64,000 nt of DNA from Fibrobacter sp. UWH4. Its GTDB lineage: Bacteria; Fibrobacterota; Fibrobacteria; Fibrobacterales; Fibrobacteraceae. The notes beneath the pieces are model-generated. The model did no database searches. It had not been told where the DNA came from and was given only the letters and a program-made list of their open reading frames with translations. The translations under genes and the position numbers were made by a program. This document shows positions 1 to 64,000 of this stretch, piece by piece (the stretch's first letter is position 1; every line of letters starts with the position of its first letter). The DNA lies in assembly GCF_900142475.1 (NCBI RefSeq), contig NZ_FRAY01000002.1, positions 310,001-374,000 of the forward strand. Reading direction: 5' to 3'.

Positions 1-809
1 GATTCCTGCCTTACATCAAGCCCGAAGAACGCGAGCCGCTCGAATTGCTAAAAACGGCGAACGCCATTCTGGGATTCAACCAGGCAAGCCTCACCAAGTA
101 CTTACTGATTGCAGCCGCCGAAGATTTCGCCGACAGAGAGGGCTCGCCCTCCCCGACGGCGATTGTACGCGATGTGGAAGGATTCTTCAAGCATGTGCTG
201 GAGCGGGTCGACTTTTCCCGCGATCTGCATTTTGAGACCTGCACCAGCATCGACACGCTCGACTACGCCGGCGGCAGGCTCAATCACGGTTCCAAACTCA
301 CGATTGCCGCGGCGGGCCCTGTACGCAGAAACCTGCGACACAACCCGCAGGACATTCAAGCCCTCTGCGAAACACTTTCACCTGTGGGAATCACCGGTGC
401 GGCGAGCCCCATGCCGGGCGTCATCATGCTGCAAGGGCCCGCCTACGACGCCACTAGCCGCAACGTCCTCTTCAATCAAATCACCGAAGCACTCGGCCGC
501 TGGCCTTTCCGCGAAAACTACCCGTGGATTACCCTGGTCGATTCTGCAACAGACGCATTCCCAAGCGGTGCCGCCCAAAACACCCTCCGTGATTTCCTGT
601 GGTTCACCTTCACGCGCTCGGACCCTGCCAAGGATGTATTCGGCTACAATGAGCGCACATGCGAAAAACACTGGAAATGCGACGCCCCGATAATAATTGA
701 TGCCCGCATCAAGCCGCACCACCAAAAAGCATTGACACTCCCCGATGACATCCGCAACCGAGCAAGGCAAATTCTTATAGAAGAAAATATCCTTCCGGAG
801 GATCGATGA
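1..809 (+). CDS. UbiD-family decarboxylase, C-terminal part (gene cut by the window edge)
   Basis: The reading frame is open from the first base, so the gene begins upstream and only its last ~268 codons are present. Two stretches match the C-terminal half of UbiD-type decarboxylases, which use prenylated FMN: a segment around 'GFNQASLTKYL' and a later 'DSATDAFPSG...FTRSDPAKD' segment, followed by the usual closing 'APIIIDARIKPHH'. The family acts on aromatic or alpha,beta-unsaturated acids, often in ubiquinone or menaquinone synthesis. The substrate cannot be set from this fragment; menaquinone is plausible for an anaerobe but is inference. The stop overlaps the next start by 4 bases (ATGA), so the two are probably translationally coupled. 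Confidence 0.75.
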   Translation, partial: FLPYIKPEEREPLELLKTANAILGFNQASLTKYLLIAAAEDFADREGSPSPTAIVRDVEGFFKHVLERVDFSRDLHFETCTSIDTLDYAGGRLNHGSKLTIAAAGPVRRNLRHNPQDIQALCETLSPVGITGAASPMPGVIMLQGPAYDATSRNVLFNQITEALGRWPFRENYPWITLVDSATDAFPSGAAQNTLRDFLWFTFTRSDPAKDVFGYNERTCEKHWKCDAPIIIDARIKPHHQKALTLPDDIRNRARQILIEENILPEDR

Positions 810-2464
810 AAAAGAGCGTCCTCGCCATTCTTCTATTTCTGCTCTGTACCGCCACGACCGCCATTGCACAGCATACCTGCGGTACGGCGCAAGTTCTCCG
901 CAACCTTCTGGAACAAAGAAATGGTTCGCCCATCAAGGAAATTGTTTCAAAGCCCGCCCTGGCGTTAACCTCCAGCGACGCCTGCACGATCGAAGACTAC
1001 TATGACGAAATCCTGACGCAAACATCGGAACACTTCCAGATTTTCTACACCCTCGACGGACCGCATAAGGCCACCCAGGAATACATTGATTCGCTCTCCA
1101 AGCACCTCGAGTACGCATGGAATTTTCACGTCAAAAAAACGGGAATGCTCCCCCCCCTAGGAATAAGCAAGAGTTTTCATTACCAACAGGATGTCTTGCC
1201 CGGTCTCTATCCCGTTGAAGTCTTAGATATCGATCTCATTCGCGACTCCAAATCTTTATTCGTAGCAAGCGGTGCATGCCACGGTTGCTACGGCTTGACG
1301 ATTCCTTTCGATTCCACCCAAAGCACCCTTATCATCGACAACGATTTTCGCAGTACACCTCGAAGCAATGCCACCAAGGCCTCAGTCCACTACAACGGCA
1401 AGGAATGTTTTTACGAAGAAGCTACACAGGACTTGACGAATTCAGCTCACGGTTACTCCTACTCCACCGAATGGAACCAGGGACTTCGCGTTACGGCGGC
1501 ACACGAACTCTATCACGCCATCCAGCTCCGTTTCCTCGATTTTCAGAAACTTTATAAAACACCTTTCTGGTTTGAAGCATCCGCAATGGGAATCGAAGAA
1601 GTCGTAGCTCCCGATGTCGACGACTACTTCAACTACCTTTCGAAATTTTCCAACTCCATCGGAATCTCTTTCGACAACCTGAGCGAAGACTACGGTCCCG
1701 GACTTTTTTTCATGTATCTCTACAAATTTGTCGACAAAGGCTTCGACAAATCAATCTGGGAAAGTTTTTCTAGCGAACCCAGCAAACCGTTCCAGCACCA
1801 TCTCACAAAGTACGCGAAAAAGCACCACCTCTCCGCGGACTCCCTTTTCCACAGCTTCGCCATAAAGCTTTCTTTTACCGGGAGTCGCGCCGCTCTCGTT
1901 GATTCCAACTTTTGGATAAATGACGACCAGCCGCGATGGCCCGAATTTAAGACCGTTGAACAAGCGGGTGATTTCGAGCCGTATTCGCTAAACGAACTCT
2001 CATACCGATTCTATTCCAACGGAAAGCCCGATCTTTCCAAATTTACAGGAAAATCCTCGGCGGTTTCCATCAGCGACAACCGATATTCCTTCCGATTTCT
2101 GCCGAATACAAACAGCGTCGATTCCGTCTACATCGAATCCACAAGTTCCTCCGCCGATTCCATCATTTGGATTCTGAGCAGGTTTACCGAAGTCGATCCG
2201 ATTCCTACGGTTTTCAAGGATTCCACGCTACGCGCCTTCCCTACGCCATGGCGTCACGGCCACCTGTGCTTTACGCCGCTTCCGCAAGACAAAGAATACA
2301 TCGAAATCCGCAACCGCCGTGGAAACCTCGTTGAAAAAATCAAGTACGACAACTACACGCTTTGCCTTGACGAGAGCAAGGTAAAATCGCTTATGGTTCC
2401 GGGCGTCTATCGATTCAGGGCCGGCAATAGCGGCAAACTGAAAGATTTTATCGTCATTTACTAG
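806..2464 (+). CDS. Secreted putative zinc metalloprotease (HELYH motif)
   Basis: This 552-residue protein starts with a clear signal peptide (charged MKK, hydrophobic core, AQ cleavage region near residue 22). Residues 233-237 read HELYH, an HExxH zinc site. About 25 residues on, 'FWFEASA' supplies a likely third ligand Glu, as in secreted bacterial metalloproteases of the MXAN_6640 type. The C-terminal ~150 residues are beta-rich and end in IVIY; they may be a surface-attachment domain, although the typical Lys-ending tail is absent. The start overlaps the decarboxylase stop (ATGA) and a GGAGG-type Shine-Dalgarno site precedes it. Substrate unknown. Co-transcription with a cofactor-type decarboxylase is odd and may only reflect a shared promoter. 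Confidence 0.6.
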   Translation: MKKSVLAILLFLLCTATTAIAQHTCGTAQVLRNLLEQRNGSPIKEIVSKPALALTSSDACTIEDYYDEILTQTSEHFQIFYTLDGPHKATQEYIDSLSKHLEYAWNFHVKKTGMLPPLGISKSFHYQQDVLPGLYPVEVLDIDLIRDSKSLFVASGACHGCYGLTIPFDSTQSTLIIDNDFRSTPRSNATKASVHYNGKECFYEEATQDLTNSAHGYSYSTEWNQGLRVTAAHELYHAIQLRFLDFQKLYKTPFWFEASAMGIEEVVAPDVDDYFNYLSKFSNSIGISFDNLSEDYGPGLFFMYLYKFVDKGFDKSIWESFSSEPSKPFQHHLTKYAKKHHLSADSLFHSFAIKLSFTGSRAALVDSNFWINDDQPRWPEFKTVEQAGDFEPYSLNELSYRFYSNGKPDLSKFTGKSSAVSISDNRYSFRFLPNTNSVDSVYIESTSSSADSIIWILSRFTEVDPIPTVFKDSTLRAFPTPWRHGHLCFTPLPQDKEYIEIRNRRGNLVEKIKYDNYTLCLDESKVKSLMVPGVYRFRAGNSGKLKDFIVIY

Positions 2465-2508
2465 GCGCAACCCCATAGGCGCCATAAGGCCGAATGTAGG
2501 CAAGATTG

Positions 2509-4107
2509 TTACAACCAGCCGAAGATACTATTCGTCTTCTCTAGTTTCGGCAAAACAGAATGTGCCGTCGGTTTGTCCGTGTTCTTGAGAATAGCCTTGC
2601 AGGCTTCCGCGAATAACGTATGGCCATTATTGTAATGGTCGTCCAGGCGACGGCGAGCATAGCCATCCGCCGAATGGTTGTGAATCATAAAAGCCCAGTC
2701 CGAAGACTGGAACAACATCAGTTCGCGTTCCATCTGCTTGATGTAGCGAGTCAAAAGCTTTCCGCGCGGCGAACTTTCGCCCATCTTTTGACGGATAGAA
2801 ATCAAGTGGTCAATCATCGCACGCAGACGATAGGACTGCGGATAATACTTATCGGTTTCACCGTTAATCCACACGGAGCCGAAACCGCCTTCGCCCCAGC
2901 TGGAAAAAGCCGGTTCATGCGATTCGGGATCTGCCGACGAAGTCATGATTTCGTCGGCACCGGCAAATTCGATGACCGACGAAGAGGCCGCGCGTTCCAG
3001 CATCGCCTCTAAGAACAGGGGACCTTCGAACCACCAGTGTCCAAAAAGTTCGGCATCGTAGGGGCAAAGCATTGCCGCCCTGTTGCCCTCCATGTTCACG
3101 AGCAGCTCCGAGATGGTCGTTTCGCGGTTCACCACGAAGAGGCGCGCATGGTCTTCGGCCAAGCGCATCGCATTCCAGGGGCGATAAATTTCTTTATGTT
3201 CGCCACCGGTAATGCGGTTATACTTAAAGCCCGAATCAATCGGCGTATCGCCCGCGAAGAAGTATTCGCCCAGGTAATCGCGCGGGCGATCTTTCGCGAT
3301 ATCGGTGAAAAATTCGCGGTACTCGGGGTGGCCCGGATAACCCGTGCGGCGACTCCACACTTCCATAGAGCTTTTCTGTTCACGCCCCATGCAATAAAGC
3401 CCCTGCGTGGTACGCAACGGCGTGAACACGCCGTACTTGGGCGTAGGTGTCGCCAGGAGAACCCCATGCGTTTCGAGGAAGAAATAATGCAGGCCGAATT
3501 CGGCGAGGTACTTGTCGAGTCCCGGAAAATACCCACATTCAGGGAGCCACACGCCCCTGGGCTTACGTCCAAAGGCTCGCTCAAAGCAACGCACCGTCAC
3601 GTCAAGCTGCATCCGGATCGATGCCGGATCGCTTTGGTAAGCCGGCAGGAACGGGTGCGTTCCCACGCACGTGAGCAAATTCAGCTTGCCCGCCTTTTCA
3701 AGTTCCAGAAATTCCGCGAGCAAATTACGATGCAGGCGATTTTCCCACAAATCGATCAACGTTTGCTGGCGAGAAAGATAAAAGCGAGAAAGTTGCTCCA
3801 GCTCCGTTCCGGCATTGCGAGCCACTTCCTTTTCAATCAGTTCGAGTTGCTTTTTCAGATGCTCCGAGAACTTTTCGATCAAGCTCCCATCTGAAAGCAT
3901 CTCAATCAAAGGAGGAGAAACACTCAGATTGAGCGTCCCGGGAACGCCCTTTTCCAAGAGGCGCCGCATCGCCTGCACCAGAGGCAGGTATGTTTCGGCA
4001 ATAGCTTCAAACAGCCAGTTCTCTTCGAAAAAGCGCTCAAATTCCGGATGCCGCACAAAAGGCAAGTGTGCATGCATCAGGAACAGTATTTTTCCGGGAG
4101 CTCCCAT
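2509..4107 (-). CDS. GH57 family 1,4-alpha-glucan branching enzyme-like protein
   Basis: About 532 residues. The N-terminus carries the GH57 hallmark HAHLPFVRHPE, with the metal/substrate histidines at the start of the (beta/alpha)7 barrel. 'GVWLPECGY' holds the probable nucleophile Glu and 'CPYDAELFGHWWFEGP' the probable acid/base Asp. The C-terminal ~150 residues are helical, as in DUF1957-type branching enzymes that form alpha-1,6 branches in glycogen. Length fits that subgroup. I chose the ATG at 4107 because the GGAG site lies 12 bases upstream; a TTG at 4116 directly abuts the stop of the upstream DUF4912 gene. It forms an operon with that gene. Role in glycogen storage is inferred from family. 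Confidence 0.85.
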   Translation of the reverse strand: MGAPGKILFLMHAHLPFVRHPEFERFFEENWLFEAIAETYLPLVQAMRRLLEKGVPGTLNLSVSPPLIEMLSDGSLIEKFSEHLKKQLELIEKEVARNAGTELEQLSRFYLSRQQTLIDLWENRLHRNLLAEFLELEKAGKLNLLTCVGTHPFLPAYQSDPASIRMQLDVTVRCFERAFGRKPRGVWLPECGYFPGLDKYLAEFGLHYFFLETHGVLLATPTPKYGVFTPLRTTQGLYCMGREQKSSMEVWSRRTGYPGHPEYREFFTDIAKDRPRDYLGEYFFAGDTPIDSGFKYNRITGGEHKEIYRPWNAMRLAEDHARLFVVNRETTISELLVNMEGNRAAMLCPYDAELFGHWWFEGPLFLEAMLERAASSSVIEFAGADEIMTSSADPESHEPAFSSWGEGGFGSVWINGETDKYYPQSYRLRAMIDHLISIRQKMGESSPRGKLLTRYIKQMERELMLFQSSDWAFMIHNHSADGYARRRLDDHYNNGHTLFAEACKAILKNTDKPTAHSVLPKLEKTNSIFGWL

Positions 4108-4116
4108 TGAGTTCAA

Positions 4117-5241
4117 CTACTCCGTGCGCTTCACCACGATCGGCACGATTGTCGTCGGGAAATCGCCATCCTTGTCGGTAGCGAACACGGGAATAATCTT
4201 TGTAGAATCCGGCAGGTCTTCTTCAAAGCTGAAGGTACCATCCGAATTCAGCGGGAACGGTTCGCCGCGCACCTGGAGGTGAGCATCCGGACGGGTTCCG
4301 CCATAAACGATCAAGCGAGTCTTCACCCACAGGAAGAAATCCTTGCCGTAGTTCACAGAATCCTTGGAAACTTCGATGTTGTTGGACTGCAAGGCAGCGC
4401 TGGACAATGCACCGGAGAACATGGATTCAGAAGAACTGCCGAAGTTTCCACCGAGGCTCTTGAGCCAAGATTCTGCGGTCTGGCTCGAGAAACCGGAACT
4501 CATGAAGTTACCGAGCGTATTGCCGCCGAGAGAAGCCTTTGCAAAGGCGTCATTCTCAGCAGGTGCGGCAGCGGACTTGTCAAAAGTCATCACCGGAGTA
4601 GATTCAACGATGGGCATGAAATTCTTGCCGGACACGGCGCCGAGAACGGCTACGCAGGACTTACCTGCCGTATTTTCGACATACCAGCTACGGGCATTGG
4701 CCGGCACTTCGATATCGCGGAACTTGCGCTTCTTGCTGCGCTGCACCGTGAGGTCATCAGCAATATCGAACAGACGAAGAACGATTTTCCCCTTACCCTT
4801 CTTCGCTTCGTTAATGCGATTTTCAGATACTTCCCAGAAGGCATGCATCCAGTTCGGGTCCTTCTGCATGAGCACCAGGTATTCGGCATCAAAGGACTGC
4901 GCCATCTTGGCGACTTCCTTTTCGGAAGCCTTTTTAGCAGCCTTCGTCGCGGTCTTCTTTGCGGCAACGGCCTTAACCCCTTCCACGACACGCTTCTTGG
5001 CAGACACAGCCTTTTCGGCCGTGGCGGAAGCCTTGGCAACCGCAGCCTTCTTCACCTTAGAGACTGCCTTCACGGCCTTTTCTTCTGCTTCCTTCATCGA
5101 CTTGAGCGTCGCGGACTTCGATGCGGTCTTCTTTTCGGCGGCCTTCGTCACCTTCTTGACCTTATCCGCGGCTTTTTCAGCAATTTCCTTTACAGCCACT
5201 TTGATCTTGGACTTTGCATCCGTTTCTTTTTTTATAGCCAT
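4117..5241 (-). CDS. DUF4912 protein with histone H1-like Lys/Ala-rich N-terminus
   Basis: This 374-residue protein has two parts. Residues ~1-110 are extremely rich in Lys and Ala (KKAAEKKTASK-type repeats), like histone H1 or other nucleic-acid-binding tails, and are probably helical or disordered. From ~residue 115 ('YLVLMQKDPNWMHAFWEVS') it matches DUF4912, a domain commonly found beside GH57 glucan-branching enzymes; the middle Ser/Gly-rich part looks like a linker. No catalytic motif is visible. A textbook AAGGAGG site lies 6 bases before the ATG, and the gene abuts the GH57 gene. The association suggests a role in polysaccharide metabolism or its surface display, but the function is unknown. 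Confidence 0.75.
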   Translation of the reverse strand: MAIKKETDAKSKIKVAVKEIAEKAADKVKKVTKAAEKKTASKSATLKSMKEAEEKAVKAVSKVKKAAVAKASATAEKAVSAKKRVVEGVKAVAAKKTATKAAKKASEKEVAKMAQSFDAEYLVLMQKDPNWMHAFWEVSENRINEAKKGKGKIVLRLFDIADDLTVQRSKKRKFRDIEVPANARSWYVENTAGKSCVAVLGAVSGKNFMPIVESTPVMTFDKSAAAPAENDAFAKASLGGNTLGNFMSSGFSSQTAESWLKSLGGNFGSSSESMFSGALSSAALQSNNIEVSKDSVNYGKDFFLWVKTRLIVYGGTRPDAHLQVRGEPFPLNSDGTFSFEEDLPDSTKIIPVFATDKDGDFPTTIVPIVVKRTE

Positions 5242-5264
5242 ACTAGGCCTCCTTCGTTAAAAAA

Positions 5265-6500
5265 CTACCGGCGTTCCATTCCCCATGTGGCGATTCCAGT
5301 CAGACCGATTCTGAGCCCAATGAACATTTCTTCCCACTGATGATCGGTATCCGCAAAACGTTTTCCACCCTGAATCGCAACGTCAAGAGACGTCCCCTTT
5401 CGTCCAAGCGGAAAACCGCCACCCAAAGAACCACCCACCTCGTAGACATCCTTGATATACCAACTATGGAACCAGGCTCCCACGCGGTAATTAATCCTGG
5501 TCAAGTACGAATCGTAGAAAAGCGGACTGCCGTCGCACTGATAACCCACAGAGACCATCACATCCTTCTGGGTTTCAGTCGCCTCGGGAATATTCCATCC
5601 GCCCGCAATGTTCTTGACATCGTCATCCCAAACGCGCCAGGTCAAATCAAGCATTATGTTATGACGTTTCGCCAAGCGATAATTGATGCCGGTCGCGAGA
5701 AGAGCGGGCACATCGATTTCACGAGTATAACGAGTCGAGGTCAGCGTATCCAATTCACTAAACCTTAAGTTGTAATCCAAGGTATTTTCGAGAGTATACC
5801 CCGTCGTATAAGAGAAGAAGAACGACGCAAGCTTGCCGCGGTACTGGAGAGCTCCCGTATAGTATGCCGGATGATCCTTGATTTCCCAGGTTCCGTCGAC
5901 ATAATCCGAAATTCTGTAATTACCACCCGCCCAGGCATCGTCTTCATCTAGGCCGGACTTGTCTGCACCCAGAGTCATAGAACGGGAGGTATTTCCCATA
6001 ACCACGTGGGCGGAAGCACCCAGCGAGAACGAACGCAAAATCGGAAGGCGAACCGCATAAGTCGGAACCAGTTCATACACACTTCCCTTGTATTCGATTT
6101 CAACCTTCGAACCATTAGCGGTATAGTCTTCCTTCAAAGACGAGGCATAATGTTGCCACAGGGAGACACCCATCGTTCCCCAATCCGACATCGGGAAGGA
6201 CAAATTGAACGAGGGCAAAGACAGGCTGTTCAGCGTATAGTGCGAACCGTCTTTTCTGGCCTCGGTCATTTCCATAGCGAAATTCAAATTGAAAACAACC
6301 TTTGTATCAAAGGCAAATCGAGCCGGGTTTACTAAAGAAAGACCTTCCGCATCGCCCGTTTTGGCATTACCCGAAAAACCGCGACCGGCGGCCGAAGCCG
6401 TTCCGCCCTGCACCTGTTCTTCGCCCAAGGCTTCCATTCCGATCATGGAACCGAAGGAGAAACCCGCCAAAGCACACAAAGCAACTAAAAACTTTTTCAT
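5265..6500 (-). CDS. Outer-membrane beta-barrel-like protein, unknown function
   Basis: A 411-residue protein with an N-terminal signal sequence (MKKFLVALCALAGFSFGS). The 'SAAGRGFSGNAKTGDAEGL...NPA' opening resembles FadL/PorV-like barrels, which start with a 'gaGraglG.A..a.a..nPA' signature. The rest alternates aromatic and polar residues, as in transmembrane beta-strands. PorV-like proteins act in type IX secretion and FadL proteins transport hydrophobic compounds; which applies here cannot be told. The start codon overlaps the stop of the upstream lipoprotein gene by one base (TAATG), so the two are likely co-translated and may form an envelope complex. Confidence 0.65.
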   Translation of the reverse strand: MKKFLVALCALAGFSFGSMIGMEALGEEQVQGGTASAAGRGFSGNAKTGDAEGLSLVNPARFAFDTKVVFNLNFAMEMTEARKDGSHYTLNSLSLPSFNLSFPMSDWGTMGVSLWQHYASSLKEDYTANGSKVEIEYKGSVYELVPTYAVRLPILRSFSLGASAHVVMGNTSRSMTLGADKSGLDEDDAWAGGNYRISDYVDGTWEIKDHPAYYTGALQYRGKLASFFFSYTTGYTLENTLDYNLRFSELDTLTSTRYTREIDVPALLATGINYRLAKRHNIMLDLTWRVWDDDVKNIAGGWNIPEATETQKDVMVSVGYQCDGSPLFYDSYLTRINYRVGAWFHSWYIKDVYEVGGSLGGGFPLGRKGTSLDVAIQGGKRFADTDHQWEEMFIGLRIGLTGIATWGMERR

Positions 6501-7909
6501 TACTTATCCCCCCGCTTGGACGCCAGCCAAAGCTTGAGCGTCACAGGATTTTCCATCGCCTTCGAAAAGTCGTAGCGGGCATAATCGAAATAACTCAGGC
6601 GAAGATAGCTCGTATCTCCATCGGCAGTCCTATAGGTCGCATAAGTCGTATCTTTCTCCTGCAAGAAGGGGTACCCCATACGCATAATGAACTTCATGGA
6701 ACGTCCATCGCTCGCCTTGTTGATAAAGTCTCGGGCACCTTCAGTCAATTGCAGTGTCAGGGAGTCGCCCTCATGGAAAATCAAGTTCGGGTGTCCCGAT
6801 TCCAGAATGACCTCGTTATTGAGCAGGTAGCTTTCCATTCTTCTGATTTTCTTGTCGGCGCTATCGACATAGGAGCCAGCGACAACCTGAATTGGCAGTC
6901 CCAATTCACTTTCGCCCTGAGAATCGTCGCGCGACATCGTCAACTGCGCAAGGATGACCGTCTGACGCACATCGTTCTTGTCGCCATCGCTGTAAGGGAA
7001 TTCATCTCCATAGAATTCGGAGAGGGCCTTCAAAATCGGTTCCGACGGGAGTTCCACCACCAGGGAATCGAACACACCGCCATGCAACACCAGGCATTCC
7101 TTGCATTCTTCCTCGTTCTTCACGACATTCGCCATACGGAACGGGGTCGGGGCCGGATTCAGGAAATTCAGCGAATCCGCATAAGGAGCGAAAATAGGCG
7201 GATAATTGCTGGCATCACCGTAGAAACGATACAGGTGCTTAGCTTCGGGAGCGGACAGACGGAGCTGCAAGTGGATTGCCCCGCGGGCCTTCTTCAGATC
7301 TTCAAGCAAGGCGGCAGGCAGGTCCATACGGATCGAGGTGTCCCCCGCCGCATGATTCACGGCGTACACCGTATCGGCAGAACCATCCGCAGTCCACTTT
7401 TCAAGGCTCCGGTACCAAGTCGTATCCGCCACCTTAGATATGCTGTCCAGGAACTTCTTTCCTGAACCCGTATCCAGTTTCCAGCTAAGATTCAGCTTCA
7501 GGTCTTCTTCGACCGGCAGGGAATCAGACGGATAATTTTCGGAAGTATAAAGAGGGCGCAACCAGAACAACGAAAGGTATGCCCCGGCCGTATCCGATTC
7601 GGAAAGGCTCTTCATGAAGCCGGAATCCGGCATAAAGGCGATATCCAGCACCAAATCATGGCTCAAGTTCGCCGTGTGTCCGAGCACAGCCTGGTAATCT
7701 GCCGAGGTCGGGAACGTATCCAGGAAAACCTCAGCCGAGGCAATCGACAAATCCGGGATGTTCAGAGTCTGCACCTTATAGCTACTTGGCATTCCCTGAT
7801 CCGAAAGCCAGTTCGACAAACCATCTTCGTCTGATTCAAAAATACAGGCCGTCAAGGCAAACGCCAAAAACGCAACCAGGCCCAACAAAACAATCTTTTT
7901 ATTTTTCAC
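6500..7909 (-). CDS. Large lipoprotein, unknown function
   Basis: A 469-residue protein with a lipoprotein signal peptide whose lipobox LTAC places the lipidated Cys at residue 22, followed by an acidic ESDEDG stretch. The body is beta-rich, with three or more sections containing 'LQLRLSAPE' and 'TLQLTEGARDFIN'-like strands, suggesting repeated Ig-like or jelly-roll modules. It resembles no family I can name. The start is GTG at 7909 with a CGGAG site 6 bases upstream. It lies one base from, and ahead of, the barrel protein gene, so a lipoprotein plus barrel pair in the outer membrane is the natural reading. Confidence 0.65.
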   Translation of the reverse strand: MKNKKIVLLGLVAFLAFALTACIFESDEDGLSNWLSDQGMPSSYKVQTLNIPDLSIASAEVFLDTFPTSADYQAVLGHTANLSHDLVLDIAFMPDSGFMKSLSESDTAGAYLSLFWLRPLYTSENYPSDSLPVEEDLKLNLSWKLDTGSGKKFLDSISKVADTTWYRSLEKWTADGSADTVYAVNHAAGDTSIRMDLPAALLEDLKKARGAIHLQLRLSAPEAKHLYRFYGDASNYPPIFAPYADSLNFLNPAPTPFRMANVVKNEEECKECLVLHGGVFDSLVVELPSEPILKALSEFYGDEFPYSDGDKNDVRQTVILAQLTMSRDDSQGESELGLPIQVVAGSYVDSADKKIRRMESYLLNNEVILESGHPNLIFHEGDSLTLQLTEGARDFINKASDGRSMKFIMRMGYPFLQEKDTTYATYRTADGDTSYLRLSYFDYARYDFSKAMENPVTLKLWLASKRGDK

Positions 7910-7983
7910 TCATTACTCCGAGTATATTCTTCTAATTCCGTGGATAATATAGAAAACTACATCTTTCAAAATATGAATTTTCC

Positions 7984-7989
7984 TATATT
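7984..7989 (+). promoter_or_regulatory. Candidate -10 element for thrC
   Basis: TATATT 27 bases before the thrC ATG, leaving a short leader that includes an AGAGGA ribosome site at about 8006-8011. Prediction by eye; no convincing -35 was seen. Confidence 0.4.
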
Positions 7990-8015
7990 TGTGCCGTAAA
8001 AAACTAGAGGATATT

Positions 8016-9356
8016 ATGGCTCAATTCAATGCCCATTTTAGGAACATCAACGGGGACGACACCTACCCGCTGACCGACGTCATTTACAGGAGCAAGGTGG
8101 ACGGCAGCCTGCTCGAAGTCGAACATGACCGTGCAGCACTTGCTGAGAAGAGCCCCGAAGAATGGAAGAAGCTCTTTGCCGAACGCCGCATGAGCTTTGA
8201 ACCGGCCGACATGAGCGGCATCTGGAGCAAGCGCGAAATGGTGCTCCCCGACATGCCCCTCGAAGACATCGTGACGATGCGCGAAGGCTGGAGCCCGCTC
8301 TTTGACGCAGCCCCGCTGGCCAAGGAAATGGGCATCAAGAGCCTGAAGGTGAAGCTCTGCGGCAACTCCCACACGGGCAGCTTCAAGGACCTCGGCATGA
8401 CGGTCCTCGTGAGCCAGGTGAACCACATTATCAAGAAAAAGATTCACGAAATCGACGCCGTGGCCTGCGCCTCTACCGGCGACACCTCCGCAGCTTTGAG
8501 CGCCTACTGCGCGAAGGCCGGCATCCCGAGCATCGTATTCCTCCCCGCCGGAAAGACGAGCGTTGCCCAGCTGATCCAGCCGATTTCTAACGGCAGCATC
8601 GTGCTCGCCCTCGACACCGACTTTGACGGTTGCATGAAGATTGTGCAGCAGGTCACCGCCGACAACCGCATCTACCTCGCCAACTCCATGAACAGCCTCC
8701 GCGTGGAAGGCCAGAAGACGATTTCTCCGGAAATCTGCCAGGAAATGGGCTGGAAGGTGCCCGACACCGTGATTATCCCGGGCGGAAACCTCGGTAACGT
8801 GAGCGCCCTCGCGAAGGGTTTCGAAGACTGCAAGGCCATGGGCCTCATCGACCGCATTCCGCGCATCATCGTCGCCCAGGCCGAGAACGCGAACCCGTTC
8901 TACCAGGCTTACGAACGCGGCTTCGACAAGCTCGTTCCAATGCAGGCGAAGAAGACACTTGCAAGCGCCATCCAGATCGGTAACCCGGTCAGCTACCCGA
9001 AGGCCGTGCGCGCCATCCAGAAGACGAACGGCATGGTCGTGAGTGTTTCCGAAGAAGAACTCGCGAACGCCGCCCACCGCGGTGACCGCATCGGTCTCTA
9101 CTGCTGCCCGCATACCGGTGTGGCCCTCGGCGCGCTTGAAAAGCTCGTAGCCGCAGGCAAAATCGACAAGGAAGAAAACGTGGTCGTCATCAGCACGGCA
9201 CACGGCCTCAAGTTCACCGAATTCAAGGTGGGCTACCACGAAAAGAAGCTCGAGAATATCTGCTCCAAGTTCGCGAACCCCGTGTTCAAGGCTCCGGCAG
9301 ACCTCGGCGCCGTCATGGACATCTTGAAGAAAGAGATGGCTGAACGCAGAAGATAA
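8016..9356 (+). CDS. thrC: Threonine synthase
   Basis: Makes threonine from O-phosphohomoserine with pyridoxal phosphate, the last step of threonine synthesis in the cytoplasm. The 446-residue product carries 'SHTGSFKDLGM', where K124 is the expected PLP Schiff-base lysine, then 'ACASTGDTSAALSAYCAKAG' (phosphate and PLP contacts) and 'IIPGGNLGNVSALAKGF'. Length fits the class. I placed the start at the ATG at 8016 because AGAGGA sits just upstream; an in-frame TTG at 7989 overlaps the presumed -10 region. It stands alone and ends in a strong intrinsic terminator. Confidence 0.93.
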   Translation: MAQFNAHFRNINGDDTYPLTDVIYRSKVDGSLLEVEHDRAALAEKSPEEWKKLFAERRMSFEPADMSGIWSKREMVLPDMPLEDIVTMREGWSPLFDAAPLAKEMGIKSLKVKLCGNSHTGSFKDLGMTVLVSQVNHIIKKKIHEIDAVACASTGDTSAALSAYCAKAGIPSIVFLPAGKTSVAQLIQPISNGSIVLALDTDFDGCMKIVQQVTADNRIYLANSMNSLRVEGQKTISPEICQEMGWKVPDTVIIPGGNLGNVSALAKGFEDCKAMGLIDRIPRIIVAQAENANPFYQAYERGFDKLVPMQAKKTLASAIQIGNPVSYPKAVRAIQKTNGMVVSVSEEELANAAHRGDRIGLYCCPHTGVALGALEKLVAAGKIDKEENVVVISTAHGLKFTEFKVGYHEKKLENICSKFANPVFKAPADLGAVMDILKKEMAERRR

Positions 9357-9429
9357 TTCGGATTTCAGAATTCGGATTTCGGAATTAATATCTCTGAACA
9401 AAGCCGAAGGATTCCTCCTAAAGAATGTA

Positions 9430-9455
9430 GCTCCGCATAAATGCGGAGCTTTTTT
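9430..9455 (+). terminator. Intrinsic terminator of thrC
   Basis: Nine-base perfect stem GCTCCGCAT / ATGCGGAGC with a 2-base loop, followed by six T residues. It lies 74 bases after the thrC stop. Confidence 0.85.
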
Positions 9456-9556
9456 GCACATGACCGAGCCGAAGAGTTAGCTTTATTTTTGCGGCCTTGA
9501 GTCTTTTGGAAAAAGACCGGTTCCCAAGGCGAGAGAAGCGGCAATGCTTGCATTGC

Positions 9557-9629
9557 CATTTCCGAGCCGCTGATCGGCTGAAAGACATGTTCGCAGACCG
9601 AGCGTCGCGACCGTGCTTGCACGGGCATG
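9557..9629 (+). repeat. 73-bp direct repeat, copy 1
   Basis: Matches 9805-9877 at 72 of 73 positions. It contains AGCCG-CTGAT-CGGCT and CCGTGC-TT-GCACGG hairpins (9565-9579 and 9611-9624). Confidence 0.95.
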
Positions 9630-9804
9630 GCCGACCCCAGAACAGGCGTAGAAAAGGCCGTAAGGCGAGCGCAGCGGCGGCAAACAAGTTTGCCGACATT
9701 GCCGAGCCGAAGAATTTGCTGTAAGACTAACACATAAGACGAGATTCTTACTCTTGTAAAAAGACTAACTCGTAAGGCGAGAGACGCGACCGTGCTTGCA
9801 CGGG

Positions 9805-9877
9805 CATTTCCGAGCCACTGATCGGCTGAAAGACATGTTCGCAGACCGAGCGTCGCGACCGTGCTTGCACGGGCATG
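9805..9877 (+). repeat. 73-bp direct repeat, copy 2
   Basis: Second copy of the repeat at 9557-9629, with one difference (CCAC for CCGC). Its CCGTGC-TT-GCACGG hairpin is at 9859-9872, and a further copy of the same hairpin precedes it at 9790-9803. Confidence 0.95.
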
Positions 9878-9895
9878 ACCGAGGTCCAGAACATG

Positions 9896-9930
9896 CTTTA
9901 TTTACGCGCCATCGAGGCGCGTAAATAAAG
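9896..9930. terminator. Perfect 15-bp palindrome, possible bidirectional terminator
   Basis: CTTTATTTACGCGCC and its exact complement are separated by ATCGA. It is followed at once by a second hairpin (AAAGGC...GCCTTT, 9931-9957). No long T run follows, so it may be a structured RNA element rather than a terminator. Confidence 0.5.
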
Positions 9931-10155
9931 AAAGGCCCCTCTTACGAGGAGCCTTTCCTAAGAAGGAGAAAATATGAATCGGTATGTGGAACCTTGAACC
10001 TACCAGGAGGGGAGCAATGATAGTGTCGTTTCAGGATTTACCCTTCTACCGTTTCACAATTCCAAATATATCCTTTTATTTCGAACCGAGAACTACCAAA
10101 TTGCTTATTTTCTTAATCCGCAACAATTACATTCGTATTGCAAGTAAACTAACAT

Positions 10156-11454
10156 TTACTCTTCGTGGAAAATGATCTTGCACTTCGGAACAAAACGGAA
10201 TCCACCACGACGGTGACGTTCGATTTCGAAATACTTCTTCACGCCTTCGGACGGATGTTCCGGATCGTCAGAGCCGTTGATATGAGCAATGACGCGGTTC
10301 AAGCGGCTTTCGAAGTTCGGACGAAGCGGATCCATGCAAATGGAAGAATCGCGCTTGAATTCACGGTTTTCAAATTCTTCACGGCCCGTAGCGCTGTACT
10401 CGCGAAGCAGGTTGCGCAGGATTCGTGCAGGCACGTTACGCATCAGGTGCTTACTGTTCACTGAAATAGAATCATCGCTCTTGTAGTAGATGACCGTCAC
10501 GGAGTCGTTCATCGCTTCAAGGAGCTGTTCCTGAGCCTTCTGGATCGGTTCCCAGGAATCGAATTCCTGCTTCACGACGGCGCTCATGAGCTTGTTGAAC
10601 GGCTCCGGAGCGACAACGTTTGCCTTATAATCAAAGTAGACCACGCTAGCCGGTGCGCCGTAATAGCAACCCTTATGAATCAGCACGGCACCCACCTTTT
10701 CGTCGACCACATCTTCGGTGGCACGGATGCAGGCCATCTTGCGTTCGGCGTCGAACTCCCAGTCAAGGCCATATTCGTCAAGGCAATCGCCGAAGGTCAT
10801 GTACTTACCGACCTGACGGCCATTCACATAGACACAACCATCATCGCGTACTTCAGCCGTCGCACGGTTTTCGAGAGCTTCAGCAAAAGAGGTCTGGCTG
10901 GCCTTGTATTCGATCAATTCGTAGCGAGGGGTATTCAGGAAAATGGGACCCAACTGCACCAGGCCGTTGAACCAGCGCATGGGGTTCGTGATCAAAAGAC
11001 CCGGAGAATCAAAACGATAGGTGAAGTATTCCTTGCGGTTACCATCCACCAAATCACGGCGGAGGAACTTCGAGTTCGTGAGCAAGGGATAGCGCTTCGG
11101 AATAATGTCAAGGCAGAGCTGACGGACATCTTCGGTCGCATAGAACTGCGATACATAGGGCAGGTAGGAGCGCAACACGCTACGAGCAGGGACTGCCTCG
11201 AACGACGCACAGCGGTCTATAATATTTTGAACAAAGGTATCCGGGTTTTCGCCCCTTTCATAGAGCCAGTTCACCACATTGTTCATAATCAATCGGTGAA
11301 TGCCTTCATCTACAGACAAATCTTCGAAATAGATGTCATTAAGAACCTTGACCGTAAAACGCGGATCGCGTTTGATGAGAGTCAAAATATCCTTGACGGG
11401 ATACTTAATGAGTAACTCGATATGAGTCAGCTGTAAGAATAGGTTTGAAAGCAC
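10156..11454 (-). CDS. Conserved-looking protein of unknown function, possible C-terminal winged helix
   Basis: 432 residues, no signal peptide, no membrane segments. I do not recognise the family. The first ~110 residues are helical ('HIELLIKYPVKDILTLIKRDP'). The middle is mixed alpha/beta. The last ~90 ('FESRLNRVIAHING...KKYFEIERHRRGGFRFVPKCKI') resemble a winged-helix DNA-binding fold with a basic wing, as in response-regulator effector domains. That suggests nucleic-acid binding but is weak evidence. It starts with GTG; a GAGG site 7 bases upstream supports it. It is divergent from mutL with a 112-bp gap. Confidence 0.7.
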   Translation of the reverse strand: MLSNLFLQLTHIELLIKYPVKDILTLIKRDPRFTVKVLNDIYFEDLSVDEGIHRLIMNNVVNWLYERGENPDTFVQNIIDRCASFEAVPARSVLRSYLPYVSQFYATEDVRQLCLDIIPKRYPLLTNSKFLRRDLVDGNRKEYFTYRFDSPGLLITNPMRWFNGLVQLGPIFLNTPRYELIEYKASQTSFAEALENRATAEVRDDGCVYVNGRQVGKYMTFGDCLDEYGLDWEFDAERKMACIRATEDVVDEKVGAVLIHKGCYYGAPASVVYFDYKANVVAPEPFNKLMSAVVKQEFDSWEPIQKAQEQLLEAMNDSVTVIYYKSDDSISVNSKHLMRNVPARILRNLLREYSATGREEFENREFKRDSSICMDPLRPNFESRLNRVIAHINGSDDPEHPSEGVKKYFEIERHRRGGFRFVPKCKIIFHEE

Positions 11455-11554
11455 TTTTTTACCTCACTCTATTGAATGGTTATTCCTAACAACCACTCAG
11501 CCATTTGCTTAATTAATTTAGTAAAAAAAAATACAAAATCTTACACTAAAAGGC

Positions 11555-11560
11555 TATATT
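11555..11560 (+). promoter_or_regulatory. Candidate -10 element, leaderless-type, mutL
   Basis: TATATT ends 6 bases before the mutL ATG (spacer TAGGTC). A transcript starting 6-7 bases after the hexamer would begin at the ATG itself. Confidence 0.45.
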
Positions 11561-11566
11561 TAGGTC

Positions 11567-13507
11567 ATGAAATCAGCCGAAATACACATTTTATCCGATG
11601 AAATCATCAATAAAATCGCCGCAGGAGAGGTCATAGAGCGCCCAGCCTCTGCTGTAAAGGAGCTGATCGAAAACGCAATTGACGCTGGAGCCACCCGTAT
11701 ACAAGTTTCCATAGAACAGGGAGGCAAGAAAAAAATCCAGGTTTCGGACAACGGAAAAGGAATGAATTCCGCCGATTTGGACCTGTGTTATTTGCGGCAC
11801 ACTACATCCAAACTATCTAATGCAGAAGACCTGTTTCACCTGCACACCAATGGTTTTAGAGGTGAAGCTGTCGCCTCGATCGCCGCTGTATCCAAATTAA
11901 CGATAACGAGCGCCACTGACGACGGCGATTCCGGACGCATTATTCTAGAAGGCGGAAACGTTATCGAAAAACAAGACGTACAAGCTAGCCGCGGCACCAC
12001 CTTTTTAGTTGAAGAACTTTTTTACAACACCCCCGTTCGCCGTAACTTTCTAAGTAGCGAAACGGCCGAAGGAACGAGAATTTTCGACGTTGTCCTACGC
12101 ACCGCCATTGCGCACCCCGAAATCCGTTTCGATTACAAGGTTGGCGACAAGACCGTATTTACGGGAGTACCGGGGGAACTGCGCAACCGTATTGCCGAAG
12201 CCATCGGTTCTAAAATAGCAAAGGCACTCTTGCCCGTTGACTACACCGAAGCGGGCATTCATGTATGGGGATACATCTCCCCCACCACCGAAACCAACGG
12301 CAAACGCAATCATCAATTTCTATTTATCCGCAACCGTCCCATCGAAAGCAAGATGGTGACCAAGGCCGTCCAACAGGCTTACGAACCTTACGGAGCCCAG
12401 TGCAAGCCAGTCTCGGTTCTGTTCCTGGACATGCCCGATATGGAATTCGACGTGAACGTGCACCCCGCCAAGCGCGAGGTCCGTTTCGCCAACCAGAATT
12501 TAGTGTTTCTCGTCGTCACGCATGCCATCCGAGATACATTCACCAAGGACATGGAAGCGAATTCACCACTCATTGACTTGAGCGATGAAATCGCAGGGGG
12601 CCGCGACACAACCGCCGGGACTCGCAACACCTCTTTTTCGCCGCCCCCCTTTGCAGATGATTTACACGAGCCTAAAGCTCCCTACGGATTCTCGGAACCG
12701 ATTCGTCCCGCAAATCCAACAAATTTCGTACCTGGATTTGCAACTAAAGAATCATCTGGCGACATTCCCGAAATGTCGAACCGTCCCGGCAATTTCAGTT
12801 TCGAAAAATCTCGCAAAACAAATGCATTTGAAGACCTCGCCCAGGATATGTTCAGCACTCCTGAAGCAGGCAAAGTCATTTCGCTTGAAGGAAACGAAGC
12901 CCTGAAGCCCACGGTGCCTGAACCGGCCTGGAATCCACCGACATTCTTCCAGATTGCAAACACCTATATCGCCGGCGAAGATTCCAACGGACTTTTGGTT
13001 ATCGACCAACACGCCGCCCATTCGCGGGTACTCTACGAACAAGCGCTCGACATTCTCAAAAACGGAGCCGCCCTCGACAGCCAAGAACTTCTGTTCCCGG
13101 AGCTCCTGGAACTTTCTAAAATAGAGGTGGAAGCGCTCAAGAGTGTCGAGGACCAATTCAAGCATTTAGGATTCTACATTGAACATTTCGGTGGCGAAAC
13201 CTACCAGATCCGCGCGATTCCAAGCGCACTTCCGCTTTCGCGCGCCATCAAGGCAGTCAAGGACTTTTTGGACAGCATCGGAGACGAAGGCAAGGGCGAA
13301 GGCGACATGGTAAAAGTCCAAGACACCATAGCCAAAGCCTGGGCCAACACGAACGCCTACCAGGCCGGAGACAAACTCAAGTCCGAGGAGATGGCAGCCC
13401 TCGTAAGCCAGCTAATGCTCACCGAGGAGCCTCTCAAGTCCCCCTACGGGCACCCGACTCTACTCCGATTCACGCTTGATGAACTGGCGAAAAAATTCCG
13501 CCGCTAG
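11567..13507 (+). CDS. mutL: DNA mismatch repair protein MutL, endonuclease motifs degenerate
   Basis: Coordinates mismatch repair after MutS binds a mismatch. The N-terminal GHKL ATPase is intact: 'ENAIDAGAT' (Mg-binding Asn), 'DNGKGM' and 'GFRGEA'. A long variable linker (~residues 340-445) leads to the C-terminal dimerisation domain. In nicking MutL proteins this domain has DQHA(x)2E(x)4E and a CPHGRP zinc motif. Here the first reads DQHAAHSRVLYE (D480; the first Glu is Ser) and the second SPYGHP (625-630), so the metal site looks lost, as in enterobacterial MutL that relies on MutH. The 646-residue length is usual. The 3' end overlaps convergent lpxB by 48 bp. Confidence 0.95.
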   Translation: MKSAEIHILSDEIINKIAAGEVIERPASAVKELIENAIDAGATRIQVSIEQGGKKKIQVSDNGKGMNSADLDLCYLRHTTSKLSNAEDLFHLHTNGFRGEAVASIAAVSKLTITSATDDGDSGRIILEGGNVIEKQDVQASRGTTFLVEELFYNTPVRRNFLSSETAEGTRIFDVVLRTAIAHPEIRFDYKVGDKTVFTGVPGELRNRIAEAIGSKIAKALLPVDYTEAGIHVWGYISPTTETNGKRNHQFLFIRNRPIESKMVTKAVQQAYEPYGAQCKPVSVLFLDMPDMEFDVNVHPAKREVRFANQNLVFLVVTHAIRDTFTKDMEANSPLIDLSDEIAGGRDTTAGTRNTSFSPPPFADDLHEPKAPYGFSEPIRPANPTNFVPGFATKESSGDIPEMSNRPGNFSFEKSRKTNAFEDLAQDMFSTPEAGKVISLEGNEALKPTVPEPAWNPPTFFQIANTYIAGEDSNGLLVIDQHAAHSRVLYEQALDILKNGAALDSQELLFPELLELSKIEVEALKSVEDQFKHLGFYIEHFGGETYQIRAIPSALPLSRAIKAVKDFLDSIGDEGKGEGDMVKVQDTIAKAWANTNAYQAGDKLKSEEMAALVSQLMLTEEPLKSPYGHPTLLRFTLDELAKKFRR

Positions 13508-14668
13508 TTGATCGAGCGACATCCCTGCTGAAAGTTTAGAATACAGGACGTCCGTATCCGGATTCTGCTTAGAAATGCACTCAGAGGCAATTTCTTGAGC
13601 GATGCTTGCGACAGTACATTGTTCTTTGCCTGGAGCACAAATCTTTTCAGGATAAACCAACTTGTTCAAGATAATGTTCGGCAACGCGAAATACTTCGTC
13701 TTGACGAAAACGCGGGCAAAGCCATAGGTCAATGCATCCGGCTTGACGCAAACTATCATCGGACAACCTGACAAGGCCAATTCCAAAGTCGCCGTTCCCG
13801 GTGCAGTCAACGCCAGTGACGCATCTTGATAAATAGCACGACGAGCATCTGCCTCTTGAGGCGACTCCACCACATGAACTTTTCGTATAAGGTCGCCGTC
13901 TCCAAATTGACGCAAGGCTTTTTCAAATACTTCAACCAGTTCCCAACGAGCCGCCAACAAAGTGATTTCCATACGGGAAATTTCTAGCGACTTTCGAGTC
14001 ATCTGAACTGCTTTTAGCATCAAAGGTAAATTGCGGAGCGCCTGCGCCTTTCGACTCCCGGGCAACAGCAAACAACATTGACTAGGAACCGCTTCGGTCT
14101 CGGCAATTCCATGCGACGCCTTATGTCTCTCTAAATGCAACTCCGAACTCCGAATTCCGAATTCTGAATTTACAAACGGATGTTTCACACGAACGACATT
14201 GCAGCCAGCTTCGCGATACACCTGTTCTTCAAAATCAAAGAACACCGCTAGCTTGACATACGGATTTTGCGCAAGAACCTTCGCGCGTTTACGTTTCCAG
14301 GCCCACACTTGCGGAGGCGCCACATACAAGGCGGGCTTGCGGAGCTTCCCCGCCAACGCTACCAGTTTCATGTTAAAGCCCGGATAATCGATGGCGACAA
14401 GCCCGAGACATTCCGGAGATTCCAGCGATGACTTAAGTTCATTATAGCACTGGCGCAACTTAAAATACTTGGGCAACACATCGCCAAAGCCAGAAACCGG
14501 CAACACCTCGAAATCAACCAAAGGAACCATTCCCGCCGATTGCATTCGACGACCACCGGCCCCCTTAACATCAATATGTTGAGAGCAGAATGCCTTGACC
14601 AGGGGTTCGCCGATAACGTCCCCCGAATCTTCGCCAGCACAAACCAAAATGTACGGCAAAAAAGCCAT
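13460..14668 (-). CDS. lpxB: Lipid-A-disaccharide synthase
   Basis: Joins UDP-2,3-diacylglucosamine and lipid X to make the lipid A disaccharide at the inner membrane, which shows the cell is Gram-negative. Family features: 'AGEDSGDVIG' at the N-terminus, 'DYPGFNMKL', 'YVAPPQVWAWK', 'LLLPGSRKAQ' and 'LTAPGTATLELAL'. I chose the ATG at 14668, with AAAGG upstream; a GTG at 14671 is also possible. It follows dnaE by a few bases. Between 'KHPF' and 'LLLPGS' is an unusual stretch beginning NSEFGIRSSEL; its DNA is a run of GAATTC-like microrepeats, apparently a repeat element absorbed in frame. The end is antisense to the mutL 3' end. Confidence 0.93.
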   Translation of the reverse strand: MAFLPYILVCAGEDSGDVIGEPLVKAFCSQHIDVKGAGGRRMQSAGMVPLVDFEVLPVSGFGDVLPKYFKLRQCYNELKSSLESPECLGLVAIDYPGFNMKLVALAGKLRKPALYVAPPQVWAWKRKRAKVLAQNPYVKLAVFFDFEEQVYREAGCNVVRVKHPFVNSEFGIRSSELHLERHKASHGIAETEAVPSQCCLLLPGSRKAQALRNLPLMLKAVQMTRKSLEISRMEITLLAARWELVEVFEKALRQFGDGDLIRKVHVVESPQEADARRAIYQDASLALTAPGTATLELALSGCPMIVCVKPDALTYGFARVFVKTKYFALPNIILNKLVYPEKICAPGKEQCTVASIAQEIASECISKQNPDTDVLYSKLSAGMSLDQLAAEFFRQFIKRESE

Positions 14669-14673
14669 CACCT

Positions 14674-17600
14674 TTACCGTTTGGCACGGTTTGAAACCCA
14701 GACCTTCGCAATTCCCAATTCCTTACGCAGGAACTGCAGCAATTCCGGAGTATAAACGACCTTCTTATTTTTCAAGGCCAACACGTGCATATTTCCCGAG
14801 TCAGTTTCAACATGGCAAACCAATTCGCAACCGCGCTCGCCTTCGAAGGGTTCATACTTTTCCATGGCGGCCATCAACTTGTCGGTGAAATTGTCATCAA
14901 CCATCGAAGAATAAAGAACCATGTGGATATGGGAAACCATATCCGAACGCACGCGGTCCAGCTGTATGACTTCTTCGACAACAATCTGGACTCCATCGCC
15001 CATGCGTTGCTGTTCCAGGCTACCCTTGACAAGCACGCGGTCATCGAGTGCCACCGTATCACGGAACTTTTCCCACAAGTCCTTCTTGAAGAACATTTCC
15101 AAGTCACCGTGGAAATCTTGAATGGCGCCCGCACCAATGGTATCACCGCGCTTGGTCTCGATAGAACGAAGCTTGGTCACCACACCACCGACAATGACTG
15201 TACCACCCACATGGCGAGACAATTCCTCTTCTTCCAAGGAACAAGTCGTAAAGCCTTGCTGTTCCGGACGGAATTCATCGAGCGGATGCCCCGAAAGGAA
15301 CATGCCCAAGACATCGCGTTCCTTGTTGAGCATTTCCATCGCGGTCCATTCTTCGGCTTCCTCAAGCACCTCGGCGGAGCTATCCATCGAAGGAGTACTA
15401 CCGCCCATATCAAAGAGCGACATCTGTCCACGATCCTTATCTTCCTGGAATCGGGACGCCACTTCCATGGCTCGGTCTACAGTCGCCATCAGCACGGCGC
15501 GGCTTCCCGGCAATTCATCGAGGGCACCCGCCATAATCAAACTTTCAATCAGGCGCTTGTTCATGGGCGGACGTTTTTCCTTCTGTTCGCCCTGGTATTC
15601 CGTTACGCGCTTACAGAAATCAAAGATATCCTTAAACTTTCCACGCCGTTCGCGTTCCGCCACAATATCTTCGACAACGCCAATGCCCACGTTACGAATG
15701 CCCGCGAGACCGAAAAGAATCTTCTTGTCGGGAGTGGCCACAAATTCGCCCATCGAGGCGTTAATATTCGGCGACACCACATCAATATCAAGGCGCTTGC
15801 ATTCCAAGATAATCGTCACAATATCTTCGGTCTTGCCCATCTTCGAGGTCATCGAAGCCGCCATGTATTCAGGGCCGTAATGCGCCTTCAGGTATGCAGT
15901 CTGGTAAGCCACATAAGCATAAGCAGCGGCATGGCTCTTGTTGAACGCGTATCCGCAGAACGGGAGCACCGCATCCCAAACCTTTTGAATCATCGCCTTG
16001 TCGTAGCCATTGTCCAGACATTTCTGGAAAAACTCCGGTTCGAGTTTCGCCATCTTTTCGGGCATTTTCTTGGCCATGATACGGCGGATATTGTCAGCGC
16101 CACCCAGCGAGTAGCCACCCAAAATCTGGGCAAGCTTCATCACCTGTTCCTGGTACACAATCACGCCGTAGGTTTCGCCCAGCACCTGTTCCAAGTCGGG
16201 GTGGTAGCAGTCAATTTCTTCTTGACCGTTCTTACGGGCAATAAAGTGCGGAATCTGGTCGATCGGCCCCGGACGATACAGGGCGTTCATAGCGATCAGG
16301 TCGAAGATTCGAGTGGGCTTCAGTTCGCGCAGATATTTTTGCATACCCGGAGATTCGAACTGGAAAACCGTCGTGGTCATGCCCTTGCCGAGCAAGTCAA
16401 ACGTTTCCTTGTCATCGAGCGGAATATGGCCCATGTCAAGTTCGATCGAACGATTCTTCTTGACCATGTTCACCGTGTCTTGAATGATAGACAAGTTGAT
16501 AAGGCCAAGGAAGTCCATCTTCAAAAGTCCGATGTCTTCGGCGTAGTGCTTGTCGTACATCACCACCGGCGTATCTTCGGGGGCGGCACGGTACAAAGGC
16601 GCAAGGTTATAAATCGGGGTCGGCGTAATCACCACGCCGCAAGCATGCACACCGGTCTGGCGCGGCAAATCTTCGAGCTTTTTAGCGATATCCCACAAGT
16701 TCTGGTAACTGGCGCGGCTACCGATCATCGCCTGCAGGGGTTCCGGGCTGTAACCGTCTTCCAGGTTATTGCCCTTCTTGTCTTTACCCGTCCAAGCCTG
16801 CTTTAGGCTAAAGTTCAAGGTGCGCTGCGGGAACAGCTTGGTAATCTGCTTTGCTTCGGCAGGCGGAAGTCCCAAGACGCGAGCCACGTCGGTAATCACC
16901 GCCTTCGATTTGAGCATGCCGTAGGTAATAATCTGGCCCACGCATTCCTTGCCGTACGTGTCAGTCACGTACTGAATCACGCGGCCGCGGTCGCGGTCCG
17001 CAAAGTCGGTATCGATATCCGGCATGGACACACGTTCGGGGTTCAGGAATCGTTCAAAAAGGAGATCGAAGGTGAGCGGGTCGATGTCGGTAATACCGAT
17101 GATGTAAGTGACCAAGGAACCTGCGGCAGAACCACGGCCCGGACCCACGGGAATTCCGTGTTCACGGGACCAGTTGATAAAGTCCCACACAATCAAGAGG
17201 TAGCCCGCCACGTTCATGTTGCGGATACAGTTCAGTTCCTTGTACATGCGCTTGCCCACATCGGTTTCGTGGGCAGGGAACTTAAAGTCCTCTTTCGGGA
17301 AGCGCCACTTAAGGCGCTGATTACAAAGATGCGTGATGTAGATATCGGCATCGCCACCCGGCTTGCACCAGCGGCGAACGCTCTTGTCCCAAGCTTTTTG
17401 ATCGTCTTCGTCAAAGAATTCCGGCTGCGACAGGCGTTCAATTTCGGCCTTGTCTTCGTCGGTCAGGGCGTCTTCGGCAATTCCCTTGTCAGCACAATAA
17501 GTTGCCGTCACCTTTTTCTTTTTGTCCTTGATGACACCCTTGACTTCGCGTTCGCGTACGACCGGATATTCCGCGTCGTATTCCGCCTTCATAATCGCCT

Positions 17601-18537
17601 TGATGTTCTGGTATTCATCGGAGGACAAGAAATCTTCAGGAATCTTAAAGCGGGGCCAGAATTCATCGCCGATACCGGTCTTGACCGTGTAATTGCATCG
17701 TTCTGCAATCTTCACCGTATTTTCGATGGCCCCCGGAATATGCCCGAACATTTCCACCATTTCGGCTTCGCTACGGAAATAGAATTTACCGTTATCTGGG
17801 AAATGTTTGTCATCGAAACCATTGAGCGTCTCTTTCAAGGCAATGCAACGCAAAATCTTGTGCGCTTCGGCATCTTCGGGCTTAATGTAATGGACATCGC
17901 CTACGGCAACAATTTCGCGACCCAACTCGCCAGCCAGCTTGACATTGTAGTCGTTCAACAACTTTTGCTGCGGCACACCGTTGTCGCACACCGAAATGTA
18001 CAAATGGTCGTGGTCAAAAATCTTGTCGAGGGCTTCCATGTATTCGCGGGCAACGCTGTTGCGCCCGGCCGCGACACTCTGGCCGTACTTGCTAAAGAAA
18101 TCGCCTGCAATGGCGATAATGCCTTCTTTATGCTCTTCGATAACCGAAAGCGGCACCGACGGAATTTCTGCCCAGCGGTCACCGTCTTCGTAGCGGTAAC
18201 TCACAATGCGGAGCAAGTTATAATATCCCGCCTCGTTTTCGACCAGGAGCGTCAATCGCTCAAACGTGATCGGATCTTTCTGGTTCGCGCTCGAGGTATC
18301 CACATAAATATGGCAGCCGTAAATTGTCTTTACCGGCGGGAGGCCCTTTTCTTTGCGGGCCTTGTTCATGTCTTTTCCGCGAGTCTGAATTTCTAGAATA
18401 CCGAACATCGCGCCATGGTCGGTAAGGGCGACTGCAGGTGCGTTTTCGTCGGCAGCGGCAGCCAAAATACCGTCTAGACGAGCAGAAGACTGTAAAACAG
18501 AAAATTCAGAATGAACTTGAAGGTGAACAAAAGCCAT
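14674..18537 (-). CDS. dnaE: DNA polymerase III alpha subunit
   Basis: The replicative polymerase catalytic subunit, 1287 residues, slightly longer than the ~1160 of E. coli DnaE. Order: PHP domain at the N-terminus ('HLQVHSEFSVLQ', 'ALTDHGAMFG'), the palm with catalytic 'MPDIDTDFADRDR', fingers and helix-hairpin-helix region ('FNKSHAAAYAYVAYQTAYLKAHYGPEYMAA'-like segment), then an OB fold ('VIVGGVVTKLRS'). An insertion rich in Lys/Glu near residues 340-400 accounts for the extra length. No Shine-Dalgarno site; a TAAATT hexamer lies 6 bases before the ATG. Followed closely by lpxB. Confidence 0.95.
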   Translation of the reverse strand: MAFVHLQVHSEFSVLQSSARLDGILAAAADENAPAVALTDHGAMFGILEIQTRGKDMNKARKEKGLPPVKTIYGCHIYVDTSSANQKDPITFERLTLLVENEAGYYNLLRIVSYRYEDGDRWAEIPSVPLSVIEEHKEGIIAIAGDFFSKYGQSVAAGRNSVAREYMEALDKIFDHDHLYISVCDNGVPQQKLLNDYNVKLAGELGREIVAVGDVHYIKPEDAEAHKILRCIALKETLNGFDDKHFPDNGKFYFRSEAEMVEMFGHIPGAIENTVKIAERCNYTVKTGIGDEFWPRFKIPEDFLSSDEYQNIKAIMKAEYDAEYPVVREREVKGVIKDKKKKVTATYCADKGIAEDALTDEDKAEIERLSQPEFFDEDDQKAWDKSVRRWCKPGGDADIYITHLCNQRLKWRFPKEDFKFPAHETDVGKRMYKELNCIRNMNVAGYLLIVWDFINWSREHGIPVGPGRGSAAGSLVTYIIGITDIDPLTFDLLFERFLNPERVSMPDIDTDFADRDRGRVIQYVTDTYGKECVGQIITYGMLKSKAVITDVARVLGLPPAEAKQITKLFPQRTLNFSLKQAWTGKDKKGNNLEDGYSPEPLQAMIGSRASYQNLWDIAKKLEDLPRQTGVHACGVVITPTPIYNLAPLYRAAPEDTPVVMYDKHYAEDIGLLKMDFLGLINLSIIQDTVNMVKKNRSIELDMGHIPLDDKETFDLLGKGMTTTVFQFESPGMQKYLRELKPTRIFDLIAMNALYRPGPIDQIPHFIARKNGQEEIDCYHPDLEQVLGETYGVIVYQEQVMKLAQILGGYSLGGADNIRRIMAKKMPEKMAKLEPEFFQKCLDNGYDKAMIQKVWDAVLPFCGYAFNKSHAAAYAYVAYQTAYLKAHYGPEYMAASMTSKMGKTEDIVTIILECKRLDIDVVSPNINASMGEFVATPDKKILFGLAGIRNVGIGVVEDIVAERERRGKFKDIFDFCKRVTEYQGEQKEKRPPMNKRLIESLIMAGALDELPGSRAVLMATVDRAMEVASRFQEDKDRGQMSLFDMGGSTPSMDSSAEVLEEAEEWTAMEMLNKERDVLGMFLSGHPLDEFRPEQQGFTTCSLEEEELSRHVGGTVIVGGVVTKLRSIETKRGDTIGAGAIQDFHGDLEMFFKKDLWEKFRDTVALDDRVLVKGSLEQQRMGDGVQIVVEEVIQLDRVRSDMVSHIHMVLYSSMVDDNFTDKLMAAMEKYEPFEGERGCELVCHVETDSGNMHVLALKNKKVVYTPELLQFLRKELGIAKVWVSNRAKR

Positions 18538-18543
18538 AACCGC

Positions 18544-18549
18544 AATTTA
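18544..18549 (-). promoter_or_regulatory. Candidate -10 element, leaderless-type, dnaE
   Basis: On the minus strand TAAATT is followed by GCGGTT and then the dnaE ATG, a spacing of 6 bases. It lies just beyond the tRNA terminator hairpin. Confidence 0.4.
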
Positions 18550-18552
18550 GAA

Positions 18553-18590
18553 AAAAGACCTTTTCTCGGGGTGAGAAAAGGTCTTTTGAG
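18553..18590 (-). terminator. Terminator after tRNA-Cys
   Basis: Perfect 15-bp stem AAAAGACCTTTTCTC / GAGAAAAGGTCTTTT with a 5-base loop; on the minus strand it ends in a T run. It separates the tRNA from dnaE. Confidence 0.8.
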
Positions 18591-18663
18591 AGGCAACGAT
18601 CAGACTCGAACTGATGAATAAGGCTTTTGCAGAGCCGCCCCTTACCAACTTGGGTACGTCGCC
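18591..18663 (-). tRNA. tRNA-Cys (GCA)
   Basis: Folds as a cloverleaf on the minus strand: acceptor GGCGACG pairs with CGTTGCC, the anticodon loop reads CTGCAAA (GCA anticodon), the T arm is TCAGTTCGAGTCTGA, and discriminator U73 is the tRNA-Cys identity base. CCA is not encoded. Confidence 0.93.
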
Positions 18664-18733
18664 AAAGTGAACCGCAATATAGGTAAAATTTTCACCCTTT
18701 TCAAGGGTAAACCAAAGTTTTTTTGCATTTTTT

Positions 18734-18739
18734 TATCTT
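18734..18739 (+). promoter_or_regulatory. Candidate -10 element, leaderless-type, DUF374 gene
   Basis: TATCTT, then TAAGGC (6 bases), then the ATG at 18746. Confidence 0.45.
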
Positions 18740-18745
18740 TAAGGC

Positions 18746-19261
18746 ATGACCAAACAGCCTTTCAAGGTCAGACTGGCGCTTTTTTTGGCTAGTCTTTGGA
18801 TAAAAAGCTTGCGCGTCAAGCTCAAGACCCCCGATTCCTTTTCACCGGGAATTCTCGGAATATGGCACCGAGACCTACTTGCCGCCACAGCCGCATTCAA
18901 AAACTGGGGGGTGCACGCTTTTATTTCGGAATCCGGAGACGGCGAGATATTTGCCACCCTCGCCCAGCGCTTGGGGTATGTCGTCACTCGCGGTTCCAGC
19001 AGCCACGGGGCAAGCAACATTAGGTACATCCTTGATGCCCTCCAACAAGGACATTTTGCAGGAATGGCACTCGACGGTCCACGGGGCCCCGCACTCAAAA
19101 TCAAGCCCGGGTCACAGTGGCTATCCCAAAAAAGCAACCGCCCCCTTTGGATGGTTTCAGCACGATACGGGGCCCATTTAACCCTAAAAACATGGGATAA
19201 TTTCATTTTACCCCTTCCGCTGACATCTATTGACATCGAAATTAAGTATCTTTGTGACTGA
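18746..19261 (+). CDS. DUF374 lysophospholipid acyltransferase-like protein
   Basis: 171 residues matching the DUF374 group of the LPLAT superfamily. It shows the catalytic H-x4-D-like 'WHRDLL' near residue 41, 'ISESGDGEIFATLAQRLGY', 'RGSSSHGA' and the substrate-loop 'DGPRGPALKIKPG'. DUF374 genes often sit near lipid A or Kdo genes, which fits the nearby lpxB, so transfer of an acyl chain in envelope lipid synthesis is likely but unproven. The N-terminal hydrophobic segment may anchor it to the inner membrane. It is short for an LPLAT but normal for DUF374. The start shows the leaderless-type arrangement. Confidence 0.8.
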   Translation: MTKQPFKVRLALFLASLWIKSLRVKLKTPDSFSPGILGIWHRDLLAATAAFKNWGVHAFISESGDGEIFATLAQRLGYVVTRGSSSHGASNIRYILDALQQGHFAGMALDGPRGPALKIKPGSQWLSQKSNRPLWMVSARYGAHLTLKTWDNFILPLPLTSIDIEIKYLCD

Positions 19262-19310
19262 TTTGTTAACACTACCATGGTGAATTCATTTTTTCAAGAG
19301 GTTTATTAAC

Positions 19311-19961
19311 GTGATTCTAATGCCACCTAAGTTCGTCGCCTTCGACCTTGAAACGACAGGCCTCAACAACCAGAAAGACGAGATCATTGAAATCGGCGCA
19401 GTCAAATTCACCGTGGAAACAGACAAAACCGGCAAGGTCGTCCCTAAGTTGCTTGGCGAACTCGAAACGTTCGTGAAGCCGAACATGATGATTCCTGCCG
19501 AAGCATCTGCCGTGAACCATATTTACGACAGCGATGTGCAGGACGCTCCTGTCGTTGGTGACGCCATCAAGAAGTTCACCGAATTCTGCGGACAGAGCAC
19601 CATTCTCATCGCCCACAACGCCAACTTCGACGCCAGCTTCCTTCGTGTTGCCTACAAGAACAATCCCCAGGTCGTCCCCGGCAACCCTGTCATCGACAGC
19701 CTTGCGATTTCCAAGGCCATTCTCCCCGAAGCAAGTTCACACAAGCTCGGCATCCTTGCCAATATGTTCAAGCGCCGCGACGAAATCGCCATGAAGATCG
19801 AAGCGGACAAAATGCACCGCGCCGTTTACGACTGCCTGATGCTCATGGAAGTGTTCGTTGCCCTGTTGCGCCGCCGTTTCAAGGAAAAGGACTGGGAAAT
19901 GGTCAACATCATGAAGAACATGGAAAAGTACAAGGGCATTCCGCAGTTCATCAACAAATAG
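19311..19961 (+). CDS. DnaQ-like 3'-5' exonuclease (DEDDh)
   Basis: 216 residues with the three exonuclease motifs: 'FDLETTGL' (Exo I, Asp and Glu), 'HNANFDASFL' (Exo II Asp) and 'HRAVYDCLM' (Exo III His and Asp), so the DEDDh set is complete. This domain proofreads for DNA polymerase III or acts in repair. The protein is close to the length of DnaQ epsilon but lacks an obvious polymerase-binding tail, so I leave the symbol empty. GTG at 19311 has AAGAGG upstream; an ATG at 19320 is an alternative. It ends in a strong terminator. Confidence 0.85.
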   Translation: MILMPPKFVAFDLETTGLNNQKDEIIEIGAVKFTVETDKTGKVVPKLLGELETFVKPNMMIPAEASAVNHIYDSDVQDAPVVGDAIKKFTEFCGQSTILIAHNANFDASFLRVAYKNNPQVVPGNPVIDSLAISKAILPEASSHKLGILANMFKRRDEIAMKIEADKMHRAVYDCLMLMEVFVALLRRRFKEKDWEMVNIMKNMEKYKGIPQFINK

Positions 19962-19980
19962 GCTTTCATCCAGAATGCAC

Positions 19981-20012
19981 AAAAAAAGAGAACCAAAGGT
20001 TCTCTTTTTTTT
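19981..20012. terminator. Bidirectional intrinsic terminator
   Basis: Stem AAAAAAAGAGAACC / GGTTCTCTTTTTTT with a 3-base loop, serving the exonuclease gene (+) and the transporter gene (-), which converge here. Confidence 0.85.
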
Positions 20013-20021
20013 ACAACTTAA

Positions 20022-20894
20022 TTAGCCTTTCGAAAGGGTCAGCAGCACCGCCCCCGCGAGAATGATAAATGTCGCGAGGAGTAACTTGATTCGTTCTCGC
20101 GCGGTCTTGTACTCACCGAAAACAAACACTCCCCAGCCGAGGTTCACCAGCAGGTTCAACTGCGTGAGCGGATAACCGACGGCATAACCGAGCGCCCCTT
20201 CCGGGTCGATTGCCCAGAAGCAACCGTGCATTCCCGCCATCCACAAGAATCCGGCGATAACACTCACGACACTCGGAGCAAGCGGATACCAATAGAATTT
20301 ATGACGACGAATCTGGAGAATGCCAATTAAGAGCTGACTTCCGAAAAAGATCCCTATCGAGAACGGACACATGAATTCGACATCGGTCAATTCAAGTCCC
20401 GCGGCCGTCGCCAACTTAAAAGGAATCAAGTAAGTACCAAAGGCGAAACCGCCCAGGAACGAGCGCCAGTTCTTGAATATCGAGCCGCCATGCGAAGGCG
20501 AAAGCCGGGAAAGTCCGACCATAAAGCAGATAATCGCCGGAATCGAAAGCGCAAACGAAGACTTTTCGTGAAACAGCAGAACCCCCGAAAGGAACGAGGC
20601 CAAGATGCTCATTCCCATGGAGCGCACGCCGGCACCCGCCAGGTCCGCCTCGGCCTTGACCGCCCAGAAACAGAACGTTCCGCCAATGACCCACCACAAG
20701 CCACAGAAAAAACCGACCGGGCTCAAGTTAAACGTTCCCGTGACAAAGGCAACCACGAGCGCACTGATAAGCACGCCCCAAGTCATCATCGAAAGGAATG
20801 CCCAGCTCGAAAACTTCGGCCACTTTTTGAGAGGGGTCATGTAAGTGCCGAAAATAAAGATGGACATCAACGCGCCAACGTAACTACTTTCCAA
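20022..20894 (-). CDS. GRP/RhaT-like multi-pass sugar transporter
   Basis: About 290 residues with roughly ten hydrophobic segments and the two-fold arrangement of DMT-superfamily carriers. 'GTYMTPLKK' near the start, 'FGTYLIPFKLATA' in the middle and 'AVGYPLTQLNLLVNLGWGVFVFGE' near the end match the glucose/rhamnose uptake (GRP/RhaT) branch. It should import a sugar by proton symport across the inner membrane; the substrate cannot be read. I chose TTG at 20894, preceded by GCGGGG and overlapping the mnmE stop by 11 bases; an ATG at 20867 is the fallback. Longer frames would run through the mnmE C-terminus. Confidence 0.75.
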   Translation of the reverse strand: MESSYVGALMSIFIFGTYMTPLKKWPKFSSWAFLSMMTWGVLISALVVAFVTGTFNLSPVGFFCGLWWVIGGTFCFWAVKAEADLAGAGVRSMGMSILASFLSGVLLFHEKSSFALSIPAIICFMVGLSRLSPSHGGSIFKNWRSFLGGFAFGTYLIPFKLATAAGLELTDVEFMCPFSIGIFFGSQLLIGILQIRRHKFYWYPLAPSVVSVIAGFLWMAGMHGCFWAIDPEGALGYAVGYPLTQLNLLVNLGWGVFVFGEYKTARERIKLLLATFIILAGAVLLTLSKG

Positions 20895-22326
20895 TGCAGA
20901 ACCCCGCGAAAATAGATTGTAAAATGTCTTCGGACGAAATTTCGCCCGTGATACTCTGAAGCGCCCTGCGCACCAGCTGCATTTCAAAAGCGAGCAGTTC
21001 CACTGCAGGGTTTTTCTCTAGCAGGTCAAGCACGCGGTCAACACCCGCAAGGGCTTCTTCGAGGCAAGACTTTTCTCGTTCACTCGTAATCCAGAGATCT
21101 TCTGCGTTTTCAGATTTCTTGAACAAGACGGCATTCATGACTTTCTTGAGGTCGTCTAGGCCCTCGCCAGTCTTGGAAGAAACATTAAGATGACTTGTAT
21201 CAGGAGATTGCTTCGTCGCTTCGCTCCTCGCAATGACATTTGCGGCCAAGTCGCTCTTCGAAACGACAACAAAATCTGGTTTGAGATCCTTCGACTCCGC
21301 TTGCGCTTCTCCACAAGGTGGATAACAGCCACTAAGGGACTTCGTCCCAAGTGTTGTATAGCTCAGGATGACACCTTCTTTGTTCCCAGCGGAGTTGTTT
21401 CCATCCACCACCAAAATTTTCATATCGGCTTCGTCGAGAATCTCGCGCGACTTTTTCATACTGAGCGCATCGAGTTCGTCAGTCGCCTTGTCCGCAATGC
21501 CCGCGGTATCGATCAGGCGGATTTCACCGCCATCCAAAAACAGACGGACTTCGACAAAATCACGAGTCGTCCCCGGAACATTGCTCACAAGCACGCGGTC
21601 TTCGCCGAGGAGCGCATTCACCAAACTCGACTTGCCCGCATTCGGGGCTCCATAAAGTACCGCGAGCGGGAGCTTGCTCAGATTCGCCTTACCACGAAAG
21701 CTGTTTAGAATTCCCTTGATTGAAACACGGATATTTTCAAACTTCTGTTTCCAGCCGCTAAAATCGGGATCCGCTTCTTCTTCGGCAAAATCCACATCGA
21801 GTTCCAGGCGAGCAGAGATATCCTTGACCTGCGCCGTTAGCGTCGCAATTTTCTTGGAAAGGGCTCCCGAAAGCAGGCGGTGGGCATTTTCCAGCTCGGC
21901 TCGGTTCGCACTGTGAATGACATCGGCCACCGATTCAGCCTGGGTCAAGTCCATCTTGCCGTTCAAGAAGGCTCGGCGGGTGTATTCACCGGGTTCAGCC
22001 AGGCGAACCCCCTCGATGTCACGAATCGCCTGCAGCAAATCGCGGACAATCAGCGGATTTCCGTGCGGGTAAAGTTCCAGGACGTCTTCGCCGGTGTAGG
22101 AATTCGGCGCTTCGAAGTAGATGTACAAGAGGCTGTCAAGCACCTTGCCCGTCTGCGGATCGCGAGCGGTCCCTAGATTCGCCATTCGAGGCACCAGTTT
22201 TTCTGCGGCTCGCGCACCGAACAGGCGCCGAACCACGTCACGGACGTGGGTGCCGCTCACGCGGAGCGCAGCAACGGCACTGACGCCCGCAGGCGTCATC
22301 GGCGCAACAATCGTCAAAGAATCCAT
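20884..22326 (-). CDS. mnmE: tRNA modification GTPase MnmE, carrying repeat-derived inserts
   Basis: With MnmG it makes the 5-(carboxymethyl)aminomethyl-U34 modification of tRNA. Landmarks: N-terminal folate-binding domain, 'RVSGTHVRDVVRRLFG', G1 'GAPNAGKSS', 'GTTRD', 'DTAGI', an SKSD in the NKxD position, and the C-terminal 'FCIGK' with the catalytic Cys. At 480 residues it is ~25 longer than usual. The excess lies inside the G domain: one stretch before SKSD ('LSYTTLGTKSLSGCYPP...') and one after it ('VIARSEATKQS'), both translated from dispersed DNA repeats. Start ATG 22326; no Shine-Dalgarno, a TATCTT lies 7 bases upstream. Confidence 0.93.
   Translation of the reverse strand: MDSLTIVAPMTPAGVSAVAALRVSGTHVRDVVRRLFGARAAEKLVPRMANLGTARDPQTGKVLDSLLYIYFEAPNSYTGEDVLELYPHGNPLIVRDLLQAIRDIEGVRLAEPGEYTRRAFLNGKMDLTQAESVADVIHSANRAELENAHRLLSGALSKKIATLTAQVKDISARLELDVDFAEEEADPDFSGWKQKFENIRVSIKGILNSFRGKANLSKLPLAVLYGAPNAGKSSLVNALLGEDRVLVSNVPGTTRDFVEVRLFLDGGEIRLIDTAGIADKATDELDALSMKKSREILDEADMKILVVDGNNSAGNKEGVILSYTTLGTKSLSGCYPPCGEAQAESKDLKPDFVVVSKSDLAANVIARSEATKQSPDTSHLNVSSKTGEGLDDLKKVMNAVLFKKSENAEDLWITSEREKSCLEEALAGVDRVLDLLEKNPAVELLAFEMQLVRRALQSITGEISSEDILQSIFAGFCIGK
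21203..21238 (-). repeat. Dispersed repeat inside mnmE, translated as RSEATKQS
   Basis: The minus strand encodes VIARSEATKQSPD, the typical translation of a short palindromic repeat (ATTGCGAGGAGCGAAGCGAC...) common in bacterial intergenic DNA. It lies in frame between the G4 and G5 motifs of MnmE. Confidence 0.75.
21330..21376. repeat. Second dispersed repeat inside mnmE (GCTCAGGATGACAC core)
   Basis: Contains GCTCAGGATGACAC (21361-21374), identical over 14 bases to 42194-42207 in an intergenic region, with relatives at 42215-42227 and 50929-50942. Confidence 0.65.
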
Positions 22327-22333
22327 AGAATTA

Positions 22334-22339
22334 AAGATA
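22334..22339 (-). promoter_or_regulatory. Candidate -10 element, leaderless-type, mnmE
   Basis: Minus-strand GCTATCTT followed by TAATTCT (7 bases) and ATG; almost the same arrangement as miaB. Confidence 0.4.
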
Positions 22340-22381
22340 GCAAAAGCCGAGTTTGCGGCCAAAAGCATTTCCTATTTTGCA

Positions 22382-23359
22382 TCACCTATTTTCAATCGGA
22401 TACGCCTTAAGAATATCGCGGACCTTGGCACCGACATTCCCGAACTTCTTGCGATACTTCTTGCGAATCACCAGTTCATCCGGAAGCATCGCAAACGCCT
22501 GCAACCAAGCCTTCGCCAGGGCGGCACAGATTGACACCTTCGAAAGCTTCTTTCCATCCCCCGACTGCCCCGGAACCCCGCCCTTCGCCATATTCAGGTA
22601 ACGCACGACACCCTGAAACGGAAGTTTCAGGACATCAGTCAACGGGAGCAAACGGACGGCAGTCCGCAGGCGGTTTCTCTCCGAATAAAACAGCTTGCGA
22701 GGCGAATAGCGCACCGTCGTCATCGAACGTTCATGGTAAACCTTCGCATCGGGGCAGAACACCGTCTTGAAGCCCGCCAGGTTATGACGGAAATACCACT
22801 CCGTTTCTTCGAAGAACAAGAAGAAACTCGCATCCATCTTGCCTGCAGCAACGGCAGCCGACTTGCGGAAACTCATCACGGCCCCATAGCAGCCAAAGAC
22901 TTCCTTTTCGCGAACATCCGCTGCGGAAATATCCAGCCCGCTCGCCTCATTTTTCGCAAACAGATCCGCACCGAAACGCACGCCCACCGCATTCACGACT
23001 CCGCTTTTTTCCATCACGAGGCTTGCCACCGATCCCGCCTCCGGATGCCTTTCAAAACAGCGCAACAAGTTTTCGGCCCAGGTCGGGTCAAATTCCAGGT
23101 CCATATTGCAAAGCACCTGGATCTCGGAATCCATATTTTCGAGGAGCCCATTGCAGGCGCCCGCATAACCGAGATTTTTCGGGCTCTCGATAACTTTGCA
23201 GTCAAGATTCTTTTCCCTTAACCGCTGGATTGAATCGTCGGTCGAAGCATTGTCAAAGACAAGAACGCGAACAGGAACGCTCTGCGCAAGCAAGCTCCCA
23301 ACACATTCCGAAAGTTCCAAGCCACCGTTGTAATTTATGATACCGACATCTATCTGCAT
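22382..23359 (-). CDS. Family 2 glycosyltransferase
   Basis: About 325 residues. The GT-A fold opens with 'VGIINYNGG...ECVGSLLAQ', then 'FDNASTDDSIQRLRE', and the metal-binding region 'NMDLEFDP' (DxD-like). 'FFLFFEETEWYFRHNLAGFKT' matches the rhamnosyltransferase-like GT2 subgroup that extends cell-surface polysaccharides. The C-terminal ~60 residues are basic and helical, possibly membrane-binding. I chose the ATG at 23359, preceded by GGGTGA; GTG at 23365 is also in frame. It precedes mnmE on the same strand. Donor and acceptor unknown; O-antigen or capsule synthesis is likely. Confidence 0.85.
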   Translation of the reverse strand: MQIDVGIINYNGGLELSECVGSLLAQSVPVRVLVFDNASTDDSIQRLREKNLDCKVIESPKNLGYAGACNGLLENMDSEIQVLCNMDLEFDPTWAENLLRCFERHPEAGSVASLVMEKSGVVNAVGVRFGADLFAKNEASGLDISAADVREKEVFGCYGAVMSFRKSAAVAAGKMDASFFLFFEETEWYFRHNLAGFKTVFCPDAKVYHERSMTTVRYSPRKLFYSERNRLRTAVRLLPLTDVLKLPFQGVVRYLNMAKGGVPGQSGDGKKLSKVSICAALAKAWLQAFAMLPDELVIRKKYRKKFGNVGAKVRDILKAYPIENR

Positions 23360-23432
23360 ATTCACCCAAAAGAAAAAGGGACCGAAACAGGTCCCTTCAA
23401 ATATAGATTAAAGCATTCGTTATCGGTATATA

Positions 23433-25358
23433 TTACAAGCCGTAGTAACGGATGTAATCAATTTCACCGTTAAAGTAGCGGTTGCCCTTCGCCTGCTTCA
23501 TGGCGTCGTAGCCGATACCGATATTGTAGCCCAGCTGGGACACATCGCCCTTCGCAGCGGCCCACACCGAACGTTCACCGTTCTGGAAAACAATCACGGA
23601 ATCAGCGGTACGTTCGACCCGAATTTCGGTCCATTCGTCAAGAGCAAGTTCCTTGCCCTTAAGCACATTCCATTCCGTGCCATCGGTTTCTTCGTCACGG
23701 AAATGCACCGTCAAGACACCGTCGTCAAGGCGGACAATCCAACCGTCACCGTAACGTCCAGGCGGCTCGGCCACAATGATATTCTGCATTTCCGCGAAAG
23801 CGGCCGGTTTCACGCGGGTTTCAATCGCGAACGTATTGCGCAGGAACGCTCTCGACAGATTCACAGGCATACCGGATTGTCCATCGAGCACAAGCGTCGT
23901 ATCGGCAACAACCGCATTTCCGACGACGTACTTCGAGGAATTGTTCGCCATACGGTCAAGTCCCACGAACTCCGGCTCGTTGAATTCCCAAGCAGCAAGC
24001 AGCCATTCATTCTTGGGAACCAGGGTGCCTTCGGTAAAGCCCTTGAACACGCCGAAGCGGATATAATCCATTTCACCAACGAAATAGCGATTATGGAAAC
24101 CTTGCTGCATCGCATCGTAACCGATACCCCAGTCGTAACACATCTGGGTCAAGTCGCCCTGGTAGGCCACGGCAACCGTAAGTTCGCCATTCTGGAACAG
24201 TTTGACACTGTCGGCATTGCGTTCCAGGCGGATTTCGTTCCATTCACCGAGAATCATTTCTTTGCCCGGATAAATGCTCCAGTCTACATAGCTACTGTCG
24301 GCATCACGAAGATGAACAGTAAGAACCCCTTCGTCGATACGGAGCTGCCAGCCGTCCACCCCACGTCCAGGAGGCTCGGCCACAATAATATTCTGCATCG
24401 TAGCGAACTGGGTCGGTTTCACGCGGGCTTCGATCACGAATTCATTGATACGGATATCCGTATCCAGAGAAACCACCATGCCGGACTTTCCGTCAAAACT
24501 GGCGATGCCATCAACAGCGCTCACCGAGCCTTCTCCGGCTGTGGCGTTATGTCCGTGACCCGTCACATCGAGTCCCACGTTTTCAGCATCGTTGAAATTC
24601 CATTCGGCAATCCATTCCGTCACCACGGAATCGTTCAAAGCCGCGGAAGTATCCAGCGGAATATCCAACGTATCGATCACCTGGACAGAGTCAATCGGAG
24701 AATCTTCGATTTCGTCAACCGTTTCGACGCCAATCTGTTCCACGCGTCCATTGTTGCAGTGGCACTTGCCGGGATTCCTTGCGTCAAAGCCAATCGTGAA
24801 CAGGCCCTTGATTACGGCGCTCTTTCCGTCATCCTTGAAAGCATCGATAATCTTTCCGTTCACGATAATCGCGACAACAACGCCGGCACGTTCCACGCGG
24901 ACCGTGTTGATTTTTTTCAAGTCCAGCGCCTTTTCGGTCTTGAACTTGAGCCAATCCTCATCTGCAGTATTGCGCCATGAATAGACAACGGCACCTTCTT
25001 CGACCTGCAGAACCCAAGCGGCGGAGTCTCCATCGACACCGGCAGAGGCTATCGTGTATGCAGAATCGTCTTCGACCTGCACATCTGCTTCAACGGCAAA
25101 GTCGCAGTTCTTCAGCGAATCCACGACCACAGATGCCGTATCCGAAGTTGAATCGGAAAGTTGCCAGGAATCCACCACGAAATGCCGGTACCGTGCAAGA
25201 TGCGAGTGCGCGTCCACGACATTCACACGAGCAATATTATTCACGGTGGACTGTTCTTCGCTCACCGTACCCCACGACGAAGAGTCGGACGGGCCCGTCG
25301 AGCACCCAGCCAGCACACCAAGTGCGGCAGCCAAGGCAAAACTCGAAAAATTTTTCAT
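23433..25358 (-). CDS. Lipoprotein with two LamG/concanavalin-like domains
   Basis: 641 residues with lipobox LAGC (Cys19) and a Ser-rich linker. Three beta-sandwich modules follow: a ~165-residue one of the DUF1080/3-keto-disaccharide type, then two clearly homologous LamG-like domains ('MVVSLDTDIRINEFVIEARVK...' and 'PVNLSRAFLRNTFAIETRVK...'), each with 'MQNIIVAEPPGR', 'GWQLRIDEGVLTVHLRD' or its variant, and a closing 'RYFxGExDYIR'. Such domains bind polysaccharides, so an outer-surface glycan-binding role is likely. No catalytic residues are evident. The AAGGAG site before ATG 25358 fixes the start. Confidence 0.8.
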   Translation of the reverse strand: MKNFSSFALAAALGVLAGCSTGPSDSSSWGTVSEEQSTVNNIARVNVVDAHSHLARYRHFVVDSWQLSDSTSDTASVVVDSLKNCDFAVEADVQVEDDSAYTIASAGVDGDSAAWVLQVEEGAVVYSWRNTADEDWLKFKTEKALDLKKINTVRVERAGVVVAIIVNGKIIDAFKDDGKSAVIKGLFTIGFDARNPGKCHCNNGRVEQIGVETVDEIEDSPIDSVQVIDTLDIPLDTSAALNDSVVTEWIAEWNFNDAENVGLDVTGHGHNATAGEGSVSAVDGIASFDGKSGMVVSLDTDIRINEFVIEARVKPTQFATMQNIIVAEPPGRGVDGWQLRIDEGVLTVHLRDADSSYVDWSIYPGKEMILGEWNEIRLERNADSVKLFQNGELTVAVAYQGDLTQMCYDWGIGYDAMQQGFHNRYFVGEMDYIRFGVFKGFTEGTLVPKNEWLLAAWEFNEPEFVGLDRMANNSSKYVVGNAVVADTTLVLDGQSGMPVNLSRAFLRNTFAIETRVKPAAFAEMQNIIVAEPPGRYGDGWIVRLDDGVLTVHFRDEETDGTEWNVLKGKELALDEWTEIRVERTADSVIVFQNGERSVWAAAKGDVSQLGYNIGIGYDAMKQAKGNRYFNGEIDYIRYYGL

Positions 25359-25410
25359 CGATTCTCCTTTTCCCATCACAAAAACCTTAGTTTGTAAGAA
25401 TATAATATTT

Positions 25411-25416
25411 TATATT
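25411..25416 (+). promoter_or_regulatory. Candidate -10 element, leaderless-type, YbhN-like gene
   Basis: TATATT, GTAGCT (6 bases), then ATG at 25423. No Shine-Dalgarno site. Confidence 0.45.
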
Positions 25417-25422
25417 GTAGCT

Positions 25423-26373
25423 ATGCAAGAGCCCACTCGGAAAAAAATGACGAAATTCACTATAAATGTGATCAAATTATTCGTTACTGTCGGTGGCATC
25501 GCCTATATTTTTAACAAAATCCCCTTTTTTGACGCAATTTCAAACTGGCAGGAATCGACCCTCCCCTGGCTCCTGTTCATTTTTGCCCTGACCGTCATCC
25601 TGATGGCAATCCAGGCGAACCGTTGGCGCGGGCTCCTGCTGGACGAAGGCAAAAAAATCAAATTACGCACTTTTTACGCCTATATCGCGCTTGGCTACTT
25701 TTTCAACAACCTGCTTCCCAGTGGTTTCGGCGGAGATGCCGTCAAGACAATCGCGTTCGGCAAGCGTTTCGGCAACACGGCCAATTCCGTCGCCGCCATT
25801 GCGATTTCACGCGTCATGGGCCTTATCGCCATGTTCCTGAGTTTCTTCATAGCGCTCCCCTTCGTACTTGTTCAATACCAAATTCCTAAAGCATACACCA
25901 TTACCGTTAGTTTGGTCGCTGTGCTTGCGGTGATTATCATTATCGGCGGCCTCTTTTCGGACAAGATAAACATTCCGCACAAACTCGCTGACAAGGTTCC
26001 TTTCCTACTAAAACTGCAACAGGCATTCACCCTATACAGGAGCCATCCCAAGGCGTTCTGGCTATCGGGGTTAGACTCGATCTGGTTACAACTGGTGACC
26101 ATCATCATCCACTACGCCTACTTCAGGGCTGTCGGAGTCGATGTAAACATTGCGGTCATTACGGTGTTCACGACCATCATGGTTACCTTCACCATGCTCC
26201 CCATCTCCATCAACGGAATCGGAATCCGCGAAAACGTTCAAGTGAGCCTGTATACGGGACTCCTCGGAATTCCCGCCGATGTGGTCCTCGCCTCGACCCT
26301 GCTCAGCTACCTGCCGCTCCTGTTCCAGGCAGCACAAGGGGCGGTCGTTCTCGCCGCCGCGCCCAAGAAATAA
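25423..26373 (+). CDS. YbhN/UPF0104 family membrane protein (lysylphosphatidylglycerol synthetase-like flippase domain)
   Basis: 316 residues with about eight hydrophobic segments. The signature 'FNNLLPSGFGGDAVKTIAFGK' is diagnostic of the UPF0104/AglD2 family, which shares its fold with the membrane half of MprF; these proteins are thought to move or modify lipids. 'LPISINGIGIRENV' near the C-terminus also fits. A longer upstream frame (from 25054) is antisense to the LamG gene and not real; the ATG at 25423 has the leaderless-type -10 arrangement. Divergent from the LamG gene. Confidence 0.85.
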   Translation: MQEPTRKKMTKFTINVIKLFVTVGGIAYIFNKIPFFDAISNWQESTLPWLLFIFALTVILMAIQANRWRGLLLDEGKKIKLRTFYAYIALGYFFNNLLPSGFGGDAVKTIAFGKRFGNTANSVAAIAISRVMGLIAMFLSFFIALPFVLVQYQIPKAYTITVSLVAVLAVIIIIGGLFSDKINIPHKLADKVPFLLKLQQAFTLYRSHPKAFWLSGLDSIWLQLVTIIIHYAYFRAVGVDVNIAVITVFTTIMVTFTMLPISINGIGIRENVQVSLYTGLLGIPADVVLASTLLSYLPLLFQAAQGAVVLAAAPKK

Positions 26374-26382
26374 AACACCTGC

Positions 26383-26412
26383 AAAAAAAATGCCCCGGAA
26401 AAAACCGGAGCA
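26383..26412 (-). terminator. Terminator between converging genes
   Basis: TGCCCCGG / CCGGAGCA stem with a six-A loop (one mismatch). Read on the minus strand it ends in eight T residues and serves the DUF3332 gene. Confidence 0.7.
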
Positions 26413-26437
26413 CCTAGAACCAAGAAACCGATTCGGA

Positions 26438-26875
26438 TTACTTTTCGATTTCGTACTGAGCAACGACGTTGCCTTCGTTGTCGAGAGCGCGAACAACATT
26501 TTCATCGCGCTGAAGGGTCAGGTTGGCCTTTTCACCCTTGGCAGTGGTCAGTTCCACGGACATAGAACCGTCTTCATTCTTCACAGCGGCAATGGTGTTG
26601 CCCTGGGCGTCCTTTTCGAAGTAGGAATCACCGGAAGCGAGCGGGTTGGAGCCGGTCCAGAATTCGATGGTGTTCAGCACGAGGCCGTCCACGAGGAACA
26701 GGCAGATGCCGTACACCGGCAACCAGAACAGGATGAAGTGGACAATGGAGTTGATCCACTTGTCACCGAGGGTGCCGTTCCAATTATGAAGCTTGTTGAA
26801 GCAAGCGTTTTTGCCATAGCAACCGGAAAGAACGATCATGCCGGCGCAGAGAAGGGTGACAATACCTTTTTTCAT
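26438..26875 (-). CDS. DUF3332 lipoprotein-like membrane protein
   Basis: 145 residues: signal peptide with lipobox LSGC (Cys19), then 'NKLHNWNGTLGDKWINSIVHFILFWLPVYGICLFLDGLV'-type sequence with one strong hydrophobic segment, typical of DUF3332, and a soluble C-terminus of short beta-strands ('GSMSVELTTAKGEKANLTLQR'). The family is common in anaerobes; no function is established. Monocistronic, with an AGGAG site before the ATG. Confidence 0.8.
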   Translation of the reverse strand: MKKGIVTLLCAGMIVLSGCYGKNACFNKLHNWNGTLGDKWINSIVHFILFWLPVYGICLFLVDGLVLNTIEFWTGSNPLASGDSYFEKDAQGNTIAAVKNEDGSMSVELTTAKGEKANLTLQRDENVVRALDNEGNVVAQYEIEK

Positions 26876-26977
26876 TTTTTAATACTCCTTAGGATTGATT
26901 TAGTGTCTTTTGGACAGCGGGAAATATAACTAAAAAAACAGATTAGCAACACATTTGCGTCTTTTTTTCCAAGTTTT

Positions 26978-27000
26978 AAACAAAATATATACTTTTGTTT
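26978..27000. promoter_or_regulatory. AT-rich inverted repeat upstream of the solute-binding protein gene
   Basis: AAACAAAA - TATATAC - TTTTGTTT, a perfect 8-bp inverted repeat with a 7-base spacer, 127 bases before the ATG at 27127. It could be an operator; it is also the kind of pattern AT-rich DNA yields by chance. Confidence 0.3.
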
Positions 27001-27126
27001 ACAAAAATAGCGATTATTCGCGAATCAATATTATATTTTAGTGACGGATTTCACATAATGAAATTATTTTTTATTTTAGGTACGTATACTTTTACAAAAA
27101 AGTGACGAAATTTGAAAGGAGTGATA

Positions 27127-28647
27127 ATGGGTATTGTTATGAATAAGATGAAGCTTTCTGTATTTGCAGCACTATTTGCTACAGCAACCGCCATGGCTGC
27201 TCCCAAGCCGTTAACCGTCTGGATTATGCCAAACGGGGCCTCTCCTCAAGAGACTCTAGAAAAAAGACTTGAATTGTTTACCAAAAAGACCGGCATCCCG
27301 ACCAAGGTGCAAGTGCTGGACTGGGGTGAAGCCTGGAACCGCATCACGTACGCGCTGTCTAACCAGCAGGAAGCCCCCGACGTTCTTCAGTTGGGTACCA
27401 CCTGGATTCCCTACTTTGCCTCCCGCAACGAAATCAAGCCCTTGAACGAACACCTCAGCGAAATCCAGCCGGCGCGGTTCGTCCCCGTCAGCTGGAATAC
27501 AACGCATATCGATTCAGACTCCATCATCTACTCCGTGCCTTGGTTCATCGACATCCGTCCGGTTCTCGCCAACAAGAGAATCCTTAAGAAATACGGCATC
27601 ACCAGGGAATCGGTCAGGAGCTACGACGGTTTCAGGGACGCCATCCGCAAGGTCAACGAAGCCAATGAAATTTTGGAAGACGGAGCCTATGTCCGCGGTT
27701 ACGCCTTCCCGGGCAGGAACGACTGGAATATCCCCCACAACTTCGCCCCGTGGATCTGGAGCAACGGCGGTTCGTTCATCCAAAAAGACAGTGCCGGCTG
27801 GCATGCCAACATTCTTTCCAAGGAAACGCTGCGCGGTATCGCAAGCTACTTGCATTTCGTGATGGACTCGCTAGTCATGCCCGAAGCCCTGCAATCGAAC
27901 ACGGCCCAGATCGCCCAGCAGTTCAACAACGGTGAACTGGCCTTTATCGTCAGCACCTCCGAAATCGTGATGCAGACCCGCATCCATGGTAACCTGGGCG
28001 GTCTTTCCAATGCACGCATCGGTAGGGACAGCGTCTTGGTGCTCCCGATTCCCCAAGGTTCCAATGGCAGTGTAAGCTTTATCGGAGGATCGAACCTCGC
28101 CATTCCTTCGAACAACACCCGCAAGGAAGCCCTCGATCTTCTGCTGTTCCTGATTAACGACGAGAACCTGGACGCCTACACCAAGCAGATCGGTCTGTTG
28201 CCGCCCTCCAAAAAAGTCCTGCAGAAATGGGCCAAGGATGAAGATTACAAGACTTTGACAATCGCCCTCGAAACGGGACGCACCTATGTTCCGGTTCCCG
28301 AATGGGGTGATCTGGAACAGCTTTTCGGATCCATGTTCAGCACCATCTGGGAACAAATGGAAATTCCATCGCTCTACTCCGAAGACAAGCTGTACGAAAT
28401 ATTCAAACAGTACTCCATTGAAATTGACAAGAAACTGAACTATCCCACAAACAGTTTCATGACCCTTGCCGAATTCAAGGATAGCTGGAACCAGGTCAAC
28501 GCTCCCCTTGAAGACAAGTCAAGCGATTCCGCCAAGGATACGACAACGAGCGTGGCCGACGCCAACCTGAAGAAAGCGCCGTTCGTATTTGTGGCCATGC
28601 TTGTTCTCGGTTTCCTGTTCGCCTTTTTCCGCAAGAAGAAAAAATAA
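27127..28647 (+). CDS. Extracellular solute-binding protein with C-terminal membrane anchor
   Basis: 506 residues. After a signal peptide it has the family 1 (sugar) binding fold: 'LTVWIMPNGASPQETLEKRLELFTKKTGI', 'PDVLQLGTTWIPYFAS', 'IDIRPVLANKRILKKYGI', 'FIGGSNLAIPSNN'. Unlike ordinary periplasmic binding proteins it ends in a linker, an 18-residue hydrophobic helix ('FVFVAMLVLGFLFAFF') and RKKKK, so it should be tethered with its C-terminus inside. No ABC permease genes follow; instead a diguanylate cyclase begins 17 bases later. I infer a ligand sensor rather than a transporter part. Start ATG 27127 with AAAGGAG upstream. Confidence 0.85.
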   Translation: MGIVMNKMKLSVFAALFATATAMAAPKPLTVWIMPNGASPQETLEKRLELFTKKTGIPTKVQVLDWGEAWNRITYALSNQQEAPDVLQLGTTWIPYFASRNEIKPLNEHLSEIQPARFVPVSWNTTHIDSDSIIYSVPWFIDIRPVLANKRILKKYGITRESVRSYDGFRDAIRKVNEANEILEDGAYVRGYAFPGRNDWNIPHNFAPWIWSNGGSFIQKDSAGWHANILSKETLRGIASYLHFVMDSLVMPEALQSNTAQIAQQFNNGELAFIVSTSEIVMQTRIHGNLGGLSNARIGRDSVLVLPIPQGSNGSVSFIGGSNLAIPSNNTRKEALDLLLFLINDENLDAYTKQIGLLPPSKKVLQKWAKDEDYKTLTIALETGRTYVPVPEWGDLEQLFGSMFSTIWEQMEIPSLYSEDKLYEIFKQYSIEIDKKLNYPTNSFMTLAEFKDSWNQVNAPLEDKSSDSAKDTTTSVADANLKKAPFVFVAMLVLGFLFAFFRKKKK

Positions 28648-28664
28648 GCACTTAAGGTAATTTC

Positions 28665-30341
28665 ATGCCTATCGGTTCCTTTTCTGGTTTTTCACGAAGC
28701 ATCGTCTTTAAGGTCTTGCTTGTGCTGATATTCTCCATGACCCTTGTGGTCACGGGGAGTATCTTCATTTTCAATAATAAGCAAACCGACCTGATGCTGG
28801 ACTGGAGCTTCAACAACAACGAAGCCCAGCTGAACCAGATTGCCAATATGGCAAGCCTCGAAATGAAACAGTTCGGCGAAAGACTGACCTTGCTTGCCAA
28901 GACTTCCGAAATCCAGAGCATGGACGCAATGACTGCCGCCAGCTACCTCAAGAGCTTCAATATTTCCTCGCTGTTCATTTCGGGCGAAGTCATTACTCTG
29001 TACGACAAGGACTATCATTTCGTATGCGACAATTCCGTAGTCGGTTTATCGAAGGATCCCGCATACCCCATTGATTTTTCGCGCATCACGCCGCACCGTC
29101 CCTACATCACCCCCTGGTTTAGGGATTCCAAGGACGCTCCGCCCAAACGACTATTCGGCATCACCATTTCGAGCCGCAACGGCGGTGACGGAAGCCTTGT
29201 TGCCAGTTTTTCACTCCGCAGACTCTGGACGAACTTTCCTAATTACACCATCGGCAAGAATGGCTTCCTAGTCGCTACCAACGGAAACGGAGAAATTCTC
29301 TACCACCCTGATTTGAAGAAATGGATGACCGACGTCCACAAGATTTCCGAATTGGGATTGGAAGACATCAACCCGCGCAATTACAAGATCGACAAGGCAA
29401 AGTTCTTCAAACTGAACGACGACGAATCGTACCTGTTGAACATCAACTACAATCCCACTTACGATTTCGCCCTCATATCATTCCAACCCAAGTGCGAAAT
29501 TGACGAGCTGATTTCATCGGCAACACAGGCTAGCATCGCAATCCTGATTGTTTCAATTCTCATTATCCTGATTATCGCCACACGGATGTTCTACATCCTG
29601 GGCGTTCCGATGAACAAGCTTATCCTGCACATCAAGCAGATTACCCAGGGCAACCTGGACATCCAGGAAATCGATGTCGGAACTCGCTGCGACGAAATCG
29701 GACAGCTGGGCAAGGCATTCAACATAATGCACAGCACCATCAAGCGTCAGATTGGCGAACTGAATGCTCATAGGGATATCCTTGAACAGGAGGTCCGTGA
29801 ACGCACCAAGGACCTGGAAGAAGCCAACAAGAAACTCGACCTGATTTCCAAGACTGACGAACTGACGGGACTTCCCAACCGTCGCGACATGAACGAGACG
29901 ATTGCAAACGAAGTCGGACGCGTGCAACGCACCCACAAGCCTTTCTGCTTTATCTTTATCGACATTGACCACTTCAAGAACATCAACGACACCTACGGCC
30001 ATGCCTGCGGTGACGTTATCCTGAAATCGGTCGCACAGACGATCCGCGGTCTGCTTCGCAAGTACGACGTTTTCGCCCGCTACGGTGGCGAAGAATTCCT
30101 GACCCTTCTCCCCGAGACGGATTTGGAAGGGGCGGCCGTCGTCGCCGAACGGTTCCGCAAGCAGATCGAAAAGATGACCGTCCGCTATGCCGACTTCACC
30201 ATCAAGATCACGATTACGCTGGGTGTCGCCAAATACGACGACCGTCTTGGAGCCGACCGAAGCATCCAGATGGCAGACAAGGCGCTGTACCAAGGTAAGG
30301 AAAGCGGTCGAAATCGCGTCATCGTATGGGAACCGGAATGA
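28665..30341 (+). CDS. Membrane diguanylate cyclase (Cache-like, HAMP, GGDEF)
   Basis: Makes c-di-GMP from two GTP. Order over 558 residues: membrane helix (~12-33), a ~250-residue periplasmic region with double-Cache character ('YDKDYHFVCDNSVVGLSKDPAYP', 'GKNGFLVATNGNGEILYHP'), second helix (~288-311), HAMP linker, coiled coil, and a GGDEF domain. The active site GGEEF is at 474-478, preceded by RKYD (465-468), the right spacing for the inhibitory I-site, so product feedback is expected. The solute-binding protein directly upstream is the likely partner. Confidence 0.92.
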   Translation: MPIGSFSGFSRSIVFKVLLVLIFSMTLVVTGSIFIFNNKQTDLMLDWSFNNNEAQLNQIANMASLEMKQFGERLTLLAKTSEIQSMDAMTAASYLKSFNISSLFISGEVITLYDKDYHFVCDNSVVGLSKDPAYPIDFSRITPHRPYITPWFRDSKDAPPKRLFGITISSRNGGDGSLVASFSLRRLWTNFPNYTIGKNGFLVATNGNGEILYHPDLKKWMTDVHKISELGLEDINPRNYKIDKAKFFKLNDDESYLLNINYNPTYDFALISFQPKCEIDELISSATQASIAILIVSILIILIIATRMFYILGVPMNKLILHIKQITQGNLDIQEIDVGTRCDEIGQLGKAFNIMHSTIKRQIGELNAHRDILEQEVRERTKDLEEANKKLDLISKTDELTGLPNRRDMNETIANEVGRVQRTHKPFCFIFIDIDHFKNINDTYGHACGDVILKSVAQTIRGLLRKYDVFARYGGEEFLTLLPETDLEGAAVVAERFRKQIEKMTVRYADFTIKITITLGVAKYDDRLGADRSIQMADKALYQGKESGRNRVIVWEPE

Positions 30342-30482
30342 GTGACGAACGCGGACTACGAGGCTGCCGCCATCGAACTTGCCGCCCTGAAAAAGAACTC
30401 CGAAGGTTCCAAGACGGAAAATTTCCAGGTAAGTTTGGACTATATCGACGACACGTCGGACAAGCAGGATCTTCCGAGCTAG
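30342..30482 (+). CDS. Small ORF of 46 residues directly after the diguanylate cyclase
   Basis: A GTG immediately follows the cyclase TGA and opens a 46-codon frame, VTNADYEAAAIELAALKKNS through DKQDLPS, with codon choice like the neighbouring genes (GCC GCC ATC GAA CTT). It is acidic, with a helical first half. It could be a coupled small protein or the remnant of a longer gene. No family recognised; terminator follows at 30560. Confidence 0.4.
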   Translation: MTNADYEAAAIELAALKKNSEGSKTENFQVSLDYIDDTSDKQDLPS

Positions 30483-30559
30483 CTGATAATGGCAACGGGC
30501 ACGTCAGAACCGCAAGCAGGTTTTGAGTCCCTTTGGCACTAAATTTTTTCTGAATGCAA

Positions 30560-30588
30560 AAAACACCGCGTTTACGCGGTGTTTTTTA
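30560..30588. terminator. Bidirectional terminator between DGC operon and tRNA-Pro
   Basis: AACACCGCG - TTTA - CGCGGTGTT stem with A-run before and T-run after. It ends the plus-strand operon and also lies just downstream of tRNA-Pro on the minus strand. Confidence 0.85.
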
Positions 30589-30662
30589 TCGGGATGACTG
30601 AATTCGAATCAGCGACCTCTTGAACCCCATTCAAGCGCTCTACCAGGCTGAGCTACATCCCG
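30589..30662 (-). tRNA. tRNA-Pro (GGG)
   Basis: Minus-strand cloverleaf: acceptor CGGGATG / CATCCCG, D arm with GCTCAGCCTGGTAGAGC, anticodon stem CTTGA/TCAAG around ATGGGGT (anticodon GGG), T arm with GATTCGAATTC, discriminator A. CCA is not encoded. Confidence 0.93.
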
Positions 30663-30737
30663 TTGGGTCATTGGTGGGTCAAAATTAGATAAAAATTAGC
30701 TTTTTTGCAAGGCTAACGCCCCAAAAAAGCCAAATTT

Positions 30738-31463
30738 TTACTTCCAATAACCGACAATCAGAACCTCTGGTGTTGCCTTCGGATACTTTTTGCTCTTGAA
30801 CGAGACTATCTTGCGGATGCTCTTCTGCTTAAGTTCCCAACCTTCACGGGAAAGGCCGTTGGTCGTAAGTGTCACCTTGAGTCCCGGAACTTTGCCGCCT
30901 TCCTTGATTTTGTCAAGCTTGTCAACATTCAACATCACGGGTTTGGCAGACATCTTGAACTGCTTGGCCGATTCGGGATCAAGTGTCAAATCGGGGCGAT
31001 TTTTCTTGTCGGTCTCCCACACGTAGAACGTCCATTCGCGTTTTTCGCCCTTGGCATAATACCCTGCATCAAAGAGTTTTTCGCCGAAGAAGAACGGGAC
31101 CTTCACGATGCCGTCCATATTCGCAGTGTAAGGCTTGCCCGTCGTATCGACCAGCACGACCACAGGGTTGATTTGGCCTTCCATGTCGGCCGTACTCAGG
31201 TCGAATTCAATCGTTACGGTTCCCTTGGCAGGAATCTTGTTCGGGAACTTGAAGTTCGACATTCCATTGCCCTGTCCGAACACATTCTCTAGGACAATTT
31301 CACTGCCGGTCGTATTCGCGCCCTTGAGCACGATATGCTTGACATCGCCCTGGTTCAGGACTCCGATAGGATAATTTTCGGGAACAAAGCGGATAGCCTC
31401 GTCGGCCATGGCGGCAGTCGAAAAAAAGAAAGCCGCTGCAAAAGCAACTGTTTTAAAATTCAT
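30738..31463 (-). CDS. Secreted DUF1573-like Ig-fold protein
   Basis: 241 residues with a signal peptide ending near AMADEA. Residues ~35-110 look like a DUF1573/ASPM-type Ig domain: 'VLKGANTTGSEIVLENVFGQ', 'IPAKGTVTIEFDLST', 'VVLVDTTGKPYTANMDG'. The C-terminal half is a second beta-rich domain of unknown type with many Lys. DUF1573 proteins are envelope-localised and mostly uncharacterised. The start at 31463 is supported by the TATATT-N6-ATG arrangement; the longer frame upstream overlaps the phosphatase gene. Confidence 0.75.
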   Translation of the reverse strand: MNFKTVAFAAAFFFSTAAMADEAIRFVPENYPIGVLNQGDVKHIVLKGANTTGSEIVLENVFGQGNGMSNFKFPNKIPAKGTVTIEFDLSTADMEGQINPVVVLVDTTGKPYTANMDGIVKVPFFFGEKLFDAGYYAKGEKREWTFYVWETDKKNRPDLTLDPESAKQFKMSAKPVMLNVDKLDKIKEGGKVPGLKVTLTTNGLSREGWELKQKSIRKIVSFKSKKYPKATPEVLIVGYWK

Positions 31464-31469
31464 AAGTAT

Positions 31470-31475
31470 AATATA
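31470..31475 (-). promoter_or_regulatory. Candidate -10 element, leaderless-type, DUF1573-like gene
   Basis: Minus-strand TATATT, ATACTT (6 bases), ATG. No Shine-Dalgarno site. Confidence 0.45.
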
Positions 31476-31485
31476 CAAAATTCCC

Positions 31486-32163
31486 TTAGACAATCCTACG
31501 CAGAAGCTGGCATAATTCCGCATAGCTGAGAACGACATTGTCAGGTTCAAGCGACAGAAGATTCACCGGTTTTCCGAAGCCGCAAAGGAGAGTCACGCAA
31601 TCGGTGCCCGCGTCACGGGCGGCCAAGATATCAGGTTGGTCATCCCCCACCATGACAGTATCTTCACGGGAGACATGGGCCATTTCGATGATTTTTTGAA
31701 GTCCTGCCGGACTAGGCTTACGTTCGGGCGCCGTGTCGCCGCAAAGAACGAATTCGAATCGGTTACGGAGCCCAAAATGCTCAAGAATCTTTTCAGTCGG
31801 GCGGAGCGGCTTGTTCGTAAGCAAGGCCACCCGGACCTTACTGCGGTTAAGGAACTCGACAATTCCAGGTACGGGGCGAGTGCGTTCCGTGCAATGCTCC
31901 CAATAGAAATCTGAATAAACCTTGTGAACCTTTTCGACAGTCACCCCCGTGCGGGCGATATTTTCAGAGAGCGCGGCCTCCCCCATGCTCCGTTCGATCA
32001 GTTTCATGGAACCGTTCCCAATAAAGCTACGGACCTGTTCCTCGGAATGTTCCGGCAAGCCAAAATGGCGGAGCGCATAATTCACCGCCACGGCAAGGTC
32101 GCCGAGAGTATTGAACAAAGTACCATCAAGATCAAAAACAACAAGGGATTTTTTAGAAAGCAT
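31486..32163 (-). CDS. HAD-family phosphatase, phosphoglycolate phosphatase-like
   Basis: 225 residues with the HAD motifs: 'VVFDLDGTLFNT' (nucleophile and acid Asp), 'VALLTNKP' (motif II Thr), 'KPSPAGLQ' (motif III Lys) and 'MVGDDQPDILAARDAG' (motif IV acidic pair). The cap helix 'AVNYALRHFGLPEHSEEQVRSFIGNGSMKLIERS' fits Gph/PGPase, which removes 2-phosphoglycolate formed during DNA repair or oxidation. Related HADs (PPase, beta-phosphoglucomutase) cannot be ruled out. The start is the ATG at 32163 just before the motif I strand; the longer frame upstream is intergenic. Confidence 0.85.
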   Translation of the reverse strand: MLSKKSLVVFDLDGTLFNTLGDLAVAVNYALRHFGLPEHSEEQVRSFIGNGSMKLIERSMGEAALSENIARTGVTVEKVHKVYSDFYWEHCTERTRPVPGIVEFLNRSKVRVALLTNKPLRPTEKILEHFGLRNRFEFVLCGDTAPERKPSPAGLQKIIEMAHVSREDTVMVGDDQPDILAARDAGTDCVTLLCGFGKPVNLLSLEPDNVVLSYAELCQLLRRIV

Positions 32164-32248
32164 AGAAACCCAATTCCGCAACAGCGCCAAATTTAGAAAA
32201 GAACATATCCCATTAGGCCTATGTAATGAACAGATAACATTCTTTACA

Positions 32249-32288
32249 GAAAAAGCGCCATCCTGCATTAAACCGGACGGCGCTTTTG
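32249..32288 (-). terminator. Terminator of the esterase gene
   Basis: AAAAGCGCC (32251-32259) pairs with GGCGCTTTT (32279-32287); on the minus strand the stem is followed by TTTTT. Confidence 0.75.
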
Positions 32289-32309
32289 GGGGTGTGTTAT
32301 AGGAATTTT

Positions 32310-33773
32310 TTAGAACTTGTTGAAGAAATCCCAAGTGGCCTTCGGAACCCAGGACTGCTGCTGGCCCGGATCCTTATGGTCCCAGATATGCCCGCCGTTC
32401 TGCGTGCACCAGCGAACCGGGAAACGTTCTTCAACCGTGGTATAGTCGTAGCACACGTGCGGACCGCTGCCGCCATATTCCTGGGCACGTTCATTCTTGG
32501 CCTTGCCACCTTCGGAATTGAGCTCCAAAATAATATCGCGAGCGGCGCGCCCCATTGTCGGCGTGCAAAGGTTGTCTTGCAAGCCGAGCACGCCCATCCA
32601 GCCGATACCCATCTGCTTGCGCTGCGGGAGCCAGATATTGCGTTCGGCAGTTTCGTATACAGCCACGGCGCGGAGCACATCCTGATGGTTCCAGGAGAGA
32701 CCATTACTGAACATGGAACCGTAACTAAAGCCCGTTGAGAACACGCGAGAAGAGTCGATGCAGAAATTGCCTTCGAAGTATGCAAGGAGTTCATCAAAAA
32801 GCAAGTAGTCGTCCTGACCCCACGGGGCCTGGTTACCATTGCCTTCCGGAGCAACGAAGATGGCGGAATTTTCGGTATCGAGCGGTTTCAGGCCATAGTA
32901 ACCTTCATCTTGCACGCCACCGGCCCAGCCGCCCATGCACTGCATGCCGAAAATGAGTTTGTACGGTTTATTTTTGTCGTAGTTCTTCGGAATGTCAAGA
33001 CGCACCGTGCGCGTACCCTTGCTCCACTTGAATTCGATATACGGCTTGTCGCCGCGATACTTGTAATCAAGCCTTGTGTCCTTGCCGCAACCACGCGTAG
33101 GTACAGGGTCGTTCTTGAGGCCCCATCCGTAGGCATACTGCGGCTCAGGTTTCGTAAGCGTTAGCACCAGGTTCGTGTCGAGATTCGCAAGTTTTACAGT
33201 CAACGTATCAAAGCCATCGGCAATCACGCGGAGATCGTCAGTATCATTTGTCTTTTTAAGGGCATTTGCAACACTTGCCGACTTGTCACCAAAAGCGGCT
33301 CCGTAGTTTCCTTGCGAGGTAAAACGGATATTGCGCTGGACACTCCCGATTTTGACAAGAGCATAGTAAGCCCCCTGAGCCTTGACACAGGCCTGCAAAT
33401 CGAGACTCCCCGAACCATAAAGCGTTTCCTTCAAAAGGCGGTTACCCATCATGTCAAAAATTTGCACCTGAACGGGTTCGCTTGAACGCTGAGAAAACGA
33501 AAGGATACCGTTATTCACGCTAATGTAACCGGGCAACACACGTCCCAAACTGGCTCCAGGAAGAGCATCCGTATCGGCAGATTCATCCTGATGCAAAGTA
33601 AATTCACCTTTATCGTCGGTGGTAGTTTCTAGCCCTTTCTGCAGTAACTTTACCGCTGCGCCACTTACCGTTTTCCCTTGTTCATCGCTCACCTTGCCCG
33701 ATACCGTAAAGGCGTTCGCCGAAACGGCAAAGGCGCAGGCGAGAGCCAATGATTCCCAAACACTTTTTTTCAT
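32310..33773 (-). CDS. Secreted esterase (PHB depolymerase/feruloyl esterase-like) with N-terminal accessory domains
   Basis: 487 residues. Signal peptide, then a carboxypeptidase-regulatory-like domain ('VSGKVSDEQGKTVSGAAVKLLQ'), then a ~70-residue segment ('VQVQIFDMMGNRLLKETLYG...YYALVKIG') like the Fibrobacter C-terminal sorting tail but internal, then the alpha/beta-hydrolase ('LDIPKNYDKNKPYKLIFGM', nucleophile in GFSYGS, His in 'NGGHIWDH'). The catalytic part matches the CE1/LpqC-like esterases that release acetyl or feruloyl groups from xylan. It probably acts outside the cell on plant polysaccharide. AAAGGAG precedes ATG 33773. Confidence 0.85.
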   Translation of the reverse strand: MKKSVWESLALACAFAVSANAFTVSGKVSDEQGKTVSGAAVKLLQKGLETTTDDKGEFTLHQDESADTDALPGASLGRVLPGYISVNNGILSFSQRSSEPVQVQIFDMMGNRLLKETLYGSGSLDLQACVKAQGAYYALVKIGSVQRNIRFTSQGNYGAAFGDKSASVANALKKTNDTDDLRVIADGFDTLTVKLANLDTNLVLTLTKPEPQYAYGWGLKNDPVPTRGCGKDTRLDYKYRGDKPYIEFKWSKGTRTVRLDIPKNYDKNKPYKLIFGMQCMGGWAGGVQDEGYYGLKPLDTENSAIFVAPEGNGNQAPWGQDDYLLFDELLAYFEGNFCIDSSRVFSTGFSYGSMFSNGLSWNHQDVLRAVAVYETAERNIWLPQRKQMGIGWMGVLGLQDNLCTPTMGRAARDIILELNSEGGKAKNERAQEYGGSGPHVCYDYTTVEERFPVRWCTQNGGHIWDHKDPGQQQSWVPKATWDFFNKF

Positions 33774-33882
33774 AAGAGCTCCTTTTTCTGCTTTTCCCCT
33801 AAAAACTATCTCTAAAAAAGGGGAAAAACACTCTCTGAAAAAACAAAGTGTGGACAATTAGTCAAGGGATGTAGACAAATTT

Positions 33883-34077
33883 TTACCGAACAAATTCCAT
33901 TTCCACAAGGAACCGGTAAAAGCAAAGCGCCGACACGCCCAAAATGAACACCAGCACGATTACAAACTGCACCGGATGCTCACGAAAGCTGTAATCCGCC
34001 TTGCCGTAAGAGAACTGCCCGCGGACAATCGCACTCACGAATAGGGCTAGGAACAAAAGGGCAAGCAACAGGGACAT
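33883..34077 (-). CDS. Small two-helix membrane protein
   Basis: 64 residues: hydrophobic helix (~2-20), a short polar loop with 'GKADYSFREHPVQ', second helix (~37-56). The gene starts 6 bases after the upstream zinc-ribbon membrane protein, with its GGAGTGA site inside that gene's end, so they are co-expressed. No family recognised. Confidence 0.65.
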   Translation of the reverse strand: MSLLLALLFLALFVSAIVRGQFSYGKADYSFREHPVQFVIVLVFILGVSALCFYRFLVEMEFVR

Positions 34078-34083
34078 CGCGAA

Positions 34084-35124
34084 TCACTCCACGCCGTAAT
34101 GCGTTTTCATCATTGCCGCTACTTCGGGAAAGACGCGTTCATCCACAACAAAAGACCCTCGGTCTTTCTTGAAAAAGAACATCAAAGCGCCCTTTTCATC
34201 GCGCTTGGTCTTTTGCAGTTCCGACTTGTCGAACGAGAACGTCTTTTCTCCGAAACGGGTGCAAAGCACAAACTTGTCCTTGTACCACCGGATCTCGAAA
34301 ACATCACTCAAATGATAAAATGCACAGATAAGGACTATGGCGGCAAATAAAAAAGCGAACGCAGCATAGCCCGAGTCCGAAGCCAAAATATTACCAAGAC
34401 CTAAAAATATATTGAAAAGAAAGGCTACGACATACCAGCCCATGGCGACGGGGCGCTTCAGCGGCTTGAATTCCGCATAAACCGAACCGTTTTCGCCCAG
34501 CACAAGGTCTTTCGGATTTAACTCGTCGTAAATTCTGCACAACATTTTTGTAACTTCTGGAAACGCCTTTTCACGAAGTACAAAATTCCATTTTCCCTTT
34601 TTCAAGCAAACGCTAAACCCTTTGTCGTCTTCGTATCCAAACTCAGCAAACACCGATTTATCAAACGAGAGTTCCGTTTCTCCATAGAGTGTCTTTAAAA
34701 TGAATTTATCCTTATACCATTTTACAGCAAAAACAGTTCTTGACAAAAAGAAAATACAAGTTCCAAAACACACGCTCACCGGCAACCATATCGGCCACAA
34801 AGACTTCAGCTCTTCGACAAAGGACATCGCCACAACAGAAAACAAAAAAGGTCCAAGACAGCAAAGCATTCCCACAACGGTTTTAACAAATTCAAACTTG
34901 GCAATTTTAAACACAACATAACCACTGGTTCTTTGGGCAAAGTCCACCTCATCGGAATGCTCAAGATAATCAAAGCCGTTTATTTCACCCTGATTCCGTT
35001 TCTGGACAGGACCTACTTTACATTCGGCTTCCTCGACGCGACCATAATTCGGATTCGGCGCATCGCACCACAAGCAACACTGCATGTCATCTTCGTATTC
35101 TTCACCGCATTTCGGACAAATCAT
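34084..35124 (-). CDS. Zinc-ribbon membrane protein with internally duplicated PH-like domain
   Basis: 346 residues. The N-terminus 'CPKCGEEYEDDMQCCLWC' is a four-Cys zinc ribbon. Two homologous units follow (~65-200 and ~215-346), each a pair of hydrophobic helices, then 'F.(V/I)(K/R)WYKDKF(I/V)L.T..GE...SFDKS', then a strand/helix ending in 'FPEV..M'. The soluble parts resemble bacterial PH-like (YcxB-type) domains. A duplication within one gene is clear. Function unknown; likely an inner-membrane protein. GGAG before the ATG. Confidence 0.7.
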   Translation of the reverse strand: MICPKCGEEYEDDMQCCLWCDAPNPNYGRVEEAECKVGPVQKRNQGEINGFDYLEHSDEVDFAQRTSGYVVFKIAKFEFVKTVVGMLCCLGPFLFSVVAMSFVEELKSLWPIWLPVSVCFGTCIFFLSRTVFAVKWYKDKFILKTLYGETELSFDKSVFAEFGYEDDKGFSVCLKKGKWNFVLREKAFPEVTKMLCRIYDELNPKDLVLGENGSVYAEFKPLKRPVAMGWYVVAFLFNIFLGLGNILASDSGYAAFAFLFAAIVLICAFYHLSDVFEIRWYKDKFVLCTRFGEKTFSFDKSELQKTKRDEKGALMFFFKKDRGSFVVDERVFPEVAAMMKTHYGVE

Positions 35125-35197
35125 GAAATTCTCCTACAACGAGAAATATAATTTTTTTATCCGGGTTTCTCAAATCCGAACACCCCTCCATAAAAAA

Positions 35198-36931
35198 TTA
35201 TTTATGCAGTAGTAGCTTATTATTTTCTTGGAGGCCGTCGTTGTCGAAGCGGACGGTGGGATTCTTGCCGTTCTTGAAGGCTCCTTCGCTTTCGTAGAGG
35301 GAAAGAGCTACTGAAACGCCTGGCTGCGTCGCGAGATTTGTCTCGTCTGCCGGAACCGCGCCGCCGAACGAGAACTGCAGCGAAGCGCCATCCTTGAACG
35401 TACCCTTGGGAATGCGGATGGTTTTGCCCAACTGCGCGATGGCCGCGCCCGTACTGTCCACGAATTCTGCCACCAAATACACATCGAAGAAGCTGGGCGC
35501 CACGCCGGTGTTCTTTACGGTGATGTTCAAGGTGTTCGTCGCAACATTGCCAGCAGCGGTGTCGGCGAATTCCCCTGTGGTTTCGGCGCCGCCGGCGACG
35601 GTCGTGAGTTCCGCCCGCGTCACGGTAAAGTTGTACCCGATGACCTTGCTCATGGAATCGGCCAGCGCCTTGTTATCCTTGTAGAAATAGTAACCGCAGT
35701 CGTTGTCCTGGTCCAACACGTAGTAGGTCAGGTGCGCTGTGGTAATCGCATCCACCCAGCGTTCAGCAGTCCACTTCTGGGTGCCTCCGGGAATCAGATC
35801 GTCATTGGCCAGCATCGTCCTGTAACCGGCGATGTTTTCGGCGATGGTCGGGAGGTTCGCATTGTACGCCCGCAGCAAGGTATCGGGCCTGCCGGGAATG
35901 CCGATGAACCCATCGTCGCGCTTGGTAATGCCGAGGTCTAGCGCATGCGTATAGACATCGCCAAAACCGTTGGAGGGCAGCACCAGCTGGGTCTTCTTGA
36001 ACACGGAGGCGTAATGGTCCAGCATTTCTTTCTGGATCTTTTCCGAGGGCATCTGGCTTCCGTCCAGATTCGAGACATGCCATTCGCCCCATTCTCCGAA
36101 GGAGCGGATATCGATATATTCTATGCGGGGGTCGCCGTCGTACTTTTGCGCAAGGGCCGTTGCAAAATCTTTTGCGGCCTGCAAATAGTTCGGATCGTCC
36201 CACACAGGGACAACCGCTTTGGAACCGTTCCCCTTGTAGGTCGCCGTAATCTTTTTTGCACCCAATTCATTGTAAACGAATTTCGGGGTCCAGTCGTAGT
36301 TTTCTTCGGGTGTATCGTTGTCCATGATAAAGCTGGGCGAATACGGGAACACGCGCAGGGCATAACCCATGTTGTGCTCGGCAAGTGCGTTCAGCAGCTT
36401 TTCTAGTTCCGTCCAGTCGTAAACGCCCTTAGCCGGATTTAGCTTGTTCCACTGCTGGTAACCGGAACCGTACGAAACCAGGTCCCACGCCCTGTTGTTC
36501 AGGGAACCGTAAGGGCCATATTCAAATTCCGGGACAAAAGTCCACGCGCCACCGGTCGGCACCGTGAAGCCCTTGTGCGGGTTGGAAAGCGGCCCGTCGA
36601 AAGGCTTGAGCGCATAGGTGATTTTTGTGGTATCCGAGAATGTCGCAGAACCGGAGTCACCGCTGTTAGAGGATGTCATTCCGGCCAGAGCCTGTCCCGG
36701 ACCTTGTTCCGGGAAGCCGGAATCACCATTTACACTGCTTGATGAGACCTCTATAGACGAACTCGACAGCGTTACAGACGAGGACGGTACGGAATCCGAA
36801 GAACTCGATTCCTCAATCGCGCTGCTTTCAGTATTCTCCAGAGCAGAACTGCTCGCGTCGTCGCCACAGGCGATAAGGCCTGCACATGCGAAGCAGGCAA
36901 ACACCACTGAAAATTTTGAATCTTGACGCAT
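35198..36931 (-). CDS. Lipoprotein with DUF4874/DUF4832 (TIM-barrel-like)
   Basis: 577 residues. Lipobox LIAC (Cys22) is followed by a ~40-residue Ser-rich linker typical of surface lipoproteins in this lineage. From ~residue 105, 'LKPFDGPLSNPHKGFTV', 'NPAKGVYDWTELEKLLNAL' and 'DPRIEYIDIRSFGEWGEWH' match DUF4874, a beta/alpha barrel resembling glycosidases; the C-terminal ~130 residues ('NTLNITVKNTGVAPSFFDVY', 'IRIPKGTF') match DUF4832, a beta-sandwich. The Glu pair in the barrel suggests a glycoside hydrolase, but no activity is established. Runs 12 bases behind the TonB-like lipoprotein gene. Confidence 0.8.
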   Translation of the reverse strand: MRQDSKFSVVFACFACAGLIACGDDASSSALENTESSAIEESSSSDSVPSSSVTLSSSSIEVSSSSVNGDSGFPEQGPGQALAGMTSSNSGDSGSATFSDTTKITYALKPFDGPLSNPHKGFTVPTGGAWTFVPEFEYGPYGSLNNRAWDLVSYGSGYQQWNKLNPAKGVYDWTELEKLLNALAEHNMGYALRVFPYSPSFIMDNDTPEENYDWTPKFVYNELGAKKITATYKGNGSKAVVPVWDDPNYLQAAKDFATALAQKYDGDPRIEYIDIRSFGEWGEWHVSNLDGSQMPSEKIQKEMLDHYASVFKKTQLVLPSNGFGDVYTHALDLGITKRDDGFIGIPGRPDTLLRAYNANLPTIAENIAGYRTMLANDDLIPGGTQKWTAERWVDAITTAHLTYYVLDQDNDCGYYFYKDNKALADSMSKVIGYNFTVTRAELTTVAGGAETTGEFADTAAGNVATNTLNITVKNTGVAPSFFDVYLVAEFVDSTGAAIAQLGKTIRIPKGTFKDGASLQFSFGGAVPADETNLATQPGVSVALSLYESEGAFKNGKNPTVRFDNDGLQENNKLLLHK

Positions 36932-36943
36932 AGGTAAATAATC

Positions 36944-37615
36944 CTATTCAGGCTGAGAGGACTTTATTTCAACCGTGTTTTCTTGAAAAGTAATTGGGAA
37001 AGTCGCAATAGTTTCTCCCGACTCCACTTTCGAAAACTTCCAACGGCTTACAGCCATTCTGACATGTTTTTCAAATTCTTTGTTATTTGTAGTCGACAAA
37101 ACAACCTGGCATTCTTTAACAGAACCATCCGCCAACAGTTTTATCTTTAGAATAATTGTTCCTTCAAAAAAAAGTTCTGGATTTTGCTTTAAATATTTAT
37201 TATAAACATGACGTAAGGACTGTGTTCGTTTTTCCAAACCTGCAAAAACAGAATCTCTTCCAAGAGCACTGCCTTTGGCAACGGTTATTTCTTTCTTATT
37301 CAGTTGTTTAACCGCCCCCCTATTTTTTGAAGGGAGCTTTAAAGAATTCCCCGGCTTTTTCACCAAGAAAAATGAGTTACCTCTGCAATCGCCATTACAA
37401 CCATAAAGCGTTGCACTAGCTTCATTCAAAATACTTGTATCTTTTACTTCAGGCTTCTCATCAACTCTTTTTTTCACATTCTGCAATTGAATAAGTACAG
37501 AATCACCTTGCTTGGTGGTATCGTCATCCTTTTCGGAATCGCTGCAACCGGCCCACAGCACCGCTGCGGCCATCAGAACAAACTTCCCAAGGTATTTGCT
37601 GAAGGGTTTCGCCAT
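36944..37615 (-). CDS. Lipoprotein with TonB/AgmX-like C-terminal domain
   Basis: About 223 residues. Lipobox WAGC (Cys24) with an acidic linker 'SDSEKDDDT'. The last ~90 residues ('LFFEGTIILKIKLLADGSVKECQVVLSTT...FEKHVRMAVSRWKF') match the TonB C-terminal/AgmX-PglI family used in envelope complexes, here on a lipid anchor instead of a membrane helix. I chose the second ATG (37615), which gives the 6-base spacing from TATACT; the first ATG (37618) is in frame. Probably co-transcribed with the DUF4832 lipoprotein. Confidence 0.7.
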   Translation of the reverse strand: MAKPFSKYLGKFVLMAAAVLWAGCSDSEKDDDTTKQGDSVLIQLQNVKKRVDEKPEVKDTSILNEASATLYGCNGDCRGNSFFLVKKPGNSLKLPSKNRGAVKQLNKKEITVAKGSALGRDSVFAGLEKRTQSLRHVYNKYLKQNPELFFEGTIILKIKLLADGSVKECQVVLSTTNNKEFEKHVRMAVSRWKFSKVESGETIATFPITFQENTVEIKSSQPE

Positions 37616-37621
37616 CATTTA

Positions 37622-37627
37622 AGTATA
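37622..37627 (-). promoter_or_regulatory. Candidate -10 element, leaderless-type, TonB-like lipoprotein
   Basis: Minus-strand TATACT, TAAATG (6 bases), ATG at 37615. Confidence 0.4.
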
Positions 37628-37784
37628 GCAAAAATATTTTCGCGAGCATCGGGGCATTACAGAATTTCCTGCAACTCCAGAATGACTCCTAAGGAGGGCA
37701 AGACTGTAGGCAGGTGGGTTCCGTCCCCATTGGCTAGTATTATAATCAACTCAAACTGCGTATTTTATAAAAACAAGACACCCC

Positions 37785-37813
37785 TTGCGTTTCTCAAAAG
37801 TTTTTATTATATT
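37785..37813 (+). promoter_or_regulatory. Candidate promoter of the higBA operon
   Basis: TTGCGT, a 17-base spacer, then TATATT (37808-37813), 35 bases before the toxin start. Good agreement with a sigma-70 layout. Confidence 0.5.
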
Positions 37814-37847
37814 AAAAAAGAGATTTTTGACTAACGGTGGAGGTTTC

Positions 37848-38165
37848 TTGAAAGTTGAGTTTAGAGATAAGGATTTGGAACTTTGTGCAATGGATGAGGC
37901 TTATGCAATACGGCGAATGGGCAAAAAACGGGCAAAATGCTACAGAAATCGAATCTTCTCCTTGCACTTAGCTAAAAATTTTGCCGCTCTGCCTTCGCTT
38001 CCGGGACATTTCCATGAACTCGTAGGCAACCGAAAGGGACAATGGGCATGCGACCTTGATCAGCCATACCGATTGATTATTTGTGGCGCAGAACCGAACA
38101 AGGCTATTGTTTGGGCTGAAGTTACCGAGGCCGAAGTCGTAGAAATTGTAGATTATCATAAATAG
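37848..38165 (+). CDS. higB: HigB-like toxin (RelE superfamily mRNA interferase)
   Basis: 105 residues. 'FRDKDLELCAMDEAYAIRRMGKKRAKCYRNRIFSL' (read in part), 'LPSLPGHFHELVGNRKGQWACDL' and 'YRLIICGAEP...VEIVDYHK' match the HigB/plasmid-maintenance killer family, which cleaves mRNA on the ribosome. The C-terminal 'DYHK' supplies the usual basic/His end. I start at TTG 37848 because GGTGGAGG lies 5 bases upstream; earlier frames have no support. The antitoxin starts 11 bases after the stop, in the toxin-first order usual for hig loci. Confidence 0.85.
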   Translation: MKVEFRDKDLELCAMDEAYAIRRMGKKRAKCYRNRIFSLHLAKNFAALPSLPGHFHELVGNRKGQWACDLDQPYRLIICGAEPNKAIVWAEVTEAEVVEIVDYHK

Positions 38166-38176
38166 AGAGGAATAAT

Positions 38177-39187
38177 ATGGCAGAAGAAAAAGAACTCATT
38201 TTGTGGGGGGCAACGTCCCCTGGAGAAATTCTTGAAGAAAAACTTCAAGAAATGAATGTGGATGTTAACGATTTCGCCGCCCGAATCGGCTACACACCCA
38301 AGACGGTGAACGAATTGCTCAAAGCCAAGTGCAGGGTGACGGCAGAAATGGCCTACAGCCTTGAATTTGGAACGGGAATTCCGCAGTATTTTTGGTTAGA
38401 AGCACAAAAGCAGTACGAACGGGATCTCTGGCGTGAAAAAATCAAGAGATCCCTCAAGAAAAGTGTTGTTTGGCGCAAGTTCTTCCCTATCGGTGAACTC
38501 AATCCGCGCACATGGATCAAGGACTTCAACAACAAGGAAGACGGTGTGTCGCCCATTCTCAGGTTCTTCGGGGTGGCAAGCCCCAAGGCGTGGGAAAATT
38601 ACTATTACAAGAACCGCCTGAAGGTCGCCTTCCGCATTTCGCTGGCCGAAACCGAAGACCCGTATGCGGCCTCCGTGTGGATGCGCCGCGGCGAAATCCT
38701 CGCCGACGAAATCAAGATGGAAAAGCAGAACGACAAGAAGGTGCGTTCCGCCATCAAGAAGGCAATGCCGCAATTTGTGGAACTGGCCAAAAACGACGTT
38801 GCCGCGTGGGAAGATTTACGCCGCAAGAAGGCCCTGCCCAAGCCGAAGGTAGGCGAAGATTTCATTGACGACGGCATGCACAAGTTGCAGGAACTGGGTG
38901 CAAAACTCGGTATCAAGGTGCTCTACGCGCAGAACTTCAAGTCGGCACCGATTCATGGCATGGCCCGCTGGTACAAGGACATCCCCGTCATCCAGTTGCA
39001 CGACCGTTTCAAGGACCGCAATGCGTTCTGGTTCACGTTCTTCCACGAGCTCGGCCACATCGTACTCCACGGCAAGAAGGACATCTTCATCAAGAACGTC
39101 TATTACGGCAACAAGAACCAGCAAAAAGACGACGAGGCAAACGCATTCGCGCAAAAATACATGGCGCAGGCAGGGCTAGAAGTCTAG
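38177..39187 (+). CDS. HigA-type antitoxin fused to an ImmA/IrrE metallopeptidase, probably shortened
   Basis: 336 residues. Residues ~10-75 are an XRE helix-turn-helix of the HigA/VapI kind ('SPGEILEEKLQEMNVDVNDFAARIGY', 'TPKTVNELLKAK'). A middle helical region leads to a C-terminal ImmA/IrrE domain with 'FTFFHELGHIVLHG' (HExxH) and 'DDEANAFAQKYM' (third Glu ligand). It should bind and silence the HigB toxin and repress the operon; the peptidase could regulate its own turnover (inference). The protein stops ~10 residues after the last ligand, earlier than typical relatives, next to a decayed toxin-antitoxin locus. Confidence 0.85.
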   Translation: MAEEKELILWGATSPGEILEEKLQEMNVDVNDFAARIGYTPKTVNELLKAKCRVTAEMAYSLEFGTGIPQYFWLEAQKQYERDLWREKIKRSLKKSVVWRKFFPIGELNPRTWIKDFNNKEDGVSPILRFFGVASPKAWENYYYKNRLKVAFRISLAETEDPYAASVWMRRGEILADEIKMEKQNDKKVRSAIKKAMPQFVELAKNDVAAWEDLRRKKALPKPKVGEDFIDDGMHKLQELGAKLGIKVLYAQNFKSAPIHGMARWYKDIPVIQLHDRFKDRNAFWFTFFHELGHIVLHGKKDIFIKNVYYGNKNQQKDDEANAFAQKYMAQAGLEV

Positions 39188-39205
39188 GGAAACAAGGAGC
39201 GCAGT

Positions 39206-39379
39206 ATGGCACAGGCAACAGTTTCCGCACGCATCGACAGCAAGGACAAGGAAAGTTTCGATAAGTTCTGCAGCAACGCAAGCGACATCGAAGCCCTCAA
39301 AAAAGGCATCGAACAGCTGAATGCCGGCAAGGGAATTGTAAAGACCATAGAAGAACTGGAGGCGATGGAGAATGGCTAA
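39206..39379 (+). pseudogene. RelB/DinJ-type antitoxin remnant with internal deletion
   Basis: 57 residues. The start 'MAQATVSARIDSKDKESFDKF' is the ribbon-helix-helix head of RelB/DinJ antitoxins, and the end 'GKGIVKTIEELEAMENG' is their usual C-terminus, but the ~30-40 residues between are missing (family length ~90). The AAGGAG site is intact. The stop overlaps the start of the toxin remnant (ATGGCTAA), as in intact pairs. Confidence 0.75.
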
Positions 39380-39490
39380 AATCGCTTTTTCGGAAGCCGC
39401 AGAATCGACGACGCAAACCGTCTGATTTATCGAATCAACGGCGAATTTATCGACATTCTCTCGTGCAAAGGCCATTACGAGAACGTCTGA
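39373..39490 (+). pseudogene. YoeB/Txe-type toxin remnant (deleted and frameshifted)
   Basis: The first codons read MAKIAFSE, a YoeB-like start. A deletion then joins them out of frame to the toxin C-terminus: SRRIDDANRLIYRINGEF and DILSCKGHYENV end at a TGA at 39488-39490 in another frame. These are the conserved last ~30 residues of YoeB. About 50 codons are lost, so no active toxin can be made. Confidence 0.8.
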
Positions 39491-39601
39491 CTAGGAAGGA
39501 CGGAGCCTTTAAGTCAGATTGTTGCTTTTTTGTCATGCCCGTGCAAGCGGGCTTCCTTTTCCCCAAAAAAATTATATATTTATTCTTGAAAATAGAGTTT
39601 T

Positions 39602-39660
39602 CTCTTATTCTCGGCTTGAAATCTCGACCATTTCTTACACAGAGGATAAGACGAACGCTC
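39602..39660 (+). repeat. Imperfect ~58-bp direct repeat, copy 1
   Basis: Core CTTGAAATCTCGACC...GATAAGAC at 39615-39652; 34 of 38 aligned positions match the copy at 39893-39929, and weaker similarity extends on both sides. Confidence 0.75.
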
Positions 39661-39879
39661 ACGTCTGCGGCAATTCCATTGCCGTATCGTTTTGCTATGG
39701 GCAAATTATATTTGCTTTTTTAGTTACGCGACCTTAACTGGGGCGTGAGTTGTTTGTGTTTATTTGTGTAGGGCTGTCGAGAGCCTCAAGTCGATAAACG
39801 CATTCAACTCCACGCCTTTTTTGTATTCAAAAAAATTGGATTGATTGCTGAATAAGGGTGATCTCGTACCGGAGTTCAA

Positions 39880-39938
39880 CTCTTGTTCTTGACTTGAAAT
39901 CTCGACAATTTCTACACAAAGAATAAGACTTATACTCG
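39880..39938 (+). repeat. Imperfect ~58-bp direct repeat, copy 2
   Basis: Second copy, core 39893-39929, about 280 bp after the first. A weaker third trace (TTGTTCTTTGAAATGTCG) is seen near 40061-40079. Confidence 0.7.
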
Positions 39939-40135
39939 CCAACGCCTATGTAATACATGGGTGTAGTGTATCCTGAGAGAATAATATTCTCTTGGGTTAT
40001 ATTGGTCATACCGTTGCAAACCTGTAAAGGCGAAGCAATCTCTTGACTCATATTGCGAGTTTTGTTCTTTGAAATGTCGTGCGTTTTGGCACTTGCGAGA
40101 GTGACTCGTTCACTTTCAGTAAGGAGTCAAATAAA

Positions 40136-40939
40136 ATGCCCGCCATTTTACGAGCAGCCAATCCATGGACACAAAAAAGCATCGACTACGCAGCAAACCG
40201 CCCCTATCTAGATGATTTGTACACAGTCTATCCTGTGGTACACGAAAATGTACGCAGAATAGATGAAAGAATCATGTATCGCGTTGAAATGTACTTTAAC
40301 GAGAGAGATAATTTCAATCTAATAGCCTCTCTGTTGGATTTAGACCTGTTTCCTGTAAAAGACAGTTATATTCCCTTCTTACGAAAATCAAAAGACGCCA
40401 TTAGAAGAAATCCGCAAATAATCAACCGCATCTGCGGGGATCTCTATGAAATGGGATTCAGGGAGCTCTATAAAAGATGCACCGAACCCAAAGAAGCCAA
40501 TCGCCAAATGGGTCCCATGTTTCGCAATTGGCTTAATTCTGGGGCTTTAGGAATTAGACCTGTTCCTGAATCAGTTTTTGTTCGTAGTACAGGAAATGCA
40601 ATTCTTGATGGATCCGACAGCTCAATGATGGATTTTGCTAGACGGAATTTCGGATACAACCGAGAAAAGGGGCTTGATTTCATAGCTCGATATAACGGCC
40701 GTTATGTTATTGGCGAAGCAAAATTCATTTCTGATTTTGGTGGTCATCAAAATGACCAGTTTGTGGATGCTATTGCGACAATTGAATCTCCCCTTAGAAA
40801 TAACGATGTCGTAAAAATCGGCATAATTGATGGTGTTCCATATATACGGAATAACGGGAAACTTTTCCTTAATTTGATCAGGACAGAATACAACATCATG
40901 TCGGCTCTTGTACTTCGTGATTTCCTGGAGTCGCTATGA
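40136..40939 (+). CDS. Type II restriction endonuclease (PD-(D/E)xK-like)
   Basis: 267 residues, AT-rich codon use unlike most neighbours. The probable catalytic core is 'GLDFIARYNGRYVIGEAKF', giving D181, E194 and K196 as the D-ExK set, preceded by a helical N-terminal domain likely used for DNA recognition. 'GGHQNDQFVDAIATIES' after the lysine matches type II endonuclease families. Recognition site unknown. AAGGAG 9 bases before ATG 40136. It overlaps the methyltransferase by 4 bases (ATGA), the classic layout of a restriction-modification pair; probably acquired by transfer. Confidence 0.85.
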   Translation: MPAILRAANPWTQKSIDYAANRPYLDDLYTVYPVVHENVRRIDERIMYRVEMYFNERDNFNLIASLLDLDLFPVKDSYIPFLRKSKDAIRRNPQIINRICGDLYEMGFRELYKRCTEPKEANRQMGPMFRNWLNSGALGIRPVPESVFVRSTGNAILDGSDSSMMDFARRNFGYNREKGLDFIARYNGRYVIGEAKFISDFGGHQNDQFVDAIATIESPLRNNDVVKIGIIDGVPYIRNNGKLFLNLIRTEYNIMSALVLRDFLESL

Positions 40940-41964
40940 AAAACACTCTCATAAAAGGCGACAACATAGATTCACTGGTGTATATCCGTGATAAGATGAA
41001 ATTACGCGAATCTATTGATTTGGTCTATATTGATCCTCCTTTTGCAACGGGAGGTGAATTTAAAACAGATTCTAATGGACGTGTAGCTACAATTAGTAGT
41101 TCGTCATCCGGTAAAATAGCGTATTCTGATAAATTAACTGGTTCGGCTTTTATTGAATTTTTACGCGAGCGGATTCAAATCATATACGATCTTCTTTCTC
41201 CGCAAGGTTCATTCTATTTACACATAGACTATAAAATTGGTCATTATGTAAAGTGTATGCTTGATGAAATTTTTGGAATTGAAAATTTCAGAAACGACAT
41301 CACAAGAATAAAATGCAATCCAAAAAATTTTTCAAGGATTGGCTATGGCAACATTAAGGATATGATTTTATTCTATACAAAAGGAAAGAAACCTATCTGG
41401 CATGAGCCAAGAATTCCTATGTCAGAAGAGGAAATTGCAAAGTTATATACAAAAGTTGACAAAAACGGAAGACGCTATACAACTGTTCCAATCCACGCTC
41501 CTGGCGAAACAAAAGATGGAAAATCTTCGCAAAAATTCAAAGGGATTTTACCCCCTCCAGGAAGGCATTGGAGATGTAGTGTGGAAGAACTAGAACAATT
41601 AGATAAAGATGGTTTAATTGAATGGTCTGCATCGGGAAATCCGCGTAAAATCAACTATGCCGATGAACATCTGACCAAGAAGTTGCAAGATATTTGGACT
41701 TTCAAGGATTCTCCTAATCCTATTTATCCGACAGAGAAAAATCACGAAATGTTGCAAACAATTATTAAGGCGTCCTCCAATGAGGATTCCATCGTGATGG
41801 ATTGCTTTGCCGGCTCGGGAGGCACTTTAGTTGAAGCAAGCAGGTTGGGCCGCAAATGGATTGGCGTTGATAAATCAGATATAGCAATTGAAACCATCAA
41901 AAAGAATCTTGAAAATAACGGTTTCTTTGCTAATGAATCAATGTATAAATATATTGAAATTTAG
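40936..41964 (+). CDS. Type II DNA methyltransferase (beta-type, N6-adenine or N4-cytosine)
   Basis: 342 residues. Motif IV 'VYIDPPF' at residues 33-36 precedes the AdoMet-binding motif I 'DCFAGSGGTLVEASRLGRKWIGVDKS' near the C-terminus, the permuted beta-class order. DPPF usually means amino-methylation of adenine. The middle third is the target-recognition region ('GILPPPGRHWR' resembles other site-specific amino-methyltransferases). It should protect host DNA from the endonuclease encoded just upstream. AT-rich, island-like composition. Confidence 0.9.
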   Translation: MKNTLIKGDNIDSLVYIRDKMKLRESIDLVYIDPPFATGGEFKTDSNGRVATISSSSSGKIAYSDKLTGSAFIEFLRERIQIIYDLLSPQGSFYLHIDYKIGHYVKCMLDEIFGIENFRNDITRIKCNPKNFSRIGYGNIKDMILFYTKGKKPIWHEPRIPMSEEEIAKLYTKVDKNGRRYTTVPIHAPGETKDGKSSQKFKGILPPPGRHWRCSVEELEQLDKDGLIEWSASGNPRKINYADEHLTKKLQDIWTFKDSPNPIYPTEKNHEMLQTIIKASSNEDSIVMDCFAGSGGTLVEASRLGRKWIGVDKSDIAIETIKKNLENNGFFANESMYKYIEI

Positions 41965-42364
41965 CTTGTAAATTACTTGACAATTCGGGAGTTTGCAGAA
42001 CCAATTCAGCTCAGCCATGACAATTCGTGCAAGCACGATTGTCACGGCATTCGCCTTTTGGGGTGTTAGGGGACGGAGCCCCTTAGGCGAGAGGGTGACG
42101 GAAGACTTGCCCTAGATCCTGCTCCTACGAACCTAACTCAACTAAGGCTACAAGTAGCCAAGTTTCGTATATCGACTTCGCCCTACGGGCTTCGCTCAGG
42201 ATGACACGCTCGTAGCTCAGGGTGACAGAAGGGCAAGGCTGCAGGCAGGGGGATGCCTCCCCCCCCCTTTACAATAACCATAGATTCTATCGCTGCGCTC
42301 CAGAATGACTTTTCTAAGCTCTAAGTTCTAAGTTCTGCCAACTAAAAATGCTATCTTTACCCGC
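41965..42364. other. 400 bp without a gene; repeat-rich spacer
   Basis: Contains a near-perfect inverted repeat GACAATTCGTGC-AA-GCACGATTGTC (42019-42043), two copies of the GCTCAGGATGACA element (42194-42207, 42215-42227), a GCCCTACGGGC palindrome, a C-run (42259-42267) and AAGTTCT microrepeats (42318-42336). It marks the island's right edge. Confidence 0.65.
42352..42357 (+). promoter_or_regulatory. Candidate -10 element, leaderless-type, miaB
   Basis: TATCTT, TACCCGC (7 bases), ATG at 42365. No Shine-Dalgarno site. Confidence 0.45.
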
Positions 42365-43687
42365 ATGAAAAAATACCACTTGGCCACATACGGCTGCCAG
42401 ATGAACGAGTATGACTCGGCGATGATTGCCCAGGAGCTCGACATGTGCGGTTGCGTCGAGACGAGCAACCAGGAAGATGCCGACTTCATCATCGTGAACA
42501 CCTGCAGCGTGCGCGAAAAGGCCGAGGAAACCGCCATCGCAAACATCAGCAAGCTCAAGTACCTGAACAAGAAGAACCCCGACGTGAAGGTGGTCGTTTG
42601 CGGCTGCATGGCGAAGAACCGCGGGCCGGAACTTTTGAAGCGCCTGCCTAACGTGAGCTACATTGTGGGGCCGGACCAGTACAAGAAAATTCCGGAGTTG
42701 CTGCTGGGCGATGCCAAAAGTCCGTTGCACCAGACGCACCACAAGATGTTCATCGACGAGGATCTGAGCGAGAACTACCTGGGCGAATACGCGAAACTCC
42801 AGAACGACTTCACCACCTTCGTCGCCATCCAGCGCGGTTGCAACAAGCGTTGCAGTTACTGTATTGTGCCGTATCTTCGCGGGTCGGAAAAGTACCGCGA
42901 CATGGAAGATGTTCTTGCCGAAGTGCGCAAGGCGGCCGACAAGGGCATTACCGAGGTGACGCTGCTGGGCCAGACTGTGAACGCCTACAAGACGGAAGGC
43001 GGCAATTTTGCCGACCTGCTCACGAAGGTTTCTGAAATCGGGGGCATCCGCCGCATCCGCTTTACGAGCCCGCACCCGAGGCATTACACCAACGAGCTCA
43101 TCGACGTGCTGCTGAACAACCCGAAAGTCTGCCATTACGCGCACATCCCCATCCAGAGCGGCTCCGACGCCATGCTCAAGAAGATGCGACGCCAGCACAA
43201 CATGGAGCAGTACCTTTCGATTATCGAACAGCTGCGAAGCAAGGACCCGTTCTACGGGATTTCGACGGACGTGATTTGCGGATTCGTGGGCGAAACGGAA
43301 GAGGACTTCGAGCAGACGCTCAAGGCATTTGAACAGTGCCAGTTCGACAGCGCCTTCATGTTCATCTACAGCCCGCGCAAGGGCACGGAATCGTACAAGG
43401 AAGCGGAGACGCTCACCGAGGCTGAAAAGAACGAGCGTCACACGCGTCTGGTGGAACTGCAGAACGCCATCACGCTCAAGAGGAACCAGATGATGCTCGG
43501 CCGCACCGAGGAACTCCTGGTAGAAAAGAATTCTGCTCGCGACGAAACGGAACTGCGTGGCCGCACCGACAACTTCAAGAAGGTGGTGTTCAAGCCCGAA
43601 GTTGGCCAGATTGTGAAGCCCGGCGACTACGTGAAGGTGAAGCTGGACGACATTCGCGGATGGACGATACGAGGAACGCTGGTGTAA
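42365..43687 (+). CDS. miaB: tRNA-2-methylthio-N6-dimethylallyladenosine synthase
   Basis: Radical SAM enzyme that adds a methylthio group to i6A37 of tRNAs. 440 residues in the family order: UPF0004 domain with Cys 11, 47 and 81 ('TYGCQMNEYDS', 'NTCSVREKA', 'VVCGCMAK') for the sulfur-donating cluster; radical SAM domain with GCNKRCSYC (Cys 159, 163, 166); and a C-terminal TRAM domain ('VKPGDYVKVKLDDIRGWTIRG'). The features fit MiaB rather than RimO or MtaB. Leaderless-type start. Downstream is a GT-rich microrepeat spacer. Confidence 0.95.
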   Translation: MKKYHLATYGCQMNEYDSAMIAQELDMCGCVETSNQEDADFIIVNTCSVREKAEETAIANISKLKYLNKKNPDVKVVVCGCMAKNRGPELLKRLPNVSYIVGPDQYKKIPELLLGDAKSPLHQTHHKMFIDEDLSENYLGEYAKLQNDFTTFVAIQRGCNKRCSYCIVPYLRGSEKYRDMEDVLAEVRKAADKGITEVTLLGQTVNAYKTEGGNFADLLTKVSEIGGIRRIRFTSPHPRHYTNELIDVLLNNPKVCHYAHIPIQSGSDAMLKKMRRQHNMEQYLSIIEQLRSKDPFYGISTDVICGFVGETEEDFEQTLKAFEQCQFDSAFMFIYSPRKGTESYKEAETLTEAEKNERHTRLVELQNAITLKRNQMMLGRTEELLVEKNSARDETELRGRTDNFKKVVFKPEVGQIVKPGDYVKVKLDDIRGWTIRGTLV

Positions 43688-43790
43688 GATGTGGGGTGTG
43701 AGGTTTGGGGTGTGGGGTCGCGCCTTCGGCGCTTTGAGGTATGAGGTATGAGGTGTGGAGTGTGAAATGTGTAGTGAGAAGTGCGAGGCG
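43688..43790 (+). repeat. GT-rich microrepeat spacer
   Basis: About 100 bp of GGTGTGAGGT/GAGGTATGAGG-like degenerate tandem repeats interrupted by a CGCGCCTTCGGCGC hairpin. Strong strand asymmetry (few C). Spacer between miaB and the SPOR gene. Confidence 0.7.
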
Positions 43791-43796
43791 ATGAGT

Positions 43797-44762
43797 ATGA
43801 AGTTTTGGAATGTTCGTAGGGTTGCTGCAGTTTTGCTTTCTGTTTTTGCAGCAAGTGCATTTGCGCAGTCGATGGCGGATGCGCAGAAGGCATACGTTGC
43901 CGGCAACTGGAAAGAAGCCGCCGCCGCATACGAAGCCGCTTGCCCGAAGGAACCAGATTCCCTGCGTGCCGAATGCTACCTGTGGAACGTTCTCGCCCTT
44001 TCGCAAACGGGAAGCGCCCAGTCGTTCAAGATTGCAGGCAAGCGCCTCGACAGCCTTATCCAGACGACCAATCCGCAACGCGCCATCTACGCCGACCTCA
44101 TGATGACGAGCGCCCAGTTCAGGCTCTACCTTGGCAAATACGACAAGGCTGCCGAAGACTTGATCCAGGCCATAGAGACTTCGCACCCGCACCAGGCCGT
44201 CGTTCTCCAGAAAGTGTGTCAGGCCGTAAAAGCCAAAGTAAAGTCGGACGAACTCAATGACCGCTGCAACCTGCTGAACAATCCCGACTCGCTAGCAGCA
44301 ATGCAAAAATCAAAGGCCGCCACAGTAGCCCCTGCCGAACCCGCAAAGGTTTCCGCCCCGGCTCCGAAAAAAGACTCTACCGTAGCCAAGCCCATTCAAC
44401 CTCCTGTGGCAGACAGTACTTCCTCAAAGGTCGCCGAGCCCCCCAAGCCAGCCCCTGCAGTTGTTCCGACCGCCACCGCTACACCGACCGCAAACGTTCC
44501 TGCAGTCACCAAAGCCGAGCCCGCCCAGGAATACTGGACACTCCAGTTGGGCGCCTTCGGAACAAAATCCAACGCAGACCTGCTCGTCACCAACCTCAAA
44601 AAACAGAAAATTTCCTGCACCATCATCGAACAGCCACGGGCGGAACGGACTCTTTACCTTGTACAAACAGGGCGGTTTGAGACAAAGGAACAGGCCGTTG
44701 ACTTCGCCGCAAACAAGCTTGTGCCCCTGAAAATCGAATACCAGCCCCTTCTAAAAAGATAA
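43797..44762 (+). CDS. SPOR-domain protein with helical repeat N-terminus
   Basis: About 321 residues. Signal peptide, then a helical TPR-like region (~25-160, 'AYVAGNWKEAAAAYEAACPKEP', 'LGKYDKAAEDLIQAIE'), a Pro/Ala-rich linker (~175-250) and a C-terminal SPOR domain ('YWTLQLGAFGTKSNADLLVTNLK...YLVQTGRFETKEQAVDFA'). SPOR domains bind denuded peptidoglycan at division sites, so a cell-wall or division role is likely. GAGG sits 8 bases before the ATG at 43797; an ATG at 43791 is also in frame. Confidence 0.8.
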   Translation: MKFWNVRRVAAVLLSVFAASAFAQSMADAQKAYVAGNWKEAAAAYEAACPKEPDSLRAECYLWNVLALSQTGSAQSFKIAGKRLDSLIQTTNPQRAIYADLMMTSAQFRLYLGKYDKAAEDLIQAIETSHPHQAVVLQKVCQAVKAKVKSDELNDRCNLLNNPDSLAAMQKSKAATVAPAEPAKVSAPAPKKDSTVAKPIQPPVADSTSSKVAEPPKPAPAVVPTATATPTANVPAVTKAEPAQEYWTLQLGAFGTKSNADLLVTNLKKQKISCTIIEQPRAERTLYLVQTGRFETKEQAVDFAANKLVPLKIEYQPLLKR

Positions 44763-44841
44763 AATTGCACAAAAATGGGTATTTTTCTCTTATTTACCCT
44801 GCAAAAAAGCAAAAAGTGTTCTATATTTGTGCAAACCCCGC

Positions 44842-44925
44842 GCCGGGGTGGTGAAATTGGTAGACGCGCCGGACTCAAAATCCGGTACTCGCGAGAGTGT
44901 GAGGGTTCGATTCCCTCCCCCGGCA
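44842..44925 (+). tRNA. tRNA-Leu (CAA)
   Basis: Class II tRNA: acceptor GCCGGGG / CCCCGGC, D arm with TGGTGAAATTGGTAGACGC, anticodon stem CCGGA/TCCGG around CTCAAAA (anticodon CAA), long variable arm (TACTCGCGAGAGTGT), T arm GGGTTCGATTCCC, discriminator A. CCA is not encoded. A TATATT at 44822-44827 may be its -10. Confidence 0.94.
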
Positions 44926-44948
44926 TTAAAAACTGAAGGATGAAATTG

Positions 44949-45677
44949 ATGGCGAATTGGTGCAAGATTCTCTCAACAGTGTTGCTGTGCGGCTCTATTG
45001 CGTTCGCCCAGTTCGATGACGAATCTTCCGAAGATTCATACTCTTACGGAGCATCTTCCGAAGCATCCGATGACGCATTTGCAAACGACGACGAAAACGT
45101 TGGAGAAGCAAAAGCTTCCGGAGACGAATGGCAGGGTTTCAACTACGAAGAAATGGGACTTACCCAGTGGGAATTCCAGCAGGCCAAGGAAGAAGGCGTG
45201 TCTAGGGACAAACTCACGAACCTTGTCGAAATGGGAATCCGCCCGTCCGAATATCTCCAAAAGCCCTGGGAAAAGCTTGGTGTTTCCGAAGAAGAATGGA
45301 TTAGCCAGCGTTCCGGCGGACTTGAAGATGCCGATATTGACCGTTCTTATCGTAACAATGCCGGCGATCAGAGCTACGCTTACCTTTCCCTGTTGATCCC
45401 CTCGCTTTACCAGTGGCACAAGGATGAATCCATGAAGGCCATCTGGATGGACGCCCTTTGGGTGGGAAGCGTCGGAACAACGGTCTACCTCGCCACTGAC
45501 GGAAACACGGCTTGGTGGTACGGCCTGATTTTTGTTGCCGCGGCCCACATCTGGTCTTTCGCTGACGCATTCTTCAGCACCCAGTGGGACAGCAACCCGG
45601 ACGCAAACCGTTTCAGCTACGGAATCCTCCCCACTCCTGAAAATGGTGTCGCTGGATTCTTCAACGTAAAATTCTAA
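44949..45677 (+). CDS. Exported protein of unknown function with C-terminal membrane segments
   Basis: About 242 residues. Signal peptide, an acidic Ser/Asp/Glu-rich stretch (~20-55), then three related short units ('[21 protein letters not shown]', '[23 protein letters not shown]') and a C-terminal part with two or three hydrophobic helices ('[21 protein letters not shown]', '[19 protein letters not shown]'). I do not recognise the family. GAAGGA lies ~8 bases before the ATG at 44949, so I prefer it to the ATG at 44940. panD starts 7 bases later. Confidence 0.65.
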
Positions 45678-45684
45678 GCGCATC

Positions 45685-46032
45685 ATGCAGCTAGAATTAC
45701 TCAAAAGCAAAATTCATCGCGCAACCGTAACCGACGCCAACCTCAACTACGAGGGGTCGATTACCATTGCCCGCGATTTGATGGATGCAGCAAACATCCT
45801 CCCCTTCGAAAAGGTGGGCGTGCTTGACGTGAACAACGGCAACCGCCTCGACACCTATGTCATCGAAGGTCCTGCCGGTTCCGGCGTCATCTGCTTAAAT
45901 GGAGCTGCAGCCCGCTTGGTCCAGCCAGGAGACTTGGTAATTATCGTTGCCTACGCCACTATGAGCGAAGACGAAGCCAAGACGTGGAAGCCCACCGTGA
46001 TCCACGTGAACGCCAAGAACGAAATCGTGTAA
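45685..46032 (+). CDS. panD: Aspartate 1-decarboxylase proenzyme
   Basis: Makes beta-alanine for pantothenate and coenzyme A. 115 residues, typical length. The self-cleavage site is G24-S25 in 'NYEGSITI', where Ser25 becomes the pyruvoyl group. '[20 protein letters not shown]', '[19 protein letters not shown]' and 'VIIVAYA' are conserved. It starts 7 bases after the preceding gene with no clear Shine-Dalgarno site, so coupled re-initiation is likely. No other pantothenate genes are nearby. Confidence 0.95.
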
Positions 46033-46067
46033 ACATTCAATCTCATTTTTTCTATCGAAAAATTTAA

Positions 46068-46094
46068 GGTCTGTCATTCCGTGACAGATCTTTT
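46068..46094 (+). terminator. Terminator after panD
   Basis: Nine-bp stem GGTCTGTCA / TGACAGATC (one G-U pair), loop TTCCG, then TTTT. Confidence 0.75.
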
Positions 46095-46132
46095 GTTATA
46101 TATTTAGAGTAAACAAAATGGAGGATTAATTC

Positions 46133-47644
46133 ATGCAAGCAAGCATTCTTTTCACAATCATCTTTTTCTTGGTGGTTTTTCTCGTCATCGTCTTCGTGAT
46201 GTCGTATATCAAGGCCGCACCAGACGAAGCCATTATCGTTTCGGGGCTTCGAAAACTTCCGAAAGTCATCATCGGACGCGCAGGCCTTAGAATTCCCTTC
46301 TTTGAACGAGCCGACCACCTTTCTTTGCAATTGATTCAAATTGATGTAAAGACTGGAAGCCCGGTCCCGACAAAGGATTATATCAACGTTTCTGTCGACG
46401 CTGTTGTGACCGCCAAGATTTCGGATAATCCAGACCGTCTCAAGTCTTCGGCACAGAACTTCTTGAACAAGAAGCCCGAAGATATCCGTGCCATGATTGT
46501 AGACATTCTAGAAGGTAACATGCGCGAAATCGTAGGCCGCATGCAGCTGGTAGACCTTGTGGGTGACCGCAAGCAGGTTTCCGAACTTGTGCTCGAGAAC
46601 GCCATTCCCGACCTTGAAAAGTTGGGTATCGTGGTTCAGACATTCAACATTCAGAATTTTGAAGATGCCAATGGCGTGATTGAAAACCTGGGCGTGGACA
46701 AGACCTCCGCCATCCGCAAGGCAGCCGCCATTTCTAAGGCTAACGCCGAAAGAGATATCAGCGTTGCCCAATCCCAGGCCAAGAAGGACGCCAATGACGC
46801 CGCCGTTGCCGCCGAACTTGAAATCGCCCAGAAGCAGAACGACCTCGCCGTGAAAAAGGCCAACCTGCAAAAGATTTCGGACACCGAAAAAGCGATTGCC
46901 GACGCCGCCTACGAAATCCAGAAGCAGACCCAGCAAAAGGCCATTAACGTTGCTCAGGCCGAAGCCGAAGTTGCCAAGCAGGAAAAAGAAATTGAAATTC
47001 GCGAACGCATGGTGACTGTGACAGAAAAGGAACTGAAGGCCCAAATTGAAAAGAAGGCCGAAGCTGAACGCCAGGCACAGATTCAGCGTTCCGAAGCGGA
47101 ACTTTTCCAGCAGCAGAAAGACGCCGAAGCTGACCGTTACAAGGAGGAACAGCGCGCCAAGGCAATTAAACAGATTGCTGAAGCGGAAAAGGAAAAAGCT
47201 TTCGCCGAAGCCGAAGCCACCAAGGCAAAAGCCATGGCCGAAGCAGATGCAACAAAGGCAAAAGGTCTCGCTGAAGCTGAAGCGATCAAGGCTCAAGGCC
47301 TTGCCGAAGCTGAAGCGTTGAACAAAAAAGCCGAAGCCATGAAGCTGTACGGCGATGCTGCCCGACAGGAAATGCAGTTGAAGACCATCGAAAGATATTT
47401 CGAACAGATGCCGCAGATAGCCGCCGCAATCGCAAAACCCATGGAAAAGATTGGAAGCATCACCATGTACGGTGAAGGCAACACGGCAAAGCTCACGGGC
47501 GACATTACCAAGACACTCACGCAGGTCACCAACGGACTCACGGATTCCCTCGGTATCGATTTGCGCACGGTTCTCGGTTCTATGTTCGGAGCAAAACTTG
47601 CTGGCGTCACCAAGCCAGATAATACACCGGAGAACAAGAAGTAA
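46133..47644 (+). CDS. Flotillin-family membrane scaffold protein
   Basis: 503 residues. One N-terminal hydrophobic helix (~3-25), an SPFH/band 7 domain (~30-210: 'AAPDEAIIVSGLRK', 'KDYINVSVDAVVTAKISDNPDRL', 'GNMREIVGRMQLVDLVGDRKQV'), then ~230 residues of Ala/Glu/Lys-rich coiled coil with AEAEA repeats ('ATKAKAMAEADATKAKGLAEAEAIKAQGLA'-type), and a short C-terminus. This is the FloT/YuaG architecture that organises lipid microdomains. GGAGG precedes the ATG, and a TATATTT at 46099-46105 is a plausible -10. The next gene starts 6 bases after the stop. Confidence 0.92.
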   Translation: MQASILFTIIFFLVVFLVIVFVMSYIKAAPDEAIIVSGLRKLPKVIIGRAGLRIPFFERADHLSLQLIQIDVKTGSPVPTKDYINVSVDAVVTAKISDNPDRLKSSAQNFLNKKPEDIRAMIVDILEGNMREIVGRMQLVDLVGDRKQVSELVLENAIPDLEKLGIVVQTFNIQNFEDANGVIENLGVDKTSAIRKAAAISKANAERDISVAQSQAKKDANDAAVAAELEIAQKQNDLAVKKANLQKISDTEKAIADAAYEIQKQTQQKAINVAQAEAEVAKQEKEIEIRERMVTVTEKELKAQIEKKAEAERQAQIQRSEAELFQQQKDAEADRYKEEQRAKAIKQIAEAEKEKAFAEAEATKAKAMAEADATKAKGLAEAEAIKAQGLAEAEALNKKAEAMKLYGDAARQEMQLKTIERYFEQMPQIAAAIAKPMEKIGSITMYGEGNTAKLTGDITKTLTQVTNGLTDSLGIDLRTVLGSMFGAKLAGVTKPDNTPENKK

Positions 47645-47650
47645 CTTGGC

Positions 47651-48217
47651 ATGCGGTTATTGTTGCTAACAATAGTGTTTGTTGCATTTGCCTTTGCGGA
47701 AAATCCCGTAAAGGCAGATTCTGCGATTGTTACTACAGCTCCCAAAGACACCGTCGTTGATACGGTCTACATCGTTCCCGACGACGGCATTCCCTGGAAC
47801 CGCGAGCATTTTGACCCCGAGCGCTTGGTGCGGCACGAAACATTCGACCCCGCGCTCAAAGTCGCCTACACCTACTCGGTGAGCTTTATGGGAGGAACCT
47901 TTGGGACTTTCGCCCAGCAGAGTTACATGGCGCACCTCGCCTACGAATTTTCACCGGAACTTCACTTGTACGCAAACGTGGGCCTCTGGATGCCGCTTTA
48001 CTCGAACTTTCGCTTCGGCACGCCGATTGCCAAGGAAGATGTGCGGCAGGGCAACGTGGACATCATCCTCCCCGACATTGCGCTCGAATATAAGCCTAAC
48101 GAAAACATGAGTTTCAGGCTGATGTTCGTGAACGAGAACGACGCCTTCAAGGCATACGGGCCCTACCGTCATTTTTACGGCGGATGCCCGTGGAGAACGA
48201 GTTATTACTGTAGGTAA
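47651..48217 (+). CDS. Exported beta-rich protein, unknown function
   Basis: 188 residues with a short signal peptide (to about AFAEN). The rest is beta-strand-like ('VAYTYSVSFMGGTFGTFAQQS', 'LHLYANVGLWMPLYSN', 'ALEYKPNENMSFRLMF'), suggesting a small outer-membrane barrel. It follows the flotillin gene by 6 bases with no clear ribosome site. No family recognised. Confidence 0.65.
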   Translation: MRLLLLTIVFVAFAFAENPVKADSAIVTTAPKDTVVDTVYIVPDDGIPWNREHFDPERLVRHETFDPALKVAYTYSVSFMGGTFGTFAQQSYMAHLAYEFSPELHLYANVGLWMPLYSNFRFGTPIAKEDVRQGNVDIILPDIALEYKPNENMSFRLMFVNENDAFKAYGPYRHFYGGCPWRTSYYCR

Positions 48218-48263
48218 GCGGAATGACAAGCATGGTGCATTTTTTCTAAATTTAAATAGGAAA

Positions 48264-48704
48264 ATGTCCTTGATGTACGCCAAAACATTTCGTTTCTCTT
48301 TCGCCGCAATAGCCTTGATGGCTACATTGCTTTTTACGGGTTGCGAAGAGGAACAGAAAAAGGCGCCGGTAGAAAAGGTGGTGCGCACCTACAAGGGCGA
48401 TGTCGAGGTGCTGAACAGCTGCGGAAAGCAGGGAGCGGCCGCCAAGATGCGCTCCTACCTGCGCGAAAACGGATTTGACGTCGTCAGTTCTAGAAACGAT
48501 AGATTACAGAACTACGATGAAACCGTGTTGGTGCTCAGGAACCCCGAATGGGAAGGCGCCAAGGCGCTCGCCCGCGCGCTCAAGACGAAGAACGTACTCG
48601 TGGTCCACAGCAGCCGCGCCGTCGTAGATGCCGCCGTGTACATCGGCAAAGACTTTGAACAAATAATAGAACCCAAACAGGGAGAAACAGATGACAACGA
48701 ATAA
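48264..48704 (+). CDS. Lipoprotein with LytR C-terminal (LytR_C) domain
   Basis: 146 residues; lipobox FTGC (Cys27), then 'GDVEVLNSCGKQGAAAKMRSYLRENGFDVV' and 'NYDETVLVLRN', matching the small LytR_C domain often found in envelope proteins. Function unknown. Its end overlaps rsfS by 14 bases, and rsfS overlaps argS by 14, so the three form one operon. Confidence 0.8.
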   Translation: MSLMYAKTFRFSFAAIALMATLLFTGCEEEQKKAPVEKVVRTYKGDVEVLNSCGKQGAAAKMRSYLRENGFDVVSSRNDRLQNYDETVLVLRNPEWEGAKALARALKTKNVLVVHSSRAVVDAAVYIGKDFEQIIEPKQGETDDNE

Positions 48705-49104
48705 GCAAGAACCTCCCCAGTCCGTCCAAATGGGCGCAAGCATTTTGTTTGAGCTGCGCGCCCAGAACGTGCAGCTGATTGACCTGCGCGGCATCAAGGA
48801 TGTCACGGATTATTTCCTCGTGGCGACCTGCGAAAGCGAAGCCCAGATGCAGGCGATTCTGAACGAACTCCGCAAGGAATTCAAGGCGAACAAGCTCCCT
48901 TCCGTGGGCGTGGAATACAAGGAAGGCGTGCGCTGGGCCGTGTTCGATGCGGGCCTCGACCTGATGGTTCACCTGTTCGAAGAAGAAAAGCGTAACGAGA
49001 TTTCGCTTGACCGTCTCTATGCCGACGGCAAGATTGTGGAACTCGATGAAAATGACTTTGTAAAGACCACCGACAAGAAGGCCGACGACAATGAACTCGT
49101 TTGA
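48691..49104 (+). CDS. rsfS: Ribosome silencing factor RsfS
   Basis: 137 residues. Binds ribosomal protein uL14 and blocks subunit joining in starvation. 'DVTDYFLVATCESEAQMQAILNEL' and 'DAGLDLMVHLFEEEKR' are the conserved core of the RsfS/Iojap family. The N-terminal 10 residues and the C-terminal acidic tail are variable. It lies between the LytR_C lipoprotein and argS with overlaps on both sides. Confidence 0.92.
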   Translation: MTTNKQEPPQSVQMGASILFELRAQNVQLIDLRGIKDVTDYFLVATCESEAQMQAILNELRKEFKANKLPSVGVEYKEGVRWAVFDAGLDLMVHLFEEEKRNEISLDRLYADGKIVELDENDFVKTTDKKADDNELV

Positions 49105-50818
49105 GCAAGAAATCGCAGAAGCGCTCGCCGCTACCGGTTCCTTCGAGAAGGAAGCCGCATTCAAGCTTATCTCCGTGCCGCCTGACACCACCCACGGCAA
49201 CTTCACCATTCCGTGCTTTTCGCTCGCGAAGGTGATGCGCAAGGCCCCGAAGATGATCGCCGAAGACCTCGCCGCACAGGTGAAGCTCCCGGCAGGCCTC
49301 TCGAAAGTGGAAGCCGTAAACGGCTACCTAAACTTCTTCATTGACCGCGGATTCCTCGCGAAGTCTACGCTCGAAGAAATCGCCGCCAAGGGTTTGGAAT
49401 ACGGTCACGCCGCACCGAACGGGAAGGTCGTCTGCATCGACTTCAGTTCCCCGAACATCGGTAAGGAACTGGCCTTCCACCACCTGCGTTCGACGATGAT
49501 CGGAAACTCGCTTTCCCGCATCTACAAGGCCGCAGGCTACAAGGTGGAACGCATCAACCACCTCGGTGACTGGGGAACCGCATTCGGTAAACTGATTGTG
49601 ATGTACCTGCGCGAAAATCGCCCGACGGACGACGCCACGCTCGATAGCCTCACCGTGAAGGAACTCAACATCCTTTACGCAGCATTCTCCAAGGCATCTA
49701 AGGAAGAGCCAGGCCTCGAAGACGAAGCGCGCGCCGCATTCACCAAGCTCGAACAGGGCGACGAATTCTACCGCAAGCTTTGGACCGCCTTCCGCGCCGC
49801 AACGCTCAAGGAACTCATGCGCATCTACGACATGATGGGCGTGGGCTTTGACCACTACACCGGCGAATCCTTCTTCGAAGACAAGATTCCGGCCATTCTC
49901 GACGAACTCCGCGAAAAGAACCTGATGGTCAAGAGCCAGGATTTGGACGTGGTGATGCTCGACGAATTCGACCTGAACCCTTGCCTGATCCGCAAGAGCG
50001 ACGGATCTACCTTGTACGCCACCCGCGACCTCGCCGCCGCCTGCTACCGCAAGAAGGAATACAACTTCGACAAGTGCCTCTATGTGGTGGACCTCGGACA
50101 AGCGCTCCACTTCAAGCAGGTGTTCCACGTTTTGAAGAAGATGGGACGCGAATGGTACAAGGACATGTACCACATTCCGTTCGGCGTGATTCTGCAGCTG
50201 GTGGACGGCAAGTGGGAAAAGGGCAAGACCCGCACGGGAACTGCAAGCCTGCTTCGCGACGTGATTGAAGCCGCCCAGAAGAAGATTCTCGAATTCATCG
50301 ACCAAAAGAATCCGGGCCTCGAAAACAAGGAACTCATCGCCCGCCAGATCGGCATTAGCGCCCTTACCTTCAACGACCTGAAGAACAGCCGCCTGAAGGA
50401 CGTGCGTTTCGATTGGGATGCCGTGATGAGCTTCGAAGGCGATACCGGTCCGTATGTGCAGAACGCCCACGTGCGCCTCTGCAGCATTATGCGCAAGGCC
50501 GGCATTGAACGTGCCGATCTCGCCGCCGCAATCAAGGACGTGAACTTTGCCGAACTCGGCGACGATGCGGCCTACAGCCTCATCAACATCCTGTCGAAGA
50601 AGGGCAAGAAGATTCTGGATGCCGTGGCCGGTGACGAACCGAGCGTACTCGCCCAGTACGCCCTCGAAATCGCAGAAGCCGCGCACAAGTTCATCCACGA
50701 AGACCGCGTGCTCGGGAGCGCCGAAGAAAAGTCCCGCCTGTTCCTGGTGCAGGCAACACAGATTGTGCTCGAGAACGTGCTCGACCTGCTCGGACTCTTC
50801 CCGATTCGCCAGATGTAG
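49091..50818 (+). CDS. argS: Arginyl-tRNA synthetase with divergent HIGH and KMSK motifs
   Basis: Charges tRNA-Arg. 575 residues with the N-terminal Add1 domain, then 'DFSSPNIGKELAFHHLRST' at the HIGH position (HIGH replaced by AFHH), 'INHLGDWGTAFGKLI', 'YATRDLAAA' and 'GKTRTGTASLLRD' where KMSK is expected, and the C-terminal DALR anticodon-binding domain ('VLGSAEEKSRLFLVQA'). Both motif variants occur in one branch of bacterial ArgRS, so the enzyme is probably active. Last gene of the operon, followed by a terminator at 50873. Confidence 0.93.
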   Translation: MNSFEQEIAEALAATGSFEKEAAFKLISVPPDTTHGNFTIPCFSLAKVMRKAPKMIAEDLAAQVKLPAGLSKVEAVNGYLNFFIDRGFLAKSTLEEIAAKGLEYGHAAPNGKVVCIDFSSPNIGKELAFHHLRSTMIGNSLSRIYKAAGYKVERINHLGDWGTAFGKLIVMYLRENRPTDDATLDSLTVKELNILYAAFSKASKEEPGLEDEARAAFTKLEQGDEFYRKLWTAFRAATLKELMRIYDMMGVGFDHYTGESFFEDKIPAILDELREKNLMVKSQDLDVVMLDEFDLNPCLIRKSDGSTLYATRDLAAACYRKKEYNFDKCLYVVDLGQALHFKQVFHVLKKMGREWYKDMYHIPFGVILQLVDGKWEKGKTRTGTASLLRDVIEAAQKKILEFIDQKNPGLENKELIARQIGISALTFNDLKNSRLKDVRFDWDAVMSFEGDTGPYVQNAHVRLCSIMRKAGIERADLAAAIKDVNFAELGDDAAYSLINILSKKGKKILDAVAGDEPSVLAQYALEIAEAAHKFIHEDRVLGSAEEKSRLFLVQATQIVLENVLDLLGLFPIRQM

Positions 50819-50872
50819 TGCGCTTTGTGCACAGTAGACGGTAGGCAGTAAATTTGCTGCTCAACCGAAATC

Positions 50873-50903
50873 AAAAAACGAGAGCTTAAAGCTCTCGTTT
50901 TTT
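50873..50903. terminator. Bidirectional terminator after argS
   Basis: AAAAAACGAGAGCTT and AAGCTCTCGTTTTTT form a near-perfect palindrome; it serves argS (+) and probably the GH16 gene (-). Confidence 0.8.
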
Positions 50904-50959
50904 GTAGATCCCGTCGCTCACTACGTTCGCTCCAGGATGACATGCTAGTGAGAGCTTGT

Positions 50960-52504
50960 TTATTTCGTAAAACGTTTTAATTCCGTTCGTTTTCCGTCAG
51001 TAACGGCCACATGGTAAACACCTGCGGGCAGATTTCGCACATTCATAGCCGCCGTACGGAAGGCTTTGTAACGCATCACCTCGCGGCCCTGCAAATCCAG
51101 AACGCGAACAGTCGCGCCATTCTTAAGGTCACTCGCCAGTTCTACAAACAACATGTCGTTTGCATAATGGACTGAAGTTCCGTACACACTTGCATAGTTG
51201 CCCAAGTACGAAATCGCAGTCCTACCGGTATCCGTAACAGACGTATCTTTCTTCGTCGTATCCTTCGAAGGAACCACATCGTCCTTGCCAAGCAAACGCC
51301 ACATCTGGTTCCATTCCCAGTCATTGGCCCAGCTCTGCACCACGCGCTCGCCGTCCGTAGTTGCACGCAAGTACATATTGCTGTGCTGCATCTTCATGCG
51401 CACCACGGAGCCTTCGTAGCCGGACTGCTTCTCCATGACAACCTTCTGATGACCGCCACCATTCCACTTGTACAGGCCCATGGTAATACCCGCTTCGGTA
51501 GATTCATTCGGAGTATCAATGGACAAGTCACCGAAGCCGAACCGGTAAGTTGTCGAAGAAAGCGGAGTAATCGTGACGACGGCAGCATCGGAATTGCAAT
51601 CGCCGAGAGCAAGTTTGTCTTCTGCAGTTCTAACCATGCAAGTGCCAAAGTTCATCGAGAAAATGCGAACCGTATCGGGCTTCGCAGGTTTCGCCTGCCA
51701 CACGCGCACCCAGTCCGCTTCAAAATAAGCAGGCTTGTCAGCCGTAATGGCGATGTCGTCGCCGGCCCAGCCGCCAATCGCCAGGTTCACGATAATGTAC
51801 TGCGCCGAGAGCTGCTTGATTTCAGTCGGGCGATTGTAACTAGCAAACTTCTTGTCGTCAAAGTAAAAGCTTAAAGTAGATTCATCCCATTCCACGGCAT
51901 AGTTGTGGAAGCCCGCAGAACGATCCACGTCGTCGTCCTTGTGGCCGCCAAAAGACGCCTCGTGGTCCCAAGCCGAACCATGGCTGTTATACCAGCTCGG
52001 GTCCGTGTAATGCAAGTAGTAATGGTGTTGCTTGCGCGAAGCGGGAATTTCCAAGATATCGATTTCGGGAGGCCAACCGTCTTGCAGAGTCCAGAAGGCA
52101 GGCCAAGTTCCTTTCTGCGACGGAGCCTTGAAGCGGCCTTCAATGTAACCGTACTTGACTTCGAAGTGTCCCTTGGTATCGATGGCTCCACTTGTGTAGT
52201 CTACCGGAATTTCTTTGTTGTTGAACTTCGCCTTTTTCCCGTTGGCATTCGGATGAACTTTCTTTTCGCCCTTCAGCTTGAGCGTACCGTCAGAGACAAT
52301 CACGTTTTCTTCGGCACAGTAGGCGCGGTGGTTGTGCGTCGGCCCCCAGTTATACGTAGGGTTCCACTTTTTCTTGTCGAGGCTGGTGCCGTCGAAGTTA
52401 TCCTCGAACACCTTTTCCCAGCCGCTAAAATTAGCGGGAGGATCAGCCAAGACCAAAGAGGCTGACAACGCCACCATACTTGATATAATAAAAAGCTTTT
52501 TCAT
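50960..52504 (-). CDS. Secreted GH16 beta-glucanase with carbohydrate-binding-like domain and sorting tail
   Basis: About 514 residues. Signal peptide; GH16 domain (~25-270) with the catalytic ExDxxE as E147, D149 and E152 in 'PPEIDILEI', and 'GYIEGRFKAP'; a ~130-residue beta-rich domain ('FGTCMVRTAEDKLALGD', 'YLRATTDGERVVQ') like the fascin/ricin-type trefoils; then a linker and a C-terminal tail 'VRVLDLQGREVMRY...GVYHVAVTDGKR' of the type IX sorting kind. Likely cuts beta-1,3 or beta-1,3-1,4 glucans; the exact linkage is inference. TTGGAG before ATG 52504. Confidence 0.9.
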   Translation of the reverse strand: MKKLFIISSMVALSASLVLADPPANFSGWEKVFEDNFDGTSLDKKKWNPTYNWGPTHNHRAYCAEENVIVSDGTLKLKGEKKVHPNANGKKAKFNNKEIPVDYTSGAIDTKGHFEVKYGYIEGRFKAPSQKGTWPAFWTLQDGWPPEIDILEIPASRKQHHYYLHYTDPSWYNSHGSAWDHEASFGGHKDDDVDRSAGFHNYAVEWDESTLSFYFDDKKFASYNRPTEIKQLSAQYIIVNLAIGGWAGDDIAITADKPAYFEADWVRVWQAKPAKPDTVRIFSMNFGTCMVRTAEDKLALGDCNSDAAVVTITPLSSTTYRFGFGDLSIDTPNESTEAGITMGLYKWNGGGHQKVVMEKQSGYEGSVVRMKMQHSNMYLRATTDGERVVQSWANDWEWNQMWRLLGKDDVVPSKDTTKKDTSVTDTGRTAISYLGNYASVYGTSVHYANDMLFVELASDLKNGATVRVLDLQGREVMRYKAFRTAAMNVRNLPAGVYHVAVTDGKRTELKRFTK

Positions 52505-52533
52505 ATCCAACTCCAATCCTCACCCACAACACC

Positions 52534-52572
52534 AAAAAGCCGTAGGCATTATAAATATACCTACGGCTTCGC
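52534..52572 (-). terminator. Terminator of the TPR gene
   Basis: AGCCGTAGGCAT (52538-52549) pairs with ATACCTACGGCT (52557-52568) with one mismatch; followed by TTTTT on the minus strand. Confidence 0.75.
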
Positions 52573-52614
52573 TTTTTTCAAAGTCAAAAGTTATTAACAA
52601 GCTGTCAAAAGACT

Positions 52615-54021
52615 CTATCTAGTGCGGCGCGGCAGTTCCGAGGCATGCTTTTCAAGCCACACGGCATCTTCGAGCGCGCGTTCGGCTTCGGCCGCCCAAT
52701 CGGAATCCGGGAACTGCTGCACCACTTCGCGGTAACGCACCACGGCGCTGTGGAAGTCGCGGAGTTCGCGGTAGGCGTTGCCCAGCTGCAACATGGTAAA
52801 GTAGCGATCTTCGGGCTGCTGATCGGTCTCGAGCAGAGCCTTGTACATCTTGAGGGCGGACTCGATGCTACCTGCGCTGTAAAGCAGGTTTGCATTGGCA
52901 AGAGTCGGCGTACTAGACGGAGCATCCGCAATGTCAGCCACCTTCGGTTCTGCAACCGGGGCTTTGGCCACTTGCGTCGGCGCGGGTTCAACCGTTTTCG
53001 GCGCTTCGGCAGGCTCAGCAGCCTTTGAATCGGCAGCAGCAGATTGATTCTTACTTTCCTTTTCAGCCTTGATTTCAGCGATGCGGGCTTCGGCGGCAGC
53101 GCGGTACTTGGCGTTCGGCGCAGCCTTCTTCATATACGCGGCAAGGAACTTGAGTTCCTGATCGGACTTGTTGGACTTTTGTGCAATCTTTGCCAAGAAG
53201 AAGTTCGCGTCGTTGCCTTCTTCCTTGTATTCGAGGCCCTTCTTCAAGTTGAATTCAGCCTTGTCCATTTCGCCGAGTTCATAACGGGTAAGGCCCGCGT
53301 AGAAATACGCACCGGCGTGTCCCGGCTGCTTACGCAGCACTTCGCGCCACAGGGGGGCCGCTTCCTTGTACTTGCCTTCGGCGAAGAGAGCCTTTCCCTT
53401 TTCGAACGGGTCAGTCGGAAGCGCGGCAGATTCTTCTTTCACAGGTTCGGCAGCCTTGGTCTCGGCAACCTTTGCTGGCTCCGGTTTCGCCACCTCCGCA
53501 GTTTTTTCGACGGGCTTCGGTTCCGGAGCGGTTACCGTCTTCGGCGCCTCAGCTACAGGCGCGGCAGGAGCGGTCTCCGCCTTCGGAGCATCAGCCTTCG
53601 GAGCTTCGGTAGCAGCAGGAGTTTCCGCAGGAGCGGCGGCTTCCTGGACCGGTTCTGCGGCAACAGGATTGTTCTTCGGATCCTTCGCGCGTTCGGCATC
53701 CGCTTTTGCCTTCTGACCGAGGACCTCATAAACCTTGGCGGCACCTTCGTAGGCGGCGCTCATGGTCGGTTCAAACTTGTAAGCAAGGCGGTAGTTGGCA
53801 AGCGCCCCGCTGTAATCCTTCATTTTCATGCGAACTTGCGCGGCGGCAAAGTAAGCTTCGGCACTCTTCGGATTTTCGGCCAAGACGGCTCGGTATTCGC
53901 CAAGTGCCATTTCGAAATCACCCTTCGCCTCAAAACGGGCGCCCTGTTCCATTCGCGGGTCGGCACTGAACGACAGTCCCACCAAACAAGCCAATGCAAT
54001 CGCAGAAATACGGATATTCAT
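52615..54021 (-). CDS. Exported tetratricopeptide repeat protein
   Basis: 468 residues. Signal peptide, three N-terminal TPRs (~25-110, 'AKGDFEMALGEYRAVLAENPKSAEAYFAAAQV'-type helices), a ~90-residue Ala/Pro/Glu/Lys linker, further TPRs (~205-300), a second linker, and two C-terminal TPRs ('SIESALKMYKALLETDQQPEDRYFTML', 'DFHSAVVRYREVVQQFPDSDW'). Such proteins scaffold envelope complexes, similar to YbgF-like partners. No enzyme motif. Leaderless-type start. Confidence 0.8.
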   Translation of the reverse strand: MNIRISAIALACLVGLSFSADPRMEQGARFEAKGDFEMALGEYRAVLAENPKSAEAYFAAAQVRMKMKDYSGALANYRLAYKFEPTMSAAYEGAAKVYEVLGQKAKADAERAKDPKNNPVAAEPVQEAAAPAETPAATEAPKADAPKAETAPAAPVAEAPKTVTAPEPKPVEKTAEVAKPEPAKVAETKAAEPVKEESAALPTDPFEKGKALFAEGKYKEAAPLWREVLRKQPGHAGAYFYAGLTRYELGEMDKAEFNLKKGLEYKEEGNDANFFLAKIAQKSNKSDQELKFLAAYMKKAAPNAKYRAAAEARIAEIKAEKESKNQSAAADSKAAEPAEAPKTVEPAPTQVAKAPVAEPKVADIADAPSSTPTLANANLLYSAGSIESALKMYKALLETDQQPEDRYFTMLQLGNAYRELRDFHSAVVRYREVVQQFPDSDWAAEAERALEDAVWLEKHASELPRRTR

Positions 54022-54027
54022 GTGTTC

Positions 54028-54033
54028 AATTTA
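54028..54033 (-). promoter_or_regulatory. Candidate -10 element, leaderless-type, TPR gene
   Basis: Minus-strand TAAATT, GAACAC (6 bases), ATG at 54021. Confidence 0.4.
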
Positions 54034-54077
54034 GCAAAATTTACAGCAAAAACATTTTCCTTACGCCAAAGAAATAC

Positions 54078-54083
54078 TACATT
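54078..54083 (+). promoter_or_regulatory. Candidate -10 element, leaderless-type, small membrane protein
   Basis: TACATT, CAGGGT (6 bases), ATG at 54090. The CAGGG could also be read as a weak Shine-Dalgarno site. Confidence 0.3.
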
Positions 54084-54089
54084 CAGGGT

Positions 54090-54356
54090 ATGAGCAAAAT
54101 TATCGCACGACTTCTTGTTGGGATTCTCGCCGCACTCGCCCTGAAACTGATCAGCACCCTGCTCCTGCCCACGGCAATTACCGAAAGCGAGAGTTTCGAT
54201 GCCGTCATCAGCCTTTGCTATGCGGCATGCATCATCGTCCCGTGCGTCATCTATTTCGTAAAGGCTCCCCCGGAAAAGACAACCGAGGGTAAAAAAAACT
54301 TTTTTCTGACAACCTATCGTAACGATCGCCACAAAAAAAGCCCTCCTGCGGCGTAG
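54090..54356 (+). CDS. Small two-helix membrane protein
   Basis: 88 residues with two hydrophobic helices (~4-27 and ~38-58) and a basic C-terminal tail. No family recognised. Divergent from the TPR gene and convergent with the AlkD-like gene. The start is chosen by the first ATG after the promoter-like TACATT; the longer frame runs into the TPR gene. Confidence 0.55.
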   Translation: MSKIIARLLVGILAALALKLISTLLLPTAITESESFDAVISLCYAACIIVPCVIYFVKAPPEKTTEGKKNFFLTTYRNDRHKKSPPAA

Positions 54357-54366
54357 CAGAAAGGCT
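54333..54366 (-). terminator. Terminator of the AlkD-like gene
   Basis: AGCCCTCCTGC / GCAGAAAGGCT imperfect stem; on the minus strand it is followed by seven T residues. It overlaps the end of the small membrane protein gene. Confidence 0.65.
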
Positions 54367-54392
54367 CGTTGAAATTTATTAATTTGTTCTAG

Positions 54393-55055
54393 CTAAATCA
54401 GACGGAGGATTTCCTGGGCGGTCTGTTCTGCGAAGGTATTGTCCTGGACAAAACGACGCACCTCGGTCGGGTTGATTCGGGCGTATTCCGAAAGGGCACG
54501 ACCGATACCGTTCCTAATGTAGTAATCGTCGTCCTTGGCGCAAGTCAGGCAGAACTCACGGAGCAGAGGCCAGTCGGTGCGGTCCTTGTACTGGATCTGG
54601 AAGATGATTGCGCTGCGGCGGACCCACACATTCGGATCGCGGATCCAGGATGCAATTTTACTGCGGAGCGCGGGGAGACGGAGAGCAAGGTCACCCAGGA
54701 CGCATGCAGCGAGCGTATCGACCGTGTCGCGCCAAGCGCGGGTCTTGATGAGCTTTTTAAGGAAGGCAAGGTGCTGACCACCGAGCAGGGCCCTGTGACG
54801 GAACAGGTAGTCGCAGGCCGCATACTGAATTTCACGATACGGCTGTGCCCACATGTCCTCGACCCTGGCCACCAACTCGTCACCGTCTTTCGGCGGGTAC
54901 TTGTCGAAAATGGGATAGGTCACCTCGCGGCGGGGAACAAGACGAATTCCAAGGAAGTCGAACTGTTCACGAGCCTTCTTAGACATTTCATGTGCCTCCT
55001 CCTCATTGGAGATGGCGCGGAGTGCAAGTAATATTTCTTGTGTAAACCGAAGCAT
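54393..55055 (-). CDS. AlkD-family DNA alkylation repair protein (HEAT-like)
   Basis: 220 residues of paired helices. 'ISNEEEAHEMSKKAREQFDFLGIRLVPRRE', 'PYREIQYAACDYL', 'DPNVWVRRSAIIFQIQYK' and 'DDDYYIRNGIGRALSEYARINP' match AlkC/AlkD glycosylases, which remove alkylated bases without base flipping. The conserved Trp and Asp positions are present as far as can be judged by eye. I start at ATG 55055, just before the first HEAT-like helix; the longer frame upstream runs through T-rich DNA. Confidence 0.82.
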   Translation of the reverse strand: MLRFTQEILLALRAISNEEEAHEMSKKAREQFDFLGIRLVPRREVTYPIFDKYPPKDGDELVARVEDMWAQPYREIQYAACDYLFRHRALLGGQHLAFLKKLIKTRAWRDTVDTLAACVLGDLALRLPALRSKIASWIRDPNVWVRRSAIIFQIQYKDRTDWPLLREFCLTCAKDDDYYIRNGIGRALSEYARINPTEVRRFVQDNTFAEQTAQEILRLI

Positions 55056-55205
55056 GTTATGCCAAAAATAGTCCAAAAAAAATTTTTTTTCTAGGTCTTG
55101 ACAAGCATTTTTTTTCATTTTTTTTAAATTTGGTCTGCATTTTTTACAATAAAATGACATTTTTTACTCTTGACAAGTTAAAAAAAGGCCAAAAAAACAG
55201 TTTTT
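55056..55205. promoter_or_regulatory. Very AT-rich divergent promoter region
   Basis: 150 bp with long T and A tracts between the AlkD-like gene (-) and the AT-hook protein gene (+). It has two identical TCTTGACAAG sequences (55096-55105 and 55168-55177), each holding the palindrome CTTG-A-CAAG and a TTGACA -35-like core. Confidence 0.45.
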
Positions 55206-55853
55206 ATGCACCAAAATACGGCTACGGACACTCTAAAAACCATTGAAGTTCCCCCCGAATTACGGGGTCTTTCCGACGAAGAAATTATCCGGAATTCCGA
55301 AGAATTCCAGAAAAAATTTGAAGGGAGACGTAAAAACGGGGCGGCACGGCCTTCCAAGAGGGAACGACTTGCCCAGAAAGAAGAAAAAGCCAGGCGCGAG
55401 ACCGAAAAAATCGCCGCTGAAATTTTCGGGAAGAGCCCTGTCCTGGGCAATATACCGAAAGCCATGTCTACGCCGTTTCCGCCAGTTACGCCCCTCAACG
55501 AACTTTCGAACGAAAAGCGAAAAATGCTCGAGGACGCCTTCTCGCCAAGCAGCAAGGGATACTCCCTTCTCAAAACCGACGAAAAGAGCGTGCACGACAC
55601 CCCCCGTTCCATGATTTCGGAAATGCCTAAGCCCACTTCGGGAAGAGTCCTCAAGGTCTCTTTCGGTGCCAAGAACGGCCCCGCCCCCAAGGCTGTCATC
55701 GTCTCGGCGGCAGACCTCGCAAAGCAAAAAGCCGAAGAACGCGCCAAGAAAATCCAGGCGTTTTTCAGGGCCAAGCATCCGGAAGCGACTACGATGCCCG
55801 ACGGCGCTCCCATCAAGCGCCCCCGCGGCAGGCCCCGCAAGAACCCCCTTTAG
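55206..55853 (+). CDS. Basic protein with C-terminal AT-hook
   Basis: 215 residues, Lys/Arg/Glu-rich, no signal peptide. The C-terminus holds 'KRPRGRPRKNP', a perfect AT-hook (PRGRP core) that binds the minor groove of AT-rich DNA. The middle is Pro/Ser-rich and probably disordered; a helical Lys/Glu stretch (~55-75 and ~170-190) may form coiled coils. No family recognised. It is transcribed from an extremely AT-rich promoter region, which its own AT-hook might bind (inference). No clear Shine-Dalgarno site. Confidence 0.65.
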   Translation: MHQNTATDTLKTIEVPPELRGLSDEEIIRNSEEFQKKFEGRRKNGAARPSKRERLAQKEEKARRETEKIAAEIFGKSPVLGNIPKAMSTPFPPVTPLNELSNEKRKMLEDAFSPSSKGYSLLKTDEKSVHDTPRSMISEMPKPTSGRVLKVSFGAKNGPAPKAVIVSAADLAKQKAEERAKKIQAFFRAKHPEATTMPDGAPIKRPRGRPRKNPL

Positions 55854-55954
55854 CACAAAATTTCGTTTACAAACAAAGAAATCTTTTAAAAAAAACTTAT
55901 TTATATATGGCAATGGGACTGTTTGCCCCATTTTTTGTGTAGATTTATTTTGAT

Positions 55955-56980
55955 ATGAGTCAATTCAAGCTTATTTACCGCCCGTTGGGCACCATTCCCT
56001 GCTTCGTGATGCAACGCGACGACGGAGCCGAATTTGAAATTTTGAGCGGATTCGGCGGCGGGCTCAATGCCTGGCGCGTACCGGTCGAAGATCCGGAAAA
56101 CTCTCACAGCTCCAAAATGCTCGACCTGCTCTACGGCTACAGGGACGAGCCGACACTCCGCAAGATTTCGCCCGACACCAATGCAGGTTGCAGACTCACA
56201 CCGTTCCCCGGACGCACAGCTTACGCCCAGTTCAAATGGAAAGGCGAAACCTACAAGCTGGTCAACAACGTCAGCTGGGCGCCACATGCCCTGCACGGTT
56301 TTCTGCAAGATAAGGAATGGACTTTCGAAAGCTTTGAAAGCGACAGCGACAGTTGCACGGCTATTTTCAGCTGCGACTGGCCCGGCGCCTTTACAGGATT
56401 CCCTTTCCCCTACCGCGCCATCAACGAAATCACCTTTACGGGCGAAAGTGTCACGGTTACGGCAAGAGTCCAAAACATCGGCAAGGCGGAACTCCCCTAT
56501 TCCGAAGGTTGGCACCCCTACTTTATGCTGGGCGAAAAAATCGACAACCTGACGATGACGCTCCCACGTAGCTCGCTTGCACTCCTGGACAGCGCCGACC
56601 TCCCCACGGGCAACTTCAAGGAAGATACGCGCTTCGTGGACGGTCGCAAGATTGGCGACGAATTCATCAACGACTGTTTCTGCCTCGAAAAGGAAGTGAC
56701 GCAGCTGAAGGCGACCGATTCCGACTTCATCAACAATGTACACGCCTCACTCGAAAGCGACCGCTATACGCTTGACATTTGGCAAAAGGCCGGCATCGAA
56801 CAGTACAACGCCATCCAGATTTACACGCCGCCCGACCGCATGAGCATCGCCATCGAACCCATGACCTCCGAACCCGACGCCCTGAACCACCAGCGTGGTC
56901 TGATCGTGATCCAGCCCGGTGAAGAACGGACATTCACGTTCGGGTTCCGTTTCCACGAAAAAACGGGTATCGAACTTTAA
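55955..56980 (+). CDS. galM: Aldose 1-epimerase (galactose mutarotase-like)
   Basis: Interconverts alpha and beta sugar anomers. 341 residues with the mutarotase residues: 'TPFPGRTAYAQF' (substrate Arg), 'PHALHGF' and 'EGWHPYF' (catalytic and binding His) and 'AIEPMTSEPDAL' (catalytic Glu). No signal peptide, so cytoplasmic. It precedes the mannanase cluster and could process sugars released there; the substrate (galactose, glucose or mannose derivative) is not determined. Two tandem terminator hairpins follow. Confidence 0.87.
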   Translation: MSQFKLIYRPLGTIPCFVMQRDDGAEFEILSGFGGGLNAWRVPVEDPENSHSSKMLDLLYGYRDEPTLRKISPDTNAGCRLTPFPGRTAYAQFKWKGETYKLVNNVSWAPHALHGFLQDKEWTFESFESDSDSCTAIFSCDWPGAFTGFPFPYRAINEITFTGESVTVTARVQNIGKAELPYSEGWHPYFMLGEKIDNLTMTLPRSSLALLDSADLPTGNFKEDTRFVDGRKIGDEFINDCFCLEKEVTQLKATDSDFINNVHASLESDRYTLDIWQKAGIEQYNAIQIYTPPDRMSIAIEPMTSEPDALNHQRGLIVIQPGEERTFTFGFRFHEKTGIEL

Positions 56981-57001
56981 GCTTGAAACCGATTTAGCGC
57001 G

Positions 57002-57074
57002 TTTTTTACGCATTTTTTGCGAAAATCGCGTAAAAATATTTTTTCAGGATCCGTCTTTCGGGGCGGATTTTTTG
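57002..57074 (+). terminator. Two tandem terminators after galM
   Basis: First stem TTTTACGC / GCGTAAAA (57004-57035) followed by a T-rich tract; second stem ATCCG / CGGAT (57049-57068) followed by TTTTTT. Confidence 0.7.
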
Positions 57075-57172
57075 TTGAGAAATACCCAACGATTTATTCA
57101 ACGCCACACAAAAAATGCTTTGAGGAGCCCCTTTTTTAACCTATTTTCCAAACGGACAATATAGGAGTTATC

Positions 57173-59107
57173 ATGAAATTCACTAAAACCATTCTCGCAT
57201 TCGGTCTTGCTGCAGCAGCTACCGCTAGCGCTGCCATCAGCTACAGCCCAGTTACAGCTAACGCTACCGAAGGCGCCCAGAAGCTTTACAACTTCCTTGC
57301 CACGAACTACGGCGTTAAGACCGTTTCCGGCGTGATGACCGGCGATGTCAGCTCCGCCACCGTCAAGGAACTCCCCGACGTGATTTCGTTCCAGGAACAT
57401 ACGGGCAAGCTCCCGGCCCTCGTGGGTTTCGACTTCCTGTTCGCAACCGGCGTGAAGGCTAGCGACGCCTGGTACCAGAGCTACACGCAGATGGCTCTCG
57501 ATGCCGCCAAGGACCTGTGGAAGCAGGGCGGTATTCCGGCCTTCACCTGGCACTGGAAGGATCCCAGCGACCAAATTGACGCGTTCTACACTAAGTCGGG
57601 CAACGACAAGGAATACACTGAATTTGACTTTACCAAGGGCTTTGCTGACCCCGCCTGCACGGCGAACTGCACCTGGAATACGGAATCCGAAACCTACAAG
57701 CAGCTCGTAAGCGATATTGACGAAATTGCCGACATGTTCCTCGGCCTGCAGGAGGCCGGCGTGGCCGCCATCTTCCGTCCGCTCCACGAAGCAAGCGGCA
57801 AATGGTTCTGGTGGGGCACCAAGGGTGGTGCCGCCTTCCAGGCCCTCTACAACCTCGTCTACGACGAAATGGTTTCGGTGAAGGGTGTGAAGAACCTCGT
57901 GTGGGTGTGGAACCCCGAATACACGAGCGACAAGGACTGGAACCCGGGTACTGCGAAGTACGACGTGATTAGCCTCGACATCTACGAAGCGTGGGACTAC
58001 ACCACCAAGTACACCAAGGCCTATGCAGAACTCACCACGAACTACGGCACCGACAAGATTCTCGCCGTGTCCGAGAACGGTTCCATTCCCGACATGTCTG
58101 CCATGAAGGCTGGCAACACCGTGTGGTCATGGTGGATGCCCTGGTACCAGACCTGGGATGGCAAGTTCCTCGACCAGACCGTAGAGGCGGTATGGAAGGC
58201 AAACATGGAAAGCCCCTGCACTATCGATCTTGAAAGCATGCCGGGCTGGGACAAGTACACCATTTCGAATGCCCCCGTGGCCGCCTGCGATGCGGATTAC
58301 AAGCTTGGCGAACTCGACACGGCACGCGTTATTGAAGATAAATTTCCGGGAGACCTGGCTACGAACGGCTGGTTGCAGGTCAAGCTTGCCGCCGGCAGTG
58401 ACACCGCCAAGGGCAACATCGTGATTCTCGACAAGAACATTCCGGACCTCTCCACCGCGAAGACGCTCACGATGAAGGTCTACAACACCAATTCCATGTC
58501 GGGCATCTGGTTCACGGTCGCATTCCTCACGGGCGCTCCGGACTGGGCATGGGCACAGCCCGATGGCTGCTGGGTGAACGCGGGGGATTCCACCCTTTGC
58601 GAGATTGACCTTACTACAACCGCGAAGGACCAGGTTGTGCTGGAAGGTGCCGACTACACGGCATTCATGGGCAACATCTCGAAGGTCTACCTCGAAGTGT
58701 TCGCGGCCGGCTTCAACGGCACCGTCTATTATGATGACGTAACAGTTGACGGATCCATCCTCATCAACGACTTCAACAAGGCCCAGAACATCAAGGTTGA
58801 AGAAGGCCAGAAGCTCGCGGTAAAGGTTCTCACGGCCGGCAGCAGCGCCATCAAGCCGGTGGCAGCAGCAAGCGCCGCCGCCAAGTTGAGTGTATCGGGC
58901 AAGACTGTTTCGCTCACCACCGCCAAGGCAGGCATGGTTGCAGTCGAAGTGTTCGGCATGAACGGCAAGCGCGTGGCAACGCTCTACAAGGGAAACCTCG
59001 CCGCAGGCACCAGCGCATTCAGCCTCGCCGACATGCCCAAGGGCCGCTACATCGTCCGCGTGAAGGGAGCTGGACTCGCCGCAACGCAGCCGATTCTAGT
59101 CAAGTAA
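57173..59107 (+). CDS. Secreted GH26 beta-mannanase-like enzyme with jelly-roll module and sorting tail
   Basis: 644 residues. Signal peptide; GH26 barrel (~25-365) with acid/base E206 in 'RPLHEASGKWFWW' and nucleophile E301 in 'LAVSENGSIP'; a carbohydrate-binding jelly-roll (~385-545, 'LDKNIPDLSTAKTLTMKVYN', ending in 'GTVYYDDVTVDG'); and a ~55-residue C-terminal tail ('VFGMNGKRVATLYKG', 'GRYIVRVKGAG') ending in Lys. Likely an endo-beta-1,4-mannanase exported to the outer surface. AGGAG before the ATG, own terminator after. Confidence 0.92.
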   Translation: MKFTKTILAFGLAAAATASAAISYSPVTANATEGAQKLYNFLATNYGVKTVSGVMTGDVSSATVKELPDVISFQEHTGKLPALVGFDFLFATGVKASDAWYQSYTQMALDAAKDLWKQGGIPAFTWHWKDPSDQIDAFYTKSGNDKEYTEFDFTKGFADPACTANCTWNTESETYKQLVSDIDEIADMFLGLQEAGVAAIFRPLHEASGKWFWWGTKGGAAFQALYNLVYDEMVSVKGVKNLVWVWNPEYTSDKDWNPGTAKYDVISLDIYEAWDYTTKYTKAYAELTTNYGTDKILAVSENGSIPDMSAMKAGNTVWSWWMPWYQTWDGKFLDQTVEAVWKANMESPCTIDLESMPGWDKYTISNAPVAACDADYKLGELDTARVIEDKFPGDLATNGWLQVKLAAGSDTAKGNIVILDKNIPDLSTAKTLTMKVYNTNSMSGIWFTVAFLTGAPDWAWAQPDGCWVNAGDSTLCEIDLTTTAKDQVVLEGADYTAFMGNISKVYLEVFAAGFNGTVYYDDVTVDGSILINDFNKAQNIKVEEGQKLAVKVLTAGSSAIKPVAAASAAAKLSVSGKTVSLTTAKAGMVAVEVFGMNGKRVATLYKGNLAAGTSAFSLADMPKGRYIVRVKGAGLAATQPILVK

Positions 59108-59129
59108 TTTTTCTTTCATGACTCCTGGT

Positions 59130-59162
59130 CCCTGCGGGTTTACTCCCGCGGGGGCTTTTTTT
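59130..59162 (+). terminator. Terminator of the GH26 gene
   Basis: CCCTGCGGG / CCCGCGGGG stem with loop TTTACT, then a T run. Nearly the same sequence recurs after the GH5 gene. Confidence 0.88.
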
Positions 59163-59237
59163 ATGATCGTTTGACCCTGGACCGTAATAAAATTTGCATA
59201 TCACGATAATCCGATCGGCGCCATCGGTGCATAAATT

Positions 59238-59271
59238 GGTGTGGACAAAAAACAGGATTTATGTCAACACC
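59238..59271. promoter_or_regulatory. Imperfect inverted repeat upstream of the GH5 gene
   Basis: GGTGTGGAC (59238-59246) and GTCAACACC (59263-59271) match as inverted arms at 8 of 9 positions, 25 bases apart start to start. Possible operator. Confidence 0.35.
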
Positions 59272-59322
59272 CCTAAATAAAAACCGTCCCATTTGCGTCT
59301 TATTTTTTTATTTTCCCGATGG

Positions 59323-59339
59323 ACGCCCCTGACGGGCGT
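59323..59339 (+). promoter_or_regulatory. Hairpin just before the GH5 ribosome site
   Basis: ACGCCC - CTGAC - GGGCGT, a 6-bp stem ending 3 bases before GAGGAG (59343-59348). It may affect mRNA stability or initiation. Confidence 0.4.
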
Positions 59340-59352
59340 TTCGAGGAGTCAT

Positions 59353-61230
59353 ATGAAAAAATTGAGTTTTGCGGCTCTTTGCGGGGCCTTTTTGCTCGGT
59401 GGAACTGCTTTTGCGGCCCCGGGCCTCACGGTGAGCGGCACCGACCTGCTCTATAACGGCAAGAAAATCTTCTTTTCGGGCACGAACCTCGCCTGGAGCG
59501 ACTACAATTCCGACGTGGGAGCTTCCCCGCTGAACGAAAACGCCTGGCGCAAGGCTGTGGAAGGCACGCGCGCTGCGGGCGGTAACGCCATCCGCTGGTG
59601 GCTTTTCAACAACATGAGCCAGAGCCCCGAAATCGACCAGACAACGCACCTGGTTTCGGGCCTCAAGGAAAACACCATCAACAACATGAAGAAGGCCCTG
59701 GACATCGCCGAGGAATACGGTGTGATGGTCTCGATGTGCCTCTTCAGCCACAACCTGATGGAACCCAACCAGTGGGGACTTTACGACGAAAAGCTCGACA
59801 TCACTGCGAACACGAACCTGTTCGAGGACGAGGGCACGCAGGCGTTTATCGACAACGCGCTCATCCCGGTGGTGAAGGCGATTGGCAACCACAAGGCGCT
59901 CATGACCTGGGAAGTCTTCAACGAACCCGAGGGCATGACGAGCGAATGTAGCGGCTGGACTACCAAGAAGATGGCGCTTTCCAAGATTCAGGCGTTTACA
60001 AACAAGGTAGCGGCAGCCATCCACACCGAAAACCCGGAACTGCTCGTTTCTACGGGTAGCGTGAACATCCAGTATCAAAAACACTGGAACGACGCGGCCC
60101 TCGTGGCGGCGGGCGGCAAGGCGAACGGCACGCTCGACTTTTTCCAGACGCACTACTATCCGTATTGGCAAAACGATGCGGTGAGCCCGTTCGTGAATAC
60201 GGCAGCCCAGATGGCGAGCAAGTACGGTTACGATAGCAAGCCGATGATTATCGGCGAGTTCCCCGCAAGCGGCTGGAAAGGCGACACCTACACGGCGAGC
60301 ATGGCGGCAAAGACCCAGATTTCGACCGAGGAATGCTACCGCAAGGCGTTTGACGGCGGTTACGCGGGTGCTCTCGCCTGGCAGTACATCGGCGACAAGA
60401 CCGAATCGAACTTCGGCGGTTACACCTATACCATCGACCCGGCACTCGATGCAATGAAGGCGCTTGCCGCAACAGAAGAGGCCAGCATCAAGATTAAGGA
60501 TGTGGCAATAAGCCAGGAAAGCGGCGATGGCAAGATGGCCGTGACCTACGGAGGCGACAATGCGCAAATCGAATACCAGAAGACGTGGGACCTGAGCAAG
60601 GCCAACACGTTCACGTTCGAGGTGAAAAACCAGGGCGCGAGCGATGCTCAACTGAACCTAATTTTCAAACTGACGGATGCGTGGACATGGACCGAAGTAG
60701 AAGGCCCCTGCGAAGTGGCTGCGGGCGAATCGAAAATATGTTCGTTCGATATTTCCAGCTACGCTGACCGCAACAAGACCCTGAGTGTTGTCATTGCGAA
60801 CTATGCAGCAGGCTACACCGGCACCATCCTGTACGACAACTTCAAGGCGGGCGACCAAGTTCTTTGGGACTTCAACGAAGACAAGTACGATGCCTTCAGC
60901 CGCGGATTCGAGAACACCGAAGAGATGATTCCCGAAATCAAGATTGTGTTCGGCGAAGGTCCCCTCGGGATTGAGCCTCGCGCAGTCTCGCTCGCTGCGG
61001 GTGGCACCTTCAATATCGCAGGCAATACGATTTCTCTTGTGACCGCGAAGGCGGGCGACGTGAGCGTAGACATGTTCGGCATGAACGGCAAGCGCGTTGC
61101 AACGCTCTTCCACGGCACGCTTACGCAGGGCAGCTACGCGTTCAGTCTCGAGAATATGCCCAAGGGAATGTATATCGTGCGCGTGAAGGGCGCGGGAATA
61201 GCAGCCACAAGGCCTGTACTTGTAAAATAA
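59353..61230 (+). CDS. Secreted GH5 mannanase-like enzyme with jelly-roll module and sorting tail
   Basis: 625 residues. Signal peptide; GH5 barrel (~25-385) with acid/base E191 in 'WEVFNEPEG' and nucleophile E302 in 'MIIGEFPAS', and 'HYYPYWQNDAV', like the mannanase subfamilies (the 'GTNLAWSDYNSDVG' opening fits GH5 mannanases); a jelly-roll binding module (~395-545, 'TFEVKNQGASDAQLNLIFKL'); and a tail very like that of the GH26 gene ('MFGMNGKRVATLFHG', 'YIVRVKGAGIAAT'). Substrate inferred from subfamily resemblance and neighbours. GAGGAG fixes the start at 59353. Confidence 0.9.
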   Translation: MKKLSFAALCGAFLLGGTAFAAPGLTVSGTDLLYNGKKIFFSGTNLAWSDYNSDVGASPLNENAWRKAVEGTRAAGGNAIRWWLFNNMSQSPEIDQTTHLVSGLKENTINNMKKALDIAEEYGVMVSMCLFSHNLMEPNQWGLYDEKLDITANTNLFEDEGTQAFIDNALIPVVKAIGNHKALMTWEVFNEPEGMTSECSGWTTKKMALSKIQAFTNKVAAAIHTENPELLVSTGSVNIQYQKHWNDAALVAAGGKANGTLDFFQTHYYPYWQNDAVSPFVNTAAQMASKYGYDSKPMIIGEFPASGWKGDTYTASMAAKTQISTEECYRKAFDGGYAGALAWQYIGDKTESNFGGYTYTIDPALDAMKALAATEEASIKIKDVAISQESGDGKMAVTYGGDNAQIEYQKTWDLSKANTFTFEVKNQGASDAQLNLIFKLTDAWTWTEVEGPCEVAAGESKICSFDISSYADRNKTLSVVIANYAAGYTGTILYDNFKAGDQVLWDFNEDKYDAFSRGFENTEEMIPEIKIVFGEGPLGIEPRAVSLAAGGTFNIAGNTISLVTAKAGDVSVDMFGMNGKRVATLFHGTLTQGSYAFSLENMPKGMYIVRVKGAGIAATRPVLVK

Positions 61231-61248
61231 AGCGTTTCTGACTCCTCG

Positions 61249-61280
61249 CCCCTGTGGGTTTATACCCGCGGGGGCTTTTT
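61249..61280 (+). terminator. Terminator of the GH5 gene
   Basis: CCCCTGTGGG / CCCGCGGGG stem, loop TTTATA, T run; closely related to the terminator at 59130. Confidence 0.88.
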
Positions 61281-61347
61281 ATTGCGAATCAGACAACATC
61301 TTTTCCGTTGTTTTACTTGCAAACGGGATATTCTGATTTTTCGAAAG

Positions 61348-61353
61348 TATATT
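61348..61353 (+). promoter_or_regulatory. Candidate -10 element of the CBM35-GH26 gene
   Basis: TATATT 25 bases before the ATG, leaving a short leader with AAGGAG (61367-61372). Confidence 0.35.
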
Positions 61354-61378
61354 TAAGGCATAAATTAAGGAGTGTTGT

Positions 61379-63238
61379 ATGGGATGTAAATTACTCGCGG
61401 CGCTGTCCGCATTCTCCGTGATGCCTGCTTTTGCAGCCCCCACAATCTACGAAGCCGAAGATTTGCCTGGCGCAAGCGTTGCCGAAGGTGCAGAATTTTC
61501 GGGCGGAAAATACGCAAAGACCGCAGACCCGAGCGGCATCACATTCACCGTCAAGGTCGAAGAAACCGCCGTCTACGATATTACCACCAAGGTTCTGATC
61601 AAGCAATACGACTGGACCACCTCTAAAATCGCGGTCAACGGAGTGGATGTGGGTTCCATGCTGACTACCCCGCGCAACTGCGATTCGAGCTACGTGGTTT
61701 CGGCATCGGCCAAGATGAAGGCCGGCGAAAACAAGATTACCGTAGGGAACCAGGCTCTCGGCGTGGACTACATTACCGTTGAACGCCACCCCGACGCGGT
61801 ATTCAAGATTAGCGAATTGCCGGTAACTCCGAACGCGACGGAATCGGCCCGCAAGGTCTACACCTACCTCCGCGATAACTTCGGCAAAAAGACCGTTAGC
61901 GGCATGATGATTAGCGACCAGAATTTCAACTACGATTACGGCAACATGCGGCTCATTCCGCCTGGCGGCTGCACGCCCGCGGATTCCTGCAAGTTCAACG
62001 ACGAGGAAGTCTCGTGGAAGGGCCAGACCGACATCGCCGAATTCTACAAGCGTAGCGGACACTACCCCGCCATTGGCGGCTTCGATATGCTGTTTGCGGC
62101 AGGCGGCCACCATGAAGAAGGCTGGTTCAAGGGCTACACCGAAAACAACTTGCTCATGACCGAAGACTTGTGGAACATGGGCGGCATTCCGACTTATACT
62201 TGGCACTGGAAGGTCGGCGAAGACACCGTATTCTACACGCAGGGCACTCCCGCAGGCTTTAACAACCCCGGCTGCACCGAAGGCGTTATGGGCACTTCGA
62301 ACACAAATACCTGCTTTAACTACACCAAGGCTTTCAAGGGCGAACAATGCCAGGAACTTGATGAAACCTCACAGGAATACAAGGACATTGTCGCCGACGT
62401 GGACATTGTCTCGGGCTACTTCAAGCAGCTGCAAGACAAGGGAATCGCCGTCGTATGGCGCCCCTTGCACGAAGCAAGCGGTGGCTGGTTCTGGTGGGGT
62501 ACTGCAAGCCCCGAATGCTATGTGCAGCTGTACCGCCTGGTATTCGATCGCATGGTCAAGACAAACAAGCTCACCAACCTGATTTGGGTCTGGAACATCA
62601 ATACCGACCCGAAATTTGGTTACGACTACAGCGCTCTGAATGCAGCATGGTACCCTGGCGATGAATACGTGGACATTGTCGCTGTTGACATTTACGACCC
62701 GCTGAATGACCACAATTCTGCAGCCAATTACTACAACAAGATTGTGAGCGACGTGGGCACAAGCAAGATGATTGCCTTGAGCGAAAACGGAGCCATTCCG
62801 GATATTGACAGCATTGCCGAAGACAAGGCCTATTGGAGCTACTGGATGACCTGGAGCCAGACCTGGAGCGGAAATTTCTTGGAAAAGACTCCGACAGACA
62901 TGTGGAAACGCAACTTGGATGACGAACGCATTATCGCCCTCGACGACATGCCCGGTTGGGACAATGTGAAGGCCGACATCAGGATGGCTCGCCGTATAGG
63001 ATCCAACAACCTGGCCGTCAATATGCAGGGCAACCAAGTTACCGTATCGCTTGCTCATGCCGGAGCAGCAAGCATTGCCCTGTTCGACTTGCTCGGCCAT
63101 AAAGTCGCAAGCCTCGCCCAAGGAAACCTGCCTGCAGGAACCACTGCATTCAATCTTGACGGTATCGCCAGCGGCCATTACATTGTGCGCGTCAAAGTCG
63201 GCAGCACCAGCCTCGCAAAAAAAATTTCACTAAAATAA
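61379..63238 (+). CDS. Secreted CBM35-GH26 beta-mannanase-like enzyme with sorting tail
   Basis: 619 residues. Signal peptide; CBM35-type module (~20-135: 'TIYEAEDLPGASVAEGAEFSG', 'GENKITVGNQALGVDYITVER'), a family that binds mannan or uronates; GH26 barrel (~145-525) with acid/base E365 in 'RPLHEASGGWFWWG' and nucleophile E469 in 'ALSENGAIP'; and a C-terminal tail ('IALFDLLGHKVASLAQG', 'GHYIVRVKVGS') more distant from the other two. Module order differs from the first GH26 enzyme, so they are not simple duplicates. AAGGAG before the ATG. Confidence 0.92.
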   Translation: MGCKLLAALSAFSVMPAFAAPTIYEAEDLPGASVAEGAEFSGGKYAKTADPSGITFTVKVEETAVYDITTKVLIKQYDWTTSKIAVNGVDVGSMLTTPRNCDSSYVVSASAKMKAGENKITVGNQALGVDYITVERHPDAVFKISELPVTPNATESARKVYTYLRDNFGKKTVSGMMISDQNFNYDYGNMRLIPPGGCTPADSCKFNDEEVSWKGQTDIAEFYKRSGHYPAIGGFDMLFAAGGHHEEGWFKGYTENNLLMTEDLWNMGGIPTYTWHWKVGEDTVFYTQGTPAGFNNPGCTEGVMGTSNTNTCFNYTKAFKGEQCQELDETSQEYKDIVADVDIVSGYFKQLQDKGIAVVWRPLHEASGGWFWWGTASPECYVQLYRLVFDRMVKTNKLTNLIWVWNINTDPKFGYDYSALNAAWYPGDEYVDIVAVDIYDPLNDHNSAANYYNKIVSDVGTSKMIALSENGAIPDIDSIAEDKAYWSYWMTWSQTWSGNFLEKTPTDMWKRNLDDERIIALDDMPGWDNVKADIRMARRIGSNNLAVNMQGNQVTVSLAHAGAASIALFDLLGHKVASLAQGNLPAGTTAFNLDGIASGHYIVRVKVGSTSLAKKISLK

Positions 63239-63280
63239 TCAACACCGAAAATAGACAACACCATATTTCTAGTCAGGAAA

Positions 63281-63310
63281 GCCGATTTTGAGCAAAAATC
63301 GGCATTTTTC
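63281..63310 (+). terminator. Terminator of the CBM35-GH26 gene
   Basis: GCCGATTTT / AAAATCGGC stem with a 5-base loop, then ATTTTTC. Confidence 0.8.
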
Positions 63311-63367
63311 TTTTGTTAAAGGCTTTCACAAATATTAAGCGACCTTGCGGCAAAATTATTCCCGTTT

Positions 63368-63407
63368 TTACATACTTTTCATATAAAAAAGAGTCTTCAG
63401 TATGTAA
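63368..63407. promoter_or_regulatory. TTACATACT inverted repeat, site 1
   Basis: TTACATACT (63368-63376) and AGTATGTAA (63399-63407), perfect 9-bp arms with a 22-base spacer. Confidence 0.75.
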
Positions 63408-63430
63408 AGAACCTCTTCTTTTTTTTATTG

Positions 63431-63469
63431 TTACATACTTTTTTCATTTTCAAGCAACTTAGTATGTAA
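63431..63469. promoter_or_regulatory. TTACATACT inverted repeat, site 2
   Basis: TTACATACT (63431-63439) and AGTATGTAA (63461-63469), perfect 9-bp arms with a 21-base spacer. Confidence 0.75.
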
Positions 63470-63565
63470 TTTTTTTCAAAAAAGAGGGGAAAACGGCAAA
63501 AAATCCCCCAAGAAACTTTCTACAAGTACCAAAGTCTCTTATTTTTGCACGGAAAAATCTGTTTT

Positions 63566-63605
63566 TTACATACTAACCGCACTGTTTTTAGCATTTAGTA
63601 TGTAA
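63566..63605. promoter_or_regulatory. TTACATACT inverted repeat, site 3
   Basis: TTACATACTAA (63566-63576) and TTAGTATGTAA (63595-63605), arms extended to 11 bp. Confidence 0.75.
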
Positions 63606-63809
63606 CGATGTCCGGCAAAGCACAAAATACAGCCTAATTAGGCATGTAAAGCCGTTCATATTCCTCTTTTAAAGTCCCTGTTGAGAATTCTACACCGCAA
63701 AAAACATACAGACGCATATTTTTTGTTTAAAACGGCCTTGCAAAATCTAATTTCAGATAGAACTACAACGGGGCAAGTTATGCCCACATATACCATATAA
63801 GGAGTCAAA

Positions 63810-64000
63810 ATGTTTGGTATCGGAAAGTTTGGTATCGCGGTCGGCGCGCTCTCGCTCGCAAGCACCGCTGCGTTCGCCCTCCCCAAGGCGACCGAGATTT
63901 ACCCCGACATGGGTCTCGGCTACAACATCGGCAACACGATGGAAGTCCCGGGGAACCCGACTGGATGGGGCAACTCTTTCCCTGACGCCGCCTACGTGAA
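63810..64000 (+). CDS. GH5 cellulase-like enzyme, N-terminal part (gene cut by the window edge)
   Basis: The first 63 codons: a signal peptide (hydrophobic core, cleavage near AFALP), then 'DMGLGYNIGNTMEVPGNPTGWGN', the opening of GH5 endoglucanase-type domains in which the Asn and Trp line the active site. AAGGAG lies 5 bases before the ATG. The rest, including both catalytic Glu, lies beyond the window. It probably continues the degradation cluster under its own control region. Confidence 0.75.
   Translation, partial: MFGIGKFGIAVGALSLASTAAFALPKATEIYPDMGLGYNIGNTMEVPGNPTGWGNSFPDAAYV

Follow-up and report, generated by a model that had tools for sequence, protein, structure and literature searches.

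A dispersed, covarying hairpin repeat of the genus Fibrobacter, found as an array downstream of a threonine-synthase-like gene

The hairpin array downstream of thrC

The window analyzed here is a 64,000-nucleotide stretch of the Fibrobacter sp. UWH4 genome (contig NZ_FRAY01000002.1, positions 310,001 to 374,000). Within it, the gene of a PLP-dependent enzyme, probably a threonine synthase and called thrC in the following, is succeeded by an intrinsic terminator and an array of hairpins (Table 1). Five hairpin cores and one right-half remnant, identified by the covariance model R1 together with the sequence, lie within positions 9457–9930. A preliminary description of this locus had recognized two aligned units of a tandem non-coding repeat. 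Its positions for the stem of unit 1 (9540–9557), the stem of unit 2 (9790–9803) and the shared flanks AAGGCGAGAG and CATTTCCGAGCC are all correct, and the downstream parts of both units are near-identical by eye. The locus is, however, not a two-copy tandem RNA, since the stretch contains five cores that belong to a family dispersed across the genome. In fact, the "two units" are a direct duplication of 132 nt (9503–9634 and 9751–9882, 87%), each duplicate carrying two cores, with the fifth core lying between them at 9660. As described, two pairs of the stem are altered on both sides; a further difference had gone unmentioned, in that a third pair, G-C in unit 1, is replaced in unit 2 by an A.G mismatch. 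Likewise, the palindrome at 9896–9930 is a perfect one of 15 bp, but it is part of the unit, namely its second hairpin P3, rather than a separate element.

The fold of positions 9503–9895 exceeds its own shuffles in stability (z −3.7). A terminator scan returned only the terminator 5′ of the array, on both strands, and one weaker minus-strand site nearby. The inverted repeat that follows P3 is absent from this list and is a putative second terminator of the convergent gene pair. The cores themselves lack the character of intrinsic terminators, as they are followed by P1 and P3 sequences and not by runs of T. No family reached its gathering score in an Rfam 15 scan of positions 9000–10400. Directly after the thrC stop, the window also contains a tandem AATTCGGATTTCAG/AATTCGGATTTCGG (9355–9382), and a similar string occurs in locus L020.

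Table 1. Features of the hairpin array and its surroundings in the window (+, forward strand; −, reverse strand).
Feature	Position	Strand	Basis
Upstream gene, PLP-dependent enzyme, threonine-synthase-like (thrC)	7989..9356	+	PF00291, E 3.7e-59
Intrinsic terminator of upstream gene, 5′ of array	9429..9450	+	terminator scan
Isolated right half of core (CACATGACCGAGCCG)	9457..9472	+	sequence; direct-repeat family D2
Core hairpin 1 (unit 1 of the preliminary description)	9524..9570	+	R1 69.2 bits
Core hairpin 2, ACC.../degenerate 3′ end	9593..9639	+	R1 match 9600–9634, 41.2 bits; ends from sequence
Core hairpin 3, longer inner stem	9660..9710	+	R1 57.5 bits
Core hairpin 4 (unit 2 of the preliminary description), one middle-helix mismatch	9772..9818	+	R1 66.5 bits
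P1 5′ arm of core 5, CATGTTC	9834..9840	+	sequence; orthologous place in G012 is CATATTC
Core hairpin 5	9841..9887	+	R1 61.8 bits
P1 3′ arm of core 5, GAACATG	9889..9895	+	sequence; GAATATG in G012
P3 hairpin of core 5, 15-bp perfect palindrome	9896..9930 (arms 9896–9910/9916–9930)	+	direct/inverted-repeat search, fold
Inverted repeat AAAGGCCCCTC-TTAC-GAGGAGCCTTT after P3	9931..9956	.	sequence; fold
Diverged solitary core, elsewhere in window	42006..42059	−	R1 41.0 bits

Core structure, covariation and distribution

The core follows the formula AAGGCGAGnGNNGCG–stem–CNNG–stem–ATNNCCGAGCC. Its shape is fixed and comprises, in this order, XXC/GXX pairs, a tandem G.A in CGAG/CGAG, a bulged base, a GNN/NNC helix, a G.T wobble, a C.A mismatch and a free inner stem that ends in a CTTG-like loop. 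The model R1, for which 13 units were aligned and 12 realigned, represents this structure as XXC / GA.GA / G / bulge / GNNG / C·A / inner stem. Across 12 units of the UWH4 genome, 12 of 17 pairs are changed on both sides while 96% of cells remain paired, and the covariation score of 0.51 compares with 0.16 for shuffles and 0.03–0.07 for slid structures, so that the hairpin structure is not due to chance. Two larger alignments, of 74 distinct rows mostly from sister genomes and of 51 rows from the UWH4 genome, show 96–97% paired cells and changes on both sides in 13–14 of 15 pairs. Their covariation scores exceed those of slid structures several-fold and are three to four times as high as the mean of shuffles, although both alignments were fitted to R1 and are hence biased toward it.

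A direct count at fixed offsets, which does not use the fitted alignment, covers 139 distinct full-length cores. Here, the non-Watson-Crick positions are kept almost throughout (G·A in 133, A·G in 132, G·T in 132 and C·A in 125 cores), and most pairs beside them occur in two to four Watson-Crick types. This bears on the idea that the compensatory changes are a mutational by-product, with template-switch correction perfecting quasi-palindromes independently of selection. Such a process is consistent with the P1 and P3 arms, which are wholly replaced between orthologous thrC copies and still paired, but it should erase the G.A, G.T and C.A mispairs as well as the bulge, which are kept in 90–96% of the 139 cores. 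Since the mispairs persist among covarying neighbors, palindrome correction alone is an insufficient explanation; for the core it is largely refuted, and for the family as a whole it is very unlikely. The fixed mispairs are the strongest argument for recognition of a specific shape, and the folded strand is probably recognized by a protein. The earlier proposal of a selected structure, either in RNA or as a cruciform or REP-like element, is thereby borne out by many copies that covary around fixed non-Watson-Crick positions.

The apical loop reads CTTG in 90, CTCG in 18 and CAAG in two of the 139 cores, and the excess of CTTG over CAAG indicates that one strand is functional. RNA-parameter energies slightly favor the strand given here in all six cases tested. 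Among DNA hairpins, those with C-GNA-G triloops are very stable, and G(CUUG)C is a stable RNA loop, so the loops leave the choice between DNA and RNA undecided. Two other structural classes were rejected on sequence: the cores differ from a kink-turn in that a bulge of 3 nt next to the G·A pairs is missing, and from integron attC sites in that they have neither R/L boxes nor cassettes.

The family is dispersed and structured. The 13-mer GGCGAGMGNMGCG occurs 17 times in the UWH4 genome as opposed to two occurrences of the reversed pattern, and R1 detects at least 50 copies there. The search of related genomes by covariance model, recommended in the preliminary description, revealed copies in 37 of 37 Fibrobacter genomes, with covariation kept; the numbers range from at least six to at least 91 per genome and are lower bounds, as most of the assemblies are drafts and no more than 101–150 candidates were scored in each genome. 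R1 found zero copies in 24 genomes that share the order, class or phylum with Fibrobacter but not the genus. Correspondingly, 79 of 80 among the matches listed by a pattern scan of species genomes are records of Fibrobacter or of its order or class; the single outside match, in Microbacterium, does not form the hairpin and is due to chance. No exact pattern match that would point to phage carriage was found in viral contigs. Genomes G013 and G031 contain bursts of near-identical copies at unrelated sites, which argues for recent spread. The literature searched describes no repeat of this hairpin kind in Fibrobacter, nor did these papers yield one for the phylum.

The larger unit and its insertion sites

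The complete unit of about 70 nt can be written as A-NNAA-core(P2)-A′-P3-(A), where A and A′ are copy-specific complementary arms forming an outer stem, P1, to which the final codons of the host gene often contribute. In 71 non-redundant copies, the two flanks of one copy show better pairing than flanks exchanged among copies (p = 6e-13). The second hairpin, P3, usually has a GNA triloop, most commonly GAA (20 loops); hairpins of at least 6 bp are present in 66% of the 3′ flanks as opposed to 2% of shuffles and 14% of the 5′ flanks. After P3, the sequence preceding the core is frequently repeated directly (p = 4.5e-8; 1.9e-5 when copies preceding another core are excluded). They measure about 7–13 nt and can be clearly discerned in only about one copy in three, as exemplified by GACTGGTAAGG in L047, AGTATYTGTAAGG in L235 and GTGGGARTAA at guaA. 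Slippage plus template switching could also yield direct repeats together with inverted arms. The near-identical cores of five loci (L100, L101, L102, L103 and L105) are nested in a longer repeat whose boundaries are ATGCGCACTAAGG ... CTAAGTGCTGTCC or variants thereof, and a coreless form of this outer repeat lies next to yicC in L193.

At gene ends, orthologous sites come both with the unit and without it. The yicC stop is empty in L203 (...ATATCGCATAATCGCGACAC) and filled in L201 (...ACATCGCTTAA-[67 nt]-ACATCGCATAATCGCGACAC), where the target duplication is clean, and the ileS stop is empty in L154 and filled in L164; these pairs show that the unit was inserted at the stop codon. No consistent terminal inverted repeat is visible by eye at the filled and empty loci compared. 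The empty yicC and ileS sites contain, by eye, no complement of the gene end, which implies that A′ came with or after the insertion. This weighs against the notion that the unit enters the loops of pre-existing hairpins such as terminators, with P1 being the target's own stem: several copies do abut terminator arms (L067, L074 and L113), and in Yersinia dyad symmetries are the targets of YPAL elements (PMC2229807), but with the empty sites lacking the complement such targeting is quite improbable as the origin of P1.

The A′ arm tracks the host gene, as illustrated by ACATTGC/GCAATGT in L212 versus ACATCGC/GCGAGGT in L198, and the match is not absolute, since a coding change in L172 weakened P1 and was not followed by repair. 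It is conceivable, if unlikely, that the element is self-tailoring, with A′ gained at insertion by fold-back synthesis and copied from the flanking gene end; synthesis primed from the element's own hairpin would then generate the order A-core-A′-P3-A. If true, a miniature element would build a host-gene-specific outer stem at each insertion via an undescribed enzyme.

An ileS-like reading frame contains two insertions that follow GGYGA, and the one with a length of 75 nt is in frame. GGYGA was considered as a universal target and rejected, being located exactly at −12 in only 13 of 88 copies, and it marks a subgroup. Some sites, such as ileS, may represent a single old insertion that was kept or lost rather than repeated insertion. 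At thrC, the arrays of G000, G012, G011 and G073 differ in the sequence of their arms but preserve P1 and/or P3 (the arms of the P3 of core 5 differ yet pair in G012, G011 and G073), and G008 and G026 have the same neighbor gene but no core. For G021, an automatic search of this locus gave no segment. In the sister-species locus L139, unrelated GAGCAAGCGCCCGAGCGGTCTC-like palindromic repeats are present twice between thrC and the convergent gene, in the place that the core array takes in the UWH4 genome.

Further observations concern aminoacyl-tRNA synthetase genes. Behind both ileS and thrS lie the remains of another, older tail that encoded a C terminus, and cores interrupt these remains (L116:5160–5560 and L107:4830–5100, in C5 and C1 of the UWH4 genome, as well as L087 and L173). 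The tail that functions in ileS shares only about 67% identity with the usual tail. It looks as if synthetase gene ends were replaced beside hairpin elements. In L032:1501–1547 (C5 of the UWH4 genome, 82.1 kb), a core abuts, in antisense, a leuS-like fragment, which is possibly a truncated leuS copy.

With gene positions taken from a simple hexamer gene caller, 56 of the 84 copies with a call share the orientation of the upstream gene. Among 31 distinct sense sites within 100 nt, 11 lie no more than 3 nt from the stop (p = 3e-6, hand count), and the orientation bias is weak away from stops. Hairpins sit on the stop codons of guaA, ileS, leuS, yicC and the gene of the succinate dehydrogenase iron-sulfur subunit, all named from their translated sequences. 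An element landing on a stop codon would furnish the mRNA with a strong stem-loop at its 3′ end and place the stop codon inside the internal loop that separates P1 from P2. Such a stem-loop might protect the 3′ end and slow terminating ribosomes, as for E. coli REPs near stops: those situated no more than 15 nt from a stop codon reportedly cause ribosome stalling and reduce translation (PMC12306157), and YPAL elements may influence the RNA stability of upstream transcripts (PMC2229807). An effect of gene-end copies on mRNA 3′ ends is proposed tentatively. It could touch mRNA stability and translation termination of housekeeping genes in an important fiber-degrading gut genus.

The family might instead be a regulatory RNA element, that is, a 3′ UTR motif under RNA selection and passively duplicated. 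Its strand-specific features (CGAG/CGAG, CTTG in 90 versus CAAG in two cores, a loop of the G(CUUG)C type), the sense orientation at stops and the presence in each of the 37 genus genomes searched would agree with this. No conserved host-gene set is apparent, however, orthologous sites vary among species, and copies also occur in antisense, within reading frames and in near-identical bursts at unrelated sites, which makes the regulatory reading rather unlikely. The array is best explained as a genus-specific, high-copy, non-coding Fibrobacter hairpin repeat that is a non-autonomous DNA element (probability roughly 0.7), and comparison of sites strongly supports an element that is mobile or was so recently.

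Candidate mobilizing enzymes and relation to known repeats

As a non-autonomous element, the repeat would spread as DNA, most likely through an enzyme beyond those found here, which would recognize the folded strand shape-dependently through its fixed mismatches. The UWH4 genome has no match to PF01797 (Y1/RAYT) and none to PF00078 (reverse transcriptase), the latter being present in 12 of 41 genus genomes; a retro-element moved by a reverse transcriptase of its own genome was accordingly rejected. Y1 proteins occur in 20 of 61 genus genomes. Three from sister genomes score 139–148 bits as IS200 transposases (cut-off 55) and 32–38 bits against the RAYT model (cut-off 80), which excludes these three as RAYTs, and a core is near only one of ten Y1 loci.

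REPs are imperfect hairpins scattered between genes, in which certain positions are consistently left unpaired, and some of them lie just after stops (PMC12306157). The Fibrobacter repeat is likewise a high-copy, dispersed, imperfect palindrome with conserved non-pairing positions, as in REP, BIME and REPIN families; its foot, however, is NNAAGGCGAG and not a GT[AG]G tetranucleotide (definition in PMC6006769), it has direct target repeats, and a RAYT flanked by repeats was not found. The preliminary description had named a simple REP-type distribution next to a RAYT gene as the alternative to a selected structure: the dispersed distribution is indeed present, but the copies covary and there is no RAYT gene. 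A true REP/REPIN family whose mobilizing RAYT, a Y1 HUH transposase, was lost from the genome would account for size, copy number, intergenic spread, the fixed-mismatch hairpin and the nearness to stops. Hairpins with a CnGA foot flank class 3 TnpA genes (PMC6006769), and this foot is faintly like the CCGA/GCGA seen here. Against a lost RAYT stand its absence here together with the IS200 identity of the three tested Y1 proteins, the lack of a GTAG/GTGG foot and the direct repeats of about 7–13 nt, leaving it quite unlikely. To our knowledge, target direct repeats are not expected from Y1 transposition (IS200/IS605). Miniature IS200/IS605 elements resemble the present family in their subterminal hairpins recognized as single strands, and several Fibrobacter coding-region insertions follow GGYGA; in contrast, target duplications occur here, Y1 genes are absent from the UWH4 and most sister genomes, and the cores are unassociated with them. 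As for MITEs, target-site duplication is significant overall and clean at yicC but clear in only about a third of copies.

The repeat thus behaves like a REP and comes nearest to YPAL in behavior, but two tested features that define REPs are missing from it. YPAL elements are small and not A+T-rich, have internal rather than terminal inverted repeats and variable-size target duplications, insert at or next to dyads, are expressed with upstream genes and show filled and empty sites (PMC2229807). The internal inverted repeats, variable target duplications and filled and empty sites of YPAL and RU-2 are all found here, a likeness in behavior. YPAL, however, measures about 168 bp and has an open reading frame, whereas the Fibrobacter unit has about 70 nt, two hairpins, arms that are specific to each copy and complement its target, a preference for stop codons and a range restricted to Fibrobacter. 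Rickettsia palindromic elements (RPE) are genus-restricted palindromes able to enter reading frames (PMC2229807), but they measure 105–146 bp and have terminal inverted repeats; here, the in-frame case concerns a remnant resembling ileS, and the stop codon is the site mainly occupied. We read the Fibrobacter family as a new, genus-specific form of the known small mobile hairpins that resemble REP and YPAL. Dozens of naturally occurring structural variants, together with matched filled and empty sites, make a long-standing question, the spread and possible RNA action of RAYT-less palindromic repeats, directly testable in this small, exceptionally covarying hairpin family.

Other repeats are present as well. 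A second dispersed family, GCGTTAGGGATAGTGACCC ... TATAGCCCGACCC ... GGGAACGCCC, is found in L024:20–200, L017:200–380, L025:160–330, L027:260–330 and L087. Finally, tandem TGTCACCCTGGAGCGAGTG...CTCCAGAATGACA repeats follow guaA in L019:340–560 and presumably resemble repeats from other phyla.

Follow-up and report, generated by a model that had tools for sequence, protein, structure and literature searches.

The window analysed here is a stretch of 64,000 nucleotides from Fibrobacter sp. UWH4 in which a gene for a solute-binding protein (SBP-A) is followed by a gene for a predicted diguanylate cyclase. This locus raises the question whether SBP-A serves an importer, as its nearest solved relatives do, or whether it has become the ligand-sensing subunit of a c-di-GMP switch.

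Organization of the two-gene unit

The SBP-A gene (27127..28647, plus strand), identified from open reading frames, Pfam and homologues, has its ATG at 27127 preceded by AAGGAG, codes for 506 amino acids with the last codon ending at 28644, and has its stop codon at 28645-28647. The protein matches SBP_bac_8 (1.2e-25) and SBP_bac_1 (3.5e-22) in Pfam. Its N-terminus, MNKMKLSVFAALFATATAMAAPK, resembles a signal peptide and is without a lipobox Cys, and its C-terminus, APFVFVAMLVLGFLFAFFRKKKK, is a transmembrane (TM) helix followed by RKKKK. All 58 listed SBP-A homologues that are paired with a cyclase have this TM helix and basic end, whereas related SBPs from ABC operons (L044-L046) are without the C-terminal TM helix.

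The cyclase gene (28665..30341, plus strand), defined by Pfam and homologue alignment, codes for 558 amino acids ending at 30338 and followed by a TGA stop codon, and its ATG at 28665 lies 17 bases past the stop of SBP-A. Pfam finds GGDEF (1.2e-47) and HAMP (4.1e-9) and no EAL match. The periplasmic sensor domain is called dCache-like here; against a cut-off of 45, the dCache_1 profile gives 18.1 bits (0.0021) in the window cyclase, 38.8 in one relative (L175) and 56.5 in a distant kinase (L049). Foldseek placed the chemoreceptor model 9a69_B at rank 30 (TMq 0.38), and a second structural listing matched chains through the GGDEF part only and does not address the sensor fold. The RKYD motif (residues 465-468) and GGEEF (474-478) are 5 residues apart, and R465, D468 and the entire GGEEF are identical in 68 of 68 cyclase homologues, as predicted for an active site with a well-spaced I-site. 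An earlier note on this DNA had described an SBP ending in a TM helix and RKKKK and a HAMP-GGDEF cyclase 17 bases further on with GGEEF and such an I-site, and all of this was borne out.

The end of the unit had been placed at 30482. This is indeed the end of the in-frame stretch, but the cyclase itself stops at the TGA at 30339-30341, which replaces a Trp codon and cuts a conserved tail (EPEWVT.ADYEAAAIELA...) off the window cyclase. The in-frame remainder of this tail (30342..30482, plus strand) was recognized by comparison with relatives; the near relative L113 (genome G037, 95% sensor identity) has the same tail uninterrupted, and the small ORF of the remainder, searched alone, gave no Pfam match. 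A hairpin with a T run (30558..30587, plus strand), read directly from the sequence, is the probable terminator of the two-gene unit; it is absent from the pattern-scan list, the rule of which wants a T run after the stem. On its 3' side lies tRNA-Pro (30589-30662, minus strand) and beyond that are minus-strand genes. There is no ABC permease after the cyclase, in agreement with the earlier note. The divergent neighbour on the other side, a conserved DUF3332 gene (26438..26875, minus strand) identified by Pfam and locus comparison, marks the ancestral locus.

Conservation of the pair across Fibrobacterota

Conservation of the gene pair in other genomes had been named beforehand as a check. We searched 167 Fibrobacterota genomes, counting SBP rows with at least 45% identity to the SBP of locus L173 and cyclase rows with E values of 1e-38 or better; rows under these thresholds, which were left out, are SBP-B-type and HAMP-region matches. 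Among the matches listed, 84 of 85 SBP-A rows, spanning 83 loci, 81 genomes and 8 genera, are immediately followed by the cyclase gene on the same strand, and the sole unpaired row is cut by a contig end. The SBP gene of G029 is split; both halves were included and its two rows were set as paired by hand. A detailed set comprised 68 loci (L051, L052, L079-L140, L173, L174, L175 and L177), 67 of them with the cyclase; the other loci in L155-L178 are mostly the same records. L051, in which the SBP is frameshifted, was excluded from the SBP tree and from the pocket counts. The gap between the two genes runs from -59 to +48 nt in the 58 loci read for it, and the distances in the SBP and cyclase gene trees agree closely (Pearson 0.95, Spearman 0.91, n=58).

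General synteny could be holding both genes together, and since the flanking DUF3332 and DUF1573 genes are themselves widespread, adjacency inside one genus is weak evidence. Yet the flanks vary between clades, and we consider synteny an unlikely sole cause because the pair spans 8 genera, its downstream flanks change, and the whole pair has been relocated. The entire pair occupies a second locus in three genomes (G002, G028 and G043). Its two genes there nest within the clade of the window (support 0.999), which suggests that they were moved together. Contamination of these genomes is 1, 8 and 3%, respectively, and the second-locus pairs may be a MAG artefact.

Kinship of SBP-A and the search for a permease

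The closest PDB relatives of SBP-A over residues 27-436 are TtBGlyBP of T. thermophilus (E 1.7e-59) and CbpB of C. thermocellum (9.1e-56), both of which work in ABC importers; the C-terminal anchor of SBP-A is outside the aligned part. Foldseek with the SBP-A model returned CbpB/TtBGlyBP-type proteins as its top 29 matches; this model is weak (pLDDT 63.9) and was used for match ranking alone, and the ranking agrees with the sequence. Residues W66, W200, H204, N205, W393 and E397 are conserved in 58 of 58 homologues, and W93 and D142 (W67 and E117 of TtBGlyBP, with E changed to D) are invariant in alignment A1. The positions marked by W41, W67, E117 and W177 of TtBGlyBP and W90 of CbpB are retained, E117 as D. 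SBP-A differs at subsite +3, where all 12 SBP-A sequences compared have Glu in place of the stacking Trp of CbpB (W296); related ABC-operon proteins likewise do not have this Trp. Judged by its sequence, SBP-A is kin to the cellodextrin/beta-glycoside binders with most key ligand residues kept, and the earlier description of it as sugar-type can be sharpened to this type.

Kinship to true import proteins would also be expected if SBP-A were the SBP of a cellobiose/cellodextrin importer with its permease elsewhere and the cyclase were a co-transcribed passenger. Such a role, cellobiose import, is proposed in PMC6851124 for FSU_1047 of F. succinogenes, which matches SBP-A by identity, mass and pI rather than by the FSU_1047 sequence. 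However, none of the 17 ABC permeases in the genome of the window, which is rated 100% complete, is of a sugar type (MalF/MalG or Ugp), and the same profile library did recognize MalF/MalG-like permeases when applied to a related ABC operon, which served as positive control. A permease elsewhere that serves SBP-A, the counter-case named in the earlier note, did not appear among these 17. With a C-terminal TM helix that ABC-operon relatives do not have and with strict pairing to the cyclase, an import role is quite improbable.

The TM helix and basic end resemble PEP-CTERM-like signals, and the C-terminus might then be a sorting signal whose removal leaves SBP-A on the cell surface, where it would bind substrate or aid adhesion with no tie to the cyclase. 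FSU_1047 has been seen in cell-envelope fractions (cited S85 literature), which would fit. Against this, the search of the genome for sorting enzymes, which covered exosortase alone (PF09721, 0/1), found none, the NCBIfam matches include no model for a sorting signal, and surface localisation leaves the strict pairing unexplained. We regard sorting as very improbable indeed.

Cyclases without an adjacent SBP

Among the matches listed, 12 cyclases from Fibrobacter with this type of sensor, and a fragment in G146, have no adjacent SBP. In one Fibrobacter lineage, then, the cyclase can persist without SBP-A. This would suit an arrangement in which the pairing is real and SBP-A does not dock, but titrates ligand or offers it to another receptor, or merely modulates a dCache-like domain that binds ligand itself; the CuaSR kinase alone is still responsive to cellobiose (PMC10384115). 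On the other side, some sensor residues that are otherwise kept have disappeared from the SBP-less lineage, W188 being Trp in 59 of 59 SBP-partnered cyclases and E or D in 9 of 9 without SBP, and this lineage has the lowest ratio of sensor to GGDEF identity (0.50 vs 0.57-0.73). An Arg two residues before the conserved Trp (W151 here) is typical of amino-acid dCache domains, and this position in the cyclase is T149. We regard an arrangement without docking as unlikely and prefer the reading in which SBP-A would act on the sensor directly.

We also tried to deduce interface residues from the SBP-less clade, which lost 13 of 52 conserved sensor columns. This was dropped because losses are of comparable size in control cyclases that do have an SBP (12 of 57 in the out-group clade, 17 of 59 in L112, 19 of 58 in L175), and W188 and the identity ratio alone are used, as hints. 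The SBP-less lineage, the stem of which is long (0.63), may be basal or may be fast-evolving, and a comparison of MnmE identities did not settle the species order around it.

Comparison with known systems

SBP-dependent signalling has precedents in NspS-MbaA and CuaD-CuaS. The closest is NspS-MbaA of Vibrio cholerae, also found in Sinorhizobium, which the earlier note had missed. There a permease-less SBP, the gene of which overlaps that of a membrane c-di-GMP enzyme, sets the activity of this enzyme; the pairing of an SBP gene with a membrane c-di-GMP enzyme and the missing permease are common to both. The present pair differs in having a CbpB-type, C-terminally anchored SBP and a GGDEF-only enzyme. 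The ligands of NspS are polyamines, it is described as a periplasmic binding protein, and MbaA is GGDEF-EAL; SBP-A is CbpB-like rather than PotD-like and the cyclase has no Pfam EAL match. In the cellulose degrader Ruminiclostridium cellulolyticum, the dedicated SBP of CuaD-CuaS-CuaR senses cellobiose via an adjacent HAMP membrane sensor. Unlike SBP-A, CuaD is a lipoprotein anchored at its N-terminus, and CuaS, unlike the cyclase, is a histidine kinase that drives transcription of its transporter. In XylFII-LytS a separate sensing SBP likewise stands beside its partner, a sensor kinase, but the ligand is xylose, the SBP is of monosaccharide type and the output is a kinase. In Salmonella, according to the review PMC8846402, ArtI and the dCACHE_1 c-di-GMP protein STM1987 are both needed for the response; ArtI binds arginine and is not an anchored, paired sugar-type protein like SBP-A. 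Our literature search found no description of the present anchored-SBP/cyclase pair.

Proposed role of SBP-A and the cyclase

Given its kinship to importers of cellulose fragments, the lost importer, the membrane anchor and the adjacent c-di-GMP enzyme, SBP-A of the cellulose-degrading Fibrobacter family is probably the detector by which the cell senses cellulose-breakdown products. The earlier proposal of a ligand-sensing subunit is supported by the conserved pair and the missing sugar-type permease, and from sequence comparison we consider it fairly probable that SBP-A senses beta-glucan oligosaccharides as a subunit of the cyclase directly downstream. A periplasmic beta-glucan oligosaccharide, most likely cellobiose or a short cellodextrin, would close SBP-A, which would be tethered at the inner membrane via its C-terminal helix. 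Closed SBP-A would dock on the dCache-like domain, the HAMP domain and the next helix would relay the signal to the GGEEF domain and alter c-di-GMP synthesis, and the RKYD I-site would provide feedback. Activation is our guess for the sign, because c-di-GMP is higher on cellulose.

In G064 a CheA-like kinase has the same sensor type, and in G094 this type is found, in a distant form, adjoining a C-anchored SBP; from this comparison the output domain appears to be exchanged with SBP and sensor retained. That the Fibrobacteraceae lost a cellodextrin importer and made its SBP a membrane-tethered cellodextrin receptor setting c-di-GMP, the SBP-sensor module of related Fibrobacterota feeding a CheA-like kinase, is a wider reading that we offer tentatively and with some doubt. 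If true, it shows transport proteins becoming signalling subunits with exchangeable outputs, the pair is the missing input that tells Fibrobacter it has reached cellulose, and FSU_1047 does not have the import role that has been published for it.

In F. succinogenes S85, FSU_1047 was found with microcrystalline cellulose and not with glucose (PMC4619616), and with acid-swollen cellulose it escaped detection (cited S85 literature). Two papers that mention FSU_1047 came up in the literature search, and none that mentions its neighbours FSU_1046 and FSU_1048. According to PMC6851124, c-di-GMP is about 2.5-fold up on cellulose, this rise is attributed to other GGDEF proteins, and the conditions sensed by the up-regulated GGDEF proteins are not known. 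The link of c-di-GMP to cellulose is thus correlative, and the genus is rich in cyclases, with 29 GGDEF matches in the genome of the window. With a candidate receptor for cellulose fragments that consists of two conserved genes, the question of the c-di-GMP input becomes directly testable.

Adhesion would be the output. Cellulose degradation by F. succinogenes requires adhesion to cellulose (PMC6851124). Of the two outputs suggested earlier, motility finds no support, as Fibrobacteres are described as thought to lack it (PMC4704652), whereas a role in adhesion would be plausible, since the single PilZ match adjoins pilM-pilN-pilO.

Conservation of the SBP-A/cyclase pair

SBP-A, the solute-binding protein (SBP) encoded on the plus strand at 27127-28644, has a signal peptide without a lipobox Cys and a C-terminal helix that ends in RKKKK. 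The cyclase gene (28665-30338, plus strand) starts 17 bases after the SBP-A stop and codes for a HAMP domain, GGEEF and an RKYD I-site five residues from GGEEF, so that sequence and Pfam confirm the earlier note on the gap, the C-terminal helix with its basic end, HAMP, GGEEF and the well-spaced I-site. The nearest named relative is Fibrobacterales bacterium Fibro_02 (92% over SBP-A). The periplasmic part of the cyclase matches dCache_1 weakly (E 0.0021, below the cut-off) and distant homologues score better (9.9e-10 at L175 and 3.8e-15 in the kinase at L049); its predicted model (mean pLDDT 82.5) has a mixed alpha/beta domain flanked by long helices.

In a search among 100 relatives, homologues of SBP-A at 58% identity or above were found in 53 of the 61 genus genomes, including that of the window. 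An SBP lies directly upstream on the same strand in 58 of 67 cyclase-holding loci read in detail, where -59 to +48 nt separate the two genes, and every one of these 58 SBPs has a transmembrane (TM) segment and a basic tail at the C-terminus. Phylum-wide (167 genomes), the cyclase follows SBP-A in 84 of the 85 SBP-A rows listed. These rows correspond to 83 loci in 81 genomes, of which 66 are Fibrobacter and 15 come from seven further genera within the family; the sole unpaired row is that of G064, where the contig ends. The pair is thus conserved together in other genomes, as would be expected if SBP-A is the ligand-sensing subunit of a c-di-GMP cyclase, which the earlier note had proposed. Gene-tree distances of the two proteins are correlated (Pearson 0.95, Spearman 0.91, n=58), and shared species history accounts for part of this. 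A frameshift in G029 splits SBP-A into two overlapping frames (L051:6427-7990) and the cyclase there is intact.

SBP-A and ABC importers

By best NCBIfam match, the 17 BPD_transp_1 permeases of the window's genome (completeness 100%) are of Opp/Dpp/Nik/Yej, polar amino acid, sulfate, taurine/nitrate-like, phosphate, methionine and phosphonate type. No MalF/MalG or Ugp type is among them, and the same search, as a positive control, identified the permeases of a related ABC operon (L046) as MalF/UgpA- and MalG-like. Therefore, no permease operon elsewhere in the genome evidently uses SBP-A. Since the SBPs of the ABC operons at L044-L046 are without a C-terminal TM segment and SBP-A's genome has no MalF/MalG or Ugp permease, the anchor goes with the absence of an importer. 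A PotD-like polyamine SBP (L141:4289-5404; G000:C2, about 42.3-43.4 kb) is possibly another orphan, a PotB/PotC-type permease being absent among the 17.

Predicted ligand and FSU_1047

The solved proteins closest to SBP-A, by sequence and in Foldseek (ranks 1-29), are the Thermus thermophilus beta-glycoside-binding protein and CbpB of C. thermocellum. CbpB is reported to bind cellobiose to cellopentaose with a KD of 0.56-1.9 μM and laminaribiose with 10.7 μM (PMC9601137). For the Thermus protein, the mutants W41A, W67A, E117A and W177X in the PDB show which positions its authors chose, and these align with W66, W93, D142 and W200 of SBP-A (W200 by numbering offset). W93 and D142 are invariant in alignment A1, and W66, W200, H204, N205, W209, W393 and E397 are the same residue in 58/58 SBP-A rows. 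H204, N205 and W209 are each lost in 6/6 rows of the paralogue SBP-B. The Trp at subsite +3 of CbpB (W296) is Glu in SBP-A, which would suit a short ligand, for example cellobiose.

Proteomics of F. succinogenes S85 described FSU_1047 as an SBP that is 31.3% identical to CbpB and 1.25-fold up on cellulose, and assigned it to cellobiose import (PMC6851124). An earlier report lists five FSU_1047 peptides on microcrystalline cellulose, none on glucose or acid-swollen cellulose, a mass of 57.575 kDa and a pI of 7.77 (PMC4619616). Identity to CbpB is 28.7-33.1% for SBP-A homologues (58 rows) and 23.8-25.7% for SBP-B (6 rows), and the SBP-A at L080 has a mass of 57.47 kDa and a pI of 7.77. Therefore, FSU_1047 is very probably SBP-A.

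SBP-B itself is C-anchored and its gene (L039:6882-8474, G000:C5) lies directly before 8476-10611, a Peptidase_S13 and AmiA-like amidase fusion by Pfam, which was run on L039 only; similar neighbours are at L053-L056 and L058. This links a membrane-anchored SBP to enzymes of the cell wall.

Pairs at second sites, lone cyclases and kinase outputs

Cyclases of the same sensor family occur without any SBP at the DUF3332 locus in L102-L110. G002, G028 and G043 have an SBP-less cyclase at this ancestral locus and a whole SBP-cyclase pair at another site without the usual flanks. Both genes of the second-site pair are inside the window's clade (support 0.999 per tree), which fits acquisition as one unit. 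Because these are draft genomes with contamination of 1, 8 and 3%, respectively, misbinning may be the source of the second-site pairs instead.

G064 has an SBP-A orthologue at 47% and, at 30%, a sensor of the same type, each running into a contig end, and we infer that the two are adjacent; this sensor carries Hpt and HATPase domains, as in a CheA-like kinase, in place of GGDEF (L111:2-2458). A C-anchored SBP in G094 is divergent to a CheA-like dCache-HAMP-Hpt-HATPase kinase of the same sensor type (L049:6459-10782). From these kinase-joined sensors, it seems that the SBP and sensor module stays together and the output is exchanged. Sensor residue W188 is Trp in 59/59 SBP-partnered cyclases and Glu/Asp in 9/9 without an SBP, and the sensor-to-GGDEF identity ratio is lowest in the SBP-less lineage (0.50 vs 0.57-0.73 in others). 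Since partnered control cyclases lose conserved sensor columns in similar numbers, these differences are no more than a hint. At L042:5191-7907 and L057:4398-7129 (G064, G066), the gene of an SBP without a signal peptide overlaps that of a TM-less GAF-type GGDEF cyclase, apparently a cytosolic SBP with a cytosolic cyclase.

Proposed mechanism and known systems

We propose that SBP-A would bind an oligosaccharide and then dock on the cyclase sensor, and that HAMP and the signalling helix would set the GGEEF dimer. The genome's single PilZ match stands directly before pilM, pilN and pilO (L142:466-3352; G000:C2, about 88-91 kb), where it likely connects c-di-GMP with type IV pili. Such pili, and adhesion, would therefore be a plausible output. 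The genome has 8 EAL and 29 GGDEF matches and therefore many other c-di-GMP inputs.

That SBPs feeding receptors are already known was rightly stated before, and NspS-MbaA (PMC8967002; PMC9993111) and ArtI with STM1987, a dCACHE_1 protein (PMC8846402), can be added as SBPs that feed a c-di-GMP enzyme, the role proposed here for SBP-A. In a cellulose degrader the cellobiose SBP CuaD feeds CuaS (PMC10384115), which is a sensor kinase, whereas the partner of SBP-A is a GGDEF-only enzyme. Our literature searches found no description of the SBP-A/cyclase pair. What is new is the combination of a CbpB-type SBP, a C-terminal anchor, family-wide pairing with a GGDEF-only enzyme and relatives with kinase output.

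The cyclase tail and a further observation in the window

The earlier note placed the end of the cyclase at 30482. This does not hold for the protein because a TGA at 30339-30341 stands in place of a conserved Trp codon and ends the cyclase before its conserved C-terminal tail, but it does hold for the tail remnant, which is readable in frame up to that position. In relatives the same frame continues into the tail, EPEWVT.ADYEAAAIELA..., as in the 605 aa cyclase at L113 (95% sensor identity). Since loss of the tail leaves the catalytic domain whole, the TGA is probably a strain-level truncation, or else a sequence error. A hairpin with a T run, found by direct reading, is at 30558-30587 and a tRNA-Pro gene lies 3' of it.

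The MnmE gene on the minus strand has an extra stretch at about 21200-21390 that includes IARSEATKQS. For many other genomes the match stops close to this stretch (about residues 327-362), which looks like an in-frame repeat insertion.
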